Under the pieces are notes generated by a model. That model saw only the letters and a list, made by a program, of their open reading frames with translations. It had not been told where the DNA came from and made no database searches. A stretch of 64,000 bases of DNA from Desarmillaria ectypa (lineage: Eukaryota > Basidiomycota > Agaricomycetes > Agaricales > Physalacriaceae), in contig JAUDYN010000003.1 in the NCBI GenBank assembly GCA_030407005.1, positions 3,348,001 through 3,412,000 on the forward strand, written 5' to 3'. How positions within the stretch are numbered: position 1 is the first letter of the stretch; each line of letters starts with the position of its first letter. Below are positions 1 to 64,000 of this stretch, piece by piece. Both the position numbers and the translations under genes were made by a program.

Positions 1-2406
1 ATATATGCTCGCCATAAGACGAACCAAGGACATCACAGTTGGGCTTGTCTGAATGGTTTAGATACCTCGTTTCGTTCCCTCGGCGTGCGGCATCCAAGGT
101 TAGTGACGAGTTCAGCTCAAAGTTATAATTGAGCCCTGTGTACTTGTTGAGGATATTGGACCTCTGAGAGCTTTCCTCCGAGCTAAGATTCCGGATCTCG
201 CCAACGTACTCTGAAGGGCAAAAGTGTGTGATTTAAAAATCTACTCGGAAGCGGAGCCATTAGACCTACCGCCGATGTAGGTCCAGGCTCTCAATTCCCT
301 TATCGCAAAAGCACCGAGACCGTACTTGGCTGGCTTGGTAGGTTGAATTTTGATATTCTAGGGGTCATCAGTAGAACCGGAATGAATACACGTCAAGGAT
401 TCTTACTTTTCTTTGGTTTCTCTGTATCCTCATATTCTGACACTTGTTCTTATGCCTCGCTCCTACGGGAAAGTAAAAATAGGTAGAAATGCTTTCTCAC
501 TGGCACGCCGGCTGACCTCTGAGGTAATCAATTAGTACGCATGAAATAGTGCCAGGAAGCAGAGCAGGCCTGACCGGGCATCACATTTGACACACAACTC
601 AGGATCGCATTCCCTGCCTGCCTCAATACAAGGGCAGTCAGCTGTCAAGCAGTGATCCATGACTAGTTCATGGGAACATTTACAACCCTTTCTTCGACGG
701 GGACCTTTGGTTGATGAGACCTGCTTTTGATATTCTTCGAAGTGGGATTTATCTTACATTTCAAGCTGCAACGACAGTTCCGCTGGCAATGGTGAGATTT
801 CAGGTGACATTGGCATTCAGAAGTTTGGTCGCATGGTCCGCTATGTGAACATGGAGGAAGGCTAAGCACCCATTCAGAGATATGAACAAGTTATCAGGGG
901 AGGGCGGCACGTACGGCGTAAATTTGCAAGCACTCCCGTCATCCACTTGGAATCGCTGTTAAAGACCGCATACATATATATGAAAAGGATCGCTTGCCGA
1001 AAACTAGAGGCACATGTCGACGCCTTTCCTCGAGGATTTGCTCTTTCAGGATTTTCTCGTCGGGAAACATTCTTGTCCGGTAAATGAATACCTTTGGAGA
1101 GTTAGCAGCATCTTATAACGAATCGGAAGCCAACCTCTAGACACGGTTTGCGGCAGATGACTGCAAGGGCACAAGGTGACATGTCGGCATCAACCTTGAG
1201 AACGCTCTCGAGGAATTCTACATCGTCAGGATCATTCCAATGTACACCTTCCTGTTTCAAGTTCAGACTTGCATGAGAGGCGCTGATATGCAGAAAGGCA
1301 CTATGTACCATTACTCCGTCCTGTGTTTCGTCAAAACTTCGAAAGCAAAGCTCGCCGCAGGGTTCCCCATCCTTTAGCTTGAAGCCTGCTTTAGTAAGTG
1401 TAGGCTTGGAGACTTCGAATGGAGGCACAGCGTCTATGTACTCAAGGTTACTAATAGAGAAGGTAAAATGCACTAGTATCACTCACAGTTATGTACCCTG
1501 CAGTTCATGACAAGGCAATTGATGTGCGAGCAGAATCGTGAACTAGAAAGATTGATGCTATGATAAATATCGTCTTTATCAGACAACCTCTCCAGACCAA
1601 GGGTAGGGAGATCGGTCAGGGCGGTACCCGGCCAAAATAGGATATCTCTAAACGAGGGGGGTGGTTAGGTGATTTCGGGATGAAACTCAAGTCAGACCTT
1701 TGAGACGCCTCCCGGAGAAGGCCGGAAGGACCTGAGGCTCCAACTTTATTATGGAGGATTCCAAGGGTATCTATGGTATAGAGAGAAAGTCTCAGGTCGC
1801 CGTAATGAAGTCGTCTCGCCACTTCAAGTTCAATGACATCAACTGAATATAAATCAATCAGAGGTAAAGGTATTCTCGAGACAGATGTCCATACATACAA
1901 TCAGGGTCTTTGAAATCTTCTGTCTGCCATGCAAAATTTCGAAACGGTTTCAAGTGTTCTGGATTCAAAAACTTCTCTAGCGGAAAGGCTTCATCGTCCG
2001 CGTAAGGAACGAAACGAAGCACCTCATCAGAATTGAAAGAAGTGGATCCTCCAGCATTCCTCGAGTCCGGGGTGCACATTTCGTATTTCAATGGATGCTG
2101 AAACTCGAGGGCGATCCGCGTTTGAATTTCAACACACGGAACTTTATAACGATCTCGAATCGATCTGTCGGGATCGAACGACCGTATCAGGAAACTCTGA
2201 TCGTCGGTATCATCGTCTTCATCCATCACGGAAGATAACTGGTCGTCGACCTTGAAAAAATCATCATCCCATCCTTCACTGTCGTCCGATTCCGCATCGG
2301 CAGCGAGGTACTGAATGTAGGTGCGAGTATCGTCTTGCTCCCAAGCGTAAAACTCGTCAAAAACTCGTTTATAGACGCTCAGAGCGGCATCGAGGCGGTC
2401 GTCCAT
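1..2406 (-). CDS. E(z)/EZH2-like histone H3K27 methyltransferase, C-terminus cut by window edge
   Basis: Predicted catalytic subunit of a Polycomb (PRC2-like) complex that methylates histone H3 Lys27 in the nucleus. Read right to left: an acidic N-terminal part (about 2406-1905), a Cys-rich stretch with a C..C...C..H pattern (about 1560-1490), a block ending SPCALAVICRKPC (about 1110-1250), a Cys-rich CXC/pre-SET part beginning CSHSGPCDQTSECQC (about 740-860) and continuing CECDPELC-like Cys pairs (about 560-700), then the SET domain with YGLGAFAIREL, YVGEIRN and the diagnostic RYLNHSDKPNC (NHS motif) near the left edge. At least seven short introns. I place the start at 2406 (MDDRLDAALS) because the paralog at 32878 begins MDIDRDAALS; an in-frame ATG also exists at 2460. 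The end of SET lies outside the window. SET and CXC order and motifs make the family call firm; target and complex are inferred from the family. Confidence 0.85.
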
Positions 2407-3503
2407 CAAGTGAAGACGAGTTCGACGGTGGAGAACAAGGTTAGAGTTTTGAGTTCCCACGCGCGCGAGGTTTTGATTTCTCCGGCAGACATTAGTGAAC
2501 CGTGATCACGGCGTTAAGGCGCTTAGCAATAGACTTTCTAGCTAACCAGAGCGAATCACTAAGGGGGTCTCGCCAATACTAGGATCAATCGTTAGATGTG
2601 AAAGGTGGAAACAGGATTCGGTATCCTCGTCTCAGATGGAGTCCGTCTGCCGGAGGCTCAGCCGACGCATTATTCTGTCACGGCTCGGCTCGGCTTGAGG
2701 ACTGTCGAGGTTCGAGTCCAAGTTGAAAGAGTATTTTTCGTCATTCACACAACTTGTAGCATATACATTGAATATTAATATTGAAAGTCAGATTATAAGT
2801 TTCTGGGAAATACATACACTGTGACCCACCGGTGTTTCTTAGGCAGGGCTAGTATACTTTGTTTTCTGTCATTTCTTCGCCGTTTCCATCCAAGTTCTCA
2901 GTTTTGATCACCGTTTTTTTTTTTTTTTTTTTTGGTGGTCATCGTACCCAAAGAATCAAAAGGATTATTAGTGTACCCCAATAATTGTCCTACTTGCATC
3001 ATTATCTCTAGTGGGATTCCCTGGGCTCATGCCACAGGTTTTGTTCGCTGGGCAACCGAGGTTCCCCCCACCCCTCAAATACGCAAATTTCGGATAAAGG
3101 TTTACACCCTCCGAAATAACCTAGGTAAGTAAAGGCTTCCGTGGCCTGCGAGCGTATATTGCTGCTTGCTGCAACACGACCCAAAAATAGTCCTGTGGCA
3201 GTACCTTGTCTATCGACAGCTTGCTTCATACACAGGATAGTAACGAGACTAGCCCAAAAGGACCAGCAGAATTTTATCCGCTAGGATGAATCCTACCTAG
3301 CCCACAACCTGGGTTGCCATACAGACGCATGAACAATAGAAAATTATGGATCTCAAGCCCTTTGACATAACACACACTAGCTTTTACACGTCTTGTACAT
3401 ATCTGTTCGAACTGTCATACATCCAAATAAATCAAGTGTGGTATCATGATTGTTCCATCAACTAAACATACAAATACAGTGCGCTCCAAACGTCCCCGGC
3501 CTG
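2407..3503. other. Intergenic, about 1.1 kb
   Basis: Upstream flank of the E(z)-like gene and downstream flank of the seven-TM gene. It holds a run of 18 T residues at about 2917-2934. Short ORFs here show no family motif. Nothing else recognised. Confidence 0.5.
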
Positions 3504-4834
3504 CTATCTGGTACCGGCCTCTACGTCCTGGTTTGACGCAGAAACGGGTTTATATATGTCAGATTCATTGGAAATCGTAGGGATGGCGCTCGTCTCAGCC
3601 GTCCACCGGGAGCAGGACGACAAGTGATTCAATGGAACGACATTACTGGGTCCACTCCTTTGGTAAGATGCTCGTCTGAATTGCATTGATGATGTATTGA
3701 GGTCTGTGCTTTTACTCCAAGCCCTTCCACTGACAACCCTCATTATGATAAGCAAAGGTGCAATTCCCTGTACACCCATTAATAAAGAAGAGTTGGATGT
3801 AACTCAGACGAGTGACGAACCTGTATTTGACCCAGAGGTGGAAGTAATATGTTCTGAACCCAACTGTCACGAGCATAAGTGATCAAAAATGCTAGTGCCC
3901 ATGCAGAATACAGCGAAGCCGACTCGACCAGGATCGCAACGATAGATGCGTAGTGTGTTCCGTGACTGGAACCTATAATCGCTTTAACTTGTCTGCGTAT
4001 TACGAGAAGTCGGATGATGATCAAGCAGGTAAAAATGATGTTGAGGGACACGGATAGCGTCCAGTACGCGATACCGAAGCGGATGGTCGAATGAGCCCAA
4101 AAGCTCTCCTCAGCTTGGGAGAGGGAAACGAGAAGGCCGACAGAGGTACCTGCAGACCGAAGGTTCAGCACTTGAGTAAAAGCCCCGAGAATTCCTGACG
4201 AACCTATTCCGGCCAAAAAAATGATAGCGGGAACAATGGCAACCCAGATACTGCGGTTATATATGATGAAAAATCGATACAGCTGTGACCACGACAAGTT
4301 CAGTATGCATTTGATCCGTCAGCTGTAAGCACGTACGACAAGGCCATCGGCAAACCAGCCCAAAGAGGTATAACTGTTACAAGCGTCACCATAGCGCCAT
4401 ATGTATCATAATGAAAACGACAGACCAGGTGAAGCACATTAGATTTATTGGTGTTGCGTAAAAGTCGATAGTAAAAGCGTTGGGACCGCCAGGGTAATTC
4501 CGGTAATCGATGTATGTCATTTGAGTGAATTTCTGGTTTCCTCCAACCCCTACAGTTGCTAGTGCTAAAACCGTGGTGACATATATCCATAACCACCATT
4601 GCGTCGTTCCCCGCCGTGCACGCATAGATAAAAGACCGGAATAACATTGGATGGCCATAGTGAAGAGAATCCCTAGGTCTCGGTCACATATGATTGGCTA
4701 ATTGACGGAGAAACTGCTTTACCGTAAGCAACTAAGGAAAGCGCCATGCCATTAAGATTGGACCGCTCCACCCATAAATCAGCCGTCGATTCTCCGGCGG
4801 GCGCGTAAGACGGCTCAAGGCGGGGACCCGTCAT
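3504..4834 (-). CDS. Seven-TM membrane protein, agaric RNYPGGPNAF family (copy 1)
   Basis: Multi-pass membrane protein of unknown function. Start at 4834 (MTGPRLEPSYAPAGEST) matches the start of the paralog at 24299. Exons encode several hydrophobic helices (for example WWLWIYVTTVLALATVGVGG, SIWVAIVPAIIFLAGIG, IAYWTLSVSLNIIFTCLIII, YASIVAILVESASLYSAWAL) and the family signature TYIDYRNYPGGPNAFT near 4480-4520, followed by a polar cytosolic tail ending VEAGTR. The overall plan resembles G-protein-coupled-receptor-like proteins that are abundant in Agaricomycetes. Its copy lies beside the second RiPP locus, so it may belong to the duplicated unit; a role in sensing or export of the peptide is only a guess. 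At least four introns. Confidence 0.75.
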
Positions 4835-6077
4835 GGTCGTTGAAAATATCTAGGTAATGGAAGAAAGGACCGAATTATCGAAGCTTCAAGCCCCGAAAGA
4901 GATATAAGTGGTGCGCGAATAGCGACTGGACGGACGATGGCCAGGTCGATGTCCAGCTATCAGATGAGTATTTCGAAGAGAAGACCAGGACGAGAGATAT
5001 TCACTGGAGTGGCATCGAATCGTGACGTGTCTTCAACATGTGGAATTGGCCTTGTCGATATAAGAAGAGCCCCAGACGGAACGTAACGGTCCAGCCAACT
5101 TCTGACCGAGCGGCGTTGACATCATATCCAAAAGTCATCACCGTCAAGCATACTGATATAGAATCCCTTCCAACATCTGCCATGGTAAATTGACTATGGT
5201 TATCTTCGGTTTTGCGATAGCCATTACGCTTGCTGTTGGTCCACAGCAGCTGAACGTGTCCCAGTGGCATACAAATTTTCCGTTGTGTCTGTTATCCTAT
5301 TCGGGGCGTCGTGCGTTCTAGTAGATGATGGGCAAATGTAATCTGTCAAACGATAGATGTATGATTACCGGAAGAAGGCTCAATCGCTGGTCCCCAAAGG
5401 GATATCAAAACGTGACCTGATGCATCCCGCCGCATCCTCATTCGAGGAAGAAATATAATGGTTCCGAGCCGGATATTGTTGTTGAGTGATTAATTTCCAT
5501 CCACGCCTATGATTGCGGGCATAGGACCCAGAGTGCGCCACAGATGAATGATAGGTATTTGAACGTTCCATGGACTAGCGTAGGGTTCCGCATAACTGGG
5601 TTTCCTTGGCTCCCTCCAGCCCTGGTGAACTCTGTCACTAAATTCAGGGCGCTCAGGGAGTACAAGATAAACTTGGCTTCGAATACCGCCGTCTTCGGTT
5701 AGTTATGCCCGGGGATATTTTGTGGATAAATTAGGATGCCGTTATGCGGGTGGCACGACAGTGAGGATGTCCGCCACGACAGTCCGCCTTCCAGTCGAAG
5801 AGTGATATTGATGGGGGAAGACCTGCTGTGATATTCGGGAGCCTTCACTGCCACGGCGAGGAACGACTTTTATGAAAAAACATAGATAGATTCAAAGTCA
5901 GAGCAGCGCGCCGGTCACTTTCCGTTGTATCCTTCATGTTGGGCTCTCAGGCGCTCAGAATCATTGAAGGCCATGTAGGGTTCAAGTACAACAAGGTCAG
6001 AGCGCAAAAAATAAATAAATTATATATCCTAATTAATCGAATGTTCGGGATATCCCGATCCCGCCCCCTCACAGCCC
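4835..6077. other. Intergenic, about 1.2 kb
   Basis: Region between the seven-TM gene and the UstYa-like gene, both transcribed leftward. ORFs of 60-90 codons occur but none has a recognisable motif or a paralog in the window. I see no RNA gene or repeat. Confidence 0.45.
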
Positions 6078-6759
6078 TCAGCTTTCTGACGGTCGCTCCG
6101 AATTTCGACTCGTCGTAGCATTCAAGTTTCTTTCCATCTCCTCGTATACTTTTGACCAGTCTTTGCAGACATGTGTTGCCCCCACTCGCTTGATTTCGTA
6201 GTTTCGAGTTAACATATCCGCCGGCTCGAGCGTAAGGTCGGGATTGCAGAGAATCATTTGTCGGAGGTACGTGAGACAGTGCTGCATGTGCCCTCGCATT
6301 CCTGCATCATGGTGCCCCTCCATGGCCAACCGTATTGTTCGCAAACAATGTAGCTGATGCCACATTGATAGTGCAAACCGCCTTTTCTCCTCACCCAGGC
6401 GTAGATACCCAAAACCGTACGCCGCGGAAGACGCCCACTCCTCGCGGTCGTCAAGTCCTGAAATCCCGTAGTGTCGACTCTCCTCCATCGTGAGGAGCAC
6501 GTCAGGAATGTCGAGTGGCAAAAGTTCTGGGAAGTCATTATCTATGAAGGCTTCGACATGTCCTAGGTCAAGGCATTCCTCTGCGACATACAAATGGATG
6601 CTTACTGTAGGTTTCATTATTAGAACTCTTTTCTATGTCAATCATCTCGAAAATATGAGTCGAGACGCTGTGAAAGAGCGTGGTTGTCGAGAAAAGAAGA
6701 ATAAAGGCGCTGACTGCGAACATAGCCATGCATCTCCGCCTTTGCGACTGCAACATCAT
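6078..6759 (-). CDS. UstYa/DUF3328-family oxidase, type A (RiPP locus 1)
   Basis: Probable RiPP-tailoring oxidase of the UstYa family, which in ascomycete ustiloxin-type pathways oxidises or cyclises the core peptide in the secretory route. Exon 1 6606-6759 and exon 2 6078-6562 give 212 residues. The N-terminus is a short basic stretch (QSQRRR) followed by one membrane helix (AMFAVSAFILLFSTTTLFHS), so a type II membrane protein with a lumenal domain. The lumenal domain carries both family HxxHC motifs: WHQLHCL and HMQHCLTYLRQMILC, followed by NPDLTLEP and a late HVCKDW. Closest relative in the window is 19506-20182. It is divergent from the type B gene at 7190 across a 430-bp shared upstream region. 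The exact reaction is unknown. Confidence 0.88.
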
Positions 6760-7189
6760 GGATGTAGGTTCTCATTCGAAGATCCTGGAGCTCAATGGTA
6801 AATATTAATCAAATCGATCAAAACCCGTGTTGAATCTTAACAGATCCAATAATAGGGCCTGATTACGGCCCTTAGCATGCCAGTCGTTCCAGCAAGACCT
6901 GTATTCTGATGTTAACCTGTTCGCCAGGATTCACTATATCAGGAAATTGGTTTAATTCCTTTCGTTGTCTCGACCACAAAATATTGACACAATGCTTCCA
7001 CCGCAGCGAACATTGAGATGCCCAGTCTACTGCACGTCGACAACGCGGTCAAGAACCGAAAGGAAGCAAACGAAGTGGCAGAGGAATTTTTATGACATAT
7101 CAAATATAAGCCGCTGAGTGAGGAGTCTTGGCTAACCTTTCAAACTTGCCTTCGTACTTATTCCATTCTTCGACTCTCGACCGGTAGTC
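6760..7189. promoter_or_regulatory. Shared divergent upstream region of UstYa A1/B1
   Basis: A 430-bp stretch separates the two start codons of the divergent oxidase pair and should contain both promoters. The same arrangement (356 bp) occurs at 20183-20538. I could not pick out a shared motif by eye. Confidence 0.45.
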
Positions 7190-7827
7190 ATGCGGGGTCA
7201 GTACAAAGCGTTAATCGCTATCATACCAGCATCTGTCTGCGGGTATCTTTTGATGAGAGGTGCCTTTGCGACATCTCAGCAACCTGATATCTCAGCAGAT
7301 ACCTGTAAGCCATCATTTCCTTCATTCAGTGCGATGAATGTTGAACAGGGTCACCAGGGAAAGTTTTGACCGGCTCTGTTGCTGTTTGGGACATCGGTCC
7401 TCTTCCATCCGTCATTATGGATCTCGAGAACACAGTCAATTACCAGCTGAACTCAACAGCGTATAATAATGCGCAATGGTCAGCTTTAGCACCGGGCGGA
7501 GGAATTGTCTATCTCGGCCCCAATCGCACCCCATACCTTCCATCCTTCTTCCACCAACTTCGTTGTCTAGATATTATTCGATTGTTCTATGTCGCTCAAG
7601 AGCAGGACGTGGACAACCAGGATGCCAAGGAAGCTGCGGCGGCTAGACACTGTCTAAATTACCTTCGTCAGATGCTCTTCTGTCGCTCTGATCTCAATCT
7701 CGAAAGCGTCATTTCAGGCGACCTTGATCATCATGCTGTTGCCGGCCGTCGTACGCAAACCTGTCGGGATTGGAGGGCTGTCTATGAAGCATTGGAAAAG
7801 AATTCGGCAATTAAGGGAAGCGTGTAG
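7190..7827 (+). CDS. UstYa/DUF3328-family protein, type B with altered His motifs (RiPP locus 1)
   Basis: Second UstYa-like protein of the locus. Exon 1 7190-7304, intron 7305-7348, exon 2 7349-7827, 197 residues. A short cytosolic start (MRGQYKA) is followed by a membrane helix (LIAIIPASVCGYLLM), then a lumenal domain with SVAVWDIGPLP, GGGIVYLGPNRTPYLPSFFHQLRCL and ARHCLNYLRQMLFCRSDLNLES and a late TCRDWRAVYE. In place of the family HxxHC motifs it has HQLRC and a second motif in which the first His is Ala (AARHC). The same changes occur in the copy at 20539, so they are not random decay. It may be a non-catalytic or differently active partner of the type A protein; UstYa and UstYb are both needed in ustiloxin biosynthesis, which fits a paired role. 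Confidence 0.87.
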
Positions 7828-8259
7828 CATGTACTAGACAGGCAATAACGAGAGAAGAGCGCCCACAATTCGTCTCGTTCTTTTCTTGAACCCACGCCGC
7901 AATAATATTTGACTTCATGATTGTCAGTTTATCCTACAGTTATGAAAAGTGAAATAGATGTGTGAGTTTCTGCATATTCTTCTCGCGGTATTGACACGCG
8001 GTCCTCCTTTTTTTAGAATCCTTCATTGCGTCGCGATCGACAAGGTAAATTTTGTGATTGCTTAAATAATTTGACAGTCCGGGAGGCCGATACCTAGTAT
8101 TCGACTTCCATAGATATGGATACCACAACCTCGGTGGCAACATACGTACTGGCAGGCGCTTCTTAAGACGATTGCCCAACGAATGCGGTCTAATAATAAT
8201 ATCCCGGAAAGTCATTCATTACTCGGATATACCATTTTTATGTTACCGAAATATCCCTA

Positions 8260-8275
8260 AGGAAAGGATAAAAGG
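8260..8275 (+). promoter_or_regulatory. 16-bp element shared by both precursor promoters
   Basis: The sequence AGGAAAGGATAAAAGG lies 79 bp before the precursor 1 start codon and recurs exactly at 21595-21610, 31 bp before the precursor 2 start. GATAAAAG is TATA-like, so it could be the core promoter element plus a flanking binding site. Confidence 0.5.
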
Positions 8276-8354
8276 TGTATATTATACCCAGTCAAATAAC
8301 TCATACACTACTCTATAACACAACTACTTGTTACTCTTCTCATTACTTAGCAAC

Positions 8355-9080
8355 ATGAAACTGTCCTTGATCAATGTCATCTTGTTTGCTGCTTTTGTAC
8401 ATGCTGTGCCTGGTATGTTTACAGTTTAACGATGAACCACGACGCTGACATAGTTTTCTTAGTACCCAGTAAGCAGAACACGTAGATTGAGTCTCTGTCC
8501 GAACTGACAAAACTCTATTGTATTACAGGCGTTGACGTTCCTGCCTCGATGGAAGGGCTCACCCCAGCATCCCCTGACACTGCCTTTAGACGAAGTCAGT
8601 GACCCAAATGTTCTTCAAAGACTTACTTATCATTCATCATAGGCGTTGACGTTCCCGCCTCTATGGAAGGGCTCACCGGGGCATCCCCCGACACTGCTTT
8701 TAGACGTGGTCAGAGCGGCCTAAATTTGGAATCCTGCGCTTTGACTAACTGACTGCTTCTTGATCATAGGCGTTGACGTCCCTACCTCGATGGAAGGACT
8801 CGCGGGAGAAACCCCAGATGTTGCATTCAAGCGAGGTGAATGCCCAAAATTGGAAACGAGTATTGGAGCTCAGGGCTGACGGACACTGTATCACAGGTGT
8901 CGATGTCCCCGCCTCAATGGAAGGACTTACGGGTGCCTCTCCAGAGACTGCTTTCAAACGAAGTCAGCTACCTAATTTTGGCAATTGTGTTTTCCGAGGG
9001 ACTGAAGTACTGTTGTAGGTATTGATGTACCCACTTCAATGGAAGGACTCGCCGGGGAAAACCCGGATACTGCCTTCTAG
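8355..9080 (+). CDS. Secreted Kex2-processed repeat RiPP precursor 1 (five units)
   Basis: Predicted peptide precursor of a UstYa-type RiPP. Seven exons: 8355-8412, 8454-8468, 8529-8594, 8643-8708, 8770-8835, 8897-8962 and 9019-9080, giving 132 residues. Residues 1-19 (MKLSLINVILFAAFVHAVP) are a clear signal peptide. They are followed by five units of the form VDVPASMEGLTGASPDTAF, each preceded by Ser or Gly; four units end in RR or KR and the fifth ends at a stop codon. Kex2-type cleavage after the dibasic sites would release peptides of about 20 residues. Every inner unit is exactly one 66-nt exon with phase-1 introns of 48-61 bp. Retaining any of the introns between units brings in an in-frame stop. 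Upstream neighbours are two UstYa-type genes. The first acceptor could alternatively be at 8462. No similarity outside the window could be tested. Confidence 0.85.
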
Positions 9081-9084
9081 CGAG
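8529..9084 (+). repeat. Five tandem repeat-exon units (66-nt exon plus 48-61-nt intron)
   Basis: Units start at 8529, 8643, 8770, 8897 and 9019, with periods of 114, 127, 127 and 122 bp. Exon parts are nearly identical, while the intron parts have diverged except for the donors, four of which begin GTCAG or GTCGG. The pattern points to duplication of whole exon-intron modules. The fifth unit keeps the full 66-nt footprint to 9084 but carries TAG where the others have AAG or AGA. Confidence 0.85.
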
Positions 9085-9196
9085 GTCGGTAGGAGCAGTT
9101 CGATGCATAATTCAACGTTGACCAAAACATGTTGTCACAGGTTGCGGCCTTCCGCTGCTGCAGAGCCGAAATATGTTGATGTCCTTTCAAGAGTAG
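9085..9196 (+). pseudogene. Vestigial 3' exon of precursor 1
   Basis: After the stop in unit 5, a donor-like GTCGGT (9085) and an acceptor TTGTCACAG (ending 9140) bracket a 56-bp intron-like stretch in the same phase as the other introns. A short open frame of 17 codons follows, ending at TAG 9194-9196. This suggests the gene once had another terminal exon and was shortened by a nonsense change at 9078-9080. Confidence 0.4.
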
Positions 9197-9350
9197 AGCC
9201 TAGAGTAGAAACGATGCAATCATTACTATAGTACTTGGATAATATATGTGTTCAACAACGGATACATGGCTTAGCTTCTGCTAGTGTTTCAGAGAAGGAT
9301 CCTGATAGGTTGAGTTAGCTGGGGAGGTAGAAGAAGAAAGACTCCGAGGT

Positions 9351-11510
9351 TCATCTAGAGCCTTGGCTTGATGCTCCCATACTGGCACGCTTCTCCGTGC
9401 ACTCATCCTGCAGAGTTGTCACAGGTCCAGTAAACCAGAACTGCCCACTAACAAGGTAATACATCGATGCCAGTATGATGGTTCCTCCAACGACTACGCT
9501 AGAGTAGTTCATATCTTGAGCAACAGGCCCCGGCGTAGTTGGGAAGAACAACATGAGTATCATGAATATCATGAAAACCGACGCGACAAATGCGACAGGA
9601 CCGCTCTGTATAAATGATCTAGTAAGAACGCGTAGAGCTAAGCGGAAAGGTCGTACCGCTCTACCAAGGTGGAAAGGGCCAGGAGTGAATGATTGTCCGC
9701 CTATGAATCGAGCAACGACGGGAGTACAGTAGCAGATGTATTGACACGCTATGCCCATGGTAAAGATGGCCGCGATCGCTGCCGAACCTGCAAACAACAG
9801 AAGGCCCAACGTGGCAGCAATAAACGCACAAACACAGACGCAGTTCGTAGGCGTGCCTGTGTAAGCATTGATCTTATACAAGACTGACGACAAGGGAAGA
9901 GCGCCATCGCGGGAGAAAGCGAAGGCTTGTCGGGAAGCTGAAATGAGCTACGATCATTGTCAGCAGCCGGATCACTGGAAGTAATCATGAATACGTACGA
10001 GGTCCATTGCCGCCATATACCTAAAGAACGGATGAGGGAGTGATCCTAATTAATTCATTACGAAGTCTTACAAGGTCATGATTATGAATACCCAGAAGGT
10101 AATCGTGCCCCTGGTCCCTAGACTATTGAAGAGAATCTGACGCATGTTAACTACGTCTGGGGAATCGTGATGAAGTTGTACTCACGGTTGCCATCGGCTG
10201 TCTTATGGGACTAGCAATGATGGATACTAAATCTGTGCCCATGTTTAAGACCAAACAGATGTTAACAGCTGTAACTTCGTGGTGAGCAGAATGAATTCAG
10301 GGCAGAAGATGATCTAACCAAATCCAAGAATGCACCCAAGGCCAGTGGCGCTCATGATCGCAAACGGTACGGCAGTACGCGCGTTCTTTGCTTCTTCAGA
10401 TATATGTACGGGAGTATCAAAGCCACCTGGAGGTATTACTAAGACTAACATGTTCATTAAGAAGTAACGACGGTTACCTATTGTCCAAAGAGGCGCCAAG
10501 AAGCTCATGAAGAACGCAAATCCGTCAGAATATCCGGAAACTACGGAAGACATCAGCCCACCGAAGACATGACGGCAGGAAAGGACGGAGAAACCCACGA
10601 TTTTCAAAGTGACCGAATGCATATTTTGCGTTGTTCTTGAATTCTACGGGTGTAGCCGCTGGAATAGCGATAACAATAGCAAAGAACACACTAGAAAGAC
10701 TGCATGAGAAAGAAGTCTTCAGCTAGAAAGAGAAGGGAACTAACGCAATATTGAGCAAGACATAAACGAGCTGTAGTCTAGCTATGACCTTTGTCGCAAG
10801 ACTAGCCAATAGCGCATGAGAAGCTAGCAAGGCGCAAAATACCCCGCTAAAAAAGCGGCCTTAGAAGCGACCTCAAATGAAAATAATGACACCTACTATA
10901 TTTGAGCGGTCGTCGGTGCGTACGTACCATTCGAGCCTAGAGTGGCCGTCGTTAATATTGCTACAGCGCAACTGTAGTCTGCACCAGCTACACCGGCTAT
11001 ATATCCAATCGTGTTCACGTCTAATACAAGTGCTCATCAGAGACAGGTTCATAACGGGAACTAGCTACTTACAACCAATGAGCCAGGACAAGAATTTACG
11101 ATAACGCGGGGACGAGTACTGAAAGGTCCAATAGTACAGACCGCCAGAGGTAGGTGCAGACGATCCAAGTTCTGAAATGGCGAGAGCGATGCAGGTTATG
11201 AAAGCGGATCCGGCTAACCACTGGGGAAGATATGAGCTGGCAGATCTCACTCTGACGCGATATCGAGAGCATTACCCCCCAGACCATGGAGACAGGACCT
11301 CCGTATGGAATCGAATAGACAAGTATAGAGCTATGTGACGAAGGTTGAACTGAGTGCCCCGCTGCACTTGACGAACCATATGACCTACGCAATTGATTGG
11401 ACGATACCCATGATACTGAATGACAACCCGAAGAGCTCGAAGCGAGAGAAGTCTCTCTTGAACTCTTGTCTGTAGCCCAGATCAGCGAGAACAGTTTCGT
11501 CAGACGGCAT
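9351..11510 (-). CDS. APC-family amino-acid/GABA permease-like transporter (copy 1)
   Basis: Plasma-membrane or vacuolar transporter of the amino acid-polyamine-organocation family, fungal GABA/choline permease branch. The start MPSDETVLADLGYRQEFKRD followed by FSRFELFGLSFSIMGIVQS is the usual N-terminus of this branch. Later landmarks are GGPVSMVWG, ELGSSAPTSGGLYYW, GFAFFMSFLAPLWTIG, the loop VHISEEAKNARTAVPFAIMSA, YKINAYTGTPTN and the C-terminal helices with MLFFPTTPGPVAQDMNYSSVVV and FWFTGPV. About 12 helices are spread over many short exons. It lies next to precursor 1, and a second, internally deleted copy at 44075-45395 also lies next to a GNAT gene, suggesting an old linked set. Substrate is unknown; uptake of amino acids is the family role. 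Confidence 0.85.
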
Positions 11511-12838
11511 AGTAAAGCAACGAAGAGTCGGGGAATTCGTTATCGCGAACGTCCGGATTAATACGAAGATTTTGCGAACATCAAACTGCCGCGAGGTGCT
11601 TGCTGGAGAAGTCTTCGCAGCCCTGCTATATATACATACACAGGAACCTTACATATCAAAGAGGGTGATGGCGTGGCGAGCGATGATGTATCAATACTTC
11701 TCCTTTTGTAATGCTACTTCGTCAGCTATCGAAAGATCCTTCAGTCTGTGGAATCTGTGCGGCCACCGTCTGGATAAAGTGGCATCCTCGAGGCACCAGA
11801 GCAGCAGTATAGAATGGCACGCTGAGTACACGAAGCTCTAGAGAAACAAGTATCTTCGGATAGAAAGCGTATATGTTGTCATCGGTGGCGTAATAGGAAC
11901 CAATGAGCTGCGAATCCTTTCGAGATGAGTGCATCCCCAACTGAAGATTCTCCGCTGTATCTCGAATGGGGTCAGACCTCACAACATATCGTGTTTCACA
12001 GTGACCTAGCTGTACTGAACTCGAGTTCCTGACAATAGGCAACCAAGGACCGAGAAAGCGACACAGGTTGCTCGGCGTTACGTAGAAGCGGAGTGAAAAT
12101 AACTGGGCTCGTGTCAATGCTTATCTTCGCGACCATGCACCTTCCTTGTGGTCTAGGGTGAATGGTGGACGGCACAGCGACACGAGCACCGCCAAGGTCG
12201 CTGACAACGTTGAAGAGCGGCTAAAGAGTTCTAGATAACGACAGCCCACAATTAGGTAATTCGAGAACTTTGCTCTATTCTTAGGTTATTGGCAACAAGC
12301 AAAGGCAGGCAGTCGCGTGCGACGGATCTACAGGAGGACCTGTCATGACTGGAGAACAGCTATTATATTATCCCCGTTGTTAAGGGCTGCCTAATTCAAC
12401 GTCAGACTTCCAAAAAAAATGCGGACAGGGACAAAAAATTCTCAGCTTGAGGTACCTTGTCCCGGAGACTATAAGTAGTTTCCTGTGGGTTTTTCAAGGC
12501 CACCCTATTTCATTGCATTATTCGGAGCAACCCGGGGTAAATGATCTGACTGAATGAATCCACTTCGGCCATGTCGACCAAATGTTTGTGACCCGTGTAA
12601 ATGCGAGATTCCGAGATGAACGAATGTTCCTAGAATATACATTCGCAGGGTTGGACGTCGGATGCCCGAACTGGAGTATTTGTCAAGACTTGTTTGACGC
12701 CTCCTCCTGAAGCGTGCCACGGAGCCGAGTGATTAGACCGCAAATTTAGGACTTCTCCCGAATCAAGATATAAGCAGGCCTAGGCGGGAAAATCGCATAT
12801 ATAGCGGAGAGGACTGTTTTAACGTCTACTTTGGTTCC
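11511..12838. other. Intergenic, about 1.3 kb, divergent promoters
   Basis: Between the leftward permease and the rightward GNAT gene. A 131-codon ORF on the minus strand (11722-12117) has no recognisable motif, so I do not call it a gene. No repeat or RNA gene seen. Confidence 0.45.
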
Positions 12839-13811
12839 ATGTCGCCAAGCTTTGCGGTCAGAAGATTTACTGGGGTGCCAGGTACGGTACCAGTTCAGCT
12901 ATCCAATTTGAGCGTCACTGACAGTCAATAATGCGTAGGCTCGGCGAAGTTCAACGAGGTCGTGGAATGCTTTAAGCAAGCATACTCGGATGGTATTAAC
13001 GTCATGCGAAACTACTTGGTGTCGTACTGATGCCATTCACGATAGATCATTTCGCTCGTAGCGTGACCGGAGGGAAGGCCGAAATATATCATCGCCTCAA
13101 CTACTCTGTCCTTCTTTCGGGCATCCTGTCTGGCGAGGTGTACATCATTGAAGAGGTTTCAAATGGCAACAAAGTCGTAGCCGCCGCCGTCTGGTTCCCT
13201 CCAAATCGCGAGCTGTTTGAAGAGTTCGGCAACCTTTTTTTTCAAATATTACCGCTTTGCTCACCGATGTCGTAGGAGCGAGCAAGGCATCGCAGTCGAG
13301 CCGTTCATGGCCAGTCTATTCCCCGAACTTGGTCAGTGGTGGGGGACAAGAGTAAGTTATACGAGTTACGTCGGTTTCGTACAGTTGTGACTCCCTCCGG
13401 TTTAGTTCCTTCCAGAATACAACAATTTCGCCAGCACCAAATTTGGAGAGGGAGTCAGGAAAGCGGCCTGGCATCTGCAGTGGATAGGAACCCTCAAATC
13501 GTATCGTCGCAGAGGTTTGGGAACGATGTTGATTGATGTGATCCGCGACAAGGTACTGGCCACACACGTATTCCGTAGCAAAGTCTGACATGTTCACAGA
13601 AGAAGGACAGGAAGATGTGTCTCGAGGTCGAAAAGCCAGAAAATGTGCGTCTCCCCAAAAGCATTAGTACGCCTGATCATAACTTTGTGTACAGCTTAAA
13701 TTCTATCGTAAGTGCGGTTTCAAGGCGATAGACGAGAAAGCACAGCACTTTGAGTGTTACAACGTTCATAACGAGCCTGGTTTTGTTATGTGGGCAATGT
13801 TCTCTGATTGA
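12839..13811 (+). CDS. GNAT-family N-acetyltransferase (copy 1)
   Basis: Predicted acetyl-CoA-dependent N-acetyltransferase of the fungal GNAT type. It begins MSPSFAVRRFTGVPG, with an intron, then SAKFNEVVECFKQAYSD. The middle has GGKAEIYHRLNYSVLLSGILSGEVYIIEE and AAAVWFPPNRELFEE. The acetyl-CoA loop is HLQWIGTLKSYRRRGLGTMLID (RRRGLG fits the Q/RxxGxG/A motif). The end is LKFYRKCGFKAI...GFVMWAMFSD. It aligns along its length with the copy at 47472-48444. One oddity: after NRELFEE (about 13225-13245) the frame shifts at a run of eight T residues and no normal intron fits, whereas the copy has a clean intron there. This may be a frameshift or a diverged splice site. Possible roles are peptide modification or self-resistance, inferred only from position. 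Confidence 0.78.
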
Positions 13812-14410
13812 AGAACAGGCCGTCGTTATCTGGTACCTATAATAGTCGTGTAATCTTAAGTGTATGTCATGTGTAATGTTCGAAGCTAGTCTTTGGTATA
13901 AAATCAGCGGGCCAGCAATTGCGAGAGCATTGGCGAATTACCGCTATTATTCTGCCAGCCGAACGTCGATGTGCAGAGAATACTTGGAGACGGATGGTCA
14001 TAAAAACAAAGCAATTAAGCATGTTAGCGTGTCTTCTCGAACGTCATCTGTAATGTAGGAATAGAAAAAACTTTGACCGCCTCCAGAACGCGTCGTGGGG
14101 CCCACGGCTGTCGGCGCCGCCTAGACGCCTACGGCTCTTTACTCAAAAAAAAAAAGATTTACGTGTATACTAATAACGTTATTCATATGCAGAGCCATTT
14201 CGGCCTGGTGAGAGCGTAAGGGAAGGGAAGAGAGCAGTCGTCAAGATATCCGTAGATGATGGTAGTCGCTGTCCAAGAAAACTTGAGCTTCAGTTCTCAC
14301 GGTACCAAGATAGGGGCGTATCCTTGTTAATAAGCGTTTATTGCAGTCCATTGCAAGTACGTACTCTGTCACCTCTTCATGCTTCCTCAAACAAAGAGTC
14401 TTGCTAGATC
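13812..14410. other. Intergenic, about 600 bp
   Basis: Region between convergent genes. It contains a GC-rich patch (about 14090-14135) and an A-run near 14146-14156. No gene seen. Confidence 0.45.
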
Positions 14411-15432
14411 TTATATACCCCGATCCGTCTTCCTGATGCTCGACGCTTGAGATATAAAAGCGGCTGGATAGAGAGAAAAGGTCTCAGTATGTCGTACAAA
14501 ACAGGTAGAAATATAACACGGACCCGTGATAGGTTCATCTTCGTCTTGCTTAAAATGGAGGTAGCACCCAGGTTCCGTGCAAACGAATTCGAATGTAAGC
14601 AGGGACCTCGACAGGCATTCAAAGGTATCGGATATCTGCACCCGTTGGTTCATTGTCGCCCCCCAAACGCCCGCCAGAGCCTTCCGACGGGGCCGATTCG
14701 AATAAGAAAGTGTCTCGGCATTTAGTTGGACATTGTTGCCGTCAAGGAACCAGACCTCTAATTTCGCAGCCTCATTGGAAACGACCGGAACCGACTTTGC
14801 AGAGCGCTCTAGGTCTGCGGCGCTTGGAAGGACGCCCATTAAAGTGCAACGTTCCATACCGAAGTCCATGATACGAAACTGAAGTATCATCGATACCTAT
14901 GCGTATACGGTTAGTCGCGTGGAATAGAGGCCGACAGATTTAAATCACTTCAGAAGACACCGTAAAATTAGTCTCTCTTGGATAAACCGTACCGTACGGC
15001 GTTTTCAGACTCGGGACATCAAAGTAGACCTTGTCTACTTCCTCCGAATTGACCTGGGCCGCAAGAATTGGAAAGTTCATGATGGGTTGTGGCCCTGGGG
15101 ATAACGGGTTGAGGGTCGCCCGTTCTAAGCCAATGTAAGGGTTAGGCCTTGGTAGATCATGTGGTAGACGTGGTGTAGACCCTCGGGTGTTATAGATCCA
15201 CAAAATGGCGATGTTGCATATCCCCGACAATACTGCAACAACTGAAGCTACAATGACGAATTTACACGCCAGAACTTCTACACTCTTGGGCCCTAAGCGT
15301 GAGGCTTGAGCACGATATCAACGAGGTAGGACCTTTTTCACCTAACTGATCCGAATATTTCTCCTGGTCGTCGGAGTCCGCGGAAGGATCATGAGAGGAC
15401 AAAGCAGTATATCCTTCGGGGCCCTCTGACAT
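14411..15432 (-). CDS. Type II membrane protein of an agaric family of unknown function
   Basis: Start at 15432 (MSEGPEGYTALSSHDPSADS), intron, then ASRLGPKSVEVLACKFVIVASVVAVLSGICNIAILWIY, one clear membrane helix. The lumenal part runs through NPYIGLERATLNPLSPGPQP, NFPILAAQVNSEE and a last exon (14411 to about 14890) with QFRIMDFGMERCTLMGVLP, KLEVWFLDG, FECLSRSLLTFEFVC and GCYLHFKQ. The FRIMDFGMERC block and the N-TM-lumen plan recall a widespread basidiomycete family sometimes annotated as But2-like; I cannot confirm that name here. Expected site is the secretory membrane with the large domain outside the cytosol. It stands between RiPP locus 1 and the P450, so it could be a tailoring factor or a bystander. 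Confidence 0.7.
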
Positions 15433-17326
15433 TCTTACAATAGCGACAAGGGAGATAGAGACGGAAAATCGTTCGGGAGGCGACGATAAAGCAGAAAGCT
15501 ATGAAGTGGGGATTAATTCATAATACCAGTAATACTAGTCTTCCGCCTATCTTGCCACCGGACGGAGTGTGATTGATTGAGATCACGAGCGCGACTGAAC
15601 CGATCCCCTCAATCAAATGCCATCGGCATGTCATGGCTCCAAGGGGATCGAACCCTTCGAGGAGGACTTGTGAGAAGGGTAGATATTCCAATGAACTTGC
15701 GGGCCGCAGAGTGGCGTGAAATGATACCTAGCGAATTGAGGTATTTCAAATGAACCTTGAAAGGTATAGAACGTTAAATACTCAGGCTGATTTATAAGAT
15801 GATCGCACTGTGCATCATTATTTGAGCCACATGTAGATTTACTCTCGTCTTGAGGCGTTGGAATTAGTTCGGCATCTTAAACAACACCGTTATCGATATC
15901 ATACCCAGAGGAAGGAGAGAAACCAATGATAGGTGGTTCCGACAGAATTATGGCGTTGCATGATGTTGAATGACTGTGACATCTATCAGTACTTACGCGA
16001 CTGTTCATAAAATGGAAAGTTTACAAAAAGACCCCTCGGCATCGGCTCCAAGCTGGTACATAGTTTTCGAGAATTCGCCTCGTGTTTGGTGTCTCACGGC
16101 CCGTGCTTTTCCAAGGGCGGCGGCGGCGACATCTAAAGTTCGAAAGATGTCAAGATTGAACCCGGTTCTAGCTATCTTCCTTGTTCTTCCCTAGGGGATT
16201 GGTCGAAAAAACCCAGTTTTGCCACTTGGACAAGCCACCTTTGTGTACACATGGATTTAATTAGTAGATAGTCAGGGCAGGTACAGGCAAATCCCTACCT
16301 CGATGAGGGCCCTGATGGCGCCGCAAGAAGCGGACTCTCATTCAATGATCATGCGCTTTCCCATTGACTTTCAGAGAGCCACATCTACAACAAGTTAGCT
16401 CCAAATTGTTCGCCTGCGAATGTCGTCTTGGGTTACGATTGACGCCCAGTGACCGATATAGCCGATGTACACACTACAAAGAGAGGTCTTTTTTTATGAT
16501 ACGAGAGTGCTACGACAGATTCAGCGACCTTGTTCGCATGTCTATTGGGATGCACAGATTCCAGGCCAGACATTCAGAATGTAATGTCCATCAAATTCTA
16601 TTAAAACGATGCAGCGTGAGAGTTGGAAGTCGACGGAGCAGAGGAGAAAGAATTTCCGGCTGTTGAACAAGTTATAACGTTCTTCGACGCGGTGCGGACT
16701 TTGTTGCGCCGGGACCTTCGTAACGATAGACTCGACGTATGACTGGTACCATTGACGAGTGACAGGGGAGAGTTGAGCCAAGCAATTAGCAGAACAGTTG
16801 AATTTTCAAAGAAGCTCAGCGGCGTCGATAGTCGGTCCATACTTTGATTGGGTTGATTGTGTTGGACGAAACTGTGACGCATCACTGACATCAACATAGA
16901 GCACCGCAATACACGTGGCCACAGAGCGCCTATTGCCGAGCATCTTCACAAAATTCTTCAGCTTCAACTTGGAGCTTCCTGTTTTAAGCTTCAAAATCCA
17001 ACTTGGGCTGATTTCTAATTACACAACGAAATAATAGCCGTCATCCTTCTCAGTGCTTCCGACATCACCGGTAATGTGTGCGGCTTCTTGAGAACCCAAC
17101 ATTTCGTTACTATGGAGCCCTTCGTGGGCCCTTTGGCCACACTTTGGCTACTTCTACGTGAAGATGAAAATGCGGCAATCCTTCGTACTCAAGGCGCTGT
17201 GGAGTTTCGACGGCCCCGGATATATCTGCATCTTGACGTGAAATGTTCATTTCAGGGATCAGAGATTAGGCTTTTCTAGAGACAAAATATAACTGATAAC
17301 TCGAAGAATACTCTTACAGCAACCTT
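15433..17326. other. Intergenic, about 1.9 kb with a possible RING relic
   Basis: No intact gene seen. ORFs of 60-100 codons overlap on both strands at 16360-17280 without motifs, apart from the RING-like traces listed separately. A tRNA-like B-box at 15640-15660 was examined and rejected. Confidence 0.45.
16690..16990 (-). pseudogene. Possible decayed RING-finger gene fragment
   Basis: In one minus-strand frame the peptide CGHVYCGALC appears near 16925-16900, and further on, after several stops, VIRRVYRYEGPG near 16755-16715. Both pieces and their order match a common agaric RING-finger family (CGHxYC zinc ligands, then a PxIRRVY segment). Stops interrupt the frame, so this would be a relic. 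The match is short and could be chance. Confidence 0.28.
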
Positions 17327-19210
17327 ATGATGCAGTTCCCGCCAACTGCTGCTCAGGCAATCCTGGTGCTTGGTATTTCCTCTATCTTGTCAGCGTTGTG
17401 GACTGCGTGGCGGAGGCTCTACCGTCATCCTTTATCCAAGGTTCCTGGGCCGAAGCTAGCAGCGCTGACCTGGTGGTATATAACATACTTCGACGTATGC
17501 AAAGACGGCGGGCTTCTCGAACAACTTGAAATACTCCACCGGATCTACGGTAAAAATAATTCTGCCATATTCACTGAACAGTCCTAATATCGCGACCTTT
17601 GGCGTAGGTCCCGTTGTTAGAATCGGTCCAGAAGAAGTAAGTCATGTTCTACTGCAATTTTGGAAATCGAAATGCTAATGATTCGTAGCTCCACTTCAGT
17701 CGTATTTCTGACTACAACGAAATTTACGTTCAAAACATTAGATTTCCAAAGGATCCTAGGTTTTATAATGCCTTACACGAGGATGAGTCTTCCTTTGGAT
17801 TTTGTGATCTCAAAGAAGCAAAGATTCGAAAGGACGTCCTCAGTCCAATGTTCTCTCGCAAATCAATTCTCAAGTTGGAGAGCGTTATACAGGAGACGGT
17901 AAGCGATCTGCGGCATAAAAATACTCCATCTTATGCCTACGTTCAGGTCGATACTCTTATCCAACGGATTTTTTCCTACAACAATCAGCCAGTCGATATG
18001 CAAAGAGCGATACGATCGGCGTCCTTAGAGATTATTGTTTCATACTGCTTTGCTCGACATTACGACACTCTCAATGTCTCCGACTTCAAGCATCCCATCC
18101 TACTTGGCTTTGAGAAGTCCTTTCCTTTCTGTCTCACCTTAAAACATTTTCCGTACCTTTTCGATATTCTCACCTTCGTCGACCGATTAGTCTCCTGGTT
18201 TAATCCCCCCGTAGCAGGGGACGTCTTCGCTGCGATGAATCGCCAGATCGACGAGCTTCTTGCAAATCCCCTTCTCATGGAGAACGATGAGCATGAGACG
18301 ATTTATAACCATCTAATGATGCCGCACCCGGTTAAAGGACAGTATACTACGCCCTCGCGCAAGTCTCTCATCGAAGAGGCTATTAATCTTCTTGCTGCCG
18401 GAAGCTTTACCGTAGGGAATGCAGCTATGGTTGGGACATTCTATGTCCTTAATGATCTTGTGGTATACCGTACATTGGTTCAGGAGCTGAGGGACGCCTG
18501 GCCTAACAAAGACGAACGTGTCTCTCTAGCGCAGCTGGAGAAGCTACCTTACCTGGTCCGTCCGGGTCTGCCTTGAATAGGTCTAGTCTTTACTCACTTT
18601 GTCACCTTTAGACCGCCGTGATCAAGGAATCCCTGCGTCTGTCCCACGGAGTTGTACTCCCCTTGCCAAGAATTGTTGGACCAGTGGATACGGAGATCGG
18701 GGGTATCCATGTCCCAGCCGGGGTTCGTCCGCTGAATCTTCTAAATTTATACCTGACCCTAATCTATGATAACTGAAGACTGTCGTGTCGATGGGTGTCA
18801 CCTTCGTTCATTACAACCCTGACATTTTCCCCGAGCCTTTCAAGTTCCAGCCGCAGCGATGGATCGGTCCTGATGTACGCGGACTGGACAATTTTTTGCT
18901 GTCGTTCGGTAAAGGACCGAGAAGCTGTCTCGGTGTCAAGTACGTCTACCCTTCGTACTCTTGTGCACTCTAGCGTAATCGCGATCATCGTTTAGCCTCG
19001 CCTGGTGCGAATTGTATATAATGTTAGGCAATATTTTTAGGCATATCGACATGCAATTGGATGATATGAAGTGGGTTCCATCATCTTTTTCCATATCATT
19101 TTGATTCTATTTTTCTCGGTAGAGCAGAAGACCTTGCGTTCAGGTGCCACCTGACGCCAACATACCGAGGCAAGCGCCTGAGTGTGCGAGCAAAGCCCAC
19201 TGCAACATGA
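17327..19210 (+). CDS. Cytochrome P450 monooxygenase
   Basis: Membrane-anchored haem monooxygenase. Start at 17327 (MMQFPPTAAQAILVLGISS) provides the N-terminal anchor, followed by the hinge VPGPKLAALTWWYITYFDV, YGPVVRIGPEE, LHFSRISDYNEIY and KDPRFYNALHEDESSFGF. The I-helix region is LLAAGSFTVGNAAMVGTF (AGxxT kept), the K-helix ExxR motif is KESLR (about 18623-18640), and the haem loop is FGKGPRSCLG (about 18904-18933) with its Cys ligand. The C-terminus runs through LAWCELYIMLGNIFRHIDMQLDD and ends LSVRAKPTAT at 19210. Seven or so short introns; a false early end at 18576 is an intron. Typical length is about 500 residues and this fits. It lies between the two RiPP loci, so peptide tailoring is possible. 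The fold and haem motif are firm; the substrate is not known. Confidence 0.85.
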
Positions 19211-19505
19211 CATCTGTCGCAACAGTACGACGCGCATGTAGCCCTTGTTTTACAAGTTCATGCTCGAATTTGAGAGGCGTATGCGTAGCCGCCCTGAATC
19301 ACGATGATCCGCTGTCACTTTGTATACCAGACCTTCGTTGCGTTTGCATCAATTCTTTAGGCATATATTATTTTCTGGAAGGTGGTTCTGAAGACAGAAA
19401 TATATTCTTGTACATGTAAGATCTTCAAGACTGAAATCCTTCCCGGACATCCCATCGAATATCGGCCACAACGGCCATCGCGCTACCTTCCAACTCTCCG
19501 CCTCC

Positions 19506-20182
19506 TCACGGAGCACCTTGGATATCCTGCATCTTTCCACGTATAGTATCGTTATAATTTTGTTCCATGGCATTGTATACTTTTGACCAATCTTTACAGA
19601 CGTGTGTAGCGCCCATTCGTTTGATCTCGTAGTTCCGAGTGAGCACATCCGCCGGCTCAAGCGTCAGGTCGGGATTACAGAGGATCATCTGCCGGAGGTA
19701 TGTGAGACAGTGCTGCATATGCCCTTGAACGCCCTCATCGTGATCTCCGTCCAGGGCCATCCGCATCACCCGCAAGCAATGGAGCTGATGCCACATTGAT
19801 AGCGCAAAGCGTCTTTGCTCTTGGCCCAAGCGCAGGTATCCAAACCCGTACGTTGCAGTGGTCGCCCACTCTTCACCGTCCTCAGGTCCTGAAATCCCAT
19901 AATGTGAGCTTTCCTCCATCGTCATAAGCACATCGGGAAGGTCGAGCGGCCAGTGCTCCGGAAAGTCATTGTCTCTGAAGGCTTTCGAGACGTACGAATT
20001 AAGGAAATCAGTCGGTGCCAAAACAGTGGTTACTCACAATACATTTCCTCGCCCGGCCCGTTTAGTTCTCTGTGTGTGATAGTAGAGATGGTGTTCACAA
20101 ATGTTGCGACCGACAGTGCGAGTATGAAGATACCCGACGCCAACATGGCTATGGTCCTCCGTCGAATGTGCCTCTGTAGCAT
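19506..20182 (-). CDS. UstYa/DUF3328-family oxidase, type A (RiPP locus 2)
   Basis: Paralog of 6078-6759. Exon 1 20038-20182 and exon 2 19506-19981 give 206 residues. It starts MLQRHIRRRTIAM with the membrane helix LASGIFILALSVATFVNT, then SFRDNDFPEHWPLDLPDVLM, HYGISGPEDGEEWATTATYGFGYLRLG and both HxxHC motifs (WHQLHCLRVMRM and HMQHCLTYLRQMILC), NPDLTLEPADV and THVCKDWSKVY. The intron sits at nearly the same place as in copy 1. It should be a type II membrane protein of the secretory pathway acting on precursor 2. It is divergent from the type B gene at 20539. Confidence 0.88.
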
Positions 20183-20538
20183 CTGGTAGACAATCTAGAA
20201 AGGCTTAGTGGGACGACCTTTGCTGCAAGAATATCGTGCTGAGTTCCATCCATAGAACTAATTATAGAGCGGATGATTCCTTGTGACACCAATATTTTTG
20301 TTCCTGCTGGTCAGCCCGGCCTCATCGCAAGGCCGTCGCAGTGATGCTCGTCTTGAAACCCCGTGCATCGAGAAAGCGGTGTTAGCATCGAAGTTTCTAG
20401 TTCCGCATTTGCTCTAGCATGTTTTTGCTAGCTCCAAGAATTTGTGGATTTCATGGTCGCTTTACCGCGGATATGCAAAGTTCGGATCTCAGTTAAGTTG
20501 GACTGAATTTCCTGAAACCCTCCCTTCAGCGTCTTCAC
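20183..20538. promoter_or_regulatory. Shared divergent upstream region of UstYa A2/B2
   Basis: A 356-bp gap between the two start codons mirrors 6760-7189. It should hold both promoters. No shared box recognised by eye. Confidence 0.45.
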
Positions 20539-21225
20539 ATGGACAATCAGTACCGGAAAGCAACATTTGCTATCCTGCTAGTAATCATTGGCTCGTATCT
20601 TTTGATGAGGGGCACACTCCCCACAGTCCGACATCGTAATAGTCCAGAAGAACGCTGTGAGCCGTTCATTCCTTTGTTACCCGTTCAAGTTATTAACCTT
20701 TCATCAGGGAAATTTATGACGGACTCCGTCGCTGTATGGGACATCGGTCCACTTCCGCTTGTTCTGATGGATGTTGAGGATACGGTCAATTACCAGCTCA
20801 ACTCAACGGACTACAGTAATGCACAATGGTCGGCCCTTGCTCCAGGCGGAGGGATCATCTACCTCGGTCCTGACCGCACCCCCTACCTTCCGTCCTTTTT
20901 CCATCAGCTTCGTTGCCTAGACATCCTTCGATCAGTGTATATTGCTCAAGAGGCAGACATGGACAAGCAAGACGTCAGGGAAGCAGCAGTGGCTAGACAT
21001 TGTCTGAACTACCTTCGACAGATGCTATTCTGTCGCTCCGATTTGAACCTCGAGAGTGTTGTCTCAATAGAACACGGCCATCACGCCGTTGGTAGACGAC
21101 GTACACAAACATGTCAGGATTGGAGAGTGGTGTACGAAGAGCTTGAAAGAAACCAAGGCCATCACTTAGAGCGAAGTATACGCAGTTGGCATTTACCACA
21201 GAATAATGTGACAATTAAGCTTTAG
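20539..21225 (+). CDS. UstYa/DUF3328-family protein, type B with altered His motifs (RiPP locus 2)
   Basis: Paralog of 7190-7827. Start MDNQYRKATFAILLVIIGSYLLM gives the membrane helix. The lumenal domain has SVAVWDIGPLP, NYQLNSTDYSNAQWSALAPG, RTPYLPSFFHQLRCL and ARHCLNYLRQMLFCRSDLNLES and a late TCQDWRVVYEEL. As in copy 1, HQLRC replaces HQLHC and the first His of the second motif is missing. The frame is open throughout (228 residues), but a GT...AG segment at 20657-20707 matches the intron of copy 1 in place and phase. It is 51 bp, a multiple of three, so both the spliced (211 residues) and unspliced forms would be readable. I expect the spliced form. Confidence 0.87.
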   Translation: MDNQYRKATFAILLVIIGSYLLMRGTLPTVRHRNSPEERCEPFIPLLPVQVINLSSGKFMTDSVAVWDIGPLPLVLMDVEDTVNYQLNSTDYSNAQWSALAPGGGIIYLGPDRTPYLPSFFHQLRCLDILRSVYIAQEADMDKQDVREAAVARHCLNYLRQMLFCRSDLNLESVVSIEHGHHAVGRRRTQTCQDWRVVYEELERNQGHHLERSIRSWHLPQNNVTIKL

Positions 21226-21594
21226 AGGTACCTAGTAAAATCGTATATTGAATCAGACATGACATCGGCTTGAAACACGGTATCTTGCAACCCCCGCGAT
21301 ATCTTGCACTGTCACAGCATTCATGACACCATAATCTCAGACTCAGACGGACCAACTAGCCCCGTCGCTAGCCCTTGCGACGAAAAATAAGCACATTCCG
21401 ACGGGAACAGGGTCACATGACTGTTCGGCGTTAGATTGTGCACTTTCGTGAAAGCGACGGTTATACGAAACCCGCTAAACCAGGAATCACGGGCTGCGGT
21501 GGGTTGCTCTTGCCGCATGAAACGCTATTAGATCGCCTTTTTTGCGCGAACGGGGAAAATTAACCATTGATAACAGTAACTGGATACGCCGTAC

Positions 21595-21610
21595 AGGAAA
21601 GGATAAAAGG
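21595..21610 (+). promoter_or_regulatory. 16-bp element shared by both precursor promoters (copy 2)
   Basis: AGGAAAGGATAAAAGG, identical to 8260-8275, lies 31 bp before the precursor 2 start codon. The surrounding upstream sequence of the two genes is otherwise different, so conservation of this stretch suggests function. Confidence 0.5.
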
Positions 21611-21641
21611 CAACCCGCTTCCACTAGGACTCATCTATCTC

Positions 21642-21999
21642 ATGAAGATGCAACTGAATTTCATCGTAATTCTCTTATCCGTTGTGTTCGTTCTGGCTGG
21701 ACCTGGTGAGTCCTAATTGTTCAGAGTTGTAGTAGTAGTAGTTCAGAACTGACATAACAGCATTTAAAGTACCAAGTGAATTGAACAGACGAATGCCAAC
21801 AGCTCAGCCACGCGTTGACGAACGTTTCATTGGATCAAGGAACTCGGCCGCGATGCCCTTGCCATTGAAACGAGAAATTGATAGTAAATTCTGAGTCCCG
21901 TGTAAAATGAACTGTTCGCTCACAACACTCGTTTTAGTGGATGTACCTGCTGCGATGGCAAAGTTGAGTGATGGAGCGATAGCATACTCTTTCAAGTAG
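21642..21999 (+). CDS. Secreted RiPP precursor 2 (diverged, one homologous unit)
   Basis: Exons 21642-21705, 21761-21883 and 21938-21999 give 82 residues. Residues 1-21 (MKMQLNFIVILLSVVFVLAGP) form a signal peptide whose first intron has the same place and phase as in precursor 1. Dibasic sites follow: RR after VPSELN and KR after NSAAMPLPL. The last exon is 62 nt like that of precursor 1 and encodes DVPAAMAKLSDGAIAYSFK, recognisably the DVPASMEGL unit. The middle block (PTAQPRVDERFIGSRNSAAM) is unlike precursor 1. Unlike precursor 1 cores, the last unit has a Tyr. It sits just behind the UstYa pair at 19506-21225. The 3' end could extend: a weak unit-like SPDIAL occurs at 22085-22102. Confidence 0.7.
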
Positions 22000-23002
22000 A
22001 GCCAAGTTAAGAAACTTGGAAGCATTTTTGTGGTGAGTCTGTGATAGTAGTGGATTAATTCTGGATACCAACAAGGTCGTCTTTAGTCCAGATATTGCCT
22101 TGACTTGCCGCCTCTACAGTTGATTGTCAGAAAAGTAAAGATTAGTCTCGTTTATGCTGGGTCCTTTCGTTATATTCTAATATACAGTCTAAGTAAATGG
22201 AACCTCAACGATAGACCCTGTTCGTCAAATTAAATCACGCTCACCCAATACGGTGGAATCAATAAACGAGCAAATACGGTATGGACTTCAGCGGAAGTCC
22301 CGGGGCCGGGAAGCGACCTAAAAATTGGCAGCAAGCCGCGGAGAACTGCCTTTGAGTTGGTCAGTGGAAGACGTCCATGCTATGCCATAAGTTAATGCCT
22401 AGAGTGTGCTCTGCCTGACGGTGTACGATATCGATGATGATCTTTGAAATTTGATGACTAAGGGATTGCTGCAGTGCCGCGGTAGGTAGTTTCTCACAGT
22501 TTTGATTCGGTCCGACCTAAAAATAGGGGTGTGTCAGGTCCGACGTTGGTTAAGGGCTCAGAAATGTGTCCCATGTTCTCTGGCAGTCGTTGAGCACTTT
22601 GAAAGCAGCCAGCGAGAAGAGGTGGTTAAAGTAGAATACCGGGAAATATTCAAGAAAATAACGATAGCTTCATCTAAGCCATGTTGGCTCTGATATAGGC
22701 ACAGAGAGGTAGGCTTGCATACCACGCCGACAGCCCGCTGGGTTGTTGCAAAAATAGAAATTGGCGTATGTTCTACACAACCTGCTTAAATTACTTATCA
22801 ACATCGTCCCACTGACAGCGTATAATTAGCGGTTTGGTAACAGTATGACTCTATTTCTTCTTTCGTCCACACAGCATTGATTAAATCGGTTCGGCACAGT
22901 GCGTAACTTCTCTTCTGATACAGTGTCACCTGTTTGAAAAGGATTTTTAGCATTAAACTGTGAACAAAACTCGAGCTGGTATACCGAAGCTTCGAGCGCA
23001 CA
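22000..23002. other. Intergenic, about 1 kb, possible decayed precursor units
   Basis: Downstream of precursor 2. A short frame at 22085-22102 reads SPDIAL, resembling the SPDTAF end of precursor 1 units, without a usable exon around it. Otherwise no motif-bearing ORF, RNA gene or repeat recognised. Confidence 0.4.
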
Positions 23003-24299
23003 CTATTCATGGAGCGGTGTCAATCTACCAGCATCTCTTCTGGAATTCTCAGTCATAAGGCTTGTTGGAGTCGAAGCCCGAGAAGCAAGGAACTCCTTCA
23101 AAGGGATTTCACAATGCTCCGCTTCAGTGCGCCCGTAGAGCGACATGGCTCTATATTGCGAAGGTGCTACGGTGGTCGAATTCCAGGCTCTTCCTCTGAT
23201 AACCCTCAGAATTATGAGAAGCGGTGCGATTCCCTACGTGCCTGTCCATTAGGAGTTAACCCTTGGGAAAACGATAGACTACAGACCTCTATCTGACCGA
23301 GCGGTGGAAGCAGTATGTTCTGAACAGGATTGTTACGGGCATATGTGATGAGGAATACCAGAGCCCACAGTGAGTACAACACAGCCGATTCAACCATGAT
23401 CGCGACTACGGATGTGTAATGCGATCCGTGGTTGGGTCCTAGGACTGCATTGGCTCGCTGACGGATGAGGAGAAGGCGGGTAGCAATCAGGCAGGTAAAA
23501 ACGATGTTGAGGCCTACAGATATAGACCAAAAGGCGATTCCAAGACGCACAGACGTCGTAGCCCAAAAGCTATCCTGGGATCGAGCGATTGAGATAGCTA
23601 AACCCAAGCCAGAGCCTGGAAGGGGATTATCAACGTTACGAAAATCGAGAGAAGGAAAGCCAATACCTATGTCCCCAAGATAGATGATAGCAAGAGCTAT
23701 GACTGCCCAGAGATTACGGTCGTATATGATAAAGAATCGGTACAGCTGGACGTATCAAGAAGCGTTGAATAAACATGGACGGTTAGACACAAAGGCTGGC
23801 TTACAACAAGCCCGTCGGCAAGCCAACCAAGGACGATATATCTGCGGAATACCATCATTTAAAAAATGTCATAAAAAAAGAAAAAGAAAAAATGACGGAC
23901 GCGATAAAGGACATCAGATTAGATGTCGTCGCGTAGAAGAAGAGCGTAAAAGCGTTGGGACCGCCAGGATAATTACGATAATTGATATAAGTCATTTGAA
24001 TGAACATTTGGTTCCCTGAAACGCCAATAGTCGCCAGGACCAAAACCGCACTGACGTAGATCCACATCCACCACTGTCTTTCCTGTGTTCGGAGAGCAAA
24101 GAGACCTTGGAAACATTGTAGGACCATAGTGAGCAGGATACCTGTGCATTATGAGGAACTAATGAAGCTTGAATAGAGGTGAACTACCGTAAGCAATCAA
24201 GGCAAGCGCCATTCCGTTCAAATTCGTTTTTTCTACCCAGAGATCATGCGTCGATTCTCCAGGAGGCGCATACGCGGGGTTCAGAGGGGGTCCAGTCAT
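23003..24299 (-). CDS. Seven-TM membrane protein, agaric RNYPGGPNAF family (copy 2)
   Basis: Paralog of 3504-4834. Start MTGPPLNPAYAPPGESTHDLW at 24299, then helices WWMWIYVSAVLVLATIGVSG, the signature TYINYRNYPGGPNAFTLFFY (about 23935-23995), FFIIYDRNLWAVIALAIIYL, LGIAFWSISVGLNIVFTCLI and YTSVVAIMVESAVLYSLWAL, and a polar tail ending RRDAGRLTPLHE at 23003. Intron positions follow copy 1. Molecular role unknown. It lies on the far side of precursor 2, whereas copy 1 lies on the oxidase side of locus 1, so the unit was rearranged after duplication. Confidence 0.75.
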
Positions 24300-24984
24300 A
24301 ATGGTAAGAAGATAAAAAACAACCTGGGGAATTTACTTTGCGGGTGACCTCAGGACGTCAGAAGCTGATCACTGTTGTGCCTTCATCGAAGGCCACGATG
24401 TTGACGGCGATCTTTTGCAGAAGTCGTGTCTCCGGCAATGATGCATTGAGTCCTCGAGGTGCTCTGAGCTGTTACAGGTGTGTCGACTACCACACTAGCA
24501 TGTGCAAGTAAATCAGATTTCTGGGTAGTGAATATACCATGGAAGACGTACAGGATTTGACGGGCATGAGCACAATTTCCGAACTTGGCTCACCTGATAA
24601 CATTACACTTTTTCTTCGCATTATGGCCGTCGCGCAACCTTTGATTTTCTGAAATAAAAAAGTGGAGTAGCGGAGATATGCTGCTGCAGGTCAATAGTGC
24701 AGATCCGTCAGGTGTTTCACTTATAATGCACGGGGCCGTCGGCTGCTGACAAACCAACGGTGGCTAGGTCGCTTCGACTCTCGGTACCTATGCCTTTCCG
24801 GGGATGCGAACCTTTGGTAGAGTTCAGTGCTTTGTGTGAAAAATAAAATGGCATTTCCGTTAGCATAGCGTTCACAAACATTTGAGAAAATTGTCCATAA
24901 GTATCTGTACAATGGATGAGCAAGCAAACTAAGCGGCAGAGAACAGCATACCGAATCCTAAAAATCAAAAAAAGAAAAAAAAAA
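24300..24984. other. Intergenic, about 680 bp
   Basis: Flank between two leftward genes. A 109-codon ORF (24717-25046) overlaps the end of the next gene on the same strand in another frame and has no motif. Nothing recognised. Confidence 0.4.
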
Positions 24985-25500
24985 TTACTCTTCACCTCCC
25001 TTCCTTGCCCAGGCAACGGCGGCAGTCCATTCGTTATTCGTAACAAGACCCGCCTGCTCCGCCTTCTTCAAGACAGTGATTATCCAATCTTGACAGTTCC
25101 ACTCCCCATTGGGCTCCTCCACCCTAACCCCCGCCGCGATGCTCTCCAGCTCTTGTCGTTGGGAGAGAGTCATCGTCGTGACGGCCTTACGAGGCTTGTT
25201 CCTATGACTATTATACGTCTCCACCTGGGTGATGGCGCCCCAGTTGGTAAGATGGTTATACCCAATCTCTTGAACGACCTCCAGAAGTCGACGGTAGATG
25301 TGCTTTACGCCACCTTTCTCCTCCGTCTTTACCACCCAAAAGAGCTTCCAGTGAAGATCTCGTAGATCAGTCACGATAGGAATACGAGTGACCATTATTT
25401 GGACCGTGAGGTCGGTGTCAGGATCTGGATACCAGCGTTTAAGATCGATCGGTGGTAAGCGACCAGAGGGACGGCCCATCTCGTTGGGAAGGATAGGCAT
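24985..25500 (-). CDS. Small conserved protein of unknown function (copy 1)
   Basis: Single-exon ORF of 171 residues, from MPILPNEMGRPSGRLPPIDL to WARKGGEE, clearly paralogous to the 174-residue ORF at 27481-28005. No signal peptide or membrane helix. Conserved points shared by the copies are LHWKLFWVVK-like (LHWKL.W), YNHLTNWGAITQVE, LSQRQELE and EEPNGEWNCQDWI, then TVLKKAEQAGLV. The HW and NC(Q)DW pieces, far apart, resemble the His/Cys layout of NlpC/P60-like folds, but this is only a resemblance. The next gene in the ancestral order was an APH-like kinase, now a relic at 26240-26396. Confidence 0.75.
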   Translation of the reverse strand: MPILPNEMGRPSGRLPPIDLKRWYPDPDTDLTVQIMVTRIPIVTDLRDLHWKLFWVVKTEEKGGVKHIYRRLLEVVQEIGYNHLTNWGAITQVETYNSHRNKPRKAVTTMTLSQRQELESIAAGVRVEEPNGEWNCQDWIITVLKKAEQAGLVTNNEWTAAVAWARKGGEE

Positions 25501-26239
25501 ATTACCTACAAGTTATCGCATCGTCATCTCATCGCAGAGTCGACAAGAAAAATACCTGTTGAGAGTTCGAAAGAGTAGTTGGGCACGACTGATAGTGCTG
25601 TTCAATCACATGGACACCATTGATATCCAGCGAGGCAGACTTATACAGACAAGAAATTCAAAGTCAGCCAGAAACCCTAGACGGAAATTGTCACTTCATT
25701 CTGCGGACATAAACGAAGACGAATCAAATCTTACCTTTTTATATTCAGGTCATCAAGAATCGGCCGACTGTCATGTAATAGATTCTCTCTGGCTCAAGAG
25801 TAAGGCCGAACTGCGGCTTATCTGGCATCCTACCAAGGCCGGATCTCACACAACAAGTTACTGTCCCAGAATCGCGGCCACTCCGAGTCCAAAACAACAC
25901 CTTACAGTCCAAAATAGCCGTCGTGATTTGCCGACAATTACATTCATCACTCAGGACAGCATGTAGGCCCTGGACCTGGCCGTTAGAGAACAGAAGCATT
26001 GTATCGTGTCCAGACGAACATACTAGCAGTTACGGAAGTCCAAAGCCGTATGGATAGACCCTTAGCTCCTTTATGACTAGTAGAATTTCCGGAAACGCTG
26101 GCTCGGGGTATGTCGTACAGCAAGACCTTATGACCAAGAACACAGTGATTCAATACCCGAGGCATTGGTACGAAATAGGTTATCCGAGCAAATCCCCGGA
26201 CGGTCAACGCGTCAGAATCTGCCACAAAAGAGCTTCGGC
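25501..26239. other. Intergenic, about 740 bp
   Basis: Upstream of the small conserved protein. ORFs up to 192 codons on the plus strand (25388-25966) are mostly antisense to the adjacent gene or lack motifs. No gene supported. Confidence 0.4.
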
Positions 26240-26396
26240 CCTCGACTTTATTCTTGACAGCGTATCCGTGATGAAAGTCCCAGTGAACACGAGGAATGAA
26301 AATAGTGGTCTAATAGTGTTGCGAATACGCACTCCAGGCGTGTAGAACACCGAGAGATAAAACTTGAGACAGTCGCGTGTCATCGAGATGAACATT
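26240..26396 (-). pseudogene. Relic of an APH-like kinase gene
   Basis: On the minus strand this stretch matches part of the intact kinase at 28273-29205. HLDDTR (near 26385), then after a damaged gap PRVHW (near 26290), follow the order of YLDDTR and IPRVHW in the intact gene. At DNA level CCCAGTGAACACGAGGAAT versus CCCAGTGGACACGAGGAAT is nearly identical. The frame is broken by a stop and no catalytic loop is left. With the small protein at 24985 it forms a decayed copy of the 27481-29205 gene pair. Confidence 0.65.
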
Positions 26397-27480
26397 GTCC
26401 TCGTGATCGAAAGACAAGTTCCTTGTAAGAGTTTTGGTTTGTGAAAGCTGAAAATTTTGTCAGAATCCAGATCTTAACGGCAAAGATATATCGAAGACAA
26501 CTTTGGGAGGCACGTGCCATGAAAAACTGGTGTTCTTCAGATGTTTTAGCATTGAATAGAGGGGTAAAGGAGGACGACAGTGATAAATGGAGACTTGAAG
26601 CTTTGAGGAAAGATAGAAACTTGTCACTGCCGATAGTACTAAAAACGCCGCATCTAGCAAGCAGCATCTGGCGAACAAATATTTGAAGTTCCGCTCGCAG
26701 GAAAGCGGACCGAATTCTGGAATAAACACCGAGCGTCCCAAGACTCCTGTTTTTACTGATTGTTAAGATTACGAGTAGACGGATATTTGAGGGGAAGCCT
26801 GATTCGTAGATTCTTAGCGAGAATATCAGAAAGTGGAGCCCGATCCCCAAGGGGGATCCGTGAGTGTGTTAATTAGCGCAAGGTAGTGCTTCGAGAAGCA
26901 AATAGATGGGCAAGCACCTAACTAATCAAGGATGCTTAGTTGTTCACATGAGCTGGTGGAAGTTTGAAGCTTAGCTAATTGTATGGCACATTGGCATATA
27001 CGGTCTTCTACTAGACATGCGAGAAATCTGGAGATGAAAGAAATATCGAGCAATTTTTATAACTACGTCAGAAAGGAAAGAAACGAAGGGAAGTGAAGGC
27101 TTGGCTTAGGCGATTTGGTCATCATGTATATTATTATTATCACTGATCTTTGATCATCTTTCCCAGCTTTTGACGGATTGACGTACTATTGAGTTCATCC
27201 GCCGGAAGGAATGCTATATCAGGGAAATGAGATGTTCTGGGATGTAATAATATACCTGGACGGGCTGGACAGACCCTAGAGTCCCACCTGAATGAGGACT
27301 GGAAGCATCATCGATGTATATAACGTCCGAGTGAAAAAAGAAAGACATCATGTCAATTTTTAATGTCAGAGCAATGGATCCGGGTGCTGAAAGTTCACAT
27401 CCTGCTACTACGCTGATTATTCAATGGGAAACGTCGAAACGTCGAGGGGGGGGAAAGACGTACAGAAATGAATCAACGTG
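26397..27480. other. Intergenic, about 1.1 kb
   Basis: A 156-codon minus-strand ORF (26380-26850) begins upstream of the kinase relic but has no resemblance to the intact kinase that I can see. No other feature recognised. Confidence 0.4.
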
Positions 27481-28005
27481 TTATTCTTCTCCTCCATTCA
27501 TTGCCCAAGTGACGGCGGCCGTCCACTCGTTCTTGGTGACGAGGCCTGCCTGCTCCGCCTTCTGAAGCACGGTTACAATCCAGTCTTGGCAATTCCACAC
27601 CCCATTCGGCTCCTCAATCCTGACCTGCGATGCTAGCTTCTCCAGCTCTTTTCGTTGGGCGAGGCTCATCGTCGCGACCACCTTGCGTGGGTTGAACCTT
27701 TTGCTGCTGACAGTCTCTACCTGCGTGACTGCGCCCCAGTTTGTCAGGTGGTCATACCCGACCTCTTGTACCACCTCTAGCCGCCGATGAAAGATCTGAA
27801 TATCCCCATCTTTCTCTACTATTTTCACCGCCCACACCAATTTCCAGTGTAAATCTCGCGGATCGGTGAAGCCGGACATACGTGTAACCATGATGTGAAC
27901 CGGGACTTTGGTGTCAGGATCAGGGTTCCAATAATTGAGGTCGATCGGTGGCAGACGACCAAAAGGACGTCCCATCTCGTTAGGCAGAACAGAATTTCGT
28001 GTCAT
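27481..28005 (-). CDS. Small conserved protein of unknown function (copy 2)
   Basis: Single-exon ORF of 174 residues, start MTRNSVLPNEMGRPFGRLPP, end WAMNGGEE. It is similar over its full length to 24985-25500, with LHWKLVWAVK, YDHLTNWGAVTQVE, EEPNGVWNCQDWIVTVLQKAEQ and WTAAVTWA kept. Preservation of both reading frames despite many DNA differences suggests that both copies are or were under selection. No targeting signal. It lies 268 bp downstream of the kinase gene on the same strand. Confidence 0.78.
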   Translation of the reverse strand: MTRNSVLPNEMGRPFGRLPPIDLNYWNPDPDTKVPVHIMVTRMSGFTDPRDLHWKLVWAVKIVEKDGDIQIFHRRLEVVQEVGYDHLTNWGAVTQVETVSSKRFNPRKVVATMSLAQRKELEKLASQVRIEEPNGVWNCQDWIVTVLQKAEQAGLVTKNEWTAAVTWAMNGGEE

Positions 28006-28272
28006 CCTTGTGCGTTATTACAGTATCGGGTGATGGTAGCACAGATTAGAAGTACCTGCATGGAGTGGGAGAGAAGGTGCTGATACTATCCCACCTACTT
28101 AACAGCGTGAACATGCACGTCATCATTTCGAACCCGTGGTAACCCCATGGATGGTAATTCACGAATCGTCTTCACGGCTAGGGCGGTACAATTACAGGTA
28201 GAGATCCTGGACTAATACGTTGGTTGTCAGACACTTGCGCCGAACAGCTTTAGATAAAAACTACCGTATCGC

Positions 28273-29205
28273 TTAGTTCATCGACCAGAACTGGCCCAAT
28301 GCCGTGAAATAGCTTCTCTCTGGCTCCATCATCTCGCCCCATACAGATAAAATGACCTCAGACCAAGGCTGTGACCATATAGCTCCCGAGCGCAATAAAA
28401 GACTATCCCAGAAGCGTGGATACCACCCCAAAGTTTCCCAATCTAAAATGGCGGTAATGACTCCATTGTCAACCATAATATTGTGGTCATTCAGATCGGC
28501 ATGCATGAGCACTGTATCAACTGCGGGGCCATTCAAGCTGTCTTGGGGAGGTAGCAGCGCCGCACCATGACCTAAACGAACGCGCCAGTAGTTGTGAAAG
28601 TCCACAATCGACTGAAAAACACCTGGCTCCTCTATTCCCATCATAGTCTCCTGGAGCGCAGGCTTGAAATACGAATTTCGATAGGGACCCTCTGACCACG
28701 AGCCCAGGAATTGGCGTGAAGCACCGAGAGCTTCTAGCTCGCGCTGGTAAGAGAGGATTGACTGAGCAATATTGTGGAGGGTTGCTGGGTCAGAAATCTT
28801 GGCGACGCGAACAGTTTGACCCTTGATTCTGTCCATAACGATGTAACGCCTGCCGTCGCGCACGAAAGCCCAGTGGACACGAGGAATAGGAATGGTGGTG
28901 AGCTGGCGCACGTGTTCCATGGCTCTGGCTTCAAGCATAGAACAGCGGAAACGCTTCAACACTCGCGTGTCATCGAGGTAGATAATAGATGTCCATTGTA
29001 AGGAAGGATTTCCCTGTACGATTTCTTCCAGAGAGCGAAGGATTTCGTCGACGACAGAGTCGGGTGGGTTGAAAACATCAAAGGAGGGTGTGACGGATGT
29101 TGATTTCTGCGAAGTAAAGTGCAGAGGGACCCGTAAAGCAGAGAACAGCGAAAAAATATAACCAAGAACTGAGAACAGATATCGCTGTGGATGGTGCAAT
29201 GCCAT
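28273..29205 (-). CDS. APH-family phosphotransferase (aminoglycoside/choline kinase-like fold)
   Basis: Predicted small-molecule kinase of the protein-kinase-like APH family. Single exon, 310 residues. The N-terminus is hydrophobic (LFSVLGYIFSLFSALRVPL), so it may be membrane-bound. ATP-lobe pieces include DDTRVLKRFR and EARAMEHVRQLTTIPIPRVHW, followed by YIVMDRIKGQTV. The catalytic loop is MHADLNDHNIMVD (HxDxxxxN), with the metal-binding ILDWETLGWYPRFWD. All key catalytic residues are present. Many fungal members are of unknown substrate. A decayed copy lies at 26240-26396. Function in this region cannot be assigned; resistance or lipid-head-group phosphorylation are family possibilities. 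Confidence 0.85.
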   Translation of the reverse strand: MALHHPQRYLFSVLGYIFSLFSALRVPLHFTSQKSTSVTPSFDVFNPPDSVVDEILRSLEEIVQGNPSLQWTSIIYLDDTRVLKRFRCSMLEARAMEHVRQLTTIPIPRVHWAFVRDGRRYIVMDRIKGQTVRVAKISDPATLHNIAQSILSYQRELEALGASRQFLGSWSEGPYRNSYFKPALQETMMGIEEPGVFQSIVDFHNYWRVRLGHGAALLPPQDSLNGPAVDTVLMHADLNDHNIMVDNGVITAILDWETLGWYPRFWDSLLLRSGAIWSQPWSEVILSVWGEMMEPERSYFTALGQFWSMN

Positions 29206-29465
29206 GTCATTTCTGCCTTTTGCTCTGCCTTCTCTCTCGCTTCGGAGTTTGCCGGTTTAAATAAAGCGGCACCTGACCGTAGCCGAGGTCCAGTTTCCTG
29301 GCGAAGCATTGTCATCTTATCCTCGGATAGCATCAAACATTGGCATATCACAGCACGATTGCTTCTTAGAGCCAAGCCTTGCCGGTTCTTGTTAGAGGTT
29401 TTGGTTTTGGTTTGGTTATGTACCAGGCTAGGTCTGTGTATATATAAGGATTACAGTCAATTGTA

Positions 29466-32400
29466 TCAAGACTGTTCAGATATTACTTGCGTCCGTTTCT
29501 TCTTCCCCGTTCCCGCCTTCTTCTTCGACCTCATAACCTTGATAGGTTCCGGTGTACTCATCCGGGGATCATCTTCAGGCACGTCATATTGAGGGAAGGA
29601 CGGTATCTGTGGCGGCGGCGTTCCCCGCGAAGGTGTTGATATGCTTCTGGGAGTCGGTGGGGCTGATTTCACCACAGCACCCTCAGGCATTTCACCATCT
29701 TTGTCAATGACGACCGATCCCAGGGACGCCTCGGGCAAAGTACGAAGGGTGGGTATCAATGGATCAATAATGTCTGGTTCTGCCGCGAAGGATGAGTTTG
29801 CAATGGCTCGTAGGTAACCGAGTGGTACTTACCTGACAGCGATGGCATCCCCTCGAGTCGAACGACGGGTATTGAATCTACATCATTGGGTGGAGTAGGT
29901 TGGTCTTCAATGATATAGTACGGATCGTCTTTGAGCTGTTTCAGTCTTTCCGCCTTGCGCTATGAGACGAAGTACGTCAGCCAAGCCGTTATAGCGCAAA
30001 GAAGGGAGAAATACCCGTTCTCGCTCTGCACGTTCCTCCACAGTCTCCTCAACAATGGTAGGAGTCAACACGTCCTCATACAGTAGGCGGTCGTCCCCCT
30101 TCCGCTTCTTCTTACTGCTCTTCGCACCGTTGGTCTCTTTTTCTTTTCCCTTCTTGCTCTTCTTCACCTTACTATTCAGCTCGTCACTGGTTTTTGGCGG
30201 CGGCGGAACAATCCACGCGTCCAAATCCAAACCCTCCGGCACTGGGACGCTTTCCTGTGCTGCAGCACCAACTGGGTTGAGTTGATACACGCTGAAGAGA
30301 GGCTGGATGAGGTAAAGACTCTTAGGAAAGCGAGGTTCGGCGATGGGATCGAAAGATGAGCTGGCCTCGCCGAATGACGTCTCCTGTACCGGATGGTGTG
30401 AGTCAAGGTCCGCCTGTATGAAGCGGAAGAGCTGTAAAGTATTTGCTGCCTAAAATATCATGAAGACGAAATGAAATGAGTGTGTGATGGATTCGTACCC
30501 GTTCTTGCACCTCTATATGGGGACTGCTGACAAACTCGCTCCCTCGACTTATAAATGTCGCAACAAGGTCTTTCACCTCAGACAGATCGTCCTCAGTCCA
30601 ACGTTGCGCAACTTCAGTTGCCCAAAATCCAAATATCTTTGTTGCTGCTTGAATATAAACAGCGATGATATCAGGCGACAAACGCGATATATCGGGCTGC
30701 AACAGATAAGGAAGCAGCTTCTGGGGCTCAGCCAGCTCACTAAAATCCATTGTCAGCAAGAACATGACACTGACTGGAGAAAACGCAAACCTGCAGTATT
30801 CACCACATATCCAAGCAGCAGCCCATAGTACCTCAGAGCAACTACCCTCTTCCTGAGCATTCCGAAGCATCGTATCATCTATGAGCAGTGTATACATGAG
30901 CTTCACAGCATATCGCCGTGCTGCCCGTACACGTCCCACCACATCAACCAACTGGTCTCGAATCTGGGATCCAACATCGACGTTGGCAATATGGGCCAAA
31001 TCGACAAGGACCGACAGGTACCATTCAAAGTTGGCGACATTGTCGTATGTGTCTTGGGAACACATGGTGAGAATTCGTTGTGAAAGGACAAGCCGGTACG
31101 CCTTGGACTGTGATGGCAGAATGTGAGGTCTAGTGCTCTGTGGAGACGAAGGTATTAGGTGCTGAGCAAGAGACTGAGAGGCGGTTGGCATTGATGTTGT
31201 TGATGTGTCGGATACTAGATGCGAGAGCACTTGCTGCACGATCGATTGAAGATTATCTCGATTGACCTTACATTTCGTGCATGAGCCTCCGGCCGCTTTT
31301 GATAATAAGGACTAATTACCATGGCCGATACCAAGTCAAGAGCACGCATACGGATACTGATATCCTGGTCGCTCACGCTTGCCAGAATAGTGTCTTGGTA
31401 TTCAGCCACTAGATAGGGGTGAGAAGGGACGATCTTGACCATTGCAAGGAGAGCAATGTACTTCACTATTACGTCATTAGGTGCTGATGATATGTCTGCA
31501 TTGCGGATACGTACGGTTCTGGTCCACGTCTTGAATGAATGTTGCGAGCTTGGAAACACATAATCGAGCTAGAGAATCTCCTGAAGGCCCTCTCAACATT
31601 CCTCCTATGATACAAGTATGCACGCATTCGTAAAGTAAAGAGATGGCCGACGTTGTTGATATAAGTTCGGTTATGGGCGGCTGCAGCTTGCGGACTAAGC
31701 GAGGTTCGTGAGGAGAAAGAGAACCAAACTAACGACGGAAATCAGAACAAGAAAGAAATGCATGAAATGGTAGTTACTAGTTTAATGATCTTGATGAGCA
31801 TCCAGTTGTTAGACGATGTAGTCATTAAATGAAAAAGAATAGGCGCCAAAGTAAGATAATCTTGAGGATTCTTTTGCGCTAGTTCACAGAGTACGTTCAC
31901 CGTTGCGGCAACCACACCTAACGATTTTATTACAAACTATTCAAGCCCGCAGCAGTTATTGAGGGATGCCTACCGGGATCTGCATCCTCTAATCGTTCTT
32001 TTAGCTTCGATGTTCCCTGGGATGATATTTCTGGATATTTAAGCATTGCCTTGTACAACGCGACGACTGCACGTTTTCGGATATTCGGGCGTGAATGGCT
32101 CAGCATTTTGATGAGCTCTGGTGCAAGATCTCGGGCCAAATCCGGAGTAGTAATATGGGAGATTCCATTCAAGGTTACCCCGATGTCGGCTGGCGTTGAG
32201 ATCAAGTCCTAGGGCGTGTCAGGGAGGCAAATGATACATGCCGTACAGCATACCTTCTTCAGCAAATTTGTCGTCAGCATCAGGACATCAGTATCTTGAT
32301 CGAACGACTGGATGGCTGCGAGGTAACCAACACTTTTGAGATGAAATTTGGGAGACGACATGACTTCTACGACATGGAATGAGGCCCAGCTCATGTCATG

Positions 32401-32618
32401 GCCGAGCATATCAAGCTATGCGACGTCAGATTCAGTCCATCGGCAAGGATAGAGACACTCACATAGGTGAGCTTCAGTACTGCGCCAGCCTTGAGCTCCA
32501 TATCCTCGCTCTTGATTTCACGTCTGATCTCGTCGACGGCCTTGGCGATGAACTTGGCTTCATCTTTCTTGTTGGCTCGAAGCCCTCGAATGAGATCCTG
32601 CAGCGTGCGCTCCCACAT
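29466..32618 (-). CDS. APL5: AP-3 complex delta adaptin
   Basis: Large subunit of the AP-3 clathrin-adaptor complex, which sorts cargo from Golgi/endosome to the vacuole. Start MWERTLQDLIRGLRANKKDE at 32618 is the standard N-terminus (an in-frame ATG also at 32645). It continues EAKFIAKAVDEIRREIKSEDMELKAGAVLKLTY, LDMLGHDMSWASFHVVEVMSS, FHLKSVGYLAAIQSF, DVLMLTTNLLKKDL, HSRPNIRKRAVVALYKAML and YIALLAMVKI, the HEAT-repeat trunk of adaptins. The C-terminal part becomes acidic/basic and low-complexity (KKSKKGKEKETNGAKSSKKK) and ends KKRTQVISEQS. About ten introns. This is a conserved gene and a useful anchor for synteny. It has a head-to-head start with the E(z)-like gene at 32878. Confidence 0.9.
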
Positions 32619-32877
32619 CCGTAGTTCTGGCACCTGCGAATACACCTTGCGAGCGTAGCAGAGGAGGAAGAGGGCGAATGGTTCTCACAAGACGCGTATT
32701 GACAATAAGTGTCCGAGATAGATCAACATAGAGGCAAAAATTTAAAATTTAAATTAAAATACACAAAATCCCAGAAAGGAAGGCAGTGCCAAGAAGTTCG
32801 AATTTATCTCATCCTTATTCTTCTGCTTCCCACTTCCATCTTTCTATGCGCTTGGTACCTTATATAGGACGTGTCAA

Positions 32878-35008
32878 ATGGATATAGACCGCGACGCTGC
32901 CCTATCCACCCGCAATGACGTATTCGAACTGTTTTATGCTTGGGAGCAAGAAGATACCCGTGCTCGCATCCTGTCTCTCGCTGTCGATGCCGACAGCGAT
33001 GATGACGACGAATTTGATGTTAGCTTTGAAAACAACGCGCCGATATCTAATGCTGACTTAGAGGCGACTGGTGAAATGTTCACAGTGTTGTCTTACGATG
33101 AGGGGGGAGTGCCAACTCTCAGTGGCACTATCTCTTGCATAGAAATTCCGGTACCAAAGGATTTTGAACCACATCCTCCATATTTGGTATGCACACCTGC
33201 CTCGAGAAGTGCAGAGAAAGAAACTTTTGATAAGATGCTGTCCGCTGAATCTCCTCCTTTCATTCCTTTCGCTGATGACCCCACTTTCCTATTGGCAGAG
33301 TACTTGACTTACTACCAATCTTTCGAATGGCAAATCGATTTTGTGGATCCCGATGGTGAGCTTCTTCTGCATCGTTTTCAGATCTAATACATTCTCCCTG
33401 CAGTCGAGGTCAGAGATCGAAGTCGCTCGGCGGTTACATTGCGAATTTGGTTTGTCACTGGATGCGATAGACGAGCTCAAAATTCCAAGACCCATGAGAG
33501 TCTCGCACGATTCAGGATTGATCAGGGATACATTCCATAGATTGGTGCATGAATATCGTCTTGAACTTTTCGTTAACCTTCTTGCAGAGATATGCTAGTT
33601 CTCCCATGGTTGGACGAACCGGTCATCATGACTCTACCACCCCGAAGGCTACCCAGTGAAAATGACTTGTTAAACGAGGTCAACAGATTCAGGCCACAAT
33701 TCTGTCCAAATATGAATGGTATAAACCTCGCCTGTAAGGTTCATTAATGTGAGGTCCTCTTTCAATGCTTGAATTATTCTAACGGGCCCATACTAGTTGA
33801 ATATCCACCGATTAACCCCGTTACTTCGACGAAAACAAACCAAAGCCTCAAACTACAACAGGGAGCTCCCTGTGGGCCAGACTGTTACCTTCACCTCGAC
33901 GAAAGCCATGACGGCATGATGGTAAGTTTCCTACCAATAGACCTTCGGTTATCCGTTTATATCTCTCCAGGAAGGTGTCCAATGGACGGATCCAGAAGAC
34001 GAAGGGTTTCTTCATGGTGTATTGAAGCTGGACCCAGACATTTCACTCTGTTCTTTGTCTGTCATCTGTCGAAAGAGATGCTTTGAAGTACGCTCTCGTT
34101 TGTTTGCCGCCTTCTTCTGCTTAGCCTTGATACCGAGGTCTACATTTATCGCACTTGGCTCATTCCAGATGAAAAGGTCATCGGAACCGAGCTGGAAGAA
34201 CAACCACAGAGACAACCTCAACTTGTGTTTTGTATGGGAAGGCCATTGTCCATGCTAACCGGACCCTAATATCTCTCTACAGATGATGACGATGTTACTG
34301 ATAATTTATCGGTATTCATCCCGTAATTTAACGTTTGTCATAGCTGGTAGTACGTGAACACTGATAGTATACCACCTTGTGGCCATCCTGGACCATGCAA
34401 CGCGAGTAGTAATTGTCAATGCTATTCCAAGTTCTATCACTGCCAAATAAATTGTAGATGTGGCTTAACATGTGAGTACATCAATATTTCAAAAGTCTTT
34501 TCCTGCCTGAACTTTCGGCATAGGCCCGCGTCGCAGGAAGTGCTGTGATTGTACCCACGCAAAGAAGACTAAGCTTTGCATGAATGAAAAGGCATGTATT
34601 TGTGTAGCCGGTGGAAGAGAATGCGACCCAGAGCTCTGTCTGGGTTGCGATGCACGGTACGTATTTCTGTTGTTGAAGGAAACGTCCGCTAAGCATTGGC
34701 CTAGAGGTGTGTTGTCCATGATCATGGGTAAGATATGATTAGAACCGTGCAATAATCCTTGTTATCTAGACGTTAAATATCAAACAAGTGCGAAAATGTG
34801 GCCCTTCAGAGGCAGCGATATCCTGTCCGTAGCTTTTCATCCGAATCATACTATCATATTTACCCCACCACCCAGCATCTTGAAATCAAGCAAAGTGCAT
34901 ACGGCCTATACTGGAAAGGAGTACGTGTTTTCTGGTTTAGACATCCTTCTTATCTTATGCTGACATCTTCAGAACGAACCCGACGCAGAGGATGAAATCG
35001 AAGATTGA
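32878..35008 (+). pseudogene. E(z)/EZH2-like paralog with lost SET domain
   Basis: Paralog of the gene at 1-2406. Exon 1 (32878-33355) encodes MDIDRDAALSTRNDVFELFYAWEQED and an acidic stretch; then IEVARRLH (from 33414), a Cys/His stretch FCPNMNGINLACKVH, GPDCYLHLDESHDGM, SLCSLSVICRKRC, VYIYRTWLIPDEK and a Cys-rich CXC part (CGHPGPCNASSNCQC, RRKCCDCTHAKK, GGRECDPELCLGCDAR). After NKCENVALQR and LEIKQSAYGLYWKG, where SET should start, the frame ends within about 30 codons (EPDAEDEIED, stop 35006). The NHS catalytic motif is absent. One expected splice donor near 33535 has lost its GT. It could still make a SET-less, possibly dominant or scaffold protein, but decay is more likely. Confidence 0.7.
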
Positions 35009-35422
35009 TCACCGCGATATGTGAATGGCTCAGGGAGCAAAACAAAGCATAATTGTAACTGTATATCTCACCAATATCATATACACTGGATGAAAGACAC
35101 CTATGAATACATAGAAAATATGCAAAGTATTTTCATCCGTTTTTTACTGAAAAAGAAGTACGAAAAATATTTTGAGTTTTTCATTGTTTTCTGCAAAATT
35201 TACCAAATACAGTGAAAAATTCTAAATATTTATACATTTCTTTTCTACAACAGAAACTTTGAATATTTTCTGCATATTTAGGGGTAAAAATGCTTAAATT
35301 TTTGTGCAGTGATATAGGATCATCAGTTAGTACTTGACAGTCTACGCTAGACTGTCCGAGGCATTTTCGAATTTACGAGAGGCAAACTGATCATTTGGAG
35401 GGATCGACTGCACAAGCTGAAA
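35009..35422. other. AT-rich intergenic stretch
   Basis: Very AT-rich, with repeated short patterns such as AATATTTT, TTTTCTGCA and CATATTTA at 35160-35310. No coding signal. Could be a decayed repeat element or simple 3' flank. Confidence 0.4.
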
Positions 35423-37169
35423 TCAGTGGGCCGCCATGTGAGTTTGAGTAAAGAAACATACTTCGCGGCGATTCCTATGGGTGTCAAGCTGAAGGAAGGA
35501 TGTCGTCTCGGCTCCGTCATTGCTCGGGAAAAGCCCTTGTCGAATGATATCGCGTGTATTCAGGTTAGCGAGAAGAGTATTGCAGTACAAGGGGCACGTG
35601 ATGAAGGAAAGGGCAGCGTAAATATCCTGCTCCTCCCAAATGACAAGCTAAGAACATTCAATTAGCAGAGACCAAAAAAGAAAAACAATTGCCATACGCC
35701 GAGGAGGGTTAATAGCGTGACCAAGGAGGTCCACAGCCCGGTATTCACAATGAGAATGGAGAGACGGTGGAGTATTTGGGTTGTGCTGGCATACGTTGAT
35801 TATTTTAATGTTCGTCGGTTCGTAATTTCATGTGTACAAGATGAGATGCTTACCTTTTAAGTGTGTTCTTTCTTCCTATCCATAGTATTGAGAGAAGGGA
35901 AGCAGATATTAGTACATCTACTGCGGCACTAATCGCCCATATTGATTCAAGGAGTTTCTGCGCGATGTTGATATGGCTGAGAGTAAATAGAGAGCAGGAA
36001 ATAAGGCTCGGAAGCGCACCGTTACTGAGGACATTGTCGACCCTGGACTCTGGCTGTGTAGAGTGGTATTGACTACCGACCCGCAAGAGCTATAGATAAA
36101 TGATCACTTACGAGATAATCACAACAGCTTGTACGCGACTGGTCAGTACGGGTCTCAATACGAAGCAGAATTCCTACCAATCGTTGCAGCTGAAGAGCAG
36201 TCAACGTCAGAGGAGCCCCGGTCGAATACGTATGAATGATCTCACGAGAAATATAGAAAGCAGCTGGTACCTGTTACGGGCCGCGTCAATTCAACACTAA
36301 TATCACGGATGCAATGGCGGACTCACGAATAGCAGGATAGCTGGTTTCCAACGGGATCCAGAGCAGACTGGCGGGTGTTTCCTCAGAGAATTTCAGCGAA
36401 AGCTTTTGGAACACCTACATTGCCAAATTCGCCATGTGAAGAAGAGCTGCGTAGTGGAGGCAACAACTGCCTGATAATCAAATGAGTCGGCCGCAGTTCA
36501 AGACCGAGACGTTTCGCCTACAGTAGGAATTGAGGTATACTGGATTCAAGTCAGTTGTGTATGTAGTGCATGAATGGAAGGGTACACTTACTAGGTACCA
36601 GCTTCGCAGGAAGATGACTTTGAACGCTCTGTGGTAGTACGACGGAAAAAGGACACTTACACTTCAATGGTGACTGGAGAAACGCTGTTGTCTATAACTC
36701 TCCAAACTGTAGGAGGGCATTAGCCGTAGAGACATTCACTAAGAAGCCAAGTATCTCACATCCATGGCTCAGGAACGCCGTATGTAGTGTGTCAACAATC
36801 CTGAAAATAGAACTGAGTGAGAATTCTACGGTAGAAAGGAAACAGCGTACCAAAGGAAGATAATCTAAAATATCGAGAAAATTCTCATGAATAGATCATA
36901 ATAAAGAGAAAGACCAACCAGTAGTTTAAGTGAAAAATGATCGCGACGATGGTGACTGCATAGGTGCTCAGTGAAGATAGCCCGTCCTAGAATACCGAGG
37001 CTCGCTAAACAAAATATTGGAAACTAGGTGACCCGAAGTATGGAGATCCGAGTCAGCGCTATTCAAATCAGAGACGGAATACATACGTTTGGACACAAGT
37101 CAAACCCCACAGGGCGGCAGTTATCACAACACTGATATACTCGATGTATATACCGAGAGGGTGATGCAT
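35423..37169 (-). CDS. DUF6534-type seven-TM membrane protein
   Basis: Membrane protein of a large agaric family of unknown function. The exons are small. Start MHHPLGIYIEYISVVITAALWGLTCVQT at 37169 gives helix 1, then a KLLV block, RIVDTLHTAFLSHGCE, VWRVIDNSVSPVTIEV, VVASTTQLFFTWRIWQ and SIWAISAAVDVLISASLLSILWIGRKNTLKR, LHRLSILIVNTGLWTSLVTLLTLL and CPLYCNTLLANLNTRD, ending FFTQTHMAAH at 35423. The D(T)LHT, FFxWRIW, DVLI and YxNTLLAxLNxR pieces appear in the family order. Several exon borders are unclear, and the start is the least certain part; 37307 is an alternative ATG in the same frame. A decayed copy of the first half is at 40820-41090. Confidence 0.6.
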
Positions 37170-37273
37170 GAAGGGTACTTGGGAGAAGCGTCTAGCGGCA
37201 TCATGTTTATATGAGGATCCTAAAGCTGGTACTTTGGAAGTAGCTGGAGCTACCCCCGCCCGAACATGATGGA

Positions 37274-38210
37274 TCAGAGTGTCAGGTTGGTCCAGGGTAC
37301 TACACATAAAAGCGCCGGCCTAAACTTGATCACGTCGTAATTAAACAACAAAAAATAAGCATGAAAGGCTCGAGGATTATTGATGATGTCCATTAACCTC
37401 ATTGAATTTTGATCTGATCTAGTATTAGGCAAGCGTAGTTTACGAAGACGAAGGATAGTGTCGATAAGAACCGAGTCCACACTCCAACGCCTCCAACTTG
37501 AAACGGATAGCTCCGCCGCTCCAACAACTCGTTCTAGAGGTAAATAGGAAAACCCAAAACCATCAGGTAATGATGTGCCTCTCACCTGAGACGGTAATAG
37601 TGCAATCTTTGTATCGTGGATGAAAACGACATTTGACCTGAGTATCTGAGTCTTCGAACGTCTGGTGTCACCATTCATGCCGAGGACTATGATAGCGACT
37701 CGGAAACCTCGAAAAACTTCACCCTTAAGAGCCAATCCTGCACCTTGTGCATTGATGGCTATCCTGTATCAAACAGATTTAAGACTTGATGGTGATTAAT
37801 GCTTACTCTAACCGTCTGGTTGATCGATATCTTTCATGTTTTGAATACATCTGTACCACCGAAGCCTGATGAATACATGTGCATGTACTTGAATGAAGAC
37901 TGCAACTGGCGGTGAGCATTGATTTGCAGACAGGGCCGATATGATACGATCCGTGCATTTTATCCGCATTCCTCTGAGCAGAAAGAAATCGCAGCACACT
38001 TGAGGAGATCGAAAGCAAGCAGGACGAGCGGGATGGGTATACTAGAGCATTTGCCGAGTCCCGTGGTGGGCGCAAGGAAGGTCAAGAACAAAGAAAGGAC
38101 ATTGAGGAACGTGCCGGCGCGACTCATCAGTAGTGAGCGCAAGTACGTCATTGCATCACGTGCATGTTGACTCTTTCTTCTTTCCTTCACCCATCTGCTG
38201 TTCTTCAAAT
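37274..38210 (-). pseudogene. Fragment of another multi-TM (DUF6533-like) protein gene
   Basis: A 153-codon ORF (37274-37735) carries SVLIDTILRLRKLRLPNTRS and RAFHAYFLLFNYDVIKF, a pattern like the last helices of DUF6533-type agaric membrane proteins (LDTILKLR..., then a final helix). Upstream hydrophobic pieces such as LVLLAFDLLKCAAIS occur to about 38200 but no continuous model could be built. Probably partial or decayed. Confidence 0.3.
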
Positions 38211-39097
38211 GTTCATCACCCGCCGTTCCACTCGCCTAATTTCTGACTTGGCTCCCTACACTCTCCCTAGTGGGCGTGTTTTGCTGTTCCTAGCAGAGTA
38301 TTGCGTACCCCTTTAGCCTCGGATATCTTGAGGTTCTCCACCACTCAACTTGGGCAACATCCCGTCTCCGACGTAGCCAGGCATAGCTAGTCTTAGTGAG
38401 ATAGCATACGTGGCGAGTTGATCTGCTGTGATAGGTGTGCATACGGGCGGCCGGGATGTGAAAGGAAGCAATGTACGCACTATTTCTAATGATATGAGGT
38501 GAGTTACTACGTTAAGCACCGGATATTCTTGTCTCTTATTTATCTTTCTGTAGTGCTTCTTGTCTTTGCGGGATGCAGATATTCAGTTCCACGAAGATCG
38601 CTATCGCGTCTAGGTGAGCCCTCTCACGAATTCAATGCTGATATATCTCCTTAGTCTCTTGTTTCGTTCAGCCAGCTTATGTACGGGGTGGTGTTGTTAA
38701 GGGACTGTCGTGGCGCATCGTGCTGGATTACATGGCATTAGGCTTCCCCCGCACTGTAGGATGACTGATGTACCACACTGTATTATGTACGTCAAATAGA
38801 ACTATTCTTTGACGCGCGACGAATGGGTGAATCGGGATGATTTTCAGCAACAATTAAAATATAGGAATAGGTTGGCATATAGCATGAATGTATGGAGCAT
38901 GGCAGAGTATAAGGATGCCATACACTATGCATGGAATTATGCAGGTACCTTATATTGCCATGCGAACGGCACATGGATGTCAACTTACACACTGGAAGTC
39001 AAATTTTCTTGACCACTGTTATGTAGAATATTCTTCAATCTTTTCCAATGCGTTTCCAGTGATACTCGTCGCTGTCAGTTACATATCACGATGCCCA
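38211..39097. other. Intergenic, about 890 bp
   Basis: Contains short ORFs on both strands without motifs. Probably 3' flank of APC15 and 5' flank of the membrane-protein fragment. Nothing recognised. Confidence 0.4.
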
Positions 39098-39704
39098 CTA
39101 AAATGAGTGCGTAATGTCGATATCCTCGGGAACATCCATGTCCAGATCTTGTTCCTCTTCCTCCTCTTCGTCGCTCGACTCTTCGTCCTGATCCTCCATA
39201 CTGGCGTCCAAATCTACCTCTTCCTCTTCTTCCTCTTCCTCTTCCTCCTCCTCGCCTTCCATTACAGAAGGGGGGCCACCAGAGATAGCAGAATCTCCTT
39301 CGTCGTCTTCTGGAGTGGCTTCATCTGCCTTTACATTCTTTTACTACGGTGACCAACGAAAAAGCAGTAATATCCTTACCTCTTGCTTCTCTTCTTGCTG
39401 CGTCTTGACGCGTCCGATGGGTATGATGGTCTTGAAACCACGGGTGCGGATGTTATTGTCCTGGGAAGGAGTGAGCGATAAGGACGAGTGACAGAGCCAA
39501 GGTACGTACCATTTCTTCCAGCTCGCGTTCCTCTTCGCTCAGTTCATCCATCTCACGTTGCAGGTCGCGGTATTCATTCATACGACCGTACATGGGCTCA
39601 TAGCCGGCGTTTCGCAGTGGCATAGGATGTGTACGAGGCACAGGGGGGAGCAGGTTGGGAAACCTACGCTCTCGCGGCAGCACCGTCGCTGTCGCTACCG
39701 ACAT
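39098..39704 (-). CDS. Anaphase-promoting complex subunit 15 (Apc15/Mnd2-like)
   Basis: Small subunit of the APC/C ubiquitin ligase, which controls mitotic-checkpoint-complex turnover in the nucleus. Start at 39704 (MSVATATVLPRERRFPNLLP). It has EEERELEEM, an intron, then DNNIRTRGFKTIIPIGRVKT, which matches the conserved DNN..PIG signature of Apc15, followed by a long acidic tail of Glu/Asp runs (MEGEEEEEEEEEE, DASMEDQDEESSDEEEEE) ending DIDITHSF at 39098. The acidic C-terminus is typical. Three exons. The acid tail appears on the plus strand as a CT-rich tract at 39140-39270. Confidence 0.72.
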
Positions 39705-39898
39705 TATGAACCGACCTTTCTATTGTCGTCGCGTCGTCGTCGTGGTTCTAGGAATAGTCGCGGCCGATGGCATCAAGGCACCTACCCAAGCAGGCGCTGA
39801 TTCCTGACTGGGTTCCTACTGTCCACCTGACGGCAAGCGTGGATGCACTGATCCGGCTTCTTTGCCTTTTTTTTTTACTCACCACCATGCCACAGGAT

Positions 39899-40174
39899 CA
39901 CAGGATACTGTGACACGGCTCAAGGAAGGAGGAAACGCACTCTTCACTCAGAGTAAATTCGACGAGGCTCTGATCAAGTACACAGAGGAAATTGAGCTCG
40001 ATGGATCCAATGGAATCCTGTGGGCAGACATAAGTGCCTGCCATCTGTCGATGAAGCGATAGTGAACAACTTTTTTGATCCCAGTCTTCGCGTCTTAACA
40101 ATACTCAGCGAAGTGGGCCGCTGCGAGCACGGCAGATACGAGTCTGAAGCCTTCTGGGAACATCAATGACTGCT
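39899..40174 (+). pseudogene. TPR-domain fragment
   Basis: The frame reads VTRLKEGGNALFTQSKFDEA then LIKYTEEIELDGSNGILWAD and SACHLSMKR: the first one and a half tetratricopeptide repeats of a co-chaperone-type TPR protein. It stops at 40060. After a likely intron, KWAAASTADTSLKPSG (about 40109-40156) resembles the next helix but the frame soon ends. No further repeats are seen, so the gene is truncated. Confidence 0.55.
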
Positions 40175-40408
40175 GCCAATGAGGACATATTCGGTAACCA
40201 TTTTCTACACTCCTAACAACGACCGGGCCAATGCACTTTTAAGATGGAAATTTAGTGATCTATGTAGCCTTCATAGACTTATCAGCCACAGTAACACGAA
40301 CCCAAGTACCCTTCCCATAGATAATATTCATGCACGCCGTCCCTCCCTCCCTCGATAGGTGTGTATCGTCTGTCTGCCTAAGGGAGACTAGATTATAGCC
40401 CATTGACA

Positions 40409-40518
40409 GATATTAAGATACCAAGGGAACACACCCAGGAGATCTACGCCTCCGGCTACAACATTTCCACAGATGGTTTGGAAGCCGACCTGCTCGATGC
40501 AAACTCAGCATACGGAAC
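40409..40518. repeat. Dispersed direct repeat R1
   Basis: About 110 bp that match 41556-41665 closely, sharing GGAGATCTACGCCTCC and CTACAACATTTCCACA, with TTTGGAAGCC further on. A second matching block (40675-40711 versus 41683-41722) lies downstream in the same order. Origin unknown; probably part of the local DUF6534 duplication. Confidence 0.6.
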
Positions 40519-40819
40519 GTAGGAGGTGGCCAGAGCAGATGAGTCAACGTGTGGATATTTAGGGCAGGTAGATCGAGAGTTTGTCCGATTGTCTTAGCTT
40601 GTTCATCCCCATCGAGCCAAGTCATCTCTCGGACTATACGACGGGTTCCAACGGAAGCAGTGTCAAGACAAAGGATTCTGCTGTTAAAGCAAAGCCGCGT
40701 GAAAGGAAAAACACGCCAGCCCGCGGCTCGATTTGTCGCTGGATACCAGCAGGATACTGAACTCGGATATAAAGTTAAGTATGTTCTACCACGGCATGAA
40801 TCATAAATAGAATAACCAC

Positions 40820-41090
40820 AGGAGTTCACTATAAATTACAACGAATCGACTGACCAGTAGCTTGAGGAAAGAATGATCATGCCGATGGTGACTAAATAAA
40901 ATAACTATTAGCGAGGATTATGCCGCGACCCAAGACCTCAGCGAACTAGACGAAATATTGGAAGCTATGGGCATGAAGTTATAGGTCAAGCATAGTAAAC
41001 TCTGTCAAGAGAATACACATGTTTGGATGCAAGTGAAACCCCACAGAGCGGCGGAAAGAACGACAGTGACAGTCAGACGTAAGAAAAATG
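40820..41090 (-). pseudogene. Relic of DUF6534 membrane-protein gene
   Basis: Minus strand reads VVLSAALWGFTCIQT (about 41035-41080), matching VVITAALWGLTCVQT of the gene at 35423-37169, and further on DHSFLKLLV (about 40855-40885), matching DHFSLKLLV. Both DNA blocks align with the intact copy in order, but the rest of the gene is missing. Confidence 0.6.
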
Positions 41091-41555
41091 CCGAAACCCA
41101 TCAGAAAATTTGTAATTGTTTTATATGGGTTGGGTAAAGATTGGGCCGTCGGTGAGTCCAGTCTATGCAGTTGCAAGCGACTCGCACACTTGCCTCTGTA
41201 CGCAAACGCGTGTAATTCTGCAGGGTCGAAAGAGATCAGTATTCTGTTGAAAGAGATTGGATTTGTTGGACTCATCGGAAACGTATACAAAGCAAGAATG
41301 AATAGGGCAAGTTGAAACAGCGCATCATCCCATCGTTTCAATGAAAAAGTGGATGTAAATGTGCGTTTCAAGACATGGCTTACGGCGATAGACCCGATAG
41401 TTTGGCGTGCGCATATATAGACGTGGATCAAGATATATAAGCATGGCATTACGGGAACTTAAAAGTGACTTGTTGTACGCGCTGCCAGCAATCTGGCATT
41501 GACGTCAAGACAAGAACGAGATGTATGGAATAAAAGTGATTACAAATCCTCGAAG

Positions 41556-41665
41556 GATATTATTATACCTGGGGAACACATCTGGGAGATCTACGCCTCC
41601 AGCTACAACATTTCCACAATAGTTTTGGAAGCCAGACTGCTTGGTACAAAATCAATATACGGAAA
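41556..41665. repeat. Dispersed direct repeat R2
   Basis: Second copy of the repeat at 40409-40518, same orientation, about 1.1 kb apart. See R1 for the shared blocks. Confidence 0.6.
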
Positions 41666-42014
41666 CAATGCCCAGATAAAACGTTCTACTGTTAAAGCAG
41701 AGCCAAGTGAAAGGGAAAAACTACACCTCTGGCTACTGATAAAGACCATATCACTTGAATGTTTCAGTCGACGGAAACATCCCCGGTACTCGGGCGCAGC
41801 TGCACAATAAATGCATGCAATTTGGAACGGAAGATGTAATCATTCAGGCGGCAGATGCAAGAATGGCAAGTAACATAGCCAGAATACGAAGAAGCCAACT
41901 ATCTTGGACGCTGTGGCAGGAAAGCCATCTGTTGGGATTTTGCTGGAAAGTTCTAGAAGGAGCAATCCGGCATCATGCCGAGAGTCGCTAAGTGAGCATA
42001 AGAGGAGTAGAAAG

Positions 42015-42146
42015 TTGTAGTACATTCTAGATTCTAGTGCGAAGTAGTATAAATATGAGCTCTGTAGGAGCTATAGAATAACAAGTTCTTTACATCTGGC
42101 TTTACCAGCCTGGAGTCTACCCTGTGCAACACCTAGGATTACAACA
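42015..42146 (+). mobile_element. Possible LTR remnant with primer-binding-like site
   Basis: A stretch beginning TGTAGTACATTCTAG and ending GGATTACAACA is bounded by TG...CA-type ends. It has a TATAAATA box (about 42046) and is followed by CTATCTGGTAGTAAATC, similar to the TGGTATCAGAGC primer-binding site of Copia elements. No second LTR or pol gene is visible, so at best a solo or broken element. Confidence 0.4.
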
Positions 42147-42938
42147 CTATCTGGTAGTAAATCTAGAACTAGCCTGTAAGAATAACAAAAGATAGAGCAT
42201 CATAATATACAATTTGGCATATCGCAAATCGTGGTATAATTGCAATAATGCAGACAGTCACCAAATGACCGCTGTTCCAACACTGGAGGCCGCGGCAGTA
42301 GAGTCCGATCGGATCTTTCGGACCGGGTCCTGCGCTTGTTTGAACCTACTTGGGACTCCGGTCACCTCCAACTCAGCACCACAATTTACATTCATCGAAC
42401 ACATGGAAACAGATGAAAGTCTAGCAGCTTTGATGCCTCTGATCTACGTCCTTGTCTTCTTAATGTAACGAACTTCTCTCTTGCAAAATTTACGTTCCGC
42501 CGACTGACAGGACTTACTAGTACCGCATCCATCTTCTGGTGCTTCCTGTCGTCCTGTATGGGCCTGTCTCTCCGTCAATTTAGCGCCAATCTCTGGGAAT
42601 ACTGTCTTTTAAGCTCAAGGACTGCGGCTAGAGGTCCACAAGGCATGAGGCGACGCAACCACGCCTTTGGTGAAGAAGAGGTCTGGGAGATGGAATACAG
42701 AGGGCGGGGCGGATGATTTTGGACATTATCGTGTTCAAAAACTCGTAGAAGAAGGATATATTATTTGACCAGGATCCGCGTGCATTCTTCGATTGGTTCT
42801 GTTTGTTCCCTGGGGTATAAATACGAGTACGCGTTGGTTTGCCCGCCTTTACGCGTCTTTGATACAAACCACCACATCCATTCTATCGTTTCTTCATTGC
42901 TATCACCTCGCCTTGGCTATTACTCTGCATATACAATC
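42147..42938. other. Intergenic, about 790 bp
   Basis: Upstream region of the secreted protein gene; includes TATAAATA near 42815, about 120 bp before its start codon. No gene recognised in the rest. Confidence 0.4.
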
Positions 42939-43921
42939 ATGAAAATTTCATCCAGTTCATCGCTCCTCTTTGCTACTCTCGCCATTTCGTCGTCGTCGTC
43001 GAGTCTCGCTGCGCCTACTGGTGACACTTCCCAGGCTGAAACTGGCTTCCCAAATTCCTCGAGCAACCACCATATAGCGTCGCGGCGTGGCTCCTTCAAT
43101 ATGGCTAGGTCAGACGCGAAAAGTAGTACGTAGTCTTCGCATATCTGATCATATGCGCGTTTTTTTAATTCATCTCCGCAGCAAGAACCTCTGTGCAGAA
43201 GCGCGACATTATCGGTGCCATCATTTGTCCTGTCGAAGGCCTCGTTCCTCTCGTTGGTTCAATTCTCAATCCACTTCTCGGAAATCCCTGTTCATCCCAG
43301 AGTGCGGCATCAGCAGAGGCAGTGGAGGGATTGGCCACCAATGAGTCGTCTTCGTCAAGCGCTTCGGATGAGCCAGCTCAGGGCGCATCTTCAACGCCAA
43401 CACTGCCAGCGCAGCCGCCTAACACGCCAAAGTCATCTGCAGCCGATACAATGCCCTCGTCTTCGCCCTCGCCGTCTTCTCCGCCCTCCCAGCGCCGGGA
43501 TGTTCCTACCAGTCTTCGTGGACATTCGTTGCCGCTAAGGGCTGTTTCCGCAGATGCCGTCAAAAAGACATCGGATTCCGCTTCGTCTACATCTCCTACG
43601 ACAGAGCCATCGAAGGCGGGAGCTGACCCTGCTGAAGGCCACTCGGCTGGATCGTCGGCTGGCGTACCCACCGCTGAGACTGTAGAAACGCCGGTCAACC
43701 CTCCGGCCGACCTCCCAGTCAGCCCTTTGGAAGCGCCGGTCAAGCCTTCGGAAGCGCCAGTCAGCCCTCCAGCCGGCCTTCCAGTCAACCATTCGGCGCT
43801 GTCAGGTCAGGTACCAGTACAGGAACCACTAGGAGGCAAAGTCCCGAACGTACCGAACGCACCAGTTGGAACGCCGGGTCCTGAGCCATCAAAGCGATTC
43901 AGTGGTGAGCCTGAGTGGTGA
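42939..43921 (+). CDS. Secreted Ser/Pro-rich protein with a conserved hydrophobic block
   Basis: Unrecognised family. Exons 42939-43125 and 43182-43921 give 308 residues. A signal peptide (MKISSSSSLLFATLAI, then SSSSSSLAAP) is followed by a short polar part, a dibasic KR site, and the hydrophobic block DIIGAIICPVEGLVPLVGSI leading to LNPLLG. The remainder is rich in Ser, Ala and Pro, with imperfect 11-12-residue repeats in the middle (PVNPPADLPVSP, then PVKPSEAPVSPPAG; about 43690-43790) and further dibasic sites (QRR, SKR). Probably secreted and O-glycosylated. Kex2 could cut it several times, but its parts are too unlike each other to call it a repeat precursor. Neighbours give no clue. Confidence 0.68.
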
Positions 43922-44074
43922 GACATTCAGCTGGGAATTTTTCGTACGACGCTATCATCGTATTCTGCATTGTGTTAGCTAGACAGACACTCGTTTATTT
44001 TACATACCCTAACTAAATTTAATATTGTTATTCGTGTAGCACATGAGGCAAATGTTCCTTCCAGAACAGATTGA

Positions 44075-45395
44075 TCACACAAACTTGATGCTCAGCTTTT
44101 CGTTGCTCCGTTTTTCCATAGAGCCGTCTGCAAGAGTAATAACAGGGCCCGTGAACCAAAAACGGCCACTGATCCAGTAATACCCTGCAGCAAGGGTGAT
44201 TATCTCCCCAACGACAACGATGGTGTAGTTCATGCTCTGGGCGACAGGCGCAGGCGCGGTAGGGAAAAGAAATACAACCATCATGAGAATCATGAATGCG
44301 GTAGCGACAGAGGCCACTGAGTAAGAGAAAGACATACAGCTTTTCCAAGGCTGACTAGCTCAGGTGCGAATGATTGCCCTCCGAAGAAGCGTGCACAATG
44401 TCTATTCCGACAGTGAAACTAGAAGGGAGGGTGTGAGTATGCAATGGAGTGTGTTGCGTTGTGGGCCATACAGAAGGATCGCTACAAATGCCCAGAACGT
44501 TATTATTCCACCAGTTCCCAGGCTGTTTGCGAGTATCTATCAGGTGTTGAGCAATGACGCTCCTGGAAAACCTTGATCGATACAGTATCACGACGGCCAT
44601 AGACTGCTCTATTGGACTGGAAAGGAAAGCGACGAGGTCAGTGCCCATGTTGAAGACCAGACATATGTTGGCGGCTATTAAGTACGTCTGTGAGAAACGC
44701 GTAAACGAAGAACATGCAAGCGATCTCACCTAATACCAGAACGTATCTAGTACTGATGGAGTTCAGGACGGCGAATGGGTCTTCGGACGCGTGTATGCTG
44801 GAACCAAAACTGCCTATGAAGAGAGTTATGCGCATGAGAGCAACAATGAGATATATGCAGACTCGCATGTCGCCCAACATGGAGCGAGAAAGCGCAGGAT
44901 AAAAGCAAATCCATCACTATAATCCGAGACTGTGCAAGTAGTTGGCTGCTGTAAAGATATCACGCACGATTCTCAAAGTGGCCAAGGCGTACTTGACGGT
45001 ATTCTTATACTCTGAAGAGGTAACTATCGGAAGAACGACGATGAACGCGACGAAAACACTACAAAAGATTTATTGGGAATGAAAGCAGGAGGATACACGA
45101 GGACGCATGCGATATTGAGGAAGACGTATAGTGGTTGAAGTCGGGCGATGACTTTCGTCGCTAGTACTGTGTGAGAGACCAGTATGGCACAGATGGTGCC
45201 GCTATGCAGGTATGGATCTTGAAGAGACGATCAATCTGGAAGAATATGAAGCAGGCTAGTAGAAGCTCACACAATGCCCTGGACGACGCCGTTAATACTG
45301 AAAGCCAACCCAAACAGTTCATAACGAGAAAAATCACGTTTGAATTCCTGCTTGTATCCCAGGTGCGCAAGGATGGACTCGTTGGCGCATTCCAT
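44075..45395 (-). pseudogene. APC-family permease copy 2 with internal deletion
   Basis: Copy of 9351-11510. The start MECANESILAHLGYKQEFKRD and FSRYELFGLAFSINGVVQG at 45395 are intact, as are a middle part (NMGTDLVAFLSSPIEQSMAV, about 44600-44660) and the C-terminus (MILMMVVFLFPTAPAPVAQS, RFWFTGPVITL, end 44075). Between GTGGIITFWAFVAILL and FTVGID then ARFFGGQSFAP the segment that carries YKINAYTGTPTN and two helices in copy 1 is missing. The loss removes about 100 residues and leaves too few helices for a working transporter, so I call it a pseudogene. It lies next to GNAT copy 2 region at 47472. Confidence 0.68.
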
Positions 45396-47471
45396 AGAGA
45401 CGAGGGGGGGTAGAGAGGCAGGGGCAAAGGTAGTATTGAACTGTACGGATACCTGTGACTACTATCAGTCTATATTTTGCTTAACGAGAAGACCACGGGG
45501 TGGCTTGAATAAGCTCGCAACTTACTCGCTATCTCGGGAACTTGCCGAGTATTAGATTCATATGTGGGGCTGTTTCGCCGCGTCGGTAACTCTAAAGAGG
45601 TCTACCGACACCCTTGAGTAGGGAATACCGACGTGATGCAGAGCCCACACTTGTCGCACGTGGATAGAGGCATAGGGTCAACAGACGTTGTTGTTTGATA
45701 GAGGCGCGGAACCGTGGCAGATAATGTTACCTACTCCGTTTGTGAAGCCAGAAGTAGAGGAATAGATGTCTATTGGCGCATATCTGCATCAGTCGCTTGT
45801 AAGGGAGTGTATTGGTGACCGCCGCTAGAGTAAGCGGGTTTTTTTTCGAGATGAAGCTCCGGTATTTTTTATACTGTTAAGATGAATCCCCATTAGCGCC
45901 TAACTATTTGAGATTTTATAGGAACCGACGTACAGCTGATTCTACTTACTTATCGGAAGTCCATTGTTGGTTTGGCAAAGACAACAGCATCTTAACCATA
46001 CAAATGCAGGACGTCAGTGTCTGATAGATCTCAGCCATAGGGTATTAAGAGTTGAATCGACATGATCGTTGCTATTCAAGCGAGCTTCATATCCATATTT
46101 GGAAATGGTCCGTGCATGGGCGGCGCCAGTATAAAGTGCAGGATCCGATATCCGAACAACTCATACTTACCTTGATGGCACAAGCCCCTTCATGTATCCG
46201 GGTTTGTGGGCCGTGGAGACCCTTCATAGCACGGCGACCCTGTCCCCAGAGGGTGTCTGCGGCTTGTATAGGCTCAGGCTTATGCACCGTCTAAATATTT
46301 TCCTGTCCCACTTTGGCCACTCTGGCTGGGTGGGCCTCCTTTTTTCTTTGCTGTTTACGAACGAGGACTTCCATTTGGTAGTCTTTGAGTTGCAGCAAAC
46401 CATTTGGAGTTTGGAAGATATTTCACTAGTGGCTGGATGGACTGATGTATTGATGCTTGGGTAACTTCTTTTCTGGTTTGACAGTTCGCATCCGCTCGCA
46501 TTTCGTGATTTTACTGTCAGTAAACATTCTCAGCGATGATATTGTTACGTAGACGTTTCGTTCATGTTATGTTCGGAAGGTGAACATTTGCATATTCGAA
46601 CCTAATCCTCACTTGTCCAGGTTTTACATCACCGCTTTGCCTGCGAATATTCAAAATCATTTGGAAGTCGCGGGAATAGCGCTTATAACTTACGCATGCT
46701 GTCAATTTCAACTGACATCGGTGCCTAGACACGGTCGTATCAATGGATACGCCAATGTATCCTTCGCTGATTATCCAAGAGTCAGCAAGCCTACTTTCTC
46801 TTTCAGCATATTTGAGCTGGTCTTTGGTCTCCGAAGTCCCTTTCTTTTCGAATCCACCGTGACGAGTGGGCAAGCATTAATAATACTCCAAGATGGGGTT
46901 TTCTGACTGCCCACCATGTTGTAGCTCTTCTCTAGGTCGCATGAAGCACTTAAACTCCGCGGTGACGAAGAAAGCACAAGAAGACTAATGCTTAGTGTAG
47001 CCGAGTCCTGATGCCCCGAGTCCCTCCTAGTAGCCGTACTTGAGACTTTACAGAGAATGTCGGCTCGCTGAACGTACGCTCCCCTTCAAATCGTGACGGT
47101 CAGAACCTAAAGACTTTAAGCAGATCGCAACATGGAAAATTCCTGGTACTTATCTAACGACTAGGTTTGCAGCCGGACAGGCAATGGGTGTCATTGTCAT
47201 TTGCAGCTTTATCATCGCGTCTTCCCGGATGATCATAGCTTGGGCTGGGCTCCTGCGGCATGTTGGATTCACGCTTCAGAATCAGTGCGGCTTTTTCTAT
47301 TGATACGACAGACATTATTGATGCTCTAGATTAGATATTCATGGGGAATGTGAGGGAGACATCTTCCGCTGCTGCAACGAGTACTGTTCAACTTCGTCAA
47401 TATATACCGGGGTCCACCTGGCGTTTACTCATAAAATAATGGCTGTTAATTATAAAGGAGTGGCCGTTTCT
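45396..47471. other. Intergenic, about 2.1 kb
   Basis: Several ORFs of 60-108 codons on both strands (for example 46562-46906) lack motifs and overlap each other. No gene, RNA or repeat could be supported. May hold decayed sequence of the permease-GNAT locus. Confidence 0.4.
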
Positions 47472-48444
47472 TCAGTAAGACATCATCGCCCACATAGGAA
47501 AGCCAGACTTCCCGACGTAACCTTCGACGTAATGTGCTTCCTCATTTAACGTCTCAAATCCACACTTCTGATAAAATTCAAGCTGGACAGGTATTCCTGC
47601 ATCGTGAGCAGCTGTTGTGTGTGACCTTTCTTTAACGTGGACGTACATTCTTTGGGTTTTCTACCTCGAGACACATCTTCGCATTGCCCTTCTGTGGAAC
47701 ACTCAGACCATGGTAGACGATCACAAACGCACATAGTACCTTGTCCCGAATCGCGTCGATTAGCATAGCGGCCAAGCCTCGACGACGATACGATTTGCGG
47801 GTTCCTATCCACTGAAGGTGCCAGGCCGCTTTCTTCAACCCCTCTCCGAATTCATTCTCGGCAAATGCAATATATTCTGGGAGGAACTTGTACCAGAGGG
47901 TGTCACACTTTCAACAAATCCGACATATTTTTGTGTGACTCACTCTGGTGTGCCACCATTCGCCAAGCATAGGGTACAGACTGGCCATGAAGGGGTTCAC
48001 TGCCTTGCCTTTCTCAGTGCTAACATAGTGAGCGAAGTACTGGCATCTAAACAAGGAGACGCTTACTCCTCATACAGCTCGCGATTCGGAGGGAACCAAA
48101 CGGCGCTGGCTACGACTTTGCCTTTCGTAGTCTCTTCGACGACGTAGACCTCGCCCGAGAGAAACCCTGAAATGACGACAGAGCGGTTTAGATGATGATA
48201 TGCATCTGCCTTCCCTCCAGTCAGAGTACGGGCAAAATCATCTATCGTAGATTCATCTTCTGACATGATAGAATATTACAGCGGCATGAGTACCTTCCGC
48301 GAATGCATCTTTGAAGCATTCTACGACTTCGTTGAACTTAATGGACTCTGTAAAAAATATAAAATCAGTGGTGACTTGAATCTAAACGGTCTAACTGGTA
48401 CCTGGCGCCTCGGTTAGCCTTCTGACTGCAAAGCTCGACGACAT
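47472..48444 (-). CDS. GNAT-family N-acetyltransferase (copy 2)
   Basis: Paralog of 12839-13811. Start MSSSFAVRRLTEAP at 48444, intron, ESIKFNEVVECFKDAFAE, then DDFARTLTGGKADAYHHLNR, SGFLSGEVYVVEE, ASAVWFPPNRELYEE, FMASLYPMLGEWW, the acetyl-CoA loop HLQWIGTRKSYRRRGLAAML and LEFYQKCGFETL, ending GFPMWAMMSY at 47472. About six exons with clean GT...AG borders; this copy looks intact, in contrast to the permease copy beside it. Substrate unknown. Confidence 0.8.
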
Positions 48445-49512
48445 GGAATCAACGCGGGCATTGAGACCGACGTCTCTGCTATATATGCTCCTATGCCTCG
48501 TGGGATGTATTTGATTAGAAGGGTATGAGTCTCGCCGATCCCCTTCGCCATGCACTTACCTGTGGCGCTCATACCTAAAAGTAGGGTGTACGGCCATTGA
48601 ATCGCTTTATCATGACGCCTTTTTCGGGAAGGTGCCCGTACCAGCCTGTTTGTAATTGTCTCTCGAAACGTAACGTCTAATCTCTGAACCAGGCTATACT
48701 CCGAATCTTGAAAGTGTCTGGATTCCCCGCATACCCAAATCTCTCCAGAAAATGAAAAACCTCGACGCTGCACCCACTGTTCCTCCGTGATAGAAGGCTA
48801 GCGTTTGTAAACACATTCCCTTCCACTGCTGATTTTCACGTAAAATTTGTCAAATCTGCTGTGTCTCGTGGTTGATCGTCAGGACTTCAAATAGGACATC
48901 GCCCTTCGCTCGGATACGCCACTGTATTCACCAGCGAGCACCTTACGATAATGGGCCTCTCCGCTTCCGAATCGCGATAGCTTCGCTGTGTGCTCCGCCA
49001 TCTTACACCGTGGCTTTCGGAAATTTGAACGCCAGCCTCTTCCTCCGGCCGCTTGTAGATTCCTCGTCACGTTACCTTCGTACAGTGGTACCACCTGCGG
49101 TCTCCTGATACGAAATGCGTGGACCAAACTATTGCTGGAATCTACGAGTAAGCGCTACCGCGTTACCCCGACCCCTTCTAATGGAACGTCTAGCAGTTTA
49201 TATCATGACTTGCTTGCATCCCACCTACTCTTGGCAGATCTCTAGGTCAGCAGTACTGCATCCCGTTTATGTCCTGCACGACCTCAAACAAGTTTCCTTC
49301 TTCCTAGATAAGAGGCCCTCCCCGTCGCGGGATGATTAAACGGCATTTTTCTCCTAACCGGTTCTGCTCTCGAGCGACGACACGTCAAGCGTAGCTCGGT
49401 ACAGTAACGTTCTCATTGTTCAATAAATAGGTTATCCGACTTTAAGATCACGAAGCCCTCTCCTAGATGCCAGCCCTAAAAATAGGACAACACATTTGCG
49501 ATATTCATCTTA
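48445..49512. other. Intergenic, about 1.1 kb
   Basis: Upstream of GNAT copy 2 and downstream of the CDF gene. Overlapping short ORFs only (for example 48879-49127 on minus and 48988-49245 on plus). No motif seen. Confidence 0.4.
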
Positions 49513-51383
49513 CTATTGAATCATGAATTCTTCGATGTTCCTGAAACGTGCGTGAGACCAATCCTCTCGCAAGCCAAGAAAGGACAGACTCACCGGTGTA
49601 TGTGTCGTCTCATAGTCAACGTGCACAAAAGCCCGTTCAACATTAGGCAGCTCCTCGATCTTGTCTTGCAATTGTTGACTAATGTCATGGGCTTTGTACA
49701 ACGGAGTTGTCGCATCCATGACAATGTCAATCTCGACAAAATAATCCGGACCACTCTACCAGTCCGGTGAGGTGAAAGCCGAAATCATCCCCAAGGAACT
49801 CACATGATACGCCCGAACAGTATCTATTTTCTGAATATCGTCGTTGAAAGTCATCGAATTGTATATTAACAACTGTAGAAACTCGCGCGGTGCTGATTTT
49901 CCAGCTAACAGCTCGAATTGTCCATATATTGTTTTTGACCATGAGATAATGATGCCAAGGCCGATCTAATTCAGTGTCAATAGCCGCGAGTATCAATCGT
50001 GTAACATCGCTTACGATGATGGCTCCCATGGGATCAAGGTCTGCTTAATAAGTCAAAATCTACCCAGCGTTATGAGAAAAAGGACACGCACACCATCTTA
50101 ATTTGCTACCGCCGGTAGACATGAGAATACCTTTAGGAACATGGTCTCGCATCGCAGTCGGATGAATGAGATGGACGCACCAAAGGTATTGATCCACAAG
50201 TCGTTACGGTGATCTTCCCAGAGCACTCGCACTTGGCTTGAGTTCTTGCGGAACGGATAGCATAGCAGAAATAACATAAATTTCACGCCTCATCTTTCTA
50301 GTTAACTCGCGGTTATGCGAGAAGTGAAAACACGGCGCACCTAGGGCGGAGGCCACCGCAATAATGGAGGGCAGATGGAAGGCTTTCAAATTATCGTTTG
50401 ACTTTGATATAAGCGACCGGACAGCTTCCACGACAACGATAAGATTTACACAAGCCATTCTGCATCGTGTTAGAAAATTCCCAGACATGGCAGAAGAGAC
50501 AGACGTCGTACAAAGAACCTGTTCAGAATAATCAGAACAACGACCATTGATTACGAATTCACGGGAACTAACCGTATACGACATTCCCAATGTTTTCCAG
50601 CCGGGCACCGCCTACAGGCCATTTGCTACTATCGAGCCTTTCAGCTTTCCGATGTAACCAGACCAGAAGAATATTGCTGCCAATGTCAAAAACGGAATCT
50701 ATCCCGGTAGCCAGGAGCGACAGAGAGAGCGACGAGACAGCAGCGTACACTACCATGATAGGTTTGAGTCATTAGAAAGGCATCGTCATGTGTTTGGACC
50801 TACTCTGAATGACGCACAGCACGAGATTTGAGAGTAGACTTGCCCATACCGCTATCTTGACCTGAAAAAAAAAGCATAAGCTTGCAAGTCCCAATATCAT
50901 GCAAAGGGCAAAGGGACAGACGAAAAGTCGTGCTGAATCTTCCTCGTCCTTTGCTTCAATCGTATGTTTTTCCATAGGTTTCAGCAAATAAGAGATGAGC
51001 TAAAAACACTAAACGGTCAGACGACGACAAGGAAGCGCGTGGACTTCGAACTGACATCATTCTGCTTATTCTGATACTTCACGATCGCCTTGCCCTTTTT
51101 CCTACGTCGGATTTCCTCCAGTTGAGAATCGGACCTTAGACCTTCTCGCAGGTTATATGGGTCAGTTGCCAGTCTCGTCGACGATGCCTGCTCGACGTCG
51201 GCCTGAAATCCGTCCTCGCTGCTCAAATTCGACTTCTGATCGGTGCCCAGCGTATTGGGATCCTAAGTAGTGGGCGGACCCGTAAGTTCGGGTTTGCGCG
51301 ATGAAATATGATGCGCTCACATTCGATGCCGACAGGCTCCTTGTAGGCGTCGGGGGCTCTGAGACCTTTGAATCAATGAGCAT
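49513..51383 (-). CDS. CDF-family cation efflux transporter, Mn-type
   Basis: Cation diffusion facilitator that exports divalent metal from the cytosol. Start at 51383 (MLIDSKVSEPPTPTRSLSAS), then a cytosolic region ending EIRRRKKGKAIVKYQNKQND. Helices include AVWASLLSNLVLCVIQ. The metal site in helix 2 reads GIDSVFDIGSN (DxxxD) and the helix 5 site reads WEDHRNDLWIN (DxxxD). Two DxxxD motifs mark the manganese branch; zinc CDFs have HxxxD. The cytosolic C-terminal domain has TPLYKAHDISQQLQDKIEEL and PNVERAFVHVDYETTHTP, ending at 49513. About eight introns. Likely vacuolar or Golgi membrane. Conserved and intact-looking. Confidence 0.83.
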
Positions 51384-51772
51384 AAGTGCATGAGAGAAAA
51401 GATAACAGGAGAAATCATTTGCTGTGAAGTACAGTGGGAAACCGGGAGAAACCCGAAACAGTGGATCCCAAGCTGACAGCAAGTGAATCTGATCAACGAA
51501 ATCTGAGTTACCGTACCATTGGATCCTATCTTAAATTCAACGTGGTTCAAGACGCAGAAGACGAGGGCAACGTCTGTGTCTGCCAGATCAGTCGCCGGGG
51601 TAGAGAACAGAGAGATAATTTTCGGCTTGATGGCTGATTTTTGTTCTCCGTCCAAATTGTGCCTTGAAGCAACCTCCCATAGTCACTAGGCGGAAAATAT
51701 TACAAAATAATTGTTTGATCATTATCAAGGTGAAAACAGAATACTTGGCCTCGGATGCTCTTCTCTGATAAC

Positions 51773-54277
51773 TTATATAGCCACATCCGACAACACTTCG
51801 CCGGCAATCACAGGATCCCCTTTGACTTCATCGACAGCTTTTGTTCCATCGCTCCCAACCTGGCCATCAGATTTTTCTTCACTGCGTAGATAGAGGACTA
51901 CGCCCCTCCGACTCCTGTGGTCTGCCATGTTTACGGGCCACTCCCAATCATCCGTGGAAATTTCGCTTATCAGGTGTCTGAACAGCACAGCGTGATCAGA
52001 AAATGTCAGTGGAAGATACGCGAGCACTCACGCCTCAAGCAGATGATCCTCCAGCTCGCGACCTCTATACCTCAAAACATTACAGTGACTGCAAGCAAAT
52101 TTCTCCGACGAATAGCAGCGGTACCCACGCTCCTTCTCTGACTTTTCGAGAATTTTGACTTGTTTGATCTCTTCAGGGTCCTCAAGGAGCGTCCAGCCGT
52201 TTTCACTAGCAGCTGTGTATCCAGAATGGCACTTTTTAAGAGAAATAAGACTGCGATACGCATTTGGTGAGAAGAACTCACCGCTGCGTTTCGCCATCGC
52301 ATGACATACTTGGCGTCATCTGTGTTACTGCTACTGCAATGATTGCATATTACACGACAGTCTAGTGCGTCCATATCCTCGTGCGTCGCAGTTTCTGGGT
52401 CTAAGCCACAAGTCTTGATGAGATACTTCACCTTTTTGAATGATTCTTGATTAACCGTGAAATGGCTTGCGGACCAAGCCGCGCTAGAGGAAATATGCCT
52501 CAGCGCGTAGGGCTTCCAGTCTTCAGGATTTAAGCTTTTGTAAGGTTGCCATAACGAGCAGCAATGAGCTAAAACATAAGGATATTGGCAGATTTCGCCG
52601 CAATGCTTGCAGGTGAAGACGGTTGTGGCAAGGTTGATGTCTGGTTTTAAACCGGCTTTCTTCATCACTTTCAGGAGTTCGAAAGTCTGGACCTCTCGCC
52701 ATTTCGATGCAACACCAGGAAGATGGACCCACATGGCCTGCAGTGAATCGGTAATAGACAAGTTTAGTGGTGTGTCGAAGAAAAGTGTAGAAAAGGGTTC
52801 CTGGATTACCACATCACCCGACTTAGGGAGGATAGGAAGCAAGGGTTCGTTCCGCGTAACGTCGGAATAGGCCTCTTCAAATAAATCAGCCCTTTTTTCA
52901 ACAGCGCTAATCATCTCCTTCTTTAGTCTAGCGGACTTGTACTGCTCTGCTAGAGCGATGACGTCATCTGACATGTTGGACCAAGCTTCCACACCAAGCC
53001 TCAACATTCAATTGCATGGAAGTGGGAGATACAAGGCATACCTCGTTCGGTTAATGCCCTTGGCTGCCGCATATACTTTTTCCAACGCAATTCATCGATA
53101 AAGTCAGGATTTTTCACTTCGTCGTCCCATCCTAAGGCGGTCAAGCGTTCAACGACACTTAAAGCAGGAATTTAGACTGGGAGACAACCAAATGCAACAG
53201 AAATTTAGAGATACCCTTCAAACCTCTGGACGCGGGCGGTTTCAAGCTCGTTGGTGCGATCTTCTGCGCGTCTCTCAGTCCAAATTTCGCATTGCCGTGC
53301 ATGCTACGATTGTTGATGAGATGAAGGAAATGAAAATATTGCAGAAGGACGTACAGAACGCAGTTGTTTGTATGCAGCCTCCCTCTCCGTTCTCCAAGCC
53401 CCCAGCTTGGTCTTGTCCTCGCCGAAGGAATCAGATTTCTCGCGCAGAGATTCGATAGCTGGTGCATAGGAATAACGGTAGTATCGATGTCCTGCAATGA
53501 ATAAGCTCGAGCGAGGATGCCAGTATAAGAAACGCTTACGTCCGGAGGCACACCTGAACTCGAAACTGGGAGCTAAAGCACAAAATTCATCGAAGCGGTT
53601 GAACACGAAGCTACGAGGATCTATAAGAGAAATAAGATTAAAACAGGGAAAGCATACAGATCCGAAGTCTCTAGGCATTTTCGGCAATATTTGGTCCTTG
53701 ACTCCCATTGCACAAACTTCGTCGGGTGCAAACAGTTCTGCCAATGATGTGAGACCGCTGAAAGAAATATAAGAGTGGACATCGCTCACACTACAGTGTT
53801 TATCAAAGGCTAAATGAGCAAACTTGGGTTCACTCAGGTCCTCTGGTAACGGCGGCAACCCTTCAACGTTTTCTCGTGCTCTCTTCCAAACAAAAGAGGA
53901 AGAGCGCTGAAGCAGAAGCGCACGAAGGTCTTTGGTTGTCCGAGAAAGTCGGAGGAGGTCAAGAGGGTCGAGGTTGGAGAAAACCTAAAGAAAAGTAATT
54001 GTGGCTTAGCCGCAGCGTAAAACTACGCTAGACATGCCTCGAAAAGTACGTCCAAAGGTGTTTCCGCGACCTTTTGGAGGAGCCCGCGTAGTCGACGACG
54101 CTTTGGAGCAGCTTGGGTAACATTTTCTTCATTTTGGTTGACTTTCTTGACGCGAGGCTTCTTCTTGATAGGGGTATCGCCTGCATAATCTTTGCTGTGA
54201 TCATCTTCAGGTTCGGATTCGGAGTCCTTGTAAGTCTTCTTAGTTGATGAACGCTGAGACCGTCGCAAAGGAGCCAT
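51773..54277 (-). CDS. Agaric F-box protein
   Basis: Predicted substrate adaptor of an SCF ubiquitin ligase. Start MAPLRRSQRSSTKKTYKDSE at 54277, a basic/acidic tail-like N-terminus, then the F-box (VAETPLDVLFEACLA, intron, VFSNLDPLDLLRLSRTTKDL, VWKRARENVEGLPPLPEDLS). Downstream are Cys pairs (CKHCGEIC, CRVICNHC, CSHC) that may bind zinc, and KWREVQTFELLKVMKKAGLK. The last exon ends at 51773. The family is greatly expanded in agaric genomes with variable C-terminal parts. The paralog at 55268-57777 is decayed. Substrate unknown. Confidence 0.78.
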
Positions 54278-55267
54278 GATGGACAATGGGCAGAAGGTGG
54301 ACGTTGGTTTAAAACGCAACGACACAAATTAGAAATGAAACTTGTTTGTTGGGATAGCAATCCCGAGCGAGTACGAGAATGTACTCGAAGATTCGGCATT
54401 AATCAGCGGCAGCTGATTTGGACTGTGATCTAGACTTATATAGTAATTTGTAGTAAATTCTCGGAGTAGTACAAACTGTATTTAAGTACAACGTCTCTCT
54501 CTCTCTCGGCTAATTAATTCTCTTTTGCTCAGCTACAACATTGTTCCACGCACACGTGATCGCAGCCGCGCTATTGTTGTTCCAAAAAGGTAAAGTGGCA
54601 AAGGTGAAGTTCGGAGGGATCCTCCAGGAAGCTCCTCATGGCCAGAGATAATGTATACAAGCATTCTGAAAAAAAGATGAAAGAATGTTTCAGATAAGTC
54701 TGTCACGATCTTTGCATATTTAATATTGGGCCTTTCGTCAGTACATGAGTGCTTGGAGCCATGCGCATGATAAAGAAGATGGCGGGGTATTGCACGATAC
54801 GTGATATTATGGAAAAAACACTTGTTGAATGCAGTGAAGGAAGCTCTCTGTAACGGAGGTCAAAGAACGAGACAGTGTTTGAGATGGCAATTACGAGACC
54901 TTCATCAAATTCGAATGCATGTTGAACACTGTTCACGCTGTATAAATCGTGTTGCATCATCTGAGTCTCAGCTGTTTACTCCAAGGCGAAAGAGTGGAGA
55001 GGATGAATGATGTGTCTCTGTCACTGAAAAATTCAGTGATGGATACAATCTGAGTTGACATACCATGGTCTATCTCTACTGGACCTATCGTCATATGAGA
55101 ATGCGGTATATGCATTTATCTGCTAGTGCGGTTGGGAATGGAGAAATGTGTTTTCAGCTTTTCATTCTCCGACCAAATGCAGTGCTCAACACCAGCAACT
55201 ACATAATTACTTACGATCATTGTCCAGTGAGTTTAGATATACTTATTTAGCGCTAGTACTGGAAGCG
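54278..55267. other. Intergenic, about 1 kb
   Basis: Contains a (CT)n tract at 54495-54506. No motif-bearing ORF seen; it separates the F-box gene from its decayed copy. Confidence 0.4.
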
Positions 55268-57777
55268 TCAGACTGGGGATTGAACGTGGCCACATTGGAA
55301 TTCATAGTGCTTGCTAACTATGGATCCACCGATCTCTTCGGATCCAGTCGACTGCTTTTGCTCTTCAATGCAAGAACAAAGAAATATGCCTTGACATTTT
55401 CCATTGATACTGGAGCATTTCATGTTCACAAGCCGTTCCCAATCATTTGAAGACACTTTGGTTATGTTTTGCCTGGGAAGGGACAGATCTCATCAGAAAA
55501 ACGCGGAGAGTATTGTGGCGCTTACACCTCAAACAAATGATCTGCCAGTTCGCGACCGTTGCTTCTCAGAACTTTGAAATGGCTGCATACATATTGCTTT
55601 ACATAATAGTCCCAGGTGTAAACAATTTCCTTGTCTGATTTTTCGGAAATGTTGACGCGTTCTAGCTTTTCTCCGTTGTCGAGTAATTTCCATGCACGTG
55701 GATTGACACTCGAGTGGTCGTGATGACACTGTTGAAGTACGATCATATCCTGTGGTACGCGCTAATAGCAGAAGAACCTACCGCAGCATTTTGCCCCTGC
55801 ATGACGAATTCGGCTGATACATATTACGCGACAGTCCAGTGAGTTCATATCTTCGCCCGTCGCAGTCTCTGGGTTTAGGCCACAGGTTTCAAGGATATCC
55901 TGCACCCTTTTGAGCGCTTCTCCGTTGACCACGTACTAGCTCGCCGACACAGCCACGTTCGCGTCGGGCAACATATGCATCAGTGCATAGGTCTTCCAGT
56001 TTCCAGGATTGAATTCGATTTCCCTACGTTTATACTGCAACGCACAGCGATGAGCCAAGACATAAGGATATTGGTGGAGGTGGTGGTAATAGTTGCAGGT
56101 GAAAAAGACGTAGCAAGATTGAGATCCGGTTTCAAACCTGCCTTCTCCATCAGACCTTTAAGCCCAGGGCCTGGATCTTCCACCACTTGGCTGCAACTTT
56201 TGGAAGATCGACCCATGCTACCTTCAACGGTTCGGTGATATCCTGATTCAAGGACGTGTCAAATAATATTTTTGAGAAAGGCTTCAACAATGCAGCATCC
56301 AACGCCTTCAGAAACATAGGAAACAGGGGAATATCGCGTGTAACGTCGGAGTAGGCACTAGCGAATGAGCAAGCCCTTTTGTGGACAGCGGACCTCATCT
56401 CCCAATTCATTCTGGCAGTTTTATGCCTTTCGACTATGAAGATCATTGTACCTGACATGGTGGACCAGGCTCGAACGCCAAGCACCAGCCCGGAAGCGTC
56501 ACCGAGGAAGGTTTGACCCTATACCTCGCTCCGTCAAAAGCCGTGGCTGCCTCACTAATGTATGGTTGCGTAGCTCATCAATAAGACCACCACGCTGCAT
56601 TTCCTTGCCTCATCCTAGAATAATTAGACGTTCAATGACTCTGAAATGCCTGAGGTGTGTTTACATAACAATCGAAGCAAAAACATAGTTACCCCACGAC
56701 CCCGGGGCCGCCAAGCTCGCTGAGGCGATCTTCTACATATCTTACAAATCAATCATCGCATAATCGCGCATTCTGCAAATTCATTACATGAAGGTAACGG
56801 CAATTGCGCATATGAACGTACAGATTGTAAGATGCTATACGCAGCCCGTTTCTTCGATACCCAACTATCCCGCGTTTCATCGCACAATGACTCCGATTCT
56901 TCGTGCAGGGCCTTAATGGCTGGTTCATAGTAGTAGCAATCGAGTCCTGCAATCGATATGCCCAAGTGCAATATCGACGTTATGGAATGTGCTTACGGCC
57001 TGTTGAGCTCGGGAGTTCAACAATGGGAACATAATTCGTAAACGGGTCGGGTTCGCAGGCAGGAAAACTGCAAGAACTGCATTAGGTAAACAGAGAGATA
57101 AAGAAGGAAACAACATACAGGTCAGAACTCTGTAGACATTTCCGACAATATTTGGTCCTTGACTCCCATTGAACATGTGTCGTGTGGCGCAAATAGCTCT
57201 GCCAAGGACATGAGATCGTTGAGAGGGAGAGAAACAGGAGACGACTTCGCTCACAGCGCAATGGTTATCAAACAACAAATGAGCAAACTTTGGTTCAGTC
57301 AGATCATCTGGCGACGGCGGCAACTCTTCAACGTTTTGTCGCGCTCTCTTCCAGACAAAAGTAGAAGAGTGCTGAAGTAAAACCGTGCGAAGGTCTTTGA
57401 TAGTGCTAGAAAGTTGGAGGAGGTCGAGAGGGTCGAAGTTGGAGAGATTTAAAGAAAACATAGTTGTGGCTTAGCCGCAGTGTAAAACTATGCTAGAACT
57501 ATGCTAGACATGCCTCGAAAAGTATGTCCAAAGGCGTTTCTGCCACCTTTTGGAGGGGTCCACGTAGTCTATGATGCTCCATAGAAACTCGAGTGACATT
57601 TTTCGTGTCTTGACTGACTTTCTTGATGCGATGCTTCTTCTTGATAGGGGCCTTGCCTGTATAACCATTGCTGTGGTTGTCTTCAGGTTCGGATGCAATG
57701 TCTTTGTACATCTTCCTAGTCGCTACACGTTGGGATTGTCGTAAAGGAGCCGTGATGGAACAGAAGATGGACGTCAT
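55268..57777 (-). pseudogene. Decayed F-box gene copy
   Basis: Aligns along its length with 51773-54277 but is damaged. The expected start ATG is ACG (57751-57753), although an in-frame ATG lies at 57777. The F-box (VAETPLDILFEACLA, FDPLDLLQLSSTIKDLRTVL) is readable. Near 56165 a frameshift separates KIQALGLK from LMEKAGLKPDLNLATS, and at about 55934 a TAG falls where the intact copy has His (SAS-stop versus SASH). The C-terminal block (NPRAWKLLDNGEKLERVNIS, SNGRELADHL) and the DWE.LVNM block survive. Several independent lesions indicate loss of function. Confidence 0.75.
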
Positions 57778-57995
57778 TGGTTTACTGCACGATGTCCAAG
57801 GATTGGAAATGAAGTTAACTTTGTGTAACACGTGATCGCACCCGCTCCTTTATTGTACTAAAAGGTTAAGTCAAGGTAAAGTATAATTATTCTCGAGGTG
57901 TTCCATATTCCTTCATGAGAGACTTCTGATTTCCCAAACAATACATGTCGGATACAAATACAGCTGCTTTCCGTCTTTAATATCGAAGTACGTAT

Positions 57996-60255
57996 TCACA
58001 CGAACAAGGCCTGCAGAATAGTACGAACGCCCCACGCTCCAGGATCAGGCACTTGTTCCTTCGTCAACAAACTGCTATCGACATAGGCACTCCTTCCAGC
58101 CTTCGCCTTGACGTTTTTCGTATACTCTGCAGCATCCGAAGCCTCCTTCACCGCAGACGGGAAGCCTTGACCCACATTGGTGATGAATGCCGCAAGGGGG
58201 TCGATGAGGGTACGCGAAGGAGGACGAGCACGAGTGTAGGTGTAGAGCTTCGCCAAAGCATCCGACAATGCCGACTTCCATATGTCGTCTGTCACGGTAG
58301 TAGAGGAGCCAGCATTGGCTTGGAGTCCTTGCGCCAAGGCAGAGAAGAATATCCTTCGTCGCAAGCAACACGTTATCACAGCAAAGGACACCAAGGGGAG
58401 ACGACATACGAATAGAGTGCACCACTAGTTCCACCCATCTTCTTTTCAGCGACTTTGGCAATGTCAACAATGTCGTTTACGAGATCGATTCCTTTGATGT
58501 TGCCTGCAGCGATCTCTTCACTGACACCTTCAGAGCCGGATTTCAGTGTAAGTCCTACGGGAGCCGTGAGTTTCATCCAGCGCACTAGTGCCACCATCAA
58601 AAAGGGCGTACCACAATCTCCGTCTCCGGCAATGGTGTCCATTCGGGTGATCTCAGGCTCTTCCTCTACCACAGCTTGACAAGCGCGTTTGATGCCCTCA
58701 ATAAACGCCTTGGGATCTGCCGCTGAGAGGCTGCCAGCTTCTGTTGATTTGGTAGTAATAGTCGACTTGACATCCTTATCCAACGTGAAAGACGTGTTAG
58801 GCTTTGAAGTCGATGTCCACTTCCATCCCGGCGTCTCAGCCTTTGCATCGAGAAGGGAAAGGACCTTCGAAGTCTTTGGCGCGTCCGCGTCTTCATCCCT
58901 TGGAAGGAGTACAAGAGAGATCGAGAACCCGGGCATATTCAGGCTGGTCATGAATGTGCCTGAAATGATTCGCAATACAACAACTTTTCGATTCTTCAAT
59001 TCTTCGTTCGCAGTGTGCGCAATACCACCCAATTCGAGCTCGCTTAGACCTCCGAGGTTATTGACAAGAAGTACAACTTCATCTTTGCCGTCGTTCTTGA
59101 ATGGGAGGAAGGAGCGCTCTTTATCGGTTGTGGACATGATGAGGTCAAGTAACTGCGGGATAAGGACCTTCAGAGGTGGGATAGGCTTGATGCGCTGGTT
59201 TCCCGACTCATTATGGATCCCGAGTCCTATCTCGATCTCATCCGCGGACAAATGGGTCTCACCCGTGGCCGTACCTGGGACATGACAGTGCTCGAGGCCG
59301 ACCCCAATGGTGCCGATACGGGAAGAGACGTATTGGGCGATGCTGTATACTTCATCGAGGCTGCCACCTTGAGCTGACAGCGCCCCGGCAATCTTGTAGA
59401 CGAGGACTACGCCGGCGAGACCTCTGGAAGTTGCATTAGTACTTTCATTACAAATCCTCTGATAACGGTGGGAGAAAATAGGCAGTACGTTCGTGCGCGG
59501 TAACAGTGTACCTGGCAATGATCCCAAAAGGAGAGATTTGAAAGGCCGAAGACAACATGGAATGGCAAAGGCACCGGATGCAATTCACCTTCGACCGACA
59601 ATGTCTCCTTGTGTTTTTCCGACTGCGACGTCGTCACCAACAACTAAGAACTTGACTTGATTCGGTTTCTTGCCATGCTCGGCTGCGTATTGTTCCTTAG
59701 CCAATCCGAAATTCAGCACGTCACCCGTGTAGTTTCTGCATCATTGATATTCGGAAGTCCCTTAAGCGGAAGTAGAATACGTACTTGACGACAATGAGGG
59801 TCCTAGATCGACGTTAGCACAAGATCATCGTGATACAGTCCACCACGACCCACCCGGCATCGTTCTCAACGAGATCAATTCCACGGCGGACCTGGCTAGC
59901 GTTCGGGGATGCAAAGACACTTCCACAAACAGCCGCTGCACGTGTTGTCAGCCTCAGTTCACAATCGGGTTATCATCCATCAGTACAAACCGCTCAGTAT
60001 ACCCTCTCCAACGAAGCCAGCATGCGACGGCTCATGTCCTGAACCTCCACCACATATAACGGCGACTTTGGATGGATCGATAGTTCTTTTGTAGACAACT
60101 AGGCATATTCTGTATTGTGAATCAAATATCAACTGATATCACTTGCCTTGATTCTCTGGGTCGTATGCGAGCTGGGGATTGACCGCGCAGAGGCCCTGTA
60201 GAGACTCCGATACTAGCGTTGCGGGGGCATTCAGGAGGTGCTTCTGCAAGGACAT
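57996..60255 (-). CDS. DAK1: Dihydroxyacetone kinase (DAK1-DAK2 fusion)
   Basis: ATP-dependent dihydroxyacetone/glyceraldehyde kinase of the cytosol. Start [20 protein letters not shown] at 60255. The DAK1 (DhaK) half shows [45 protein letters not shown] and [10 protein letters not shown] (the His that binds substrate covalently in this family). The DAK2 (DhaL) half shows [14 protein letters not shown] (Asp residues that hold Mg-ATP), then [10 protein letters not shown] and, in the last exon, [20 protein letters not shown], ending at 57996. About 590 residues, the usual length of fungal enzymes. Seven or so introns. It detoxifies dihydroxyacetone and serves methanol/glycerol metabolism; a conserved housekeeping gene. 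Confidence 0.92.
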
Positions 60256-60568
60256 GGTGCAGGTCCAAGTTCAAACAGGTCCCGAGTCCGAATATTTCAT
60301 CTGACGGGCAGATGTGGCTCCGGCCCGGAGGAAGGAACCTCGGTCCGGGAAATTTCTTGAAGCCCGTGATATCTATTGCGGAGGGGAAGTGAAAAGAAAA
60401 AGGGGGGTCAACCTAGTGCATTTCAGAATTGAGTATTCTGTGTATTCTTCCTGTTAAAACCAGTCGTGCTACATAACTGTCAATTTTGGAATGTCAATTA
60501 CGTATGCGGGGAAAATCAAATTGAATTCAGAAACATTAATTCACGCCACCACGAGTCGCTTGCTTCTC

Positions 60569-60766
60569 ATGGAGGTACCACGCCCTCGACGCTTTGTTGT
60601 CAGAAAGCGGTACGATGAACCAGGATCAGAGCCCGAAGATGATCCCAGTCCCGACTATAAAGCCCCTAGCGCAAATGCTTCTTTCACTGCTGCTCGACCA
60701 TACATGTCATATCTGAGGAACAGGACTCGTCAAGCACCTGATGAGAAATGCGATTCCCAGACATAG
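60569..60766 (+). pseudogene. F-box-protein N-terminal fragment
   Basis: A 65-codon ORF, MEVPRPRRFVVRKRYDEPGS then EPEDDPSPDYKAPS, resembles the N-terminus of the F-box protein at 54277 (KKTYKDSESEPEDDHSKDY). The F-box itself does not follow. It could be a remnant of another copy, or a tiny unrelated protein. Confidence 0.4.
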
Positions 60767-61431
60767 GAAACAAAGGCATTGTTCATGGACGATTTTGGGG
60801 TCAAAGTACGTATTAACACATCCTTTCCTACTACCTCCTTTGAGAAAATCTATAGTATATCGGTGCTTAAGCATGGATTGGAATGGTTCCTGAACTGCCA
60901 GGCGTCACTATTGCCGAGTATCCTCTCCCCGCCAACCAACATCTATTAGGGGGCCATCTACGGAACGAGATAAGGAATCGATGGGTGAAAATGCACGTCT
61001 ATTCTGTGTTAACCCATGCTAAAAAATCATAATAGCTTCAAGTTCGCCATATGGCCATGCAATAGTATGCATGCTGATAACGACTCATCACGAATGCCGA
61101 AACACTGAAGTTGGCGCCATGGCTTGGGATTGCATATGGTTCAATACAAGCCCTAGCATCATCTGCCCCCGATTCAAGGTCGCTCGGTGCATGAAAGTCC
61201 TCCTCCTTAGGGATGTGGCCTTCTGTAAAACTCGTTAATATATATTACAATAAACTATGATTTACAGAGCGGTTAATTGAGTCGGCTACGACAACATGAA
61301 TAAACCAATTTGACCTTCCCCTGTGCCTTGCAAGTCTTTGATACCGCTGTAGACAACACGTTGGTACTGCACACCATTGTTATTAGCTGCTATCTGTTTC
61401 TCCATCTCGCACTGAGGAATCGGCGCCTTGA
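60767..61431. other. Intergenic, about 660 bp
   Basis: No coding signal above 78 codons and no motif. Nothing recognised. Confidence 0.4.
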
Positions 61432-63508
61432 TCAGTTCCATCTCAAAGGAAGAAACAACACACGTACGTCACCCTCCAGGGCACCGTGGACTACTAGCAC
61501 TGACCGTTCCAGAGTCGTTCGATTCTCGACAAAAGCGAGGCAATGACGATTATCCCTGAAAATGAACGGAACACCTTTCGGATCCTTCAACCAGTGCTCG
61601 ATATCATCAGGTCCTCGGGCTTTAAAGCTAAGTCGGGGCGAAGCACCAGACATCCACGTAACAGGGACAGGGACATTTTTCTCTCTCGTAAATGAGATTA
61701 GCCAATAAGGCTGCCTGGCCCACGGAGGTGTATCTTTTTGAAAGTGAAATATATCCTCCAGTACGCATCCATCCTCTTTTCCCAGATTGTTCATGATTGT
61801 CCATACCATGGATCTTTCAAAAATGTTCTTCTGAGTCTTTCCGAGTACTGGTATTTCTGCATTGACAATTATGGCCTGTTTCATACAGTCCTTGAAGATA
61901 TCGGCGCTAGGAGATCCAAGGGGCGCCACCAGCGATGCCGCGCCATATGCCTCTGTCAAAGCCATGTCGTCGCACACATTCCACGTGAACCAATTCAGTG
62001 ATCGAAGGGAGAGAGAAGGGAGGAGTGACTCCTAGTACAATGAGTTTGGCGAATTCATTCCTTTCAAGTTTCGGTTGAAGAATTGCTAAGTATCCACCAA
62101 TAGAGGAGCCTGGAGACCATCATCGTGAGTATGGGATCTATATGACTATCAGCGAAAATTAATAATGAAACACAGTTGAGTGCGTTTACCATTGAGGATG
62201 TTATGCTCCAGGACGCCACACCCAAAGGATTGCCAAGGATAAACACAGGTGTCTCCTCTCCCTGCACTTCCAGATCCATTGCCTCCACAGGCCGAGAGCC
62301 AGTCGATACTTCAAATGCACTAGATAAAATCCTGTGGTATGGTATTTCTTTGACTCCACTCTGAGTTGCAGACAAGTACATCTCTATCAGCCTCGTAATA
62401 AGTCGTGGTCTGGACACCAGTAAGCCGAGAAAATTCGATAGTAGCACATCAGTGACTCACCAAGGAATAACCGCATCTTGATTCTCACAAGAAGCCTAGG
62501 ATGCATCACTTTCAGATGACGGAGAATGTACTCTTCCAAATCATCACTCTGGAGACACCGGGTATTAGATGCATAGCTTAACAACCCTGATCCCGGGGGA
62601 CAGTGCATCGATATTCAGCATGCTCACGGAAATTTACGATGCCGCACACACAATCGCCCTCGGATACAGAGAGAAATCCATCATCTTGAGCATTCGCGTA
62701 AAGATTGAACATTTTGGTAGAGCCAAGGGTCACGAGTGGCGATGTGCACTTCGTCAAAGGTGATGTATATACTCGATGAGTCGTTGGTGCCATACACGAC
62801 CTTCTTGATAGAGCCACAAAACTTATCCAAGGAATACCAGGCAGCACAGTAGAGCGTTTTGTCATCAAACAATTGCCTACTTTTGCGATGTGGACGAAGA
62901 GATCCTCTGAGTTCGCGAGGCTTGGTGGACAAGCTTGGAGTAGCAAGAGACGGCGGTGGGCATCGAAAGGGGCCAGATTGTGTGATAAAACTAGGTCCAG
63001 AAAGGAGGCAAGAACGCACATCTTCGCATAGATGAGGACGCGGAATGCTCTCCGTGCTGCCTGACCCTCATTCGTACTGTTCGAAGTCGTGTTAACGGTC
63101 TCCACTACCCACTGGACATCGCCTGACCCCGTTGCCCAAGTCGCTTTCTCCTTGGAACAACTAAAATAGACCAAAAAAAACTTTACAACCGCTTCAAACA
63201 GCAGTCTGGTCTTGCCATATCCGGGTAAATCGATGACCGTCCTAGATATCATCAGAACGAGGGGGAGGGAAGGAGGAAAGAGGACTATGTTGCAAAGGAA
63301 ACTTGCAGTTCTTCCTCGTTGGATTGAAATACCTCTTCCCAGCTGGTAACGGCTTCATTGGGGTTACCAAGGCCTGTAAGGATGAGGTGGACCCTGTCCG
63401 CGTCCGGATGATGGATATTGGCATGATATCCTTTTCCGTTGTGCTCTGACAAAAATAGGTAATCCAGGCGTCCTGTTGCATAGTCCTGCAGGACATCAGT
63501 TGTATCAT
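61432..63508 (-). CDS. P-loop NTPase-like protein of an expanded agaric family, possibly frameshifted
   Basis: Read right to left: an N-terminal part (start uncertain, about 63508), then a Walker A-like GYGKTRLLFEAVVKFFLVYF, TGSGDVQWVVE, AARRAFRVLIYAKMCVLASF, LFVHIAK, RQLFDDKTLYCAAWY, a Walker B-like IYITFDEVHIAT, LRHLKVMHPRLLVR, SRPRLITRLIEMYL and an end ILEDIFHFQ-type segment to 61432. GKTRLLFE, ITFDE and the RPR.ITR.IE segment follow a family common in agarics and sometimes linked to crinkler-like proteins. Between LFVHIAK and RQLFDDK (about 62875) the frame changes without a convincing intron, so the gene may be broken. Function unknown. Confidence 0.55.
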
Positions 63509-63821
63509 GACACTGAGGCCTGGTAGTAAAGAATCCTAGGGCTCAAAGATCCTGGCTTATCCGCAGACTGACGTGCAATTTATAGTAGGTATCGCTAGGT
63601 TAAAAAAATGGCGACGCTTGGGCGTATAAAGCTGTCACGTATCTAGGAAAACTCGGAAGTTCGAAACCGTGTAGAGACTGGGTAACAGAGGATTTCTGAA
63701 CTACCAAATTCAGACTTGATCAAGTCGGAATAACCCGGCCAAAAAGTGCAACGCGACATGTCACGTTTGTGACACCTCGCGTTCTTCTTGTCCGCCTCTT
63801 GTCCTCTTGGTCCTAACAAAA

Positions 63822-64000
63822 ATGTCGACATTGCCGACGGAAAAAAATCCCGAAATCAACTTCTCTCCACGTCCAGTGCACAAAAAAATTAAGATAGTCT
63901 CTTCGAATGGCCATGAAGTGGTGTACAGACAGATCTCGACGCGTCGCGTCGTCAATCTTAAGCGGCGAGCAAAGCTATCGATGCTTCCTACTTTGCCATT
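63822..64000 (+). CDS. N-terminus of a probable F-box protein, cut by right edge
   Basis: Open from ATG 63822 to the window end: MSTLPTEKNPEINFSPRPVH, then RRAKLSMLPTLP. A basic region followed by LSMLPTLP-L is how many agaric F-box proteins run into the F-box (LPxLPLDILFEI). The F-box would lie just outside the window, so the call is tentative. Confidence 0.42.
   Translation, partial: MSTLPTEKNPEINFSPRPVHKKIKIVSSNGHEVVYRQISTRRVVNLKRRAKLSMLPTLP

Follow-up and report, generated by a model that had tools for sequence, protein, structure and literature searches.

A five-unit Kex2-repeat precursor beside a divergent UstYa pair and a linked 7TM-like gene in Desarmillaria ectypa

Introduction

The cores of the known dikaritins, a group including ustiloxin, phomopsin and asperipin-2a, carry an oxidative cross-link through Tyr. 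To our knowledge, asperipin-2a needs no tyrosinase.

The DUF3328 proteins, to which UstYa belongs, were recently established as a binuclear copper enzyme family; its member CctR forms copper-dependent homodimers in which each monomer holds two coppers, and replacing the conserved His and Cys of its motif by alanine leads to loss of activity (PMC12435403). Three further sources are cited here from excerpts. In those of Umemura 2020 (PMC7329392), a tyrosinase is named for ustiloxins and phomopsins only, and a strong adjacency is reported across fungi between DUF3328 genes and genes for KEPs (secreted proteins with repeated units parted by KR/RR), DUF3328 counts being highest at the KEP-adjoining position. 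A DUF3328 gene lay within 15 genes of 103 of 1680 basidiomycete KEPs, and it was proposed that the cyclization factor of Basidiomycota may have a different motif, or that cyclization hardly occurs there. The combination of KEP and DUF3328 genes in Basidiomycota is already known and tabulated in that work, and that part alone is therefore not new. According to the excerpts of Le Marquer 2019 (PMC6339444), hormone-like KEPs were chosen by their Ste13 dipeptides, a signature absent from toxin-releasing precursors and epichloecyclins; basidiomycete KEPs carrying it were proposed as hormones, and the GPCRs perceiving them were left open. In Pleurotus, the excerpted text reports developmental expression in fruiting bodies for 6 of 16 UstYa-like genes, all six with allele-specific expression, a kind of variation that its authors would rather attribute to relaxed constraint (PMC8893723).

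Here, a stretch of 64,000 nucleotides (the window) on contig C23 of the 40.6-Mb genome of the honey-mushroom relative Desarmillaria ectypa was analysed computationally, following an earlier note on the same DNA. The second locus, the copper ligands lost in one UstYa partner and the linked 7TM-like gene go beyond that note. A literature search on Armillaria with KEX2 and RiPP returned PMC7329392 only.

Results

Precursor gene and its units

Locus 1 comprises a five-unit secreted-peptide precursor (P1), a divergent UstYa pair directly upstream and a 7TM-like gene (Table 1). Both the five-unit repeat precursor with signal peptide and the divergent UstYa/DUF3328 pair ahead of it, as described in the earlier note, were borne out, the former by an intact spliced frame of 129 aa, the latter by two genes exceeding the PF11807 cut-off. 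The product consists of the signal peptide MKLSLINVILFAAFVHA (judged from sequence), VPVP and five 22-residue units, one per exon, and thereby has the make-up of a KEP; units 1 and 2 end in RR, units 3 and 4 in KR, and unit 5 in F followed by the stop codon. The peptide predicted from the units is S/G-VDVPASMEGLTGASPDTAF, with a core of 19 residues that contains no Tyr, Trp, His or Cys, so that the site of a modification is not obvious.

Table 1. Positions of the genes and promoter elements of both loci within the window.
Feature	Position	Strand	Details
7TM-like membrane protein, candidate receptor	3504..4834	-	exon borders approximate
UstYa C (H-type)	6078..6759	-	exons 6759-6606, 6550-6078; 208 aa; complete HQLHC...HMQHC copper motif
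UstYa B (R-type)	7190..7827	+	exons 7190-7304, 7349-7827; 197 aa; HQLRC...ARHC
Promoter element GGAAAGGATAAAAGG	8261..8275	+	94 bases upstream of P1 ATG
Precursor 1 (P1)	8355..9080	+	7 exons (8355-8412, 8463-8468, 8529-8594, 8643-8708, 8770-8835, 8897-8962, 9019-9080), GT-AG introns, TAG 9078-9080; signal peptide, five 22-aa units; basis: splicing, third-position bias
UstYa C2 (H-type paralogue)	19506..20182	-	exons 20182-20038, 19982-19506; 206 aa; HQLHC...HMQHC
UstYa B2 (R-type paralogue)	20539..21225	+	211 aa; HQLRC...ARHC; sequence identical to P0007
Promoter element GGAAAGGATAAAAGG, second copy	21596..21610	+	46 bases upstream of P2 ATG
Precursor 2 (P2)	21642..21999	+	3 exons; signal peptide followed by a KR site, EID and MDVPAAMAKLSDGAIAYSFK-stop
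Second 7TM-like gene (paralogue)	23003..24299	-	exon borders approximate

The units had been called near-identical, which holds for the protein and not for the DNA, where pairwise identity is 39-50 of 57 bases. More than half of the differences fall in third positions in 9 of the 10 pairs, and all 13 bases (of 57) that distinguish units 2 and 4 are third codon positions. Across pairs, dN was 0.02-0.22 and dS 0.43 to 1.89 (undefined through saturation in two of the ten); for unit 5 against the other four, the values were 0.10-0.22 and 1.3-1.9. The units are old copies under purifying selection. The array was not reported by Tandem Repeats Finder. A 26-base unit-start pattern matched five places in the window with <=3 mismatches, all in P1 (100 shuffles: mean 0.02, largest 1), and with <=2 mismatches only these five places across the 40.6-Mb genome (reversed-pattern control: 1).

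The NCBI model of the gene (P0001, DFS33DRAFT_1451841, 222 aa) differs from our seven-exon model, and both are predicted from the DNA. It has four units and an N-terminal extension, lacks the micro-exon, runs into the intron behind unit 4 and translates the DNA of unit 5 in a different frame. A search of 5.8 billion proteins gave two relatives of P1 at E <= 1, this NCBI model itself and the 95-aa P0002 with one recognisable unit, DVPASMEGLTGASPETAFKR.

An asymmetric UstYa pair

All four UstYa proteins of the window (C, B, C2 and B2) exceed the PF11807 cut-off, and two HxxHC motifs are present in C and C2 only. In UstYa B, the second histidine is replaced by Arg and the third is lost, leaving two of the four copper histidines. 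The same variant was found in every R-type protein retrieved: 72/72 retain His1, Cys1, His4 and Cys2, and 0/72 have His2 or His3. All six motif residues occur in 111 of 120 H-type homologues among the matches listed (223 found). In at least 14 of 30 named species, the contig carrying an H-type gene and that carrying an R-type gene agree in species and length; for the remaining 16, no shared contig was seen, with 120 of the 223 H-type matches listed. Both UstYa pairs are under purifying selection (YN00 dN/dS 0.14 and 0.11). An in-frame stop in UstYa B suggested a frameshift; this was discarded, since splicing out a 44-base GT-AG intron brings the gene back into frame and an intron occupies the same place in the paralogue.

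In structure models, B and C each have their two copper motifs on successive helices, the model of C being poor (pLDDT 58.7). Among solved structures, the R-type protein had no match and the H-type a single one (E 0.09) regarded as chance; Foldseek of the R-type model returned nothing at E <= 0.001. No paper joining DUF3328 and a heterodimer was retrieved by a literature search that did not cover key DUF3328 work, e.g., ApnU and AprY.

A paralogous locus with a diverged precursor

A second, paralogous locus was found at 19.5-24.3 kb, with a diverged precursor and the gene order C-B-precursor of locus 1. P2 has one recognisable unit and no repeat; this unit holds one Tyr and has 7/19 positions in common with the P1 unit, the final F among them, and exon 2 of the gene begins with TACCAA, similar to the P1 micro-exon. 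The promoter 15-mer GGAAAGGATAAAAGG has two exact matches in the genome, upstream of P1 and P2 only.

P1 and P2 searched against their own genome gave no match beyond their own exons, and no P1-like family was detected when seven other UstYa regions were scanned for multi-unit Kex2 repeats; region C12a contained two weak repeat pairs (scores 34 and 29; shuffles up to 30). A signal-peptide scan pointed to small precursors at C12b, C27 and C28b, which remain candidates because the background of the scan is high (52 hits per 110 kb). Positive selection on the core encoded by the candidate ORFs at C12 was considered and not upheld: the ungapped estimate was dN 1.20 and dS 0.82, and the gapped one, dN 0.38-0.43 and dS 0.28-0.29, covers only 14 codons, too little for a claim of selection.

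Linkage of 7TM-like and UstYa genes

The two 7TM-like genes of the window are 55-57% identical over the main exon. Hydropathy gives eight peaks, one possibly intronic, and the helix count is accordingly uncertain; the protein had no Pfam family over the cut-off and no match among solved structures. Six of its eight closest genomic relatives lie about 2.5 kb or less from a UstYa gene (midpoints), with 0.024 of the eight expected within 5 kb by chance, a binomial comparison that overstates independence since the matches are paralogues. The link is found again at loci that have diverged, with 29-41% identity among the close relatives beyond the window. The two other relatives, at C3:303 kb and C28:2841 kb (26 kb away), lie apart from the listed UstYa genes, and for the UstYa pair at C1:1697 kb the 16 kb examined contained no 7TM match. 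P450 and permease genes also lie near locus 1, and their relatives served as controls: no UstYa gene was found within 10 kb of permease relatives at 8 other places or of P450 relatives at 3. Locus 1 belongs to a small family of UstYa/7TM loci in D. ectypa, at least two of them with related precursors. DUF3328 was not found alongside seven-transmembrane/GPCR among the literature matches listed, in a weak search that says little.

Dikaritin and pheromone features

Locus 1 encodes the class-defining UstYa/DUF3328 enzyme of dikaritins, and P1 has the putative signal peptide and Kex2-separated repeats of their precursors. The tyrosinase found in ustiloxin and phomopsin clusters is missing: none of the 13 tyrosinase (PF00264) matches of the genome is on C23, and a tyrosinase was discarded as partner enzyme. 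The idea that this combination defines a dikaritin is not supported in that form, as a cross-link cannot be read from sequence alone and the contig has no tyrosinase match. The modified secreted peptide previously proposed is sustained as regards a Kex2-type precursor beside two genuine PF11807 genes, an arrangement duplicated at 19.5-22.0 kb, and not as regards the cross-link.

The XA/XP Ste13 dipeptides that follow each basic site in alpha-pheromone-like KEPs are absent from P1, whose units begin with S/G-VDVP or S-IDVP behind KR/RR, VPVP occurring only at the start behind the signal peptide. In the light of the excerpts of Le Marquer 2019 (PMC6339444), this speaks against a signal.

Discussion

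Locus 1 is best read, with moderate confidence, as the source of a secreted peptide that undergoes oxidative modification and for which the 7TM-like protein is a candidate receptor. P1 would release five copies of a peptide of about 20 residues in vivo through its signal peptide and Kex2-type sites, and the two-gene UstYa module would carry out the oxidative modification of this peptide within the secretory pathway. UstYa C, with the complete binuclear-copper motif, is the likely catalytic subunit, and UstYa B, a conserved variant minus two copper histidines, most likely a partner subunit, possibly in a heterodimer, or a single-copper form. For the 7TM-like protein beside them, the most likely role is to perceive the peptide or to confer tolerance to it. 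The recurring arrangement may represent a modified peptide signal carrying its own receptor.

Other explanations have to be weighed. It is rather unlikely that the locus makes an ordinary dikaritin-like RiPP, a toxin or antimicrobial whose core is cross-linked or hydroxylated by the UstYa pair, with the 7TM-like protein as a passenger or self-protection. UstYa is indeed the dikaritin enzyme class, KEP/DUF3328 adjacency is strong across fungi in the excerpts of PMC7329392, P450 and permease genes are nearby, and P1 lacks Ste13 dipeptides, like the toxin precursors in those of PMC6339444; however, the 7TM link is repeated across diverged loci, which is not so for the P450 or the permease, and the P1 core has no Tyr, nor C23 a tyrosinase match. 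A linear, unmodified Kex2-repeat peptide acting as hormone or effector, with the UstYa enzymes acting on another substrate, appears improbable: the conserved gene order at the second locus despite its diverged precursor, and the peak of DUF3328 counts directly beside KEP genes (excerpts of PMC7329392), argue against it, even though the residues usually cross-linked are absent from the core and, by the counts excerpted from the same source, most basidiomycete KEPs (1680 less 103) are without a DUF3328 gene at a distance of up to 15 genes. Very little probability is given to a partly wrong P1 model, in which the repeat gene would be shorter, or a copy in decay, and its true product not five-unit. 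The four units and different ends of the NCBI model, a micro-exon of just 6 bases and the lack of a basic site in unit 5 would fit such an error, but unit 5 combines low dN with high dS against the other four and its exon is preceded by a GT-AG intron, while the TACCAA start of P2 exon 2 resembles the P1 micro-exon.

Extending the reading of a modified peptide with a candidate receptor, we raise, as a tentative and rather doubtful proposal, that mushroom-forming fungi have multiple peptide-signalling modules, each combining a secreted peptide that evolves fast with a UstYa enzyme of two subunits and a linked receptor from an undescribed 7TM family. The enzyme modifying the peptide would then consist of a full binuclear-copper subunit and a single-copper or copper-free partner. 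If true, this would be a RiPP pathway for self-communication, not toxin production, with a UstYa heterodimer; expression of UstYa-like genes in Pleurotus fruiting bodies, as excerpted from PMC8893723, would fit a developmental role. The linked 7TM-like family would provide concrete receptor candidates for the question left open in the excerpts of Le Marquer 2019 (PMC6339444), here for a repeat peptide without the Ste13 signature. Likewise, the asymmetric H-type/R-type pair makes the 'different motif' option in the excerpts of Umemura 2020 (PMC7329392) directly testable, and a natural DUF3328 variant always minus the same two histidines is a probe of the division of labour between the two coppers.

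Compared with ustiloxin, phomopsin and asperipin-2a, locus 1 shares the signal peptide, the Kex2-type repeats and the adjoining UstYa/DUF3328 genes, but it lies in Basidiomycota, encodes a 19-residue core without Tyr and one unit per exon, has no tyrosinase match on its contig, and one UstYa partner lacks half its copper histidines. UstYa C carries the full HxxHC(x)nHxxHC motif of CctR, whereas the B-type retains just His1, His4 and the two Cys, and two different genes are paired where CctR is a homodimer (PMC12435403). As in the basidiomycete KEPs of Umemura 2020, a KEP gene adjoins UstYa genes; in contrast to those described in the excerpts (PMC7329392), P1 has a fifth unit absent from the NCBI annotation, and the locus has an asymmetric UstYa pair with a linked 7TM-like gene. 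With the pheromone-like KEPs in the excerpts of Le Marquer 2019 (PMC6339444), P1 has in common a secreted basidiomycete repeat peptide and a candidate 7TM receptor; it differs from them in lacking Ste13 dipeptides and in the physical linkage of its 7TM-like gene, the receptors there being postulated.

Two related precursor loci in the Desarmillaria ectypa genome

The five-unit precursor gene proposed in the earlier note (P1) was borne out in the 40.6-Mb genome of this agaric of the family Physalacriaceae. The 26-base unit pattern was matched five times in the window, which lies on contig C23, where 100 shuffles averaged 0.02 matches, and the seven exons join in a single frame. Allowing up to two mismatches, no match was found in the whole genome outside the five P1 sites. 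Each unit occupies one exon, those of units 1-4 measuring 66 nt each. The NCBI model of the gene lacks the micro-exon and takes the unit-5 DNA in a different frame. A 95-residue protein on other contigs (P0002) contains the unit DVPASMEGLTGASPETAFKR.

Pairwise DNA identity among the units was 39-50 of 57 bases, with dN of 0.02-0.22 and dS of 0.43-1.89 (undefined in two of the ten pairs); every one of the 13 bases that distinguish unit 2 from unit 4 falls at a third codon position, and the two peptides differ by a single conservative substitution (D/E). The inter-unit introns are also related, since all six pairs outscored all 200 shuffles, by a small margin in three. Duplication of a unit made up of exon plus intron is therefore the most likely origin of the array, and purifying selection has maintained the peptide. 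Judging by their sequences, the repeats are old, constrained copies.

A paralogous locus, absent from the earlier note, was found downstream. Between 19.5 and 22.0 kb it repeats the first arrangement: an H-type UstYa gene (-), an R-type UstYa gene (+) and a second precursor, P2 (+). In P2, EID and MDVPAAMAKLSDGAIAYSFK-stop come after a KR site; compared by eye, it agrees with P1 units 1, 2 and 4 at D2, V3, P4, A5, M7, L10 and F19, and the distance from the first unit residue to F is 19 residues in both precursors. The promoter 15-mer GGAAAGGATAAAAGG begins 94 bases before the P1 start codon and 46 before that of P2, its only two exact matches in the genome; three more sites appeared at one mismatch, and a reversed-pattern control gave 11 within one mismatch. 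Over the aligned part, the R-type paralogues B and B2 share 70% identity (dN/dS 0.14) and the H-type paralogues C and C2 68% (dN/dS 0.11).

Features of the two loci, of the remaining window and of other contigs (C12, C27, C28) of the same genome
Feature	Location	Strand	Description
Cys-rich stretch	1-900	-	with RYLNHSDKPNC; we take it to resemble a CXC/SET histone methyltransferase
7TM-like gene, first locus	3504-4834	-	multi-helix, flanks the first locus
UstYa C	6078-6759	-	H-type
UstYa B	7190-7827	+	R-type
P1	8355-9080	+	seven exons, one 129-residue frame
Second locus	19506-24299		paralogous UstYa-pair/precursor/7TM-like locus, ~13 kb downstream of first
UstYa C2	19506-20182	-	H-type
UstYa B2	20539-21225	+	R-type
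P2	21642-21999	+	second precursor
7TM-like gene, second locus	23003-24299	-	multi-helix, flanks the second locus
Two similar open frames	24988-28014	-	MGRPSGRLPPIDL... / MGRPFGRLPPIDL...; local duplication
Two stretches, 1.1 kb between	40448-41598	-	similar translations (FRILILYQAVWLPKLLWKCCSWRR / FRMLSLHRAGRLPNHLWKCCSRRR); probably duplicated sequence
Pro/Ser-rich open frame	43169-43918	+	several KR/RR sites; 21-base tandem repeat at 43715-43763
Signal-peptide ORF	C12:523483	-	beside UstYa and 7TM-like genes
Signal-peptide ORF	C12:543924	+	beside UstYa and 7TM-like genes
Signal-peptide ORF	C12:547585	+	beside UstYa and 7TM-like genes
Two similar signal-peptide ORFs	C27:3691895, C27:3693338	+	adjoin R-type UstYa
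Signal-peptide ORF	C28:2809479	-	divergent from K-type UstYa; end, spliced by eye, RRDTCSSL

Asymmetric copper motifs in the UstYa pairs

The copper motif reads HQLHC...HMQHC in C and C2, and HQLRC...ARHC in B and B2. A search with B yielded 72 R-type proteins, 34 of which carried an organism name, representing 30 species, presumably all Agaricomycetes; the 72 proteins were aligned with the best 120 of 223 relatives of C (H-type). His1, Cys1, His4 and Cys2 were kept in all 72 R-type proteins, while the His2 position was occupied by Arg (66 proteins), Lys (4) or Gln (2), and the His3 position was never His (0/72). All six motif residues were present in 111 of the 120 H-type rows, the other nine being gapped, partial or varied. 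Since resemblance to B or to C decided which proteins entered each set, the difference between the sets arises by construction, but the absence of the same two histidines from every aligned R-type member does not.

Of the 30 named species, 14 had H- and R-type genes on a common contig; for R-type genes on contigs below 600 kb the figure was 5 of 13, both counted with the best 120 of 223 H-type relatives. Consecutive locus tags were found in Armillaria gallica (1072638/9), Stygiomarasmius (000607/8) and Tetrapyrgos (006800/1). In D. ectypa, 17 UstYa genes or gene pieces form nine clusters, seven of which comprise two or three genes and pair one Arg/Lys-for-His2 member with at least one His2 member. 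In the R-type partner on C27, His1 and His4 are missing as well, the second motif of the C31 H-type is YVHHC, and the C1 H-type and a single gene at C12:392 kb were seen in part only. The stretch holding the two HxxHC motifs is missing from the annotated relative of C in Desarmillaria tabescens (P0081), through either a gene-model error or a deletion.

Linkage of a 7TM-like gene to UstYa loci

Searching the genome with the main exon of the 7TM-like gene gave 19 matches for one locus and 25 for the other. A UstYa gene lay within about 2.5 kb of six of the eight closest relatives (E <1e-10, the window's two included), with 0.024 expected within 5 kb; leaving out the window's own loci, four of six were near a UstYa gene. 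Among the 14 matches with E up to 1.4e-5, seven lay within 5 kb and eight within 10 kb. The remaining two of the eight closest relatives (C3:303 kb and C28:2841 kb) had no listed UstYa gene within 10 kb. The same held for every relative of two neighbouring control genes, a permease with 8 further sites and a P450 with 3. The 7TM-like protein matched no Pfam family over the cut-off.

Of the three small secreted ORFs on C12, two that lie close to the duplicated 7TM genes are clear paralogues with similar leaders and differing ends (VDCLSAKSEFEERDCP vs SVCVRNGVFEGGGQCP); identical bases number 76/85 in the first exon, 46/54 in the intron and 37/47 aligned in the last exon, where 5 of 14 aligned residues are alike. 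Spliced by eye, the ends of the C27 ORFs show RR or KR sites, after which comes AFLAAEVEP or KFLASEPEP. Because the scan background was high (52 matches in 110 kb), the C12 and C27 ORFs are candidate precursors only.

Discussion

The earlier note had linked the combination of signal peptide, Kex2 sites and UstYa genes to dikaritins, for which it is indeed already known; as a basidiomycete trait it has been counted before, in 103 of 1680 Kex2-processed repeat proteins (PMC7329392). In searches confined to open-licence papers, no report was found of constant His loss in one UstYa partner or of 7TM linkage to UstYa loci.

In the DUF3328 copper enzyme CctR, a dimer with two coppers per monomer, the conserved His and Cys of the motif are needed (PMC12435403). 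The structure model of B (helices 101-120 and 128-147, mean pLDDT 71.8) would allow an antiparallel hairpin of the two motif helices, which, if real, would place His1 opposite His4 and His2 opposite His3. Because the histidines would pair in this way, the R-type would have lost one whole copper site and retained the other. The parts of the locus are compatible with a two-subunit copper enzyme that would modify a secreted peptide.

For the 7TM-like protein, three roles are conceivable: receptor, self-protection, or accessory to the enzyme. The CctR authors postulate an accessory protein supplying electrons or Cu(I) (PMC12435403). The P1 units lack Ste13 dipeptides, which counts against a hormone by the criterion of PMC6339444. 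Among the bolder readings a receptor is nevertheless favoured, doubtful as it is in itself, because the cores have diverged between the two loci while each keeps a linked 7TM-like gene, a pattern like that of ligand-receptor sets.
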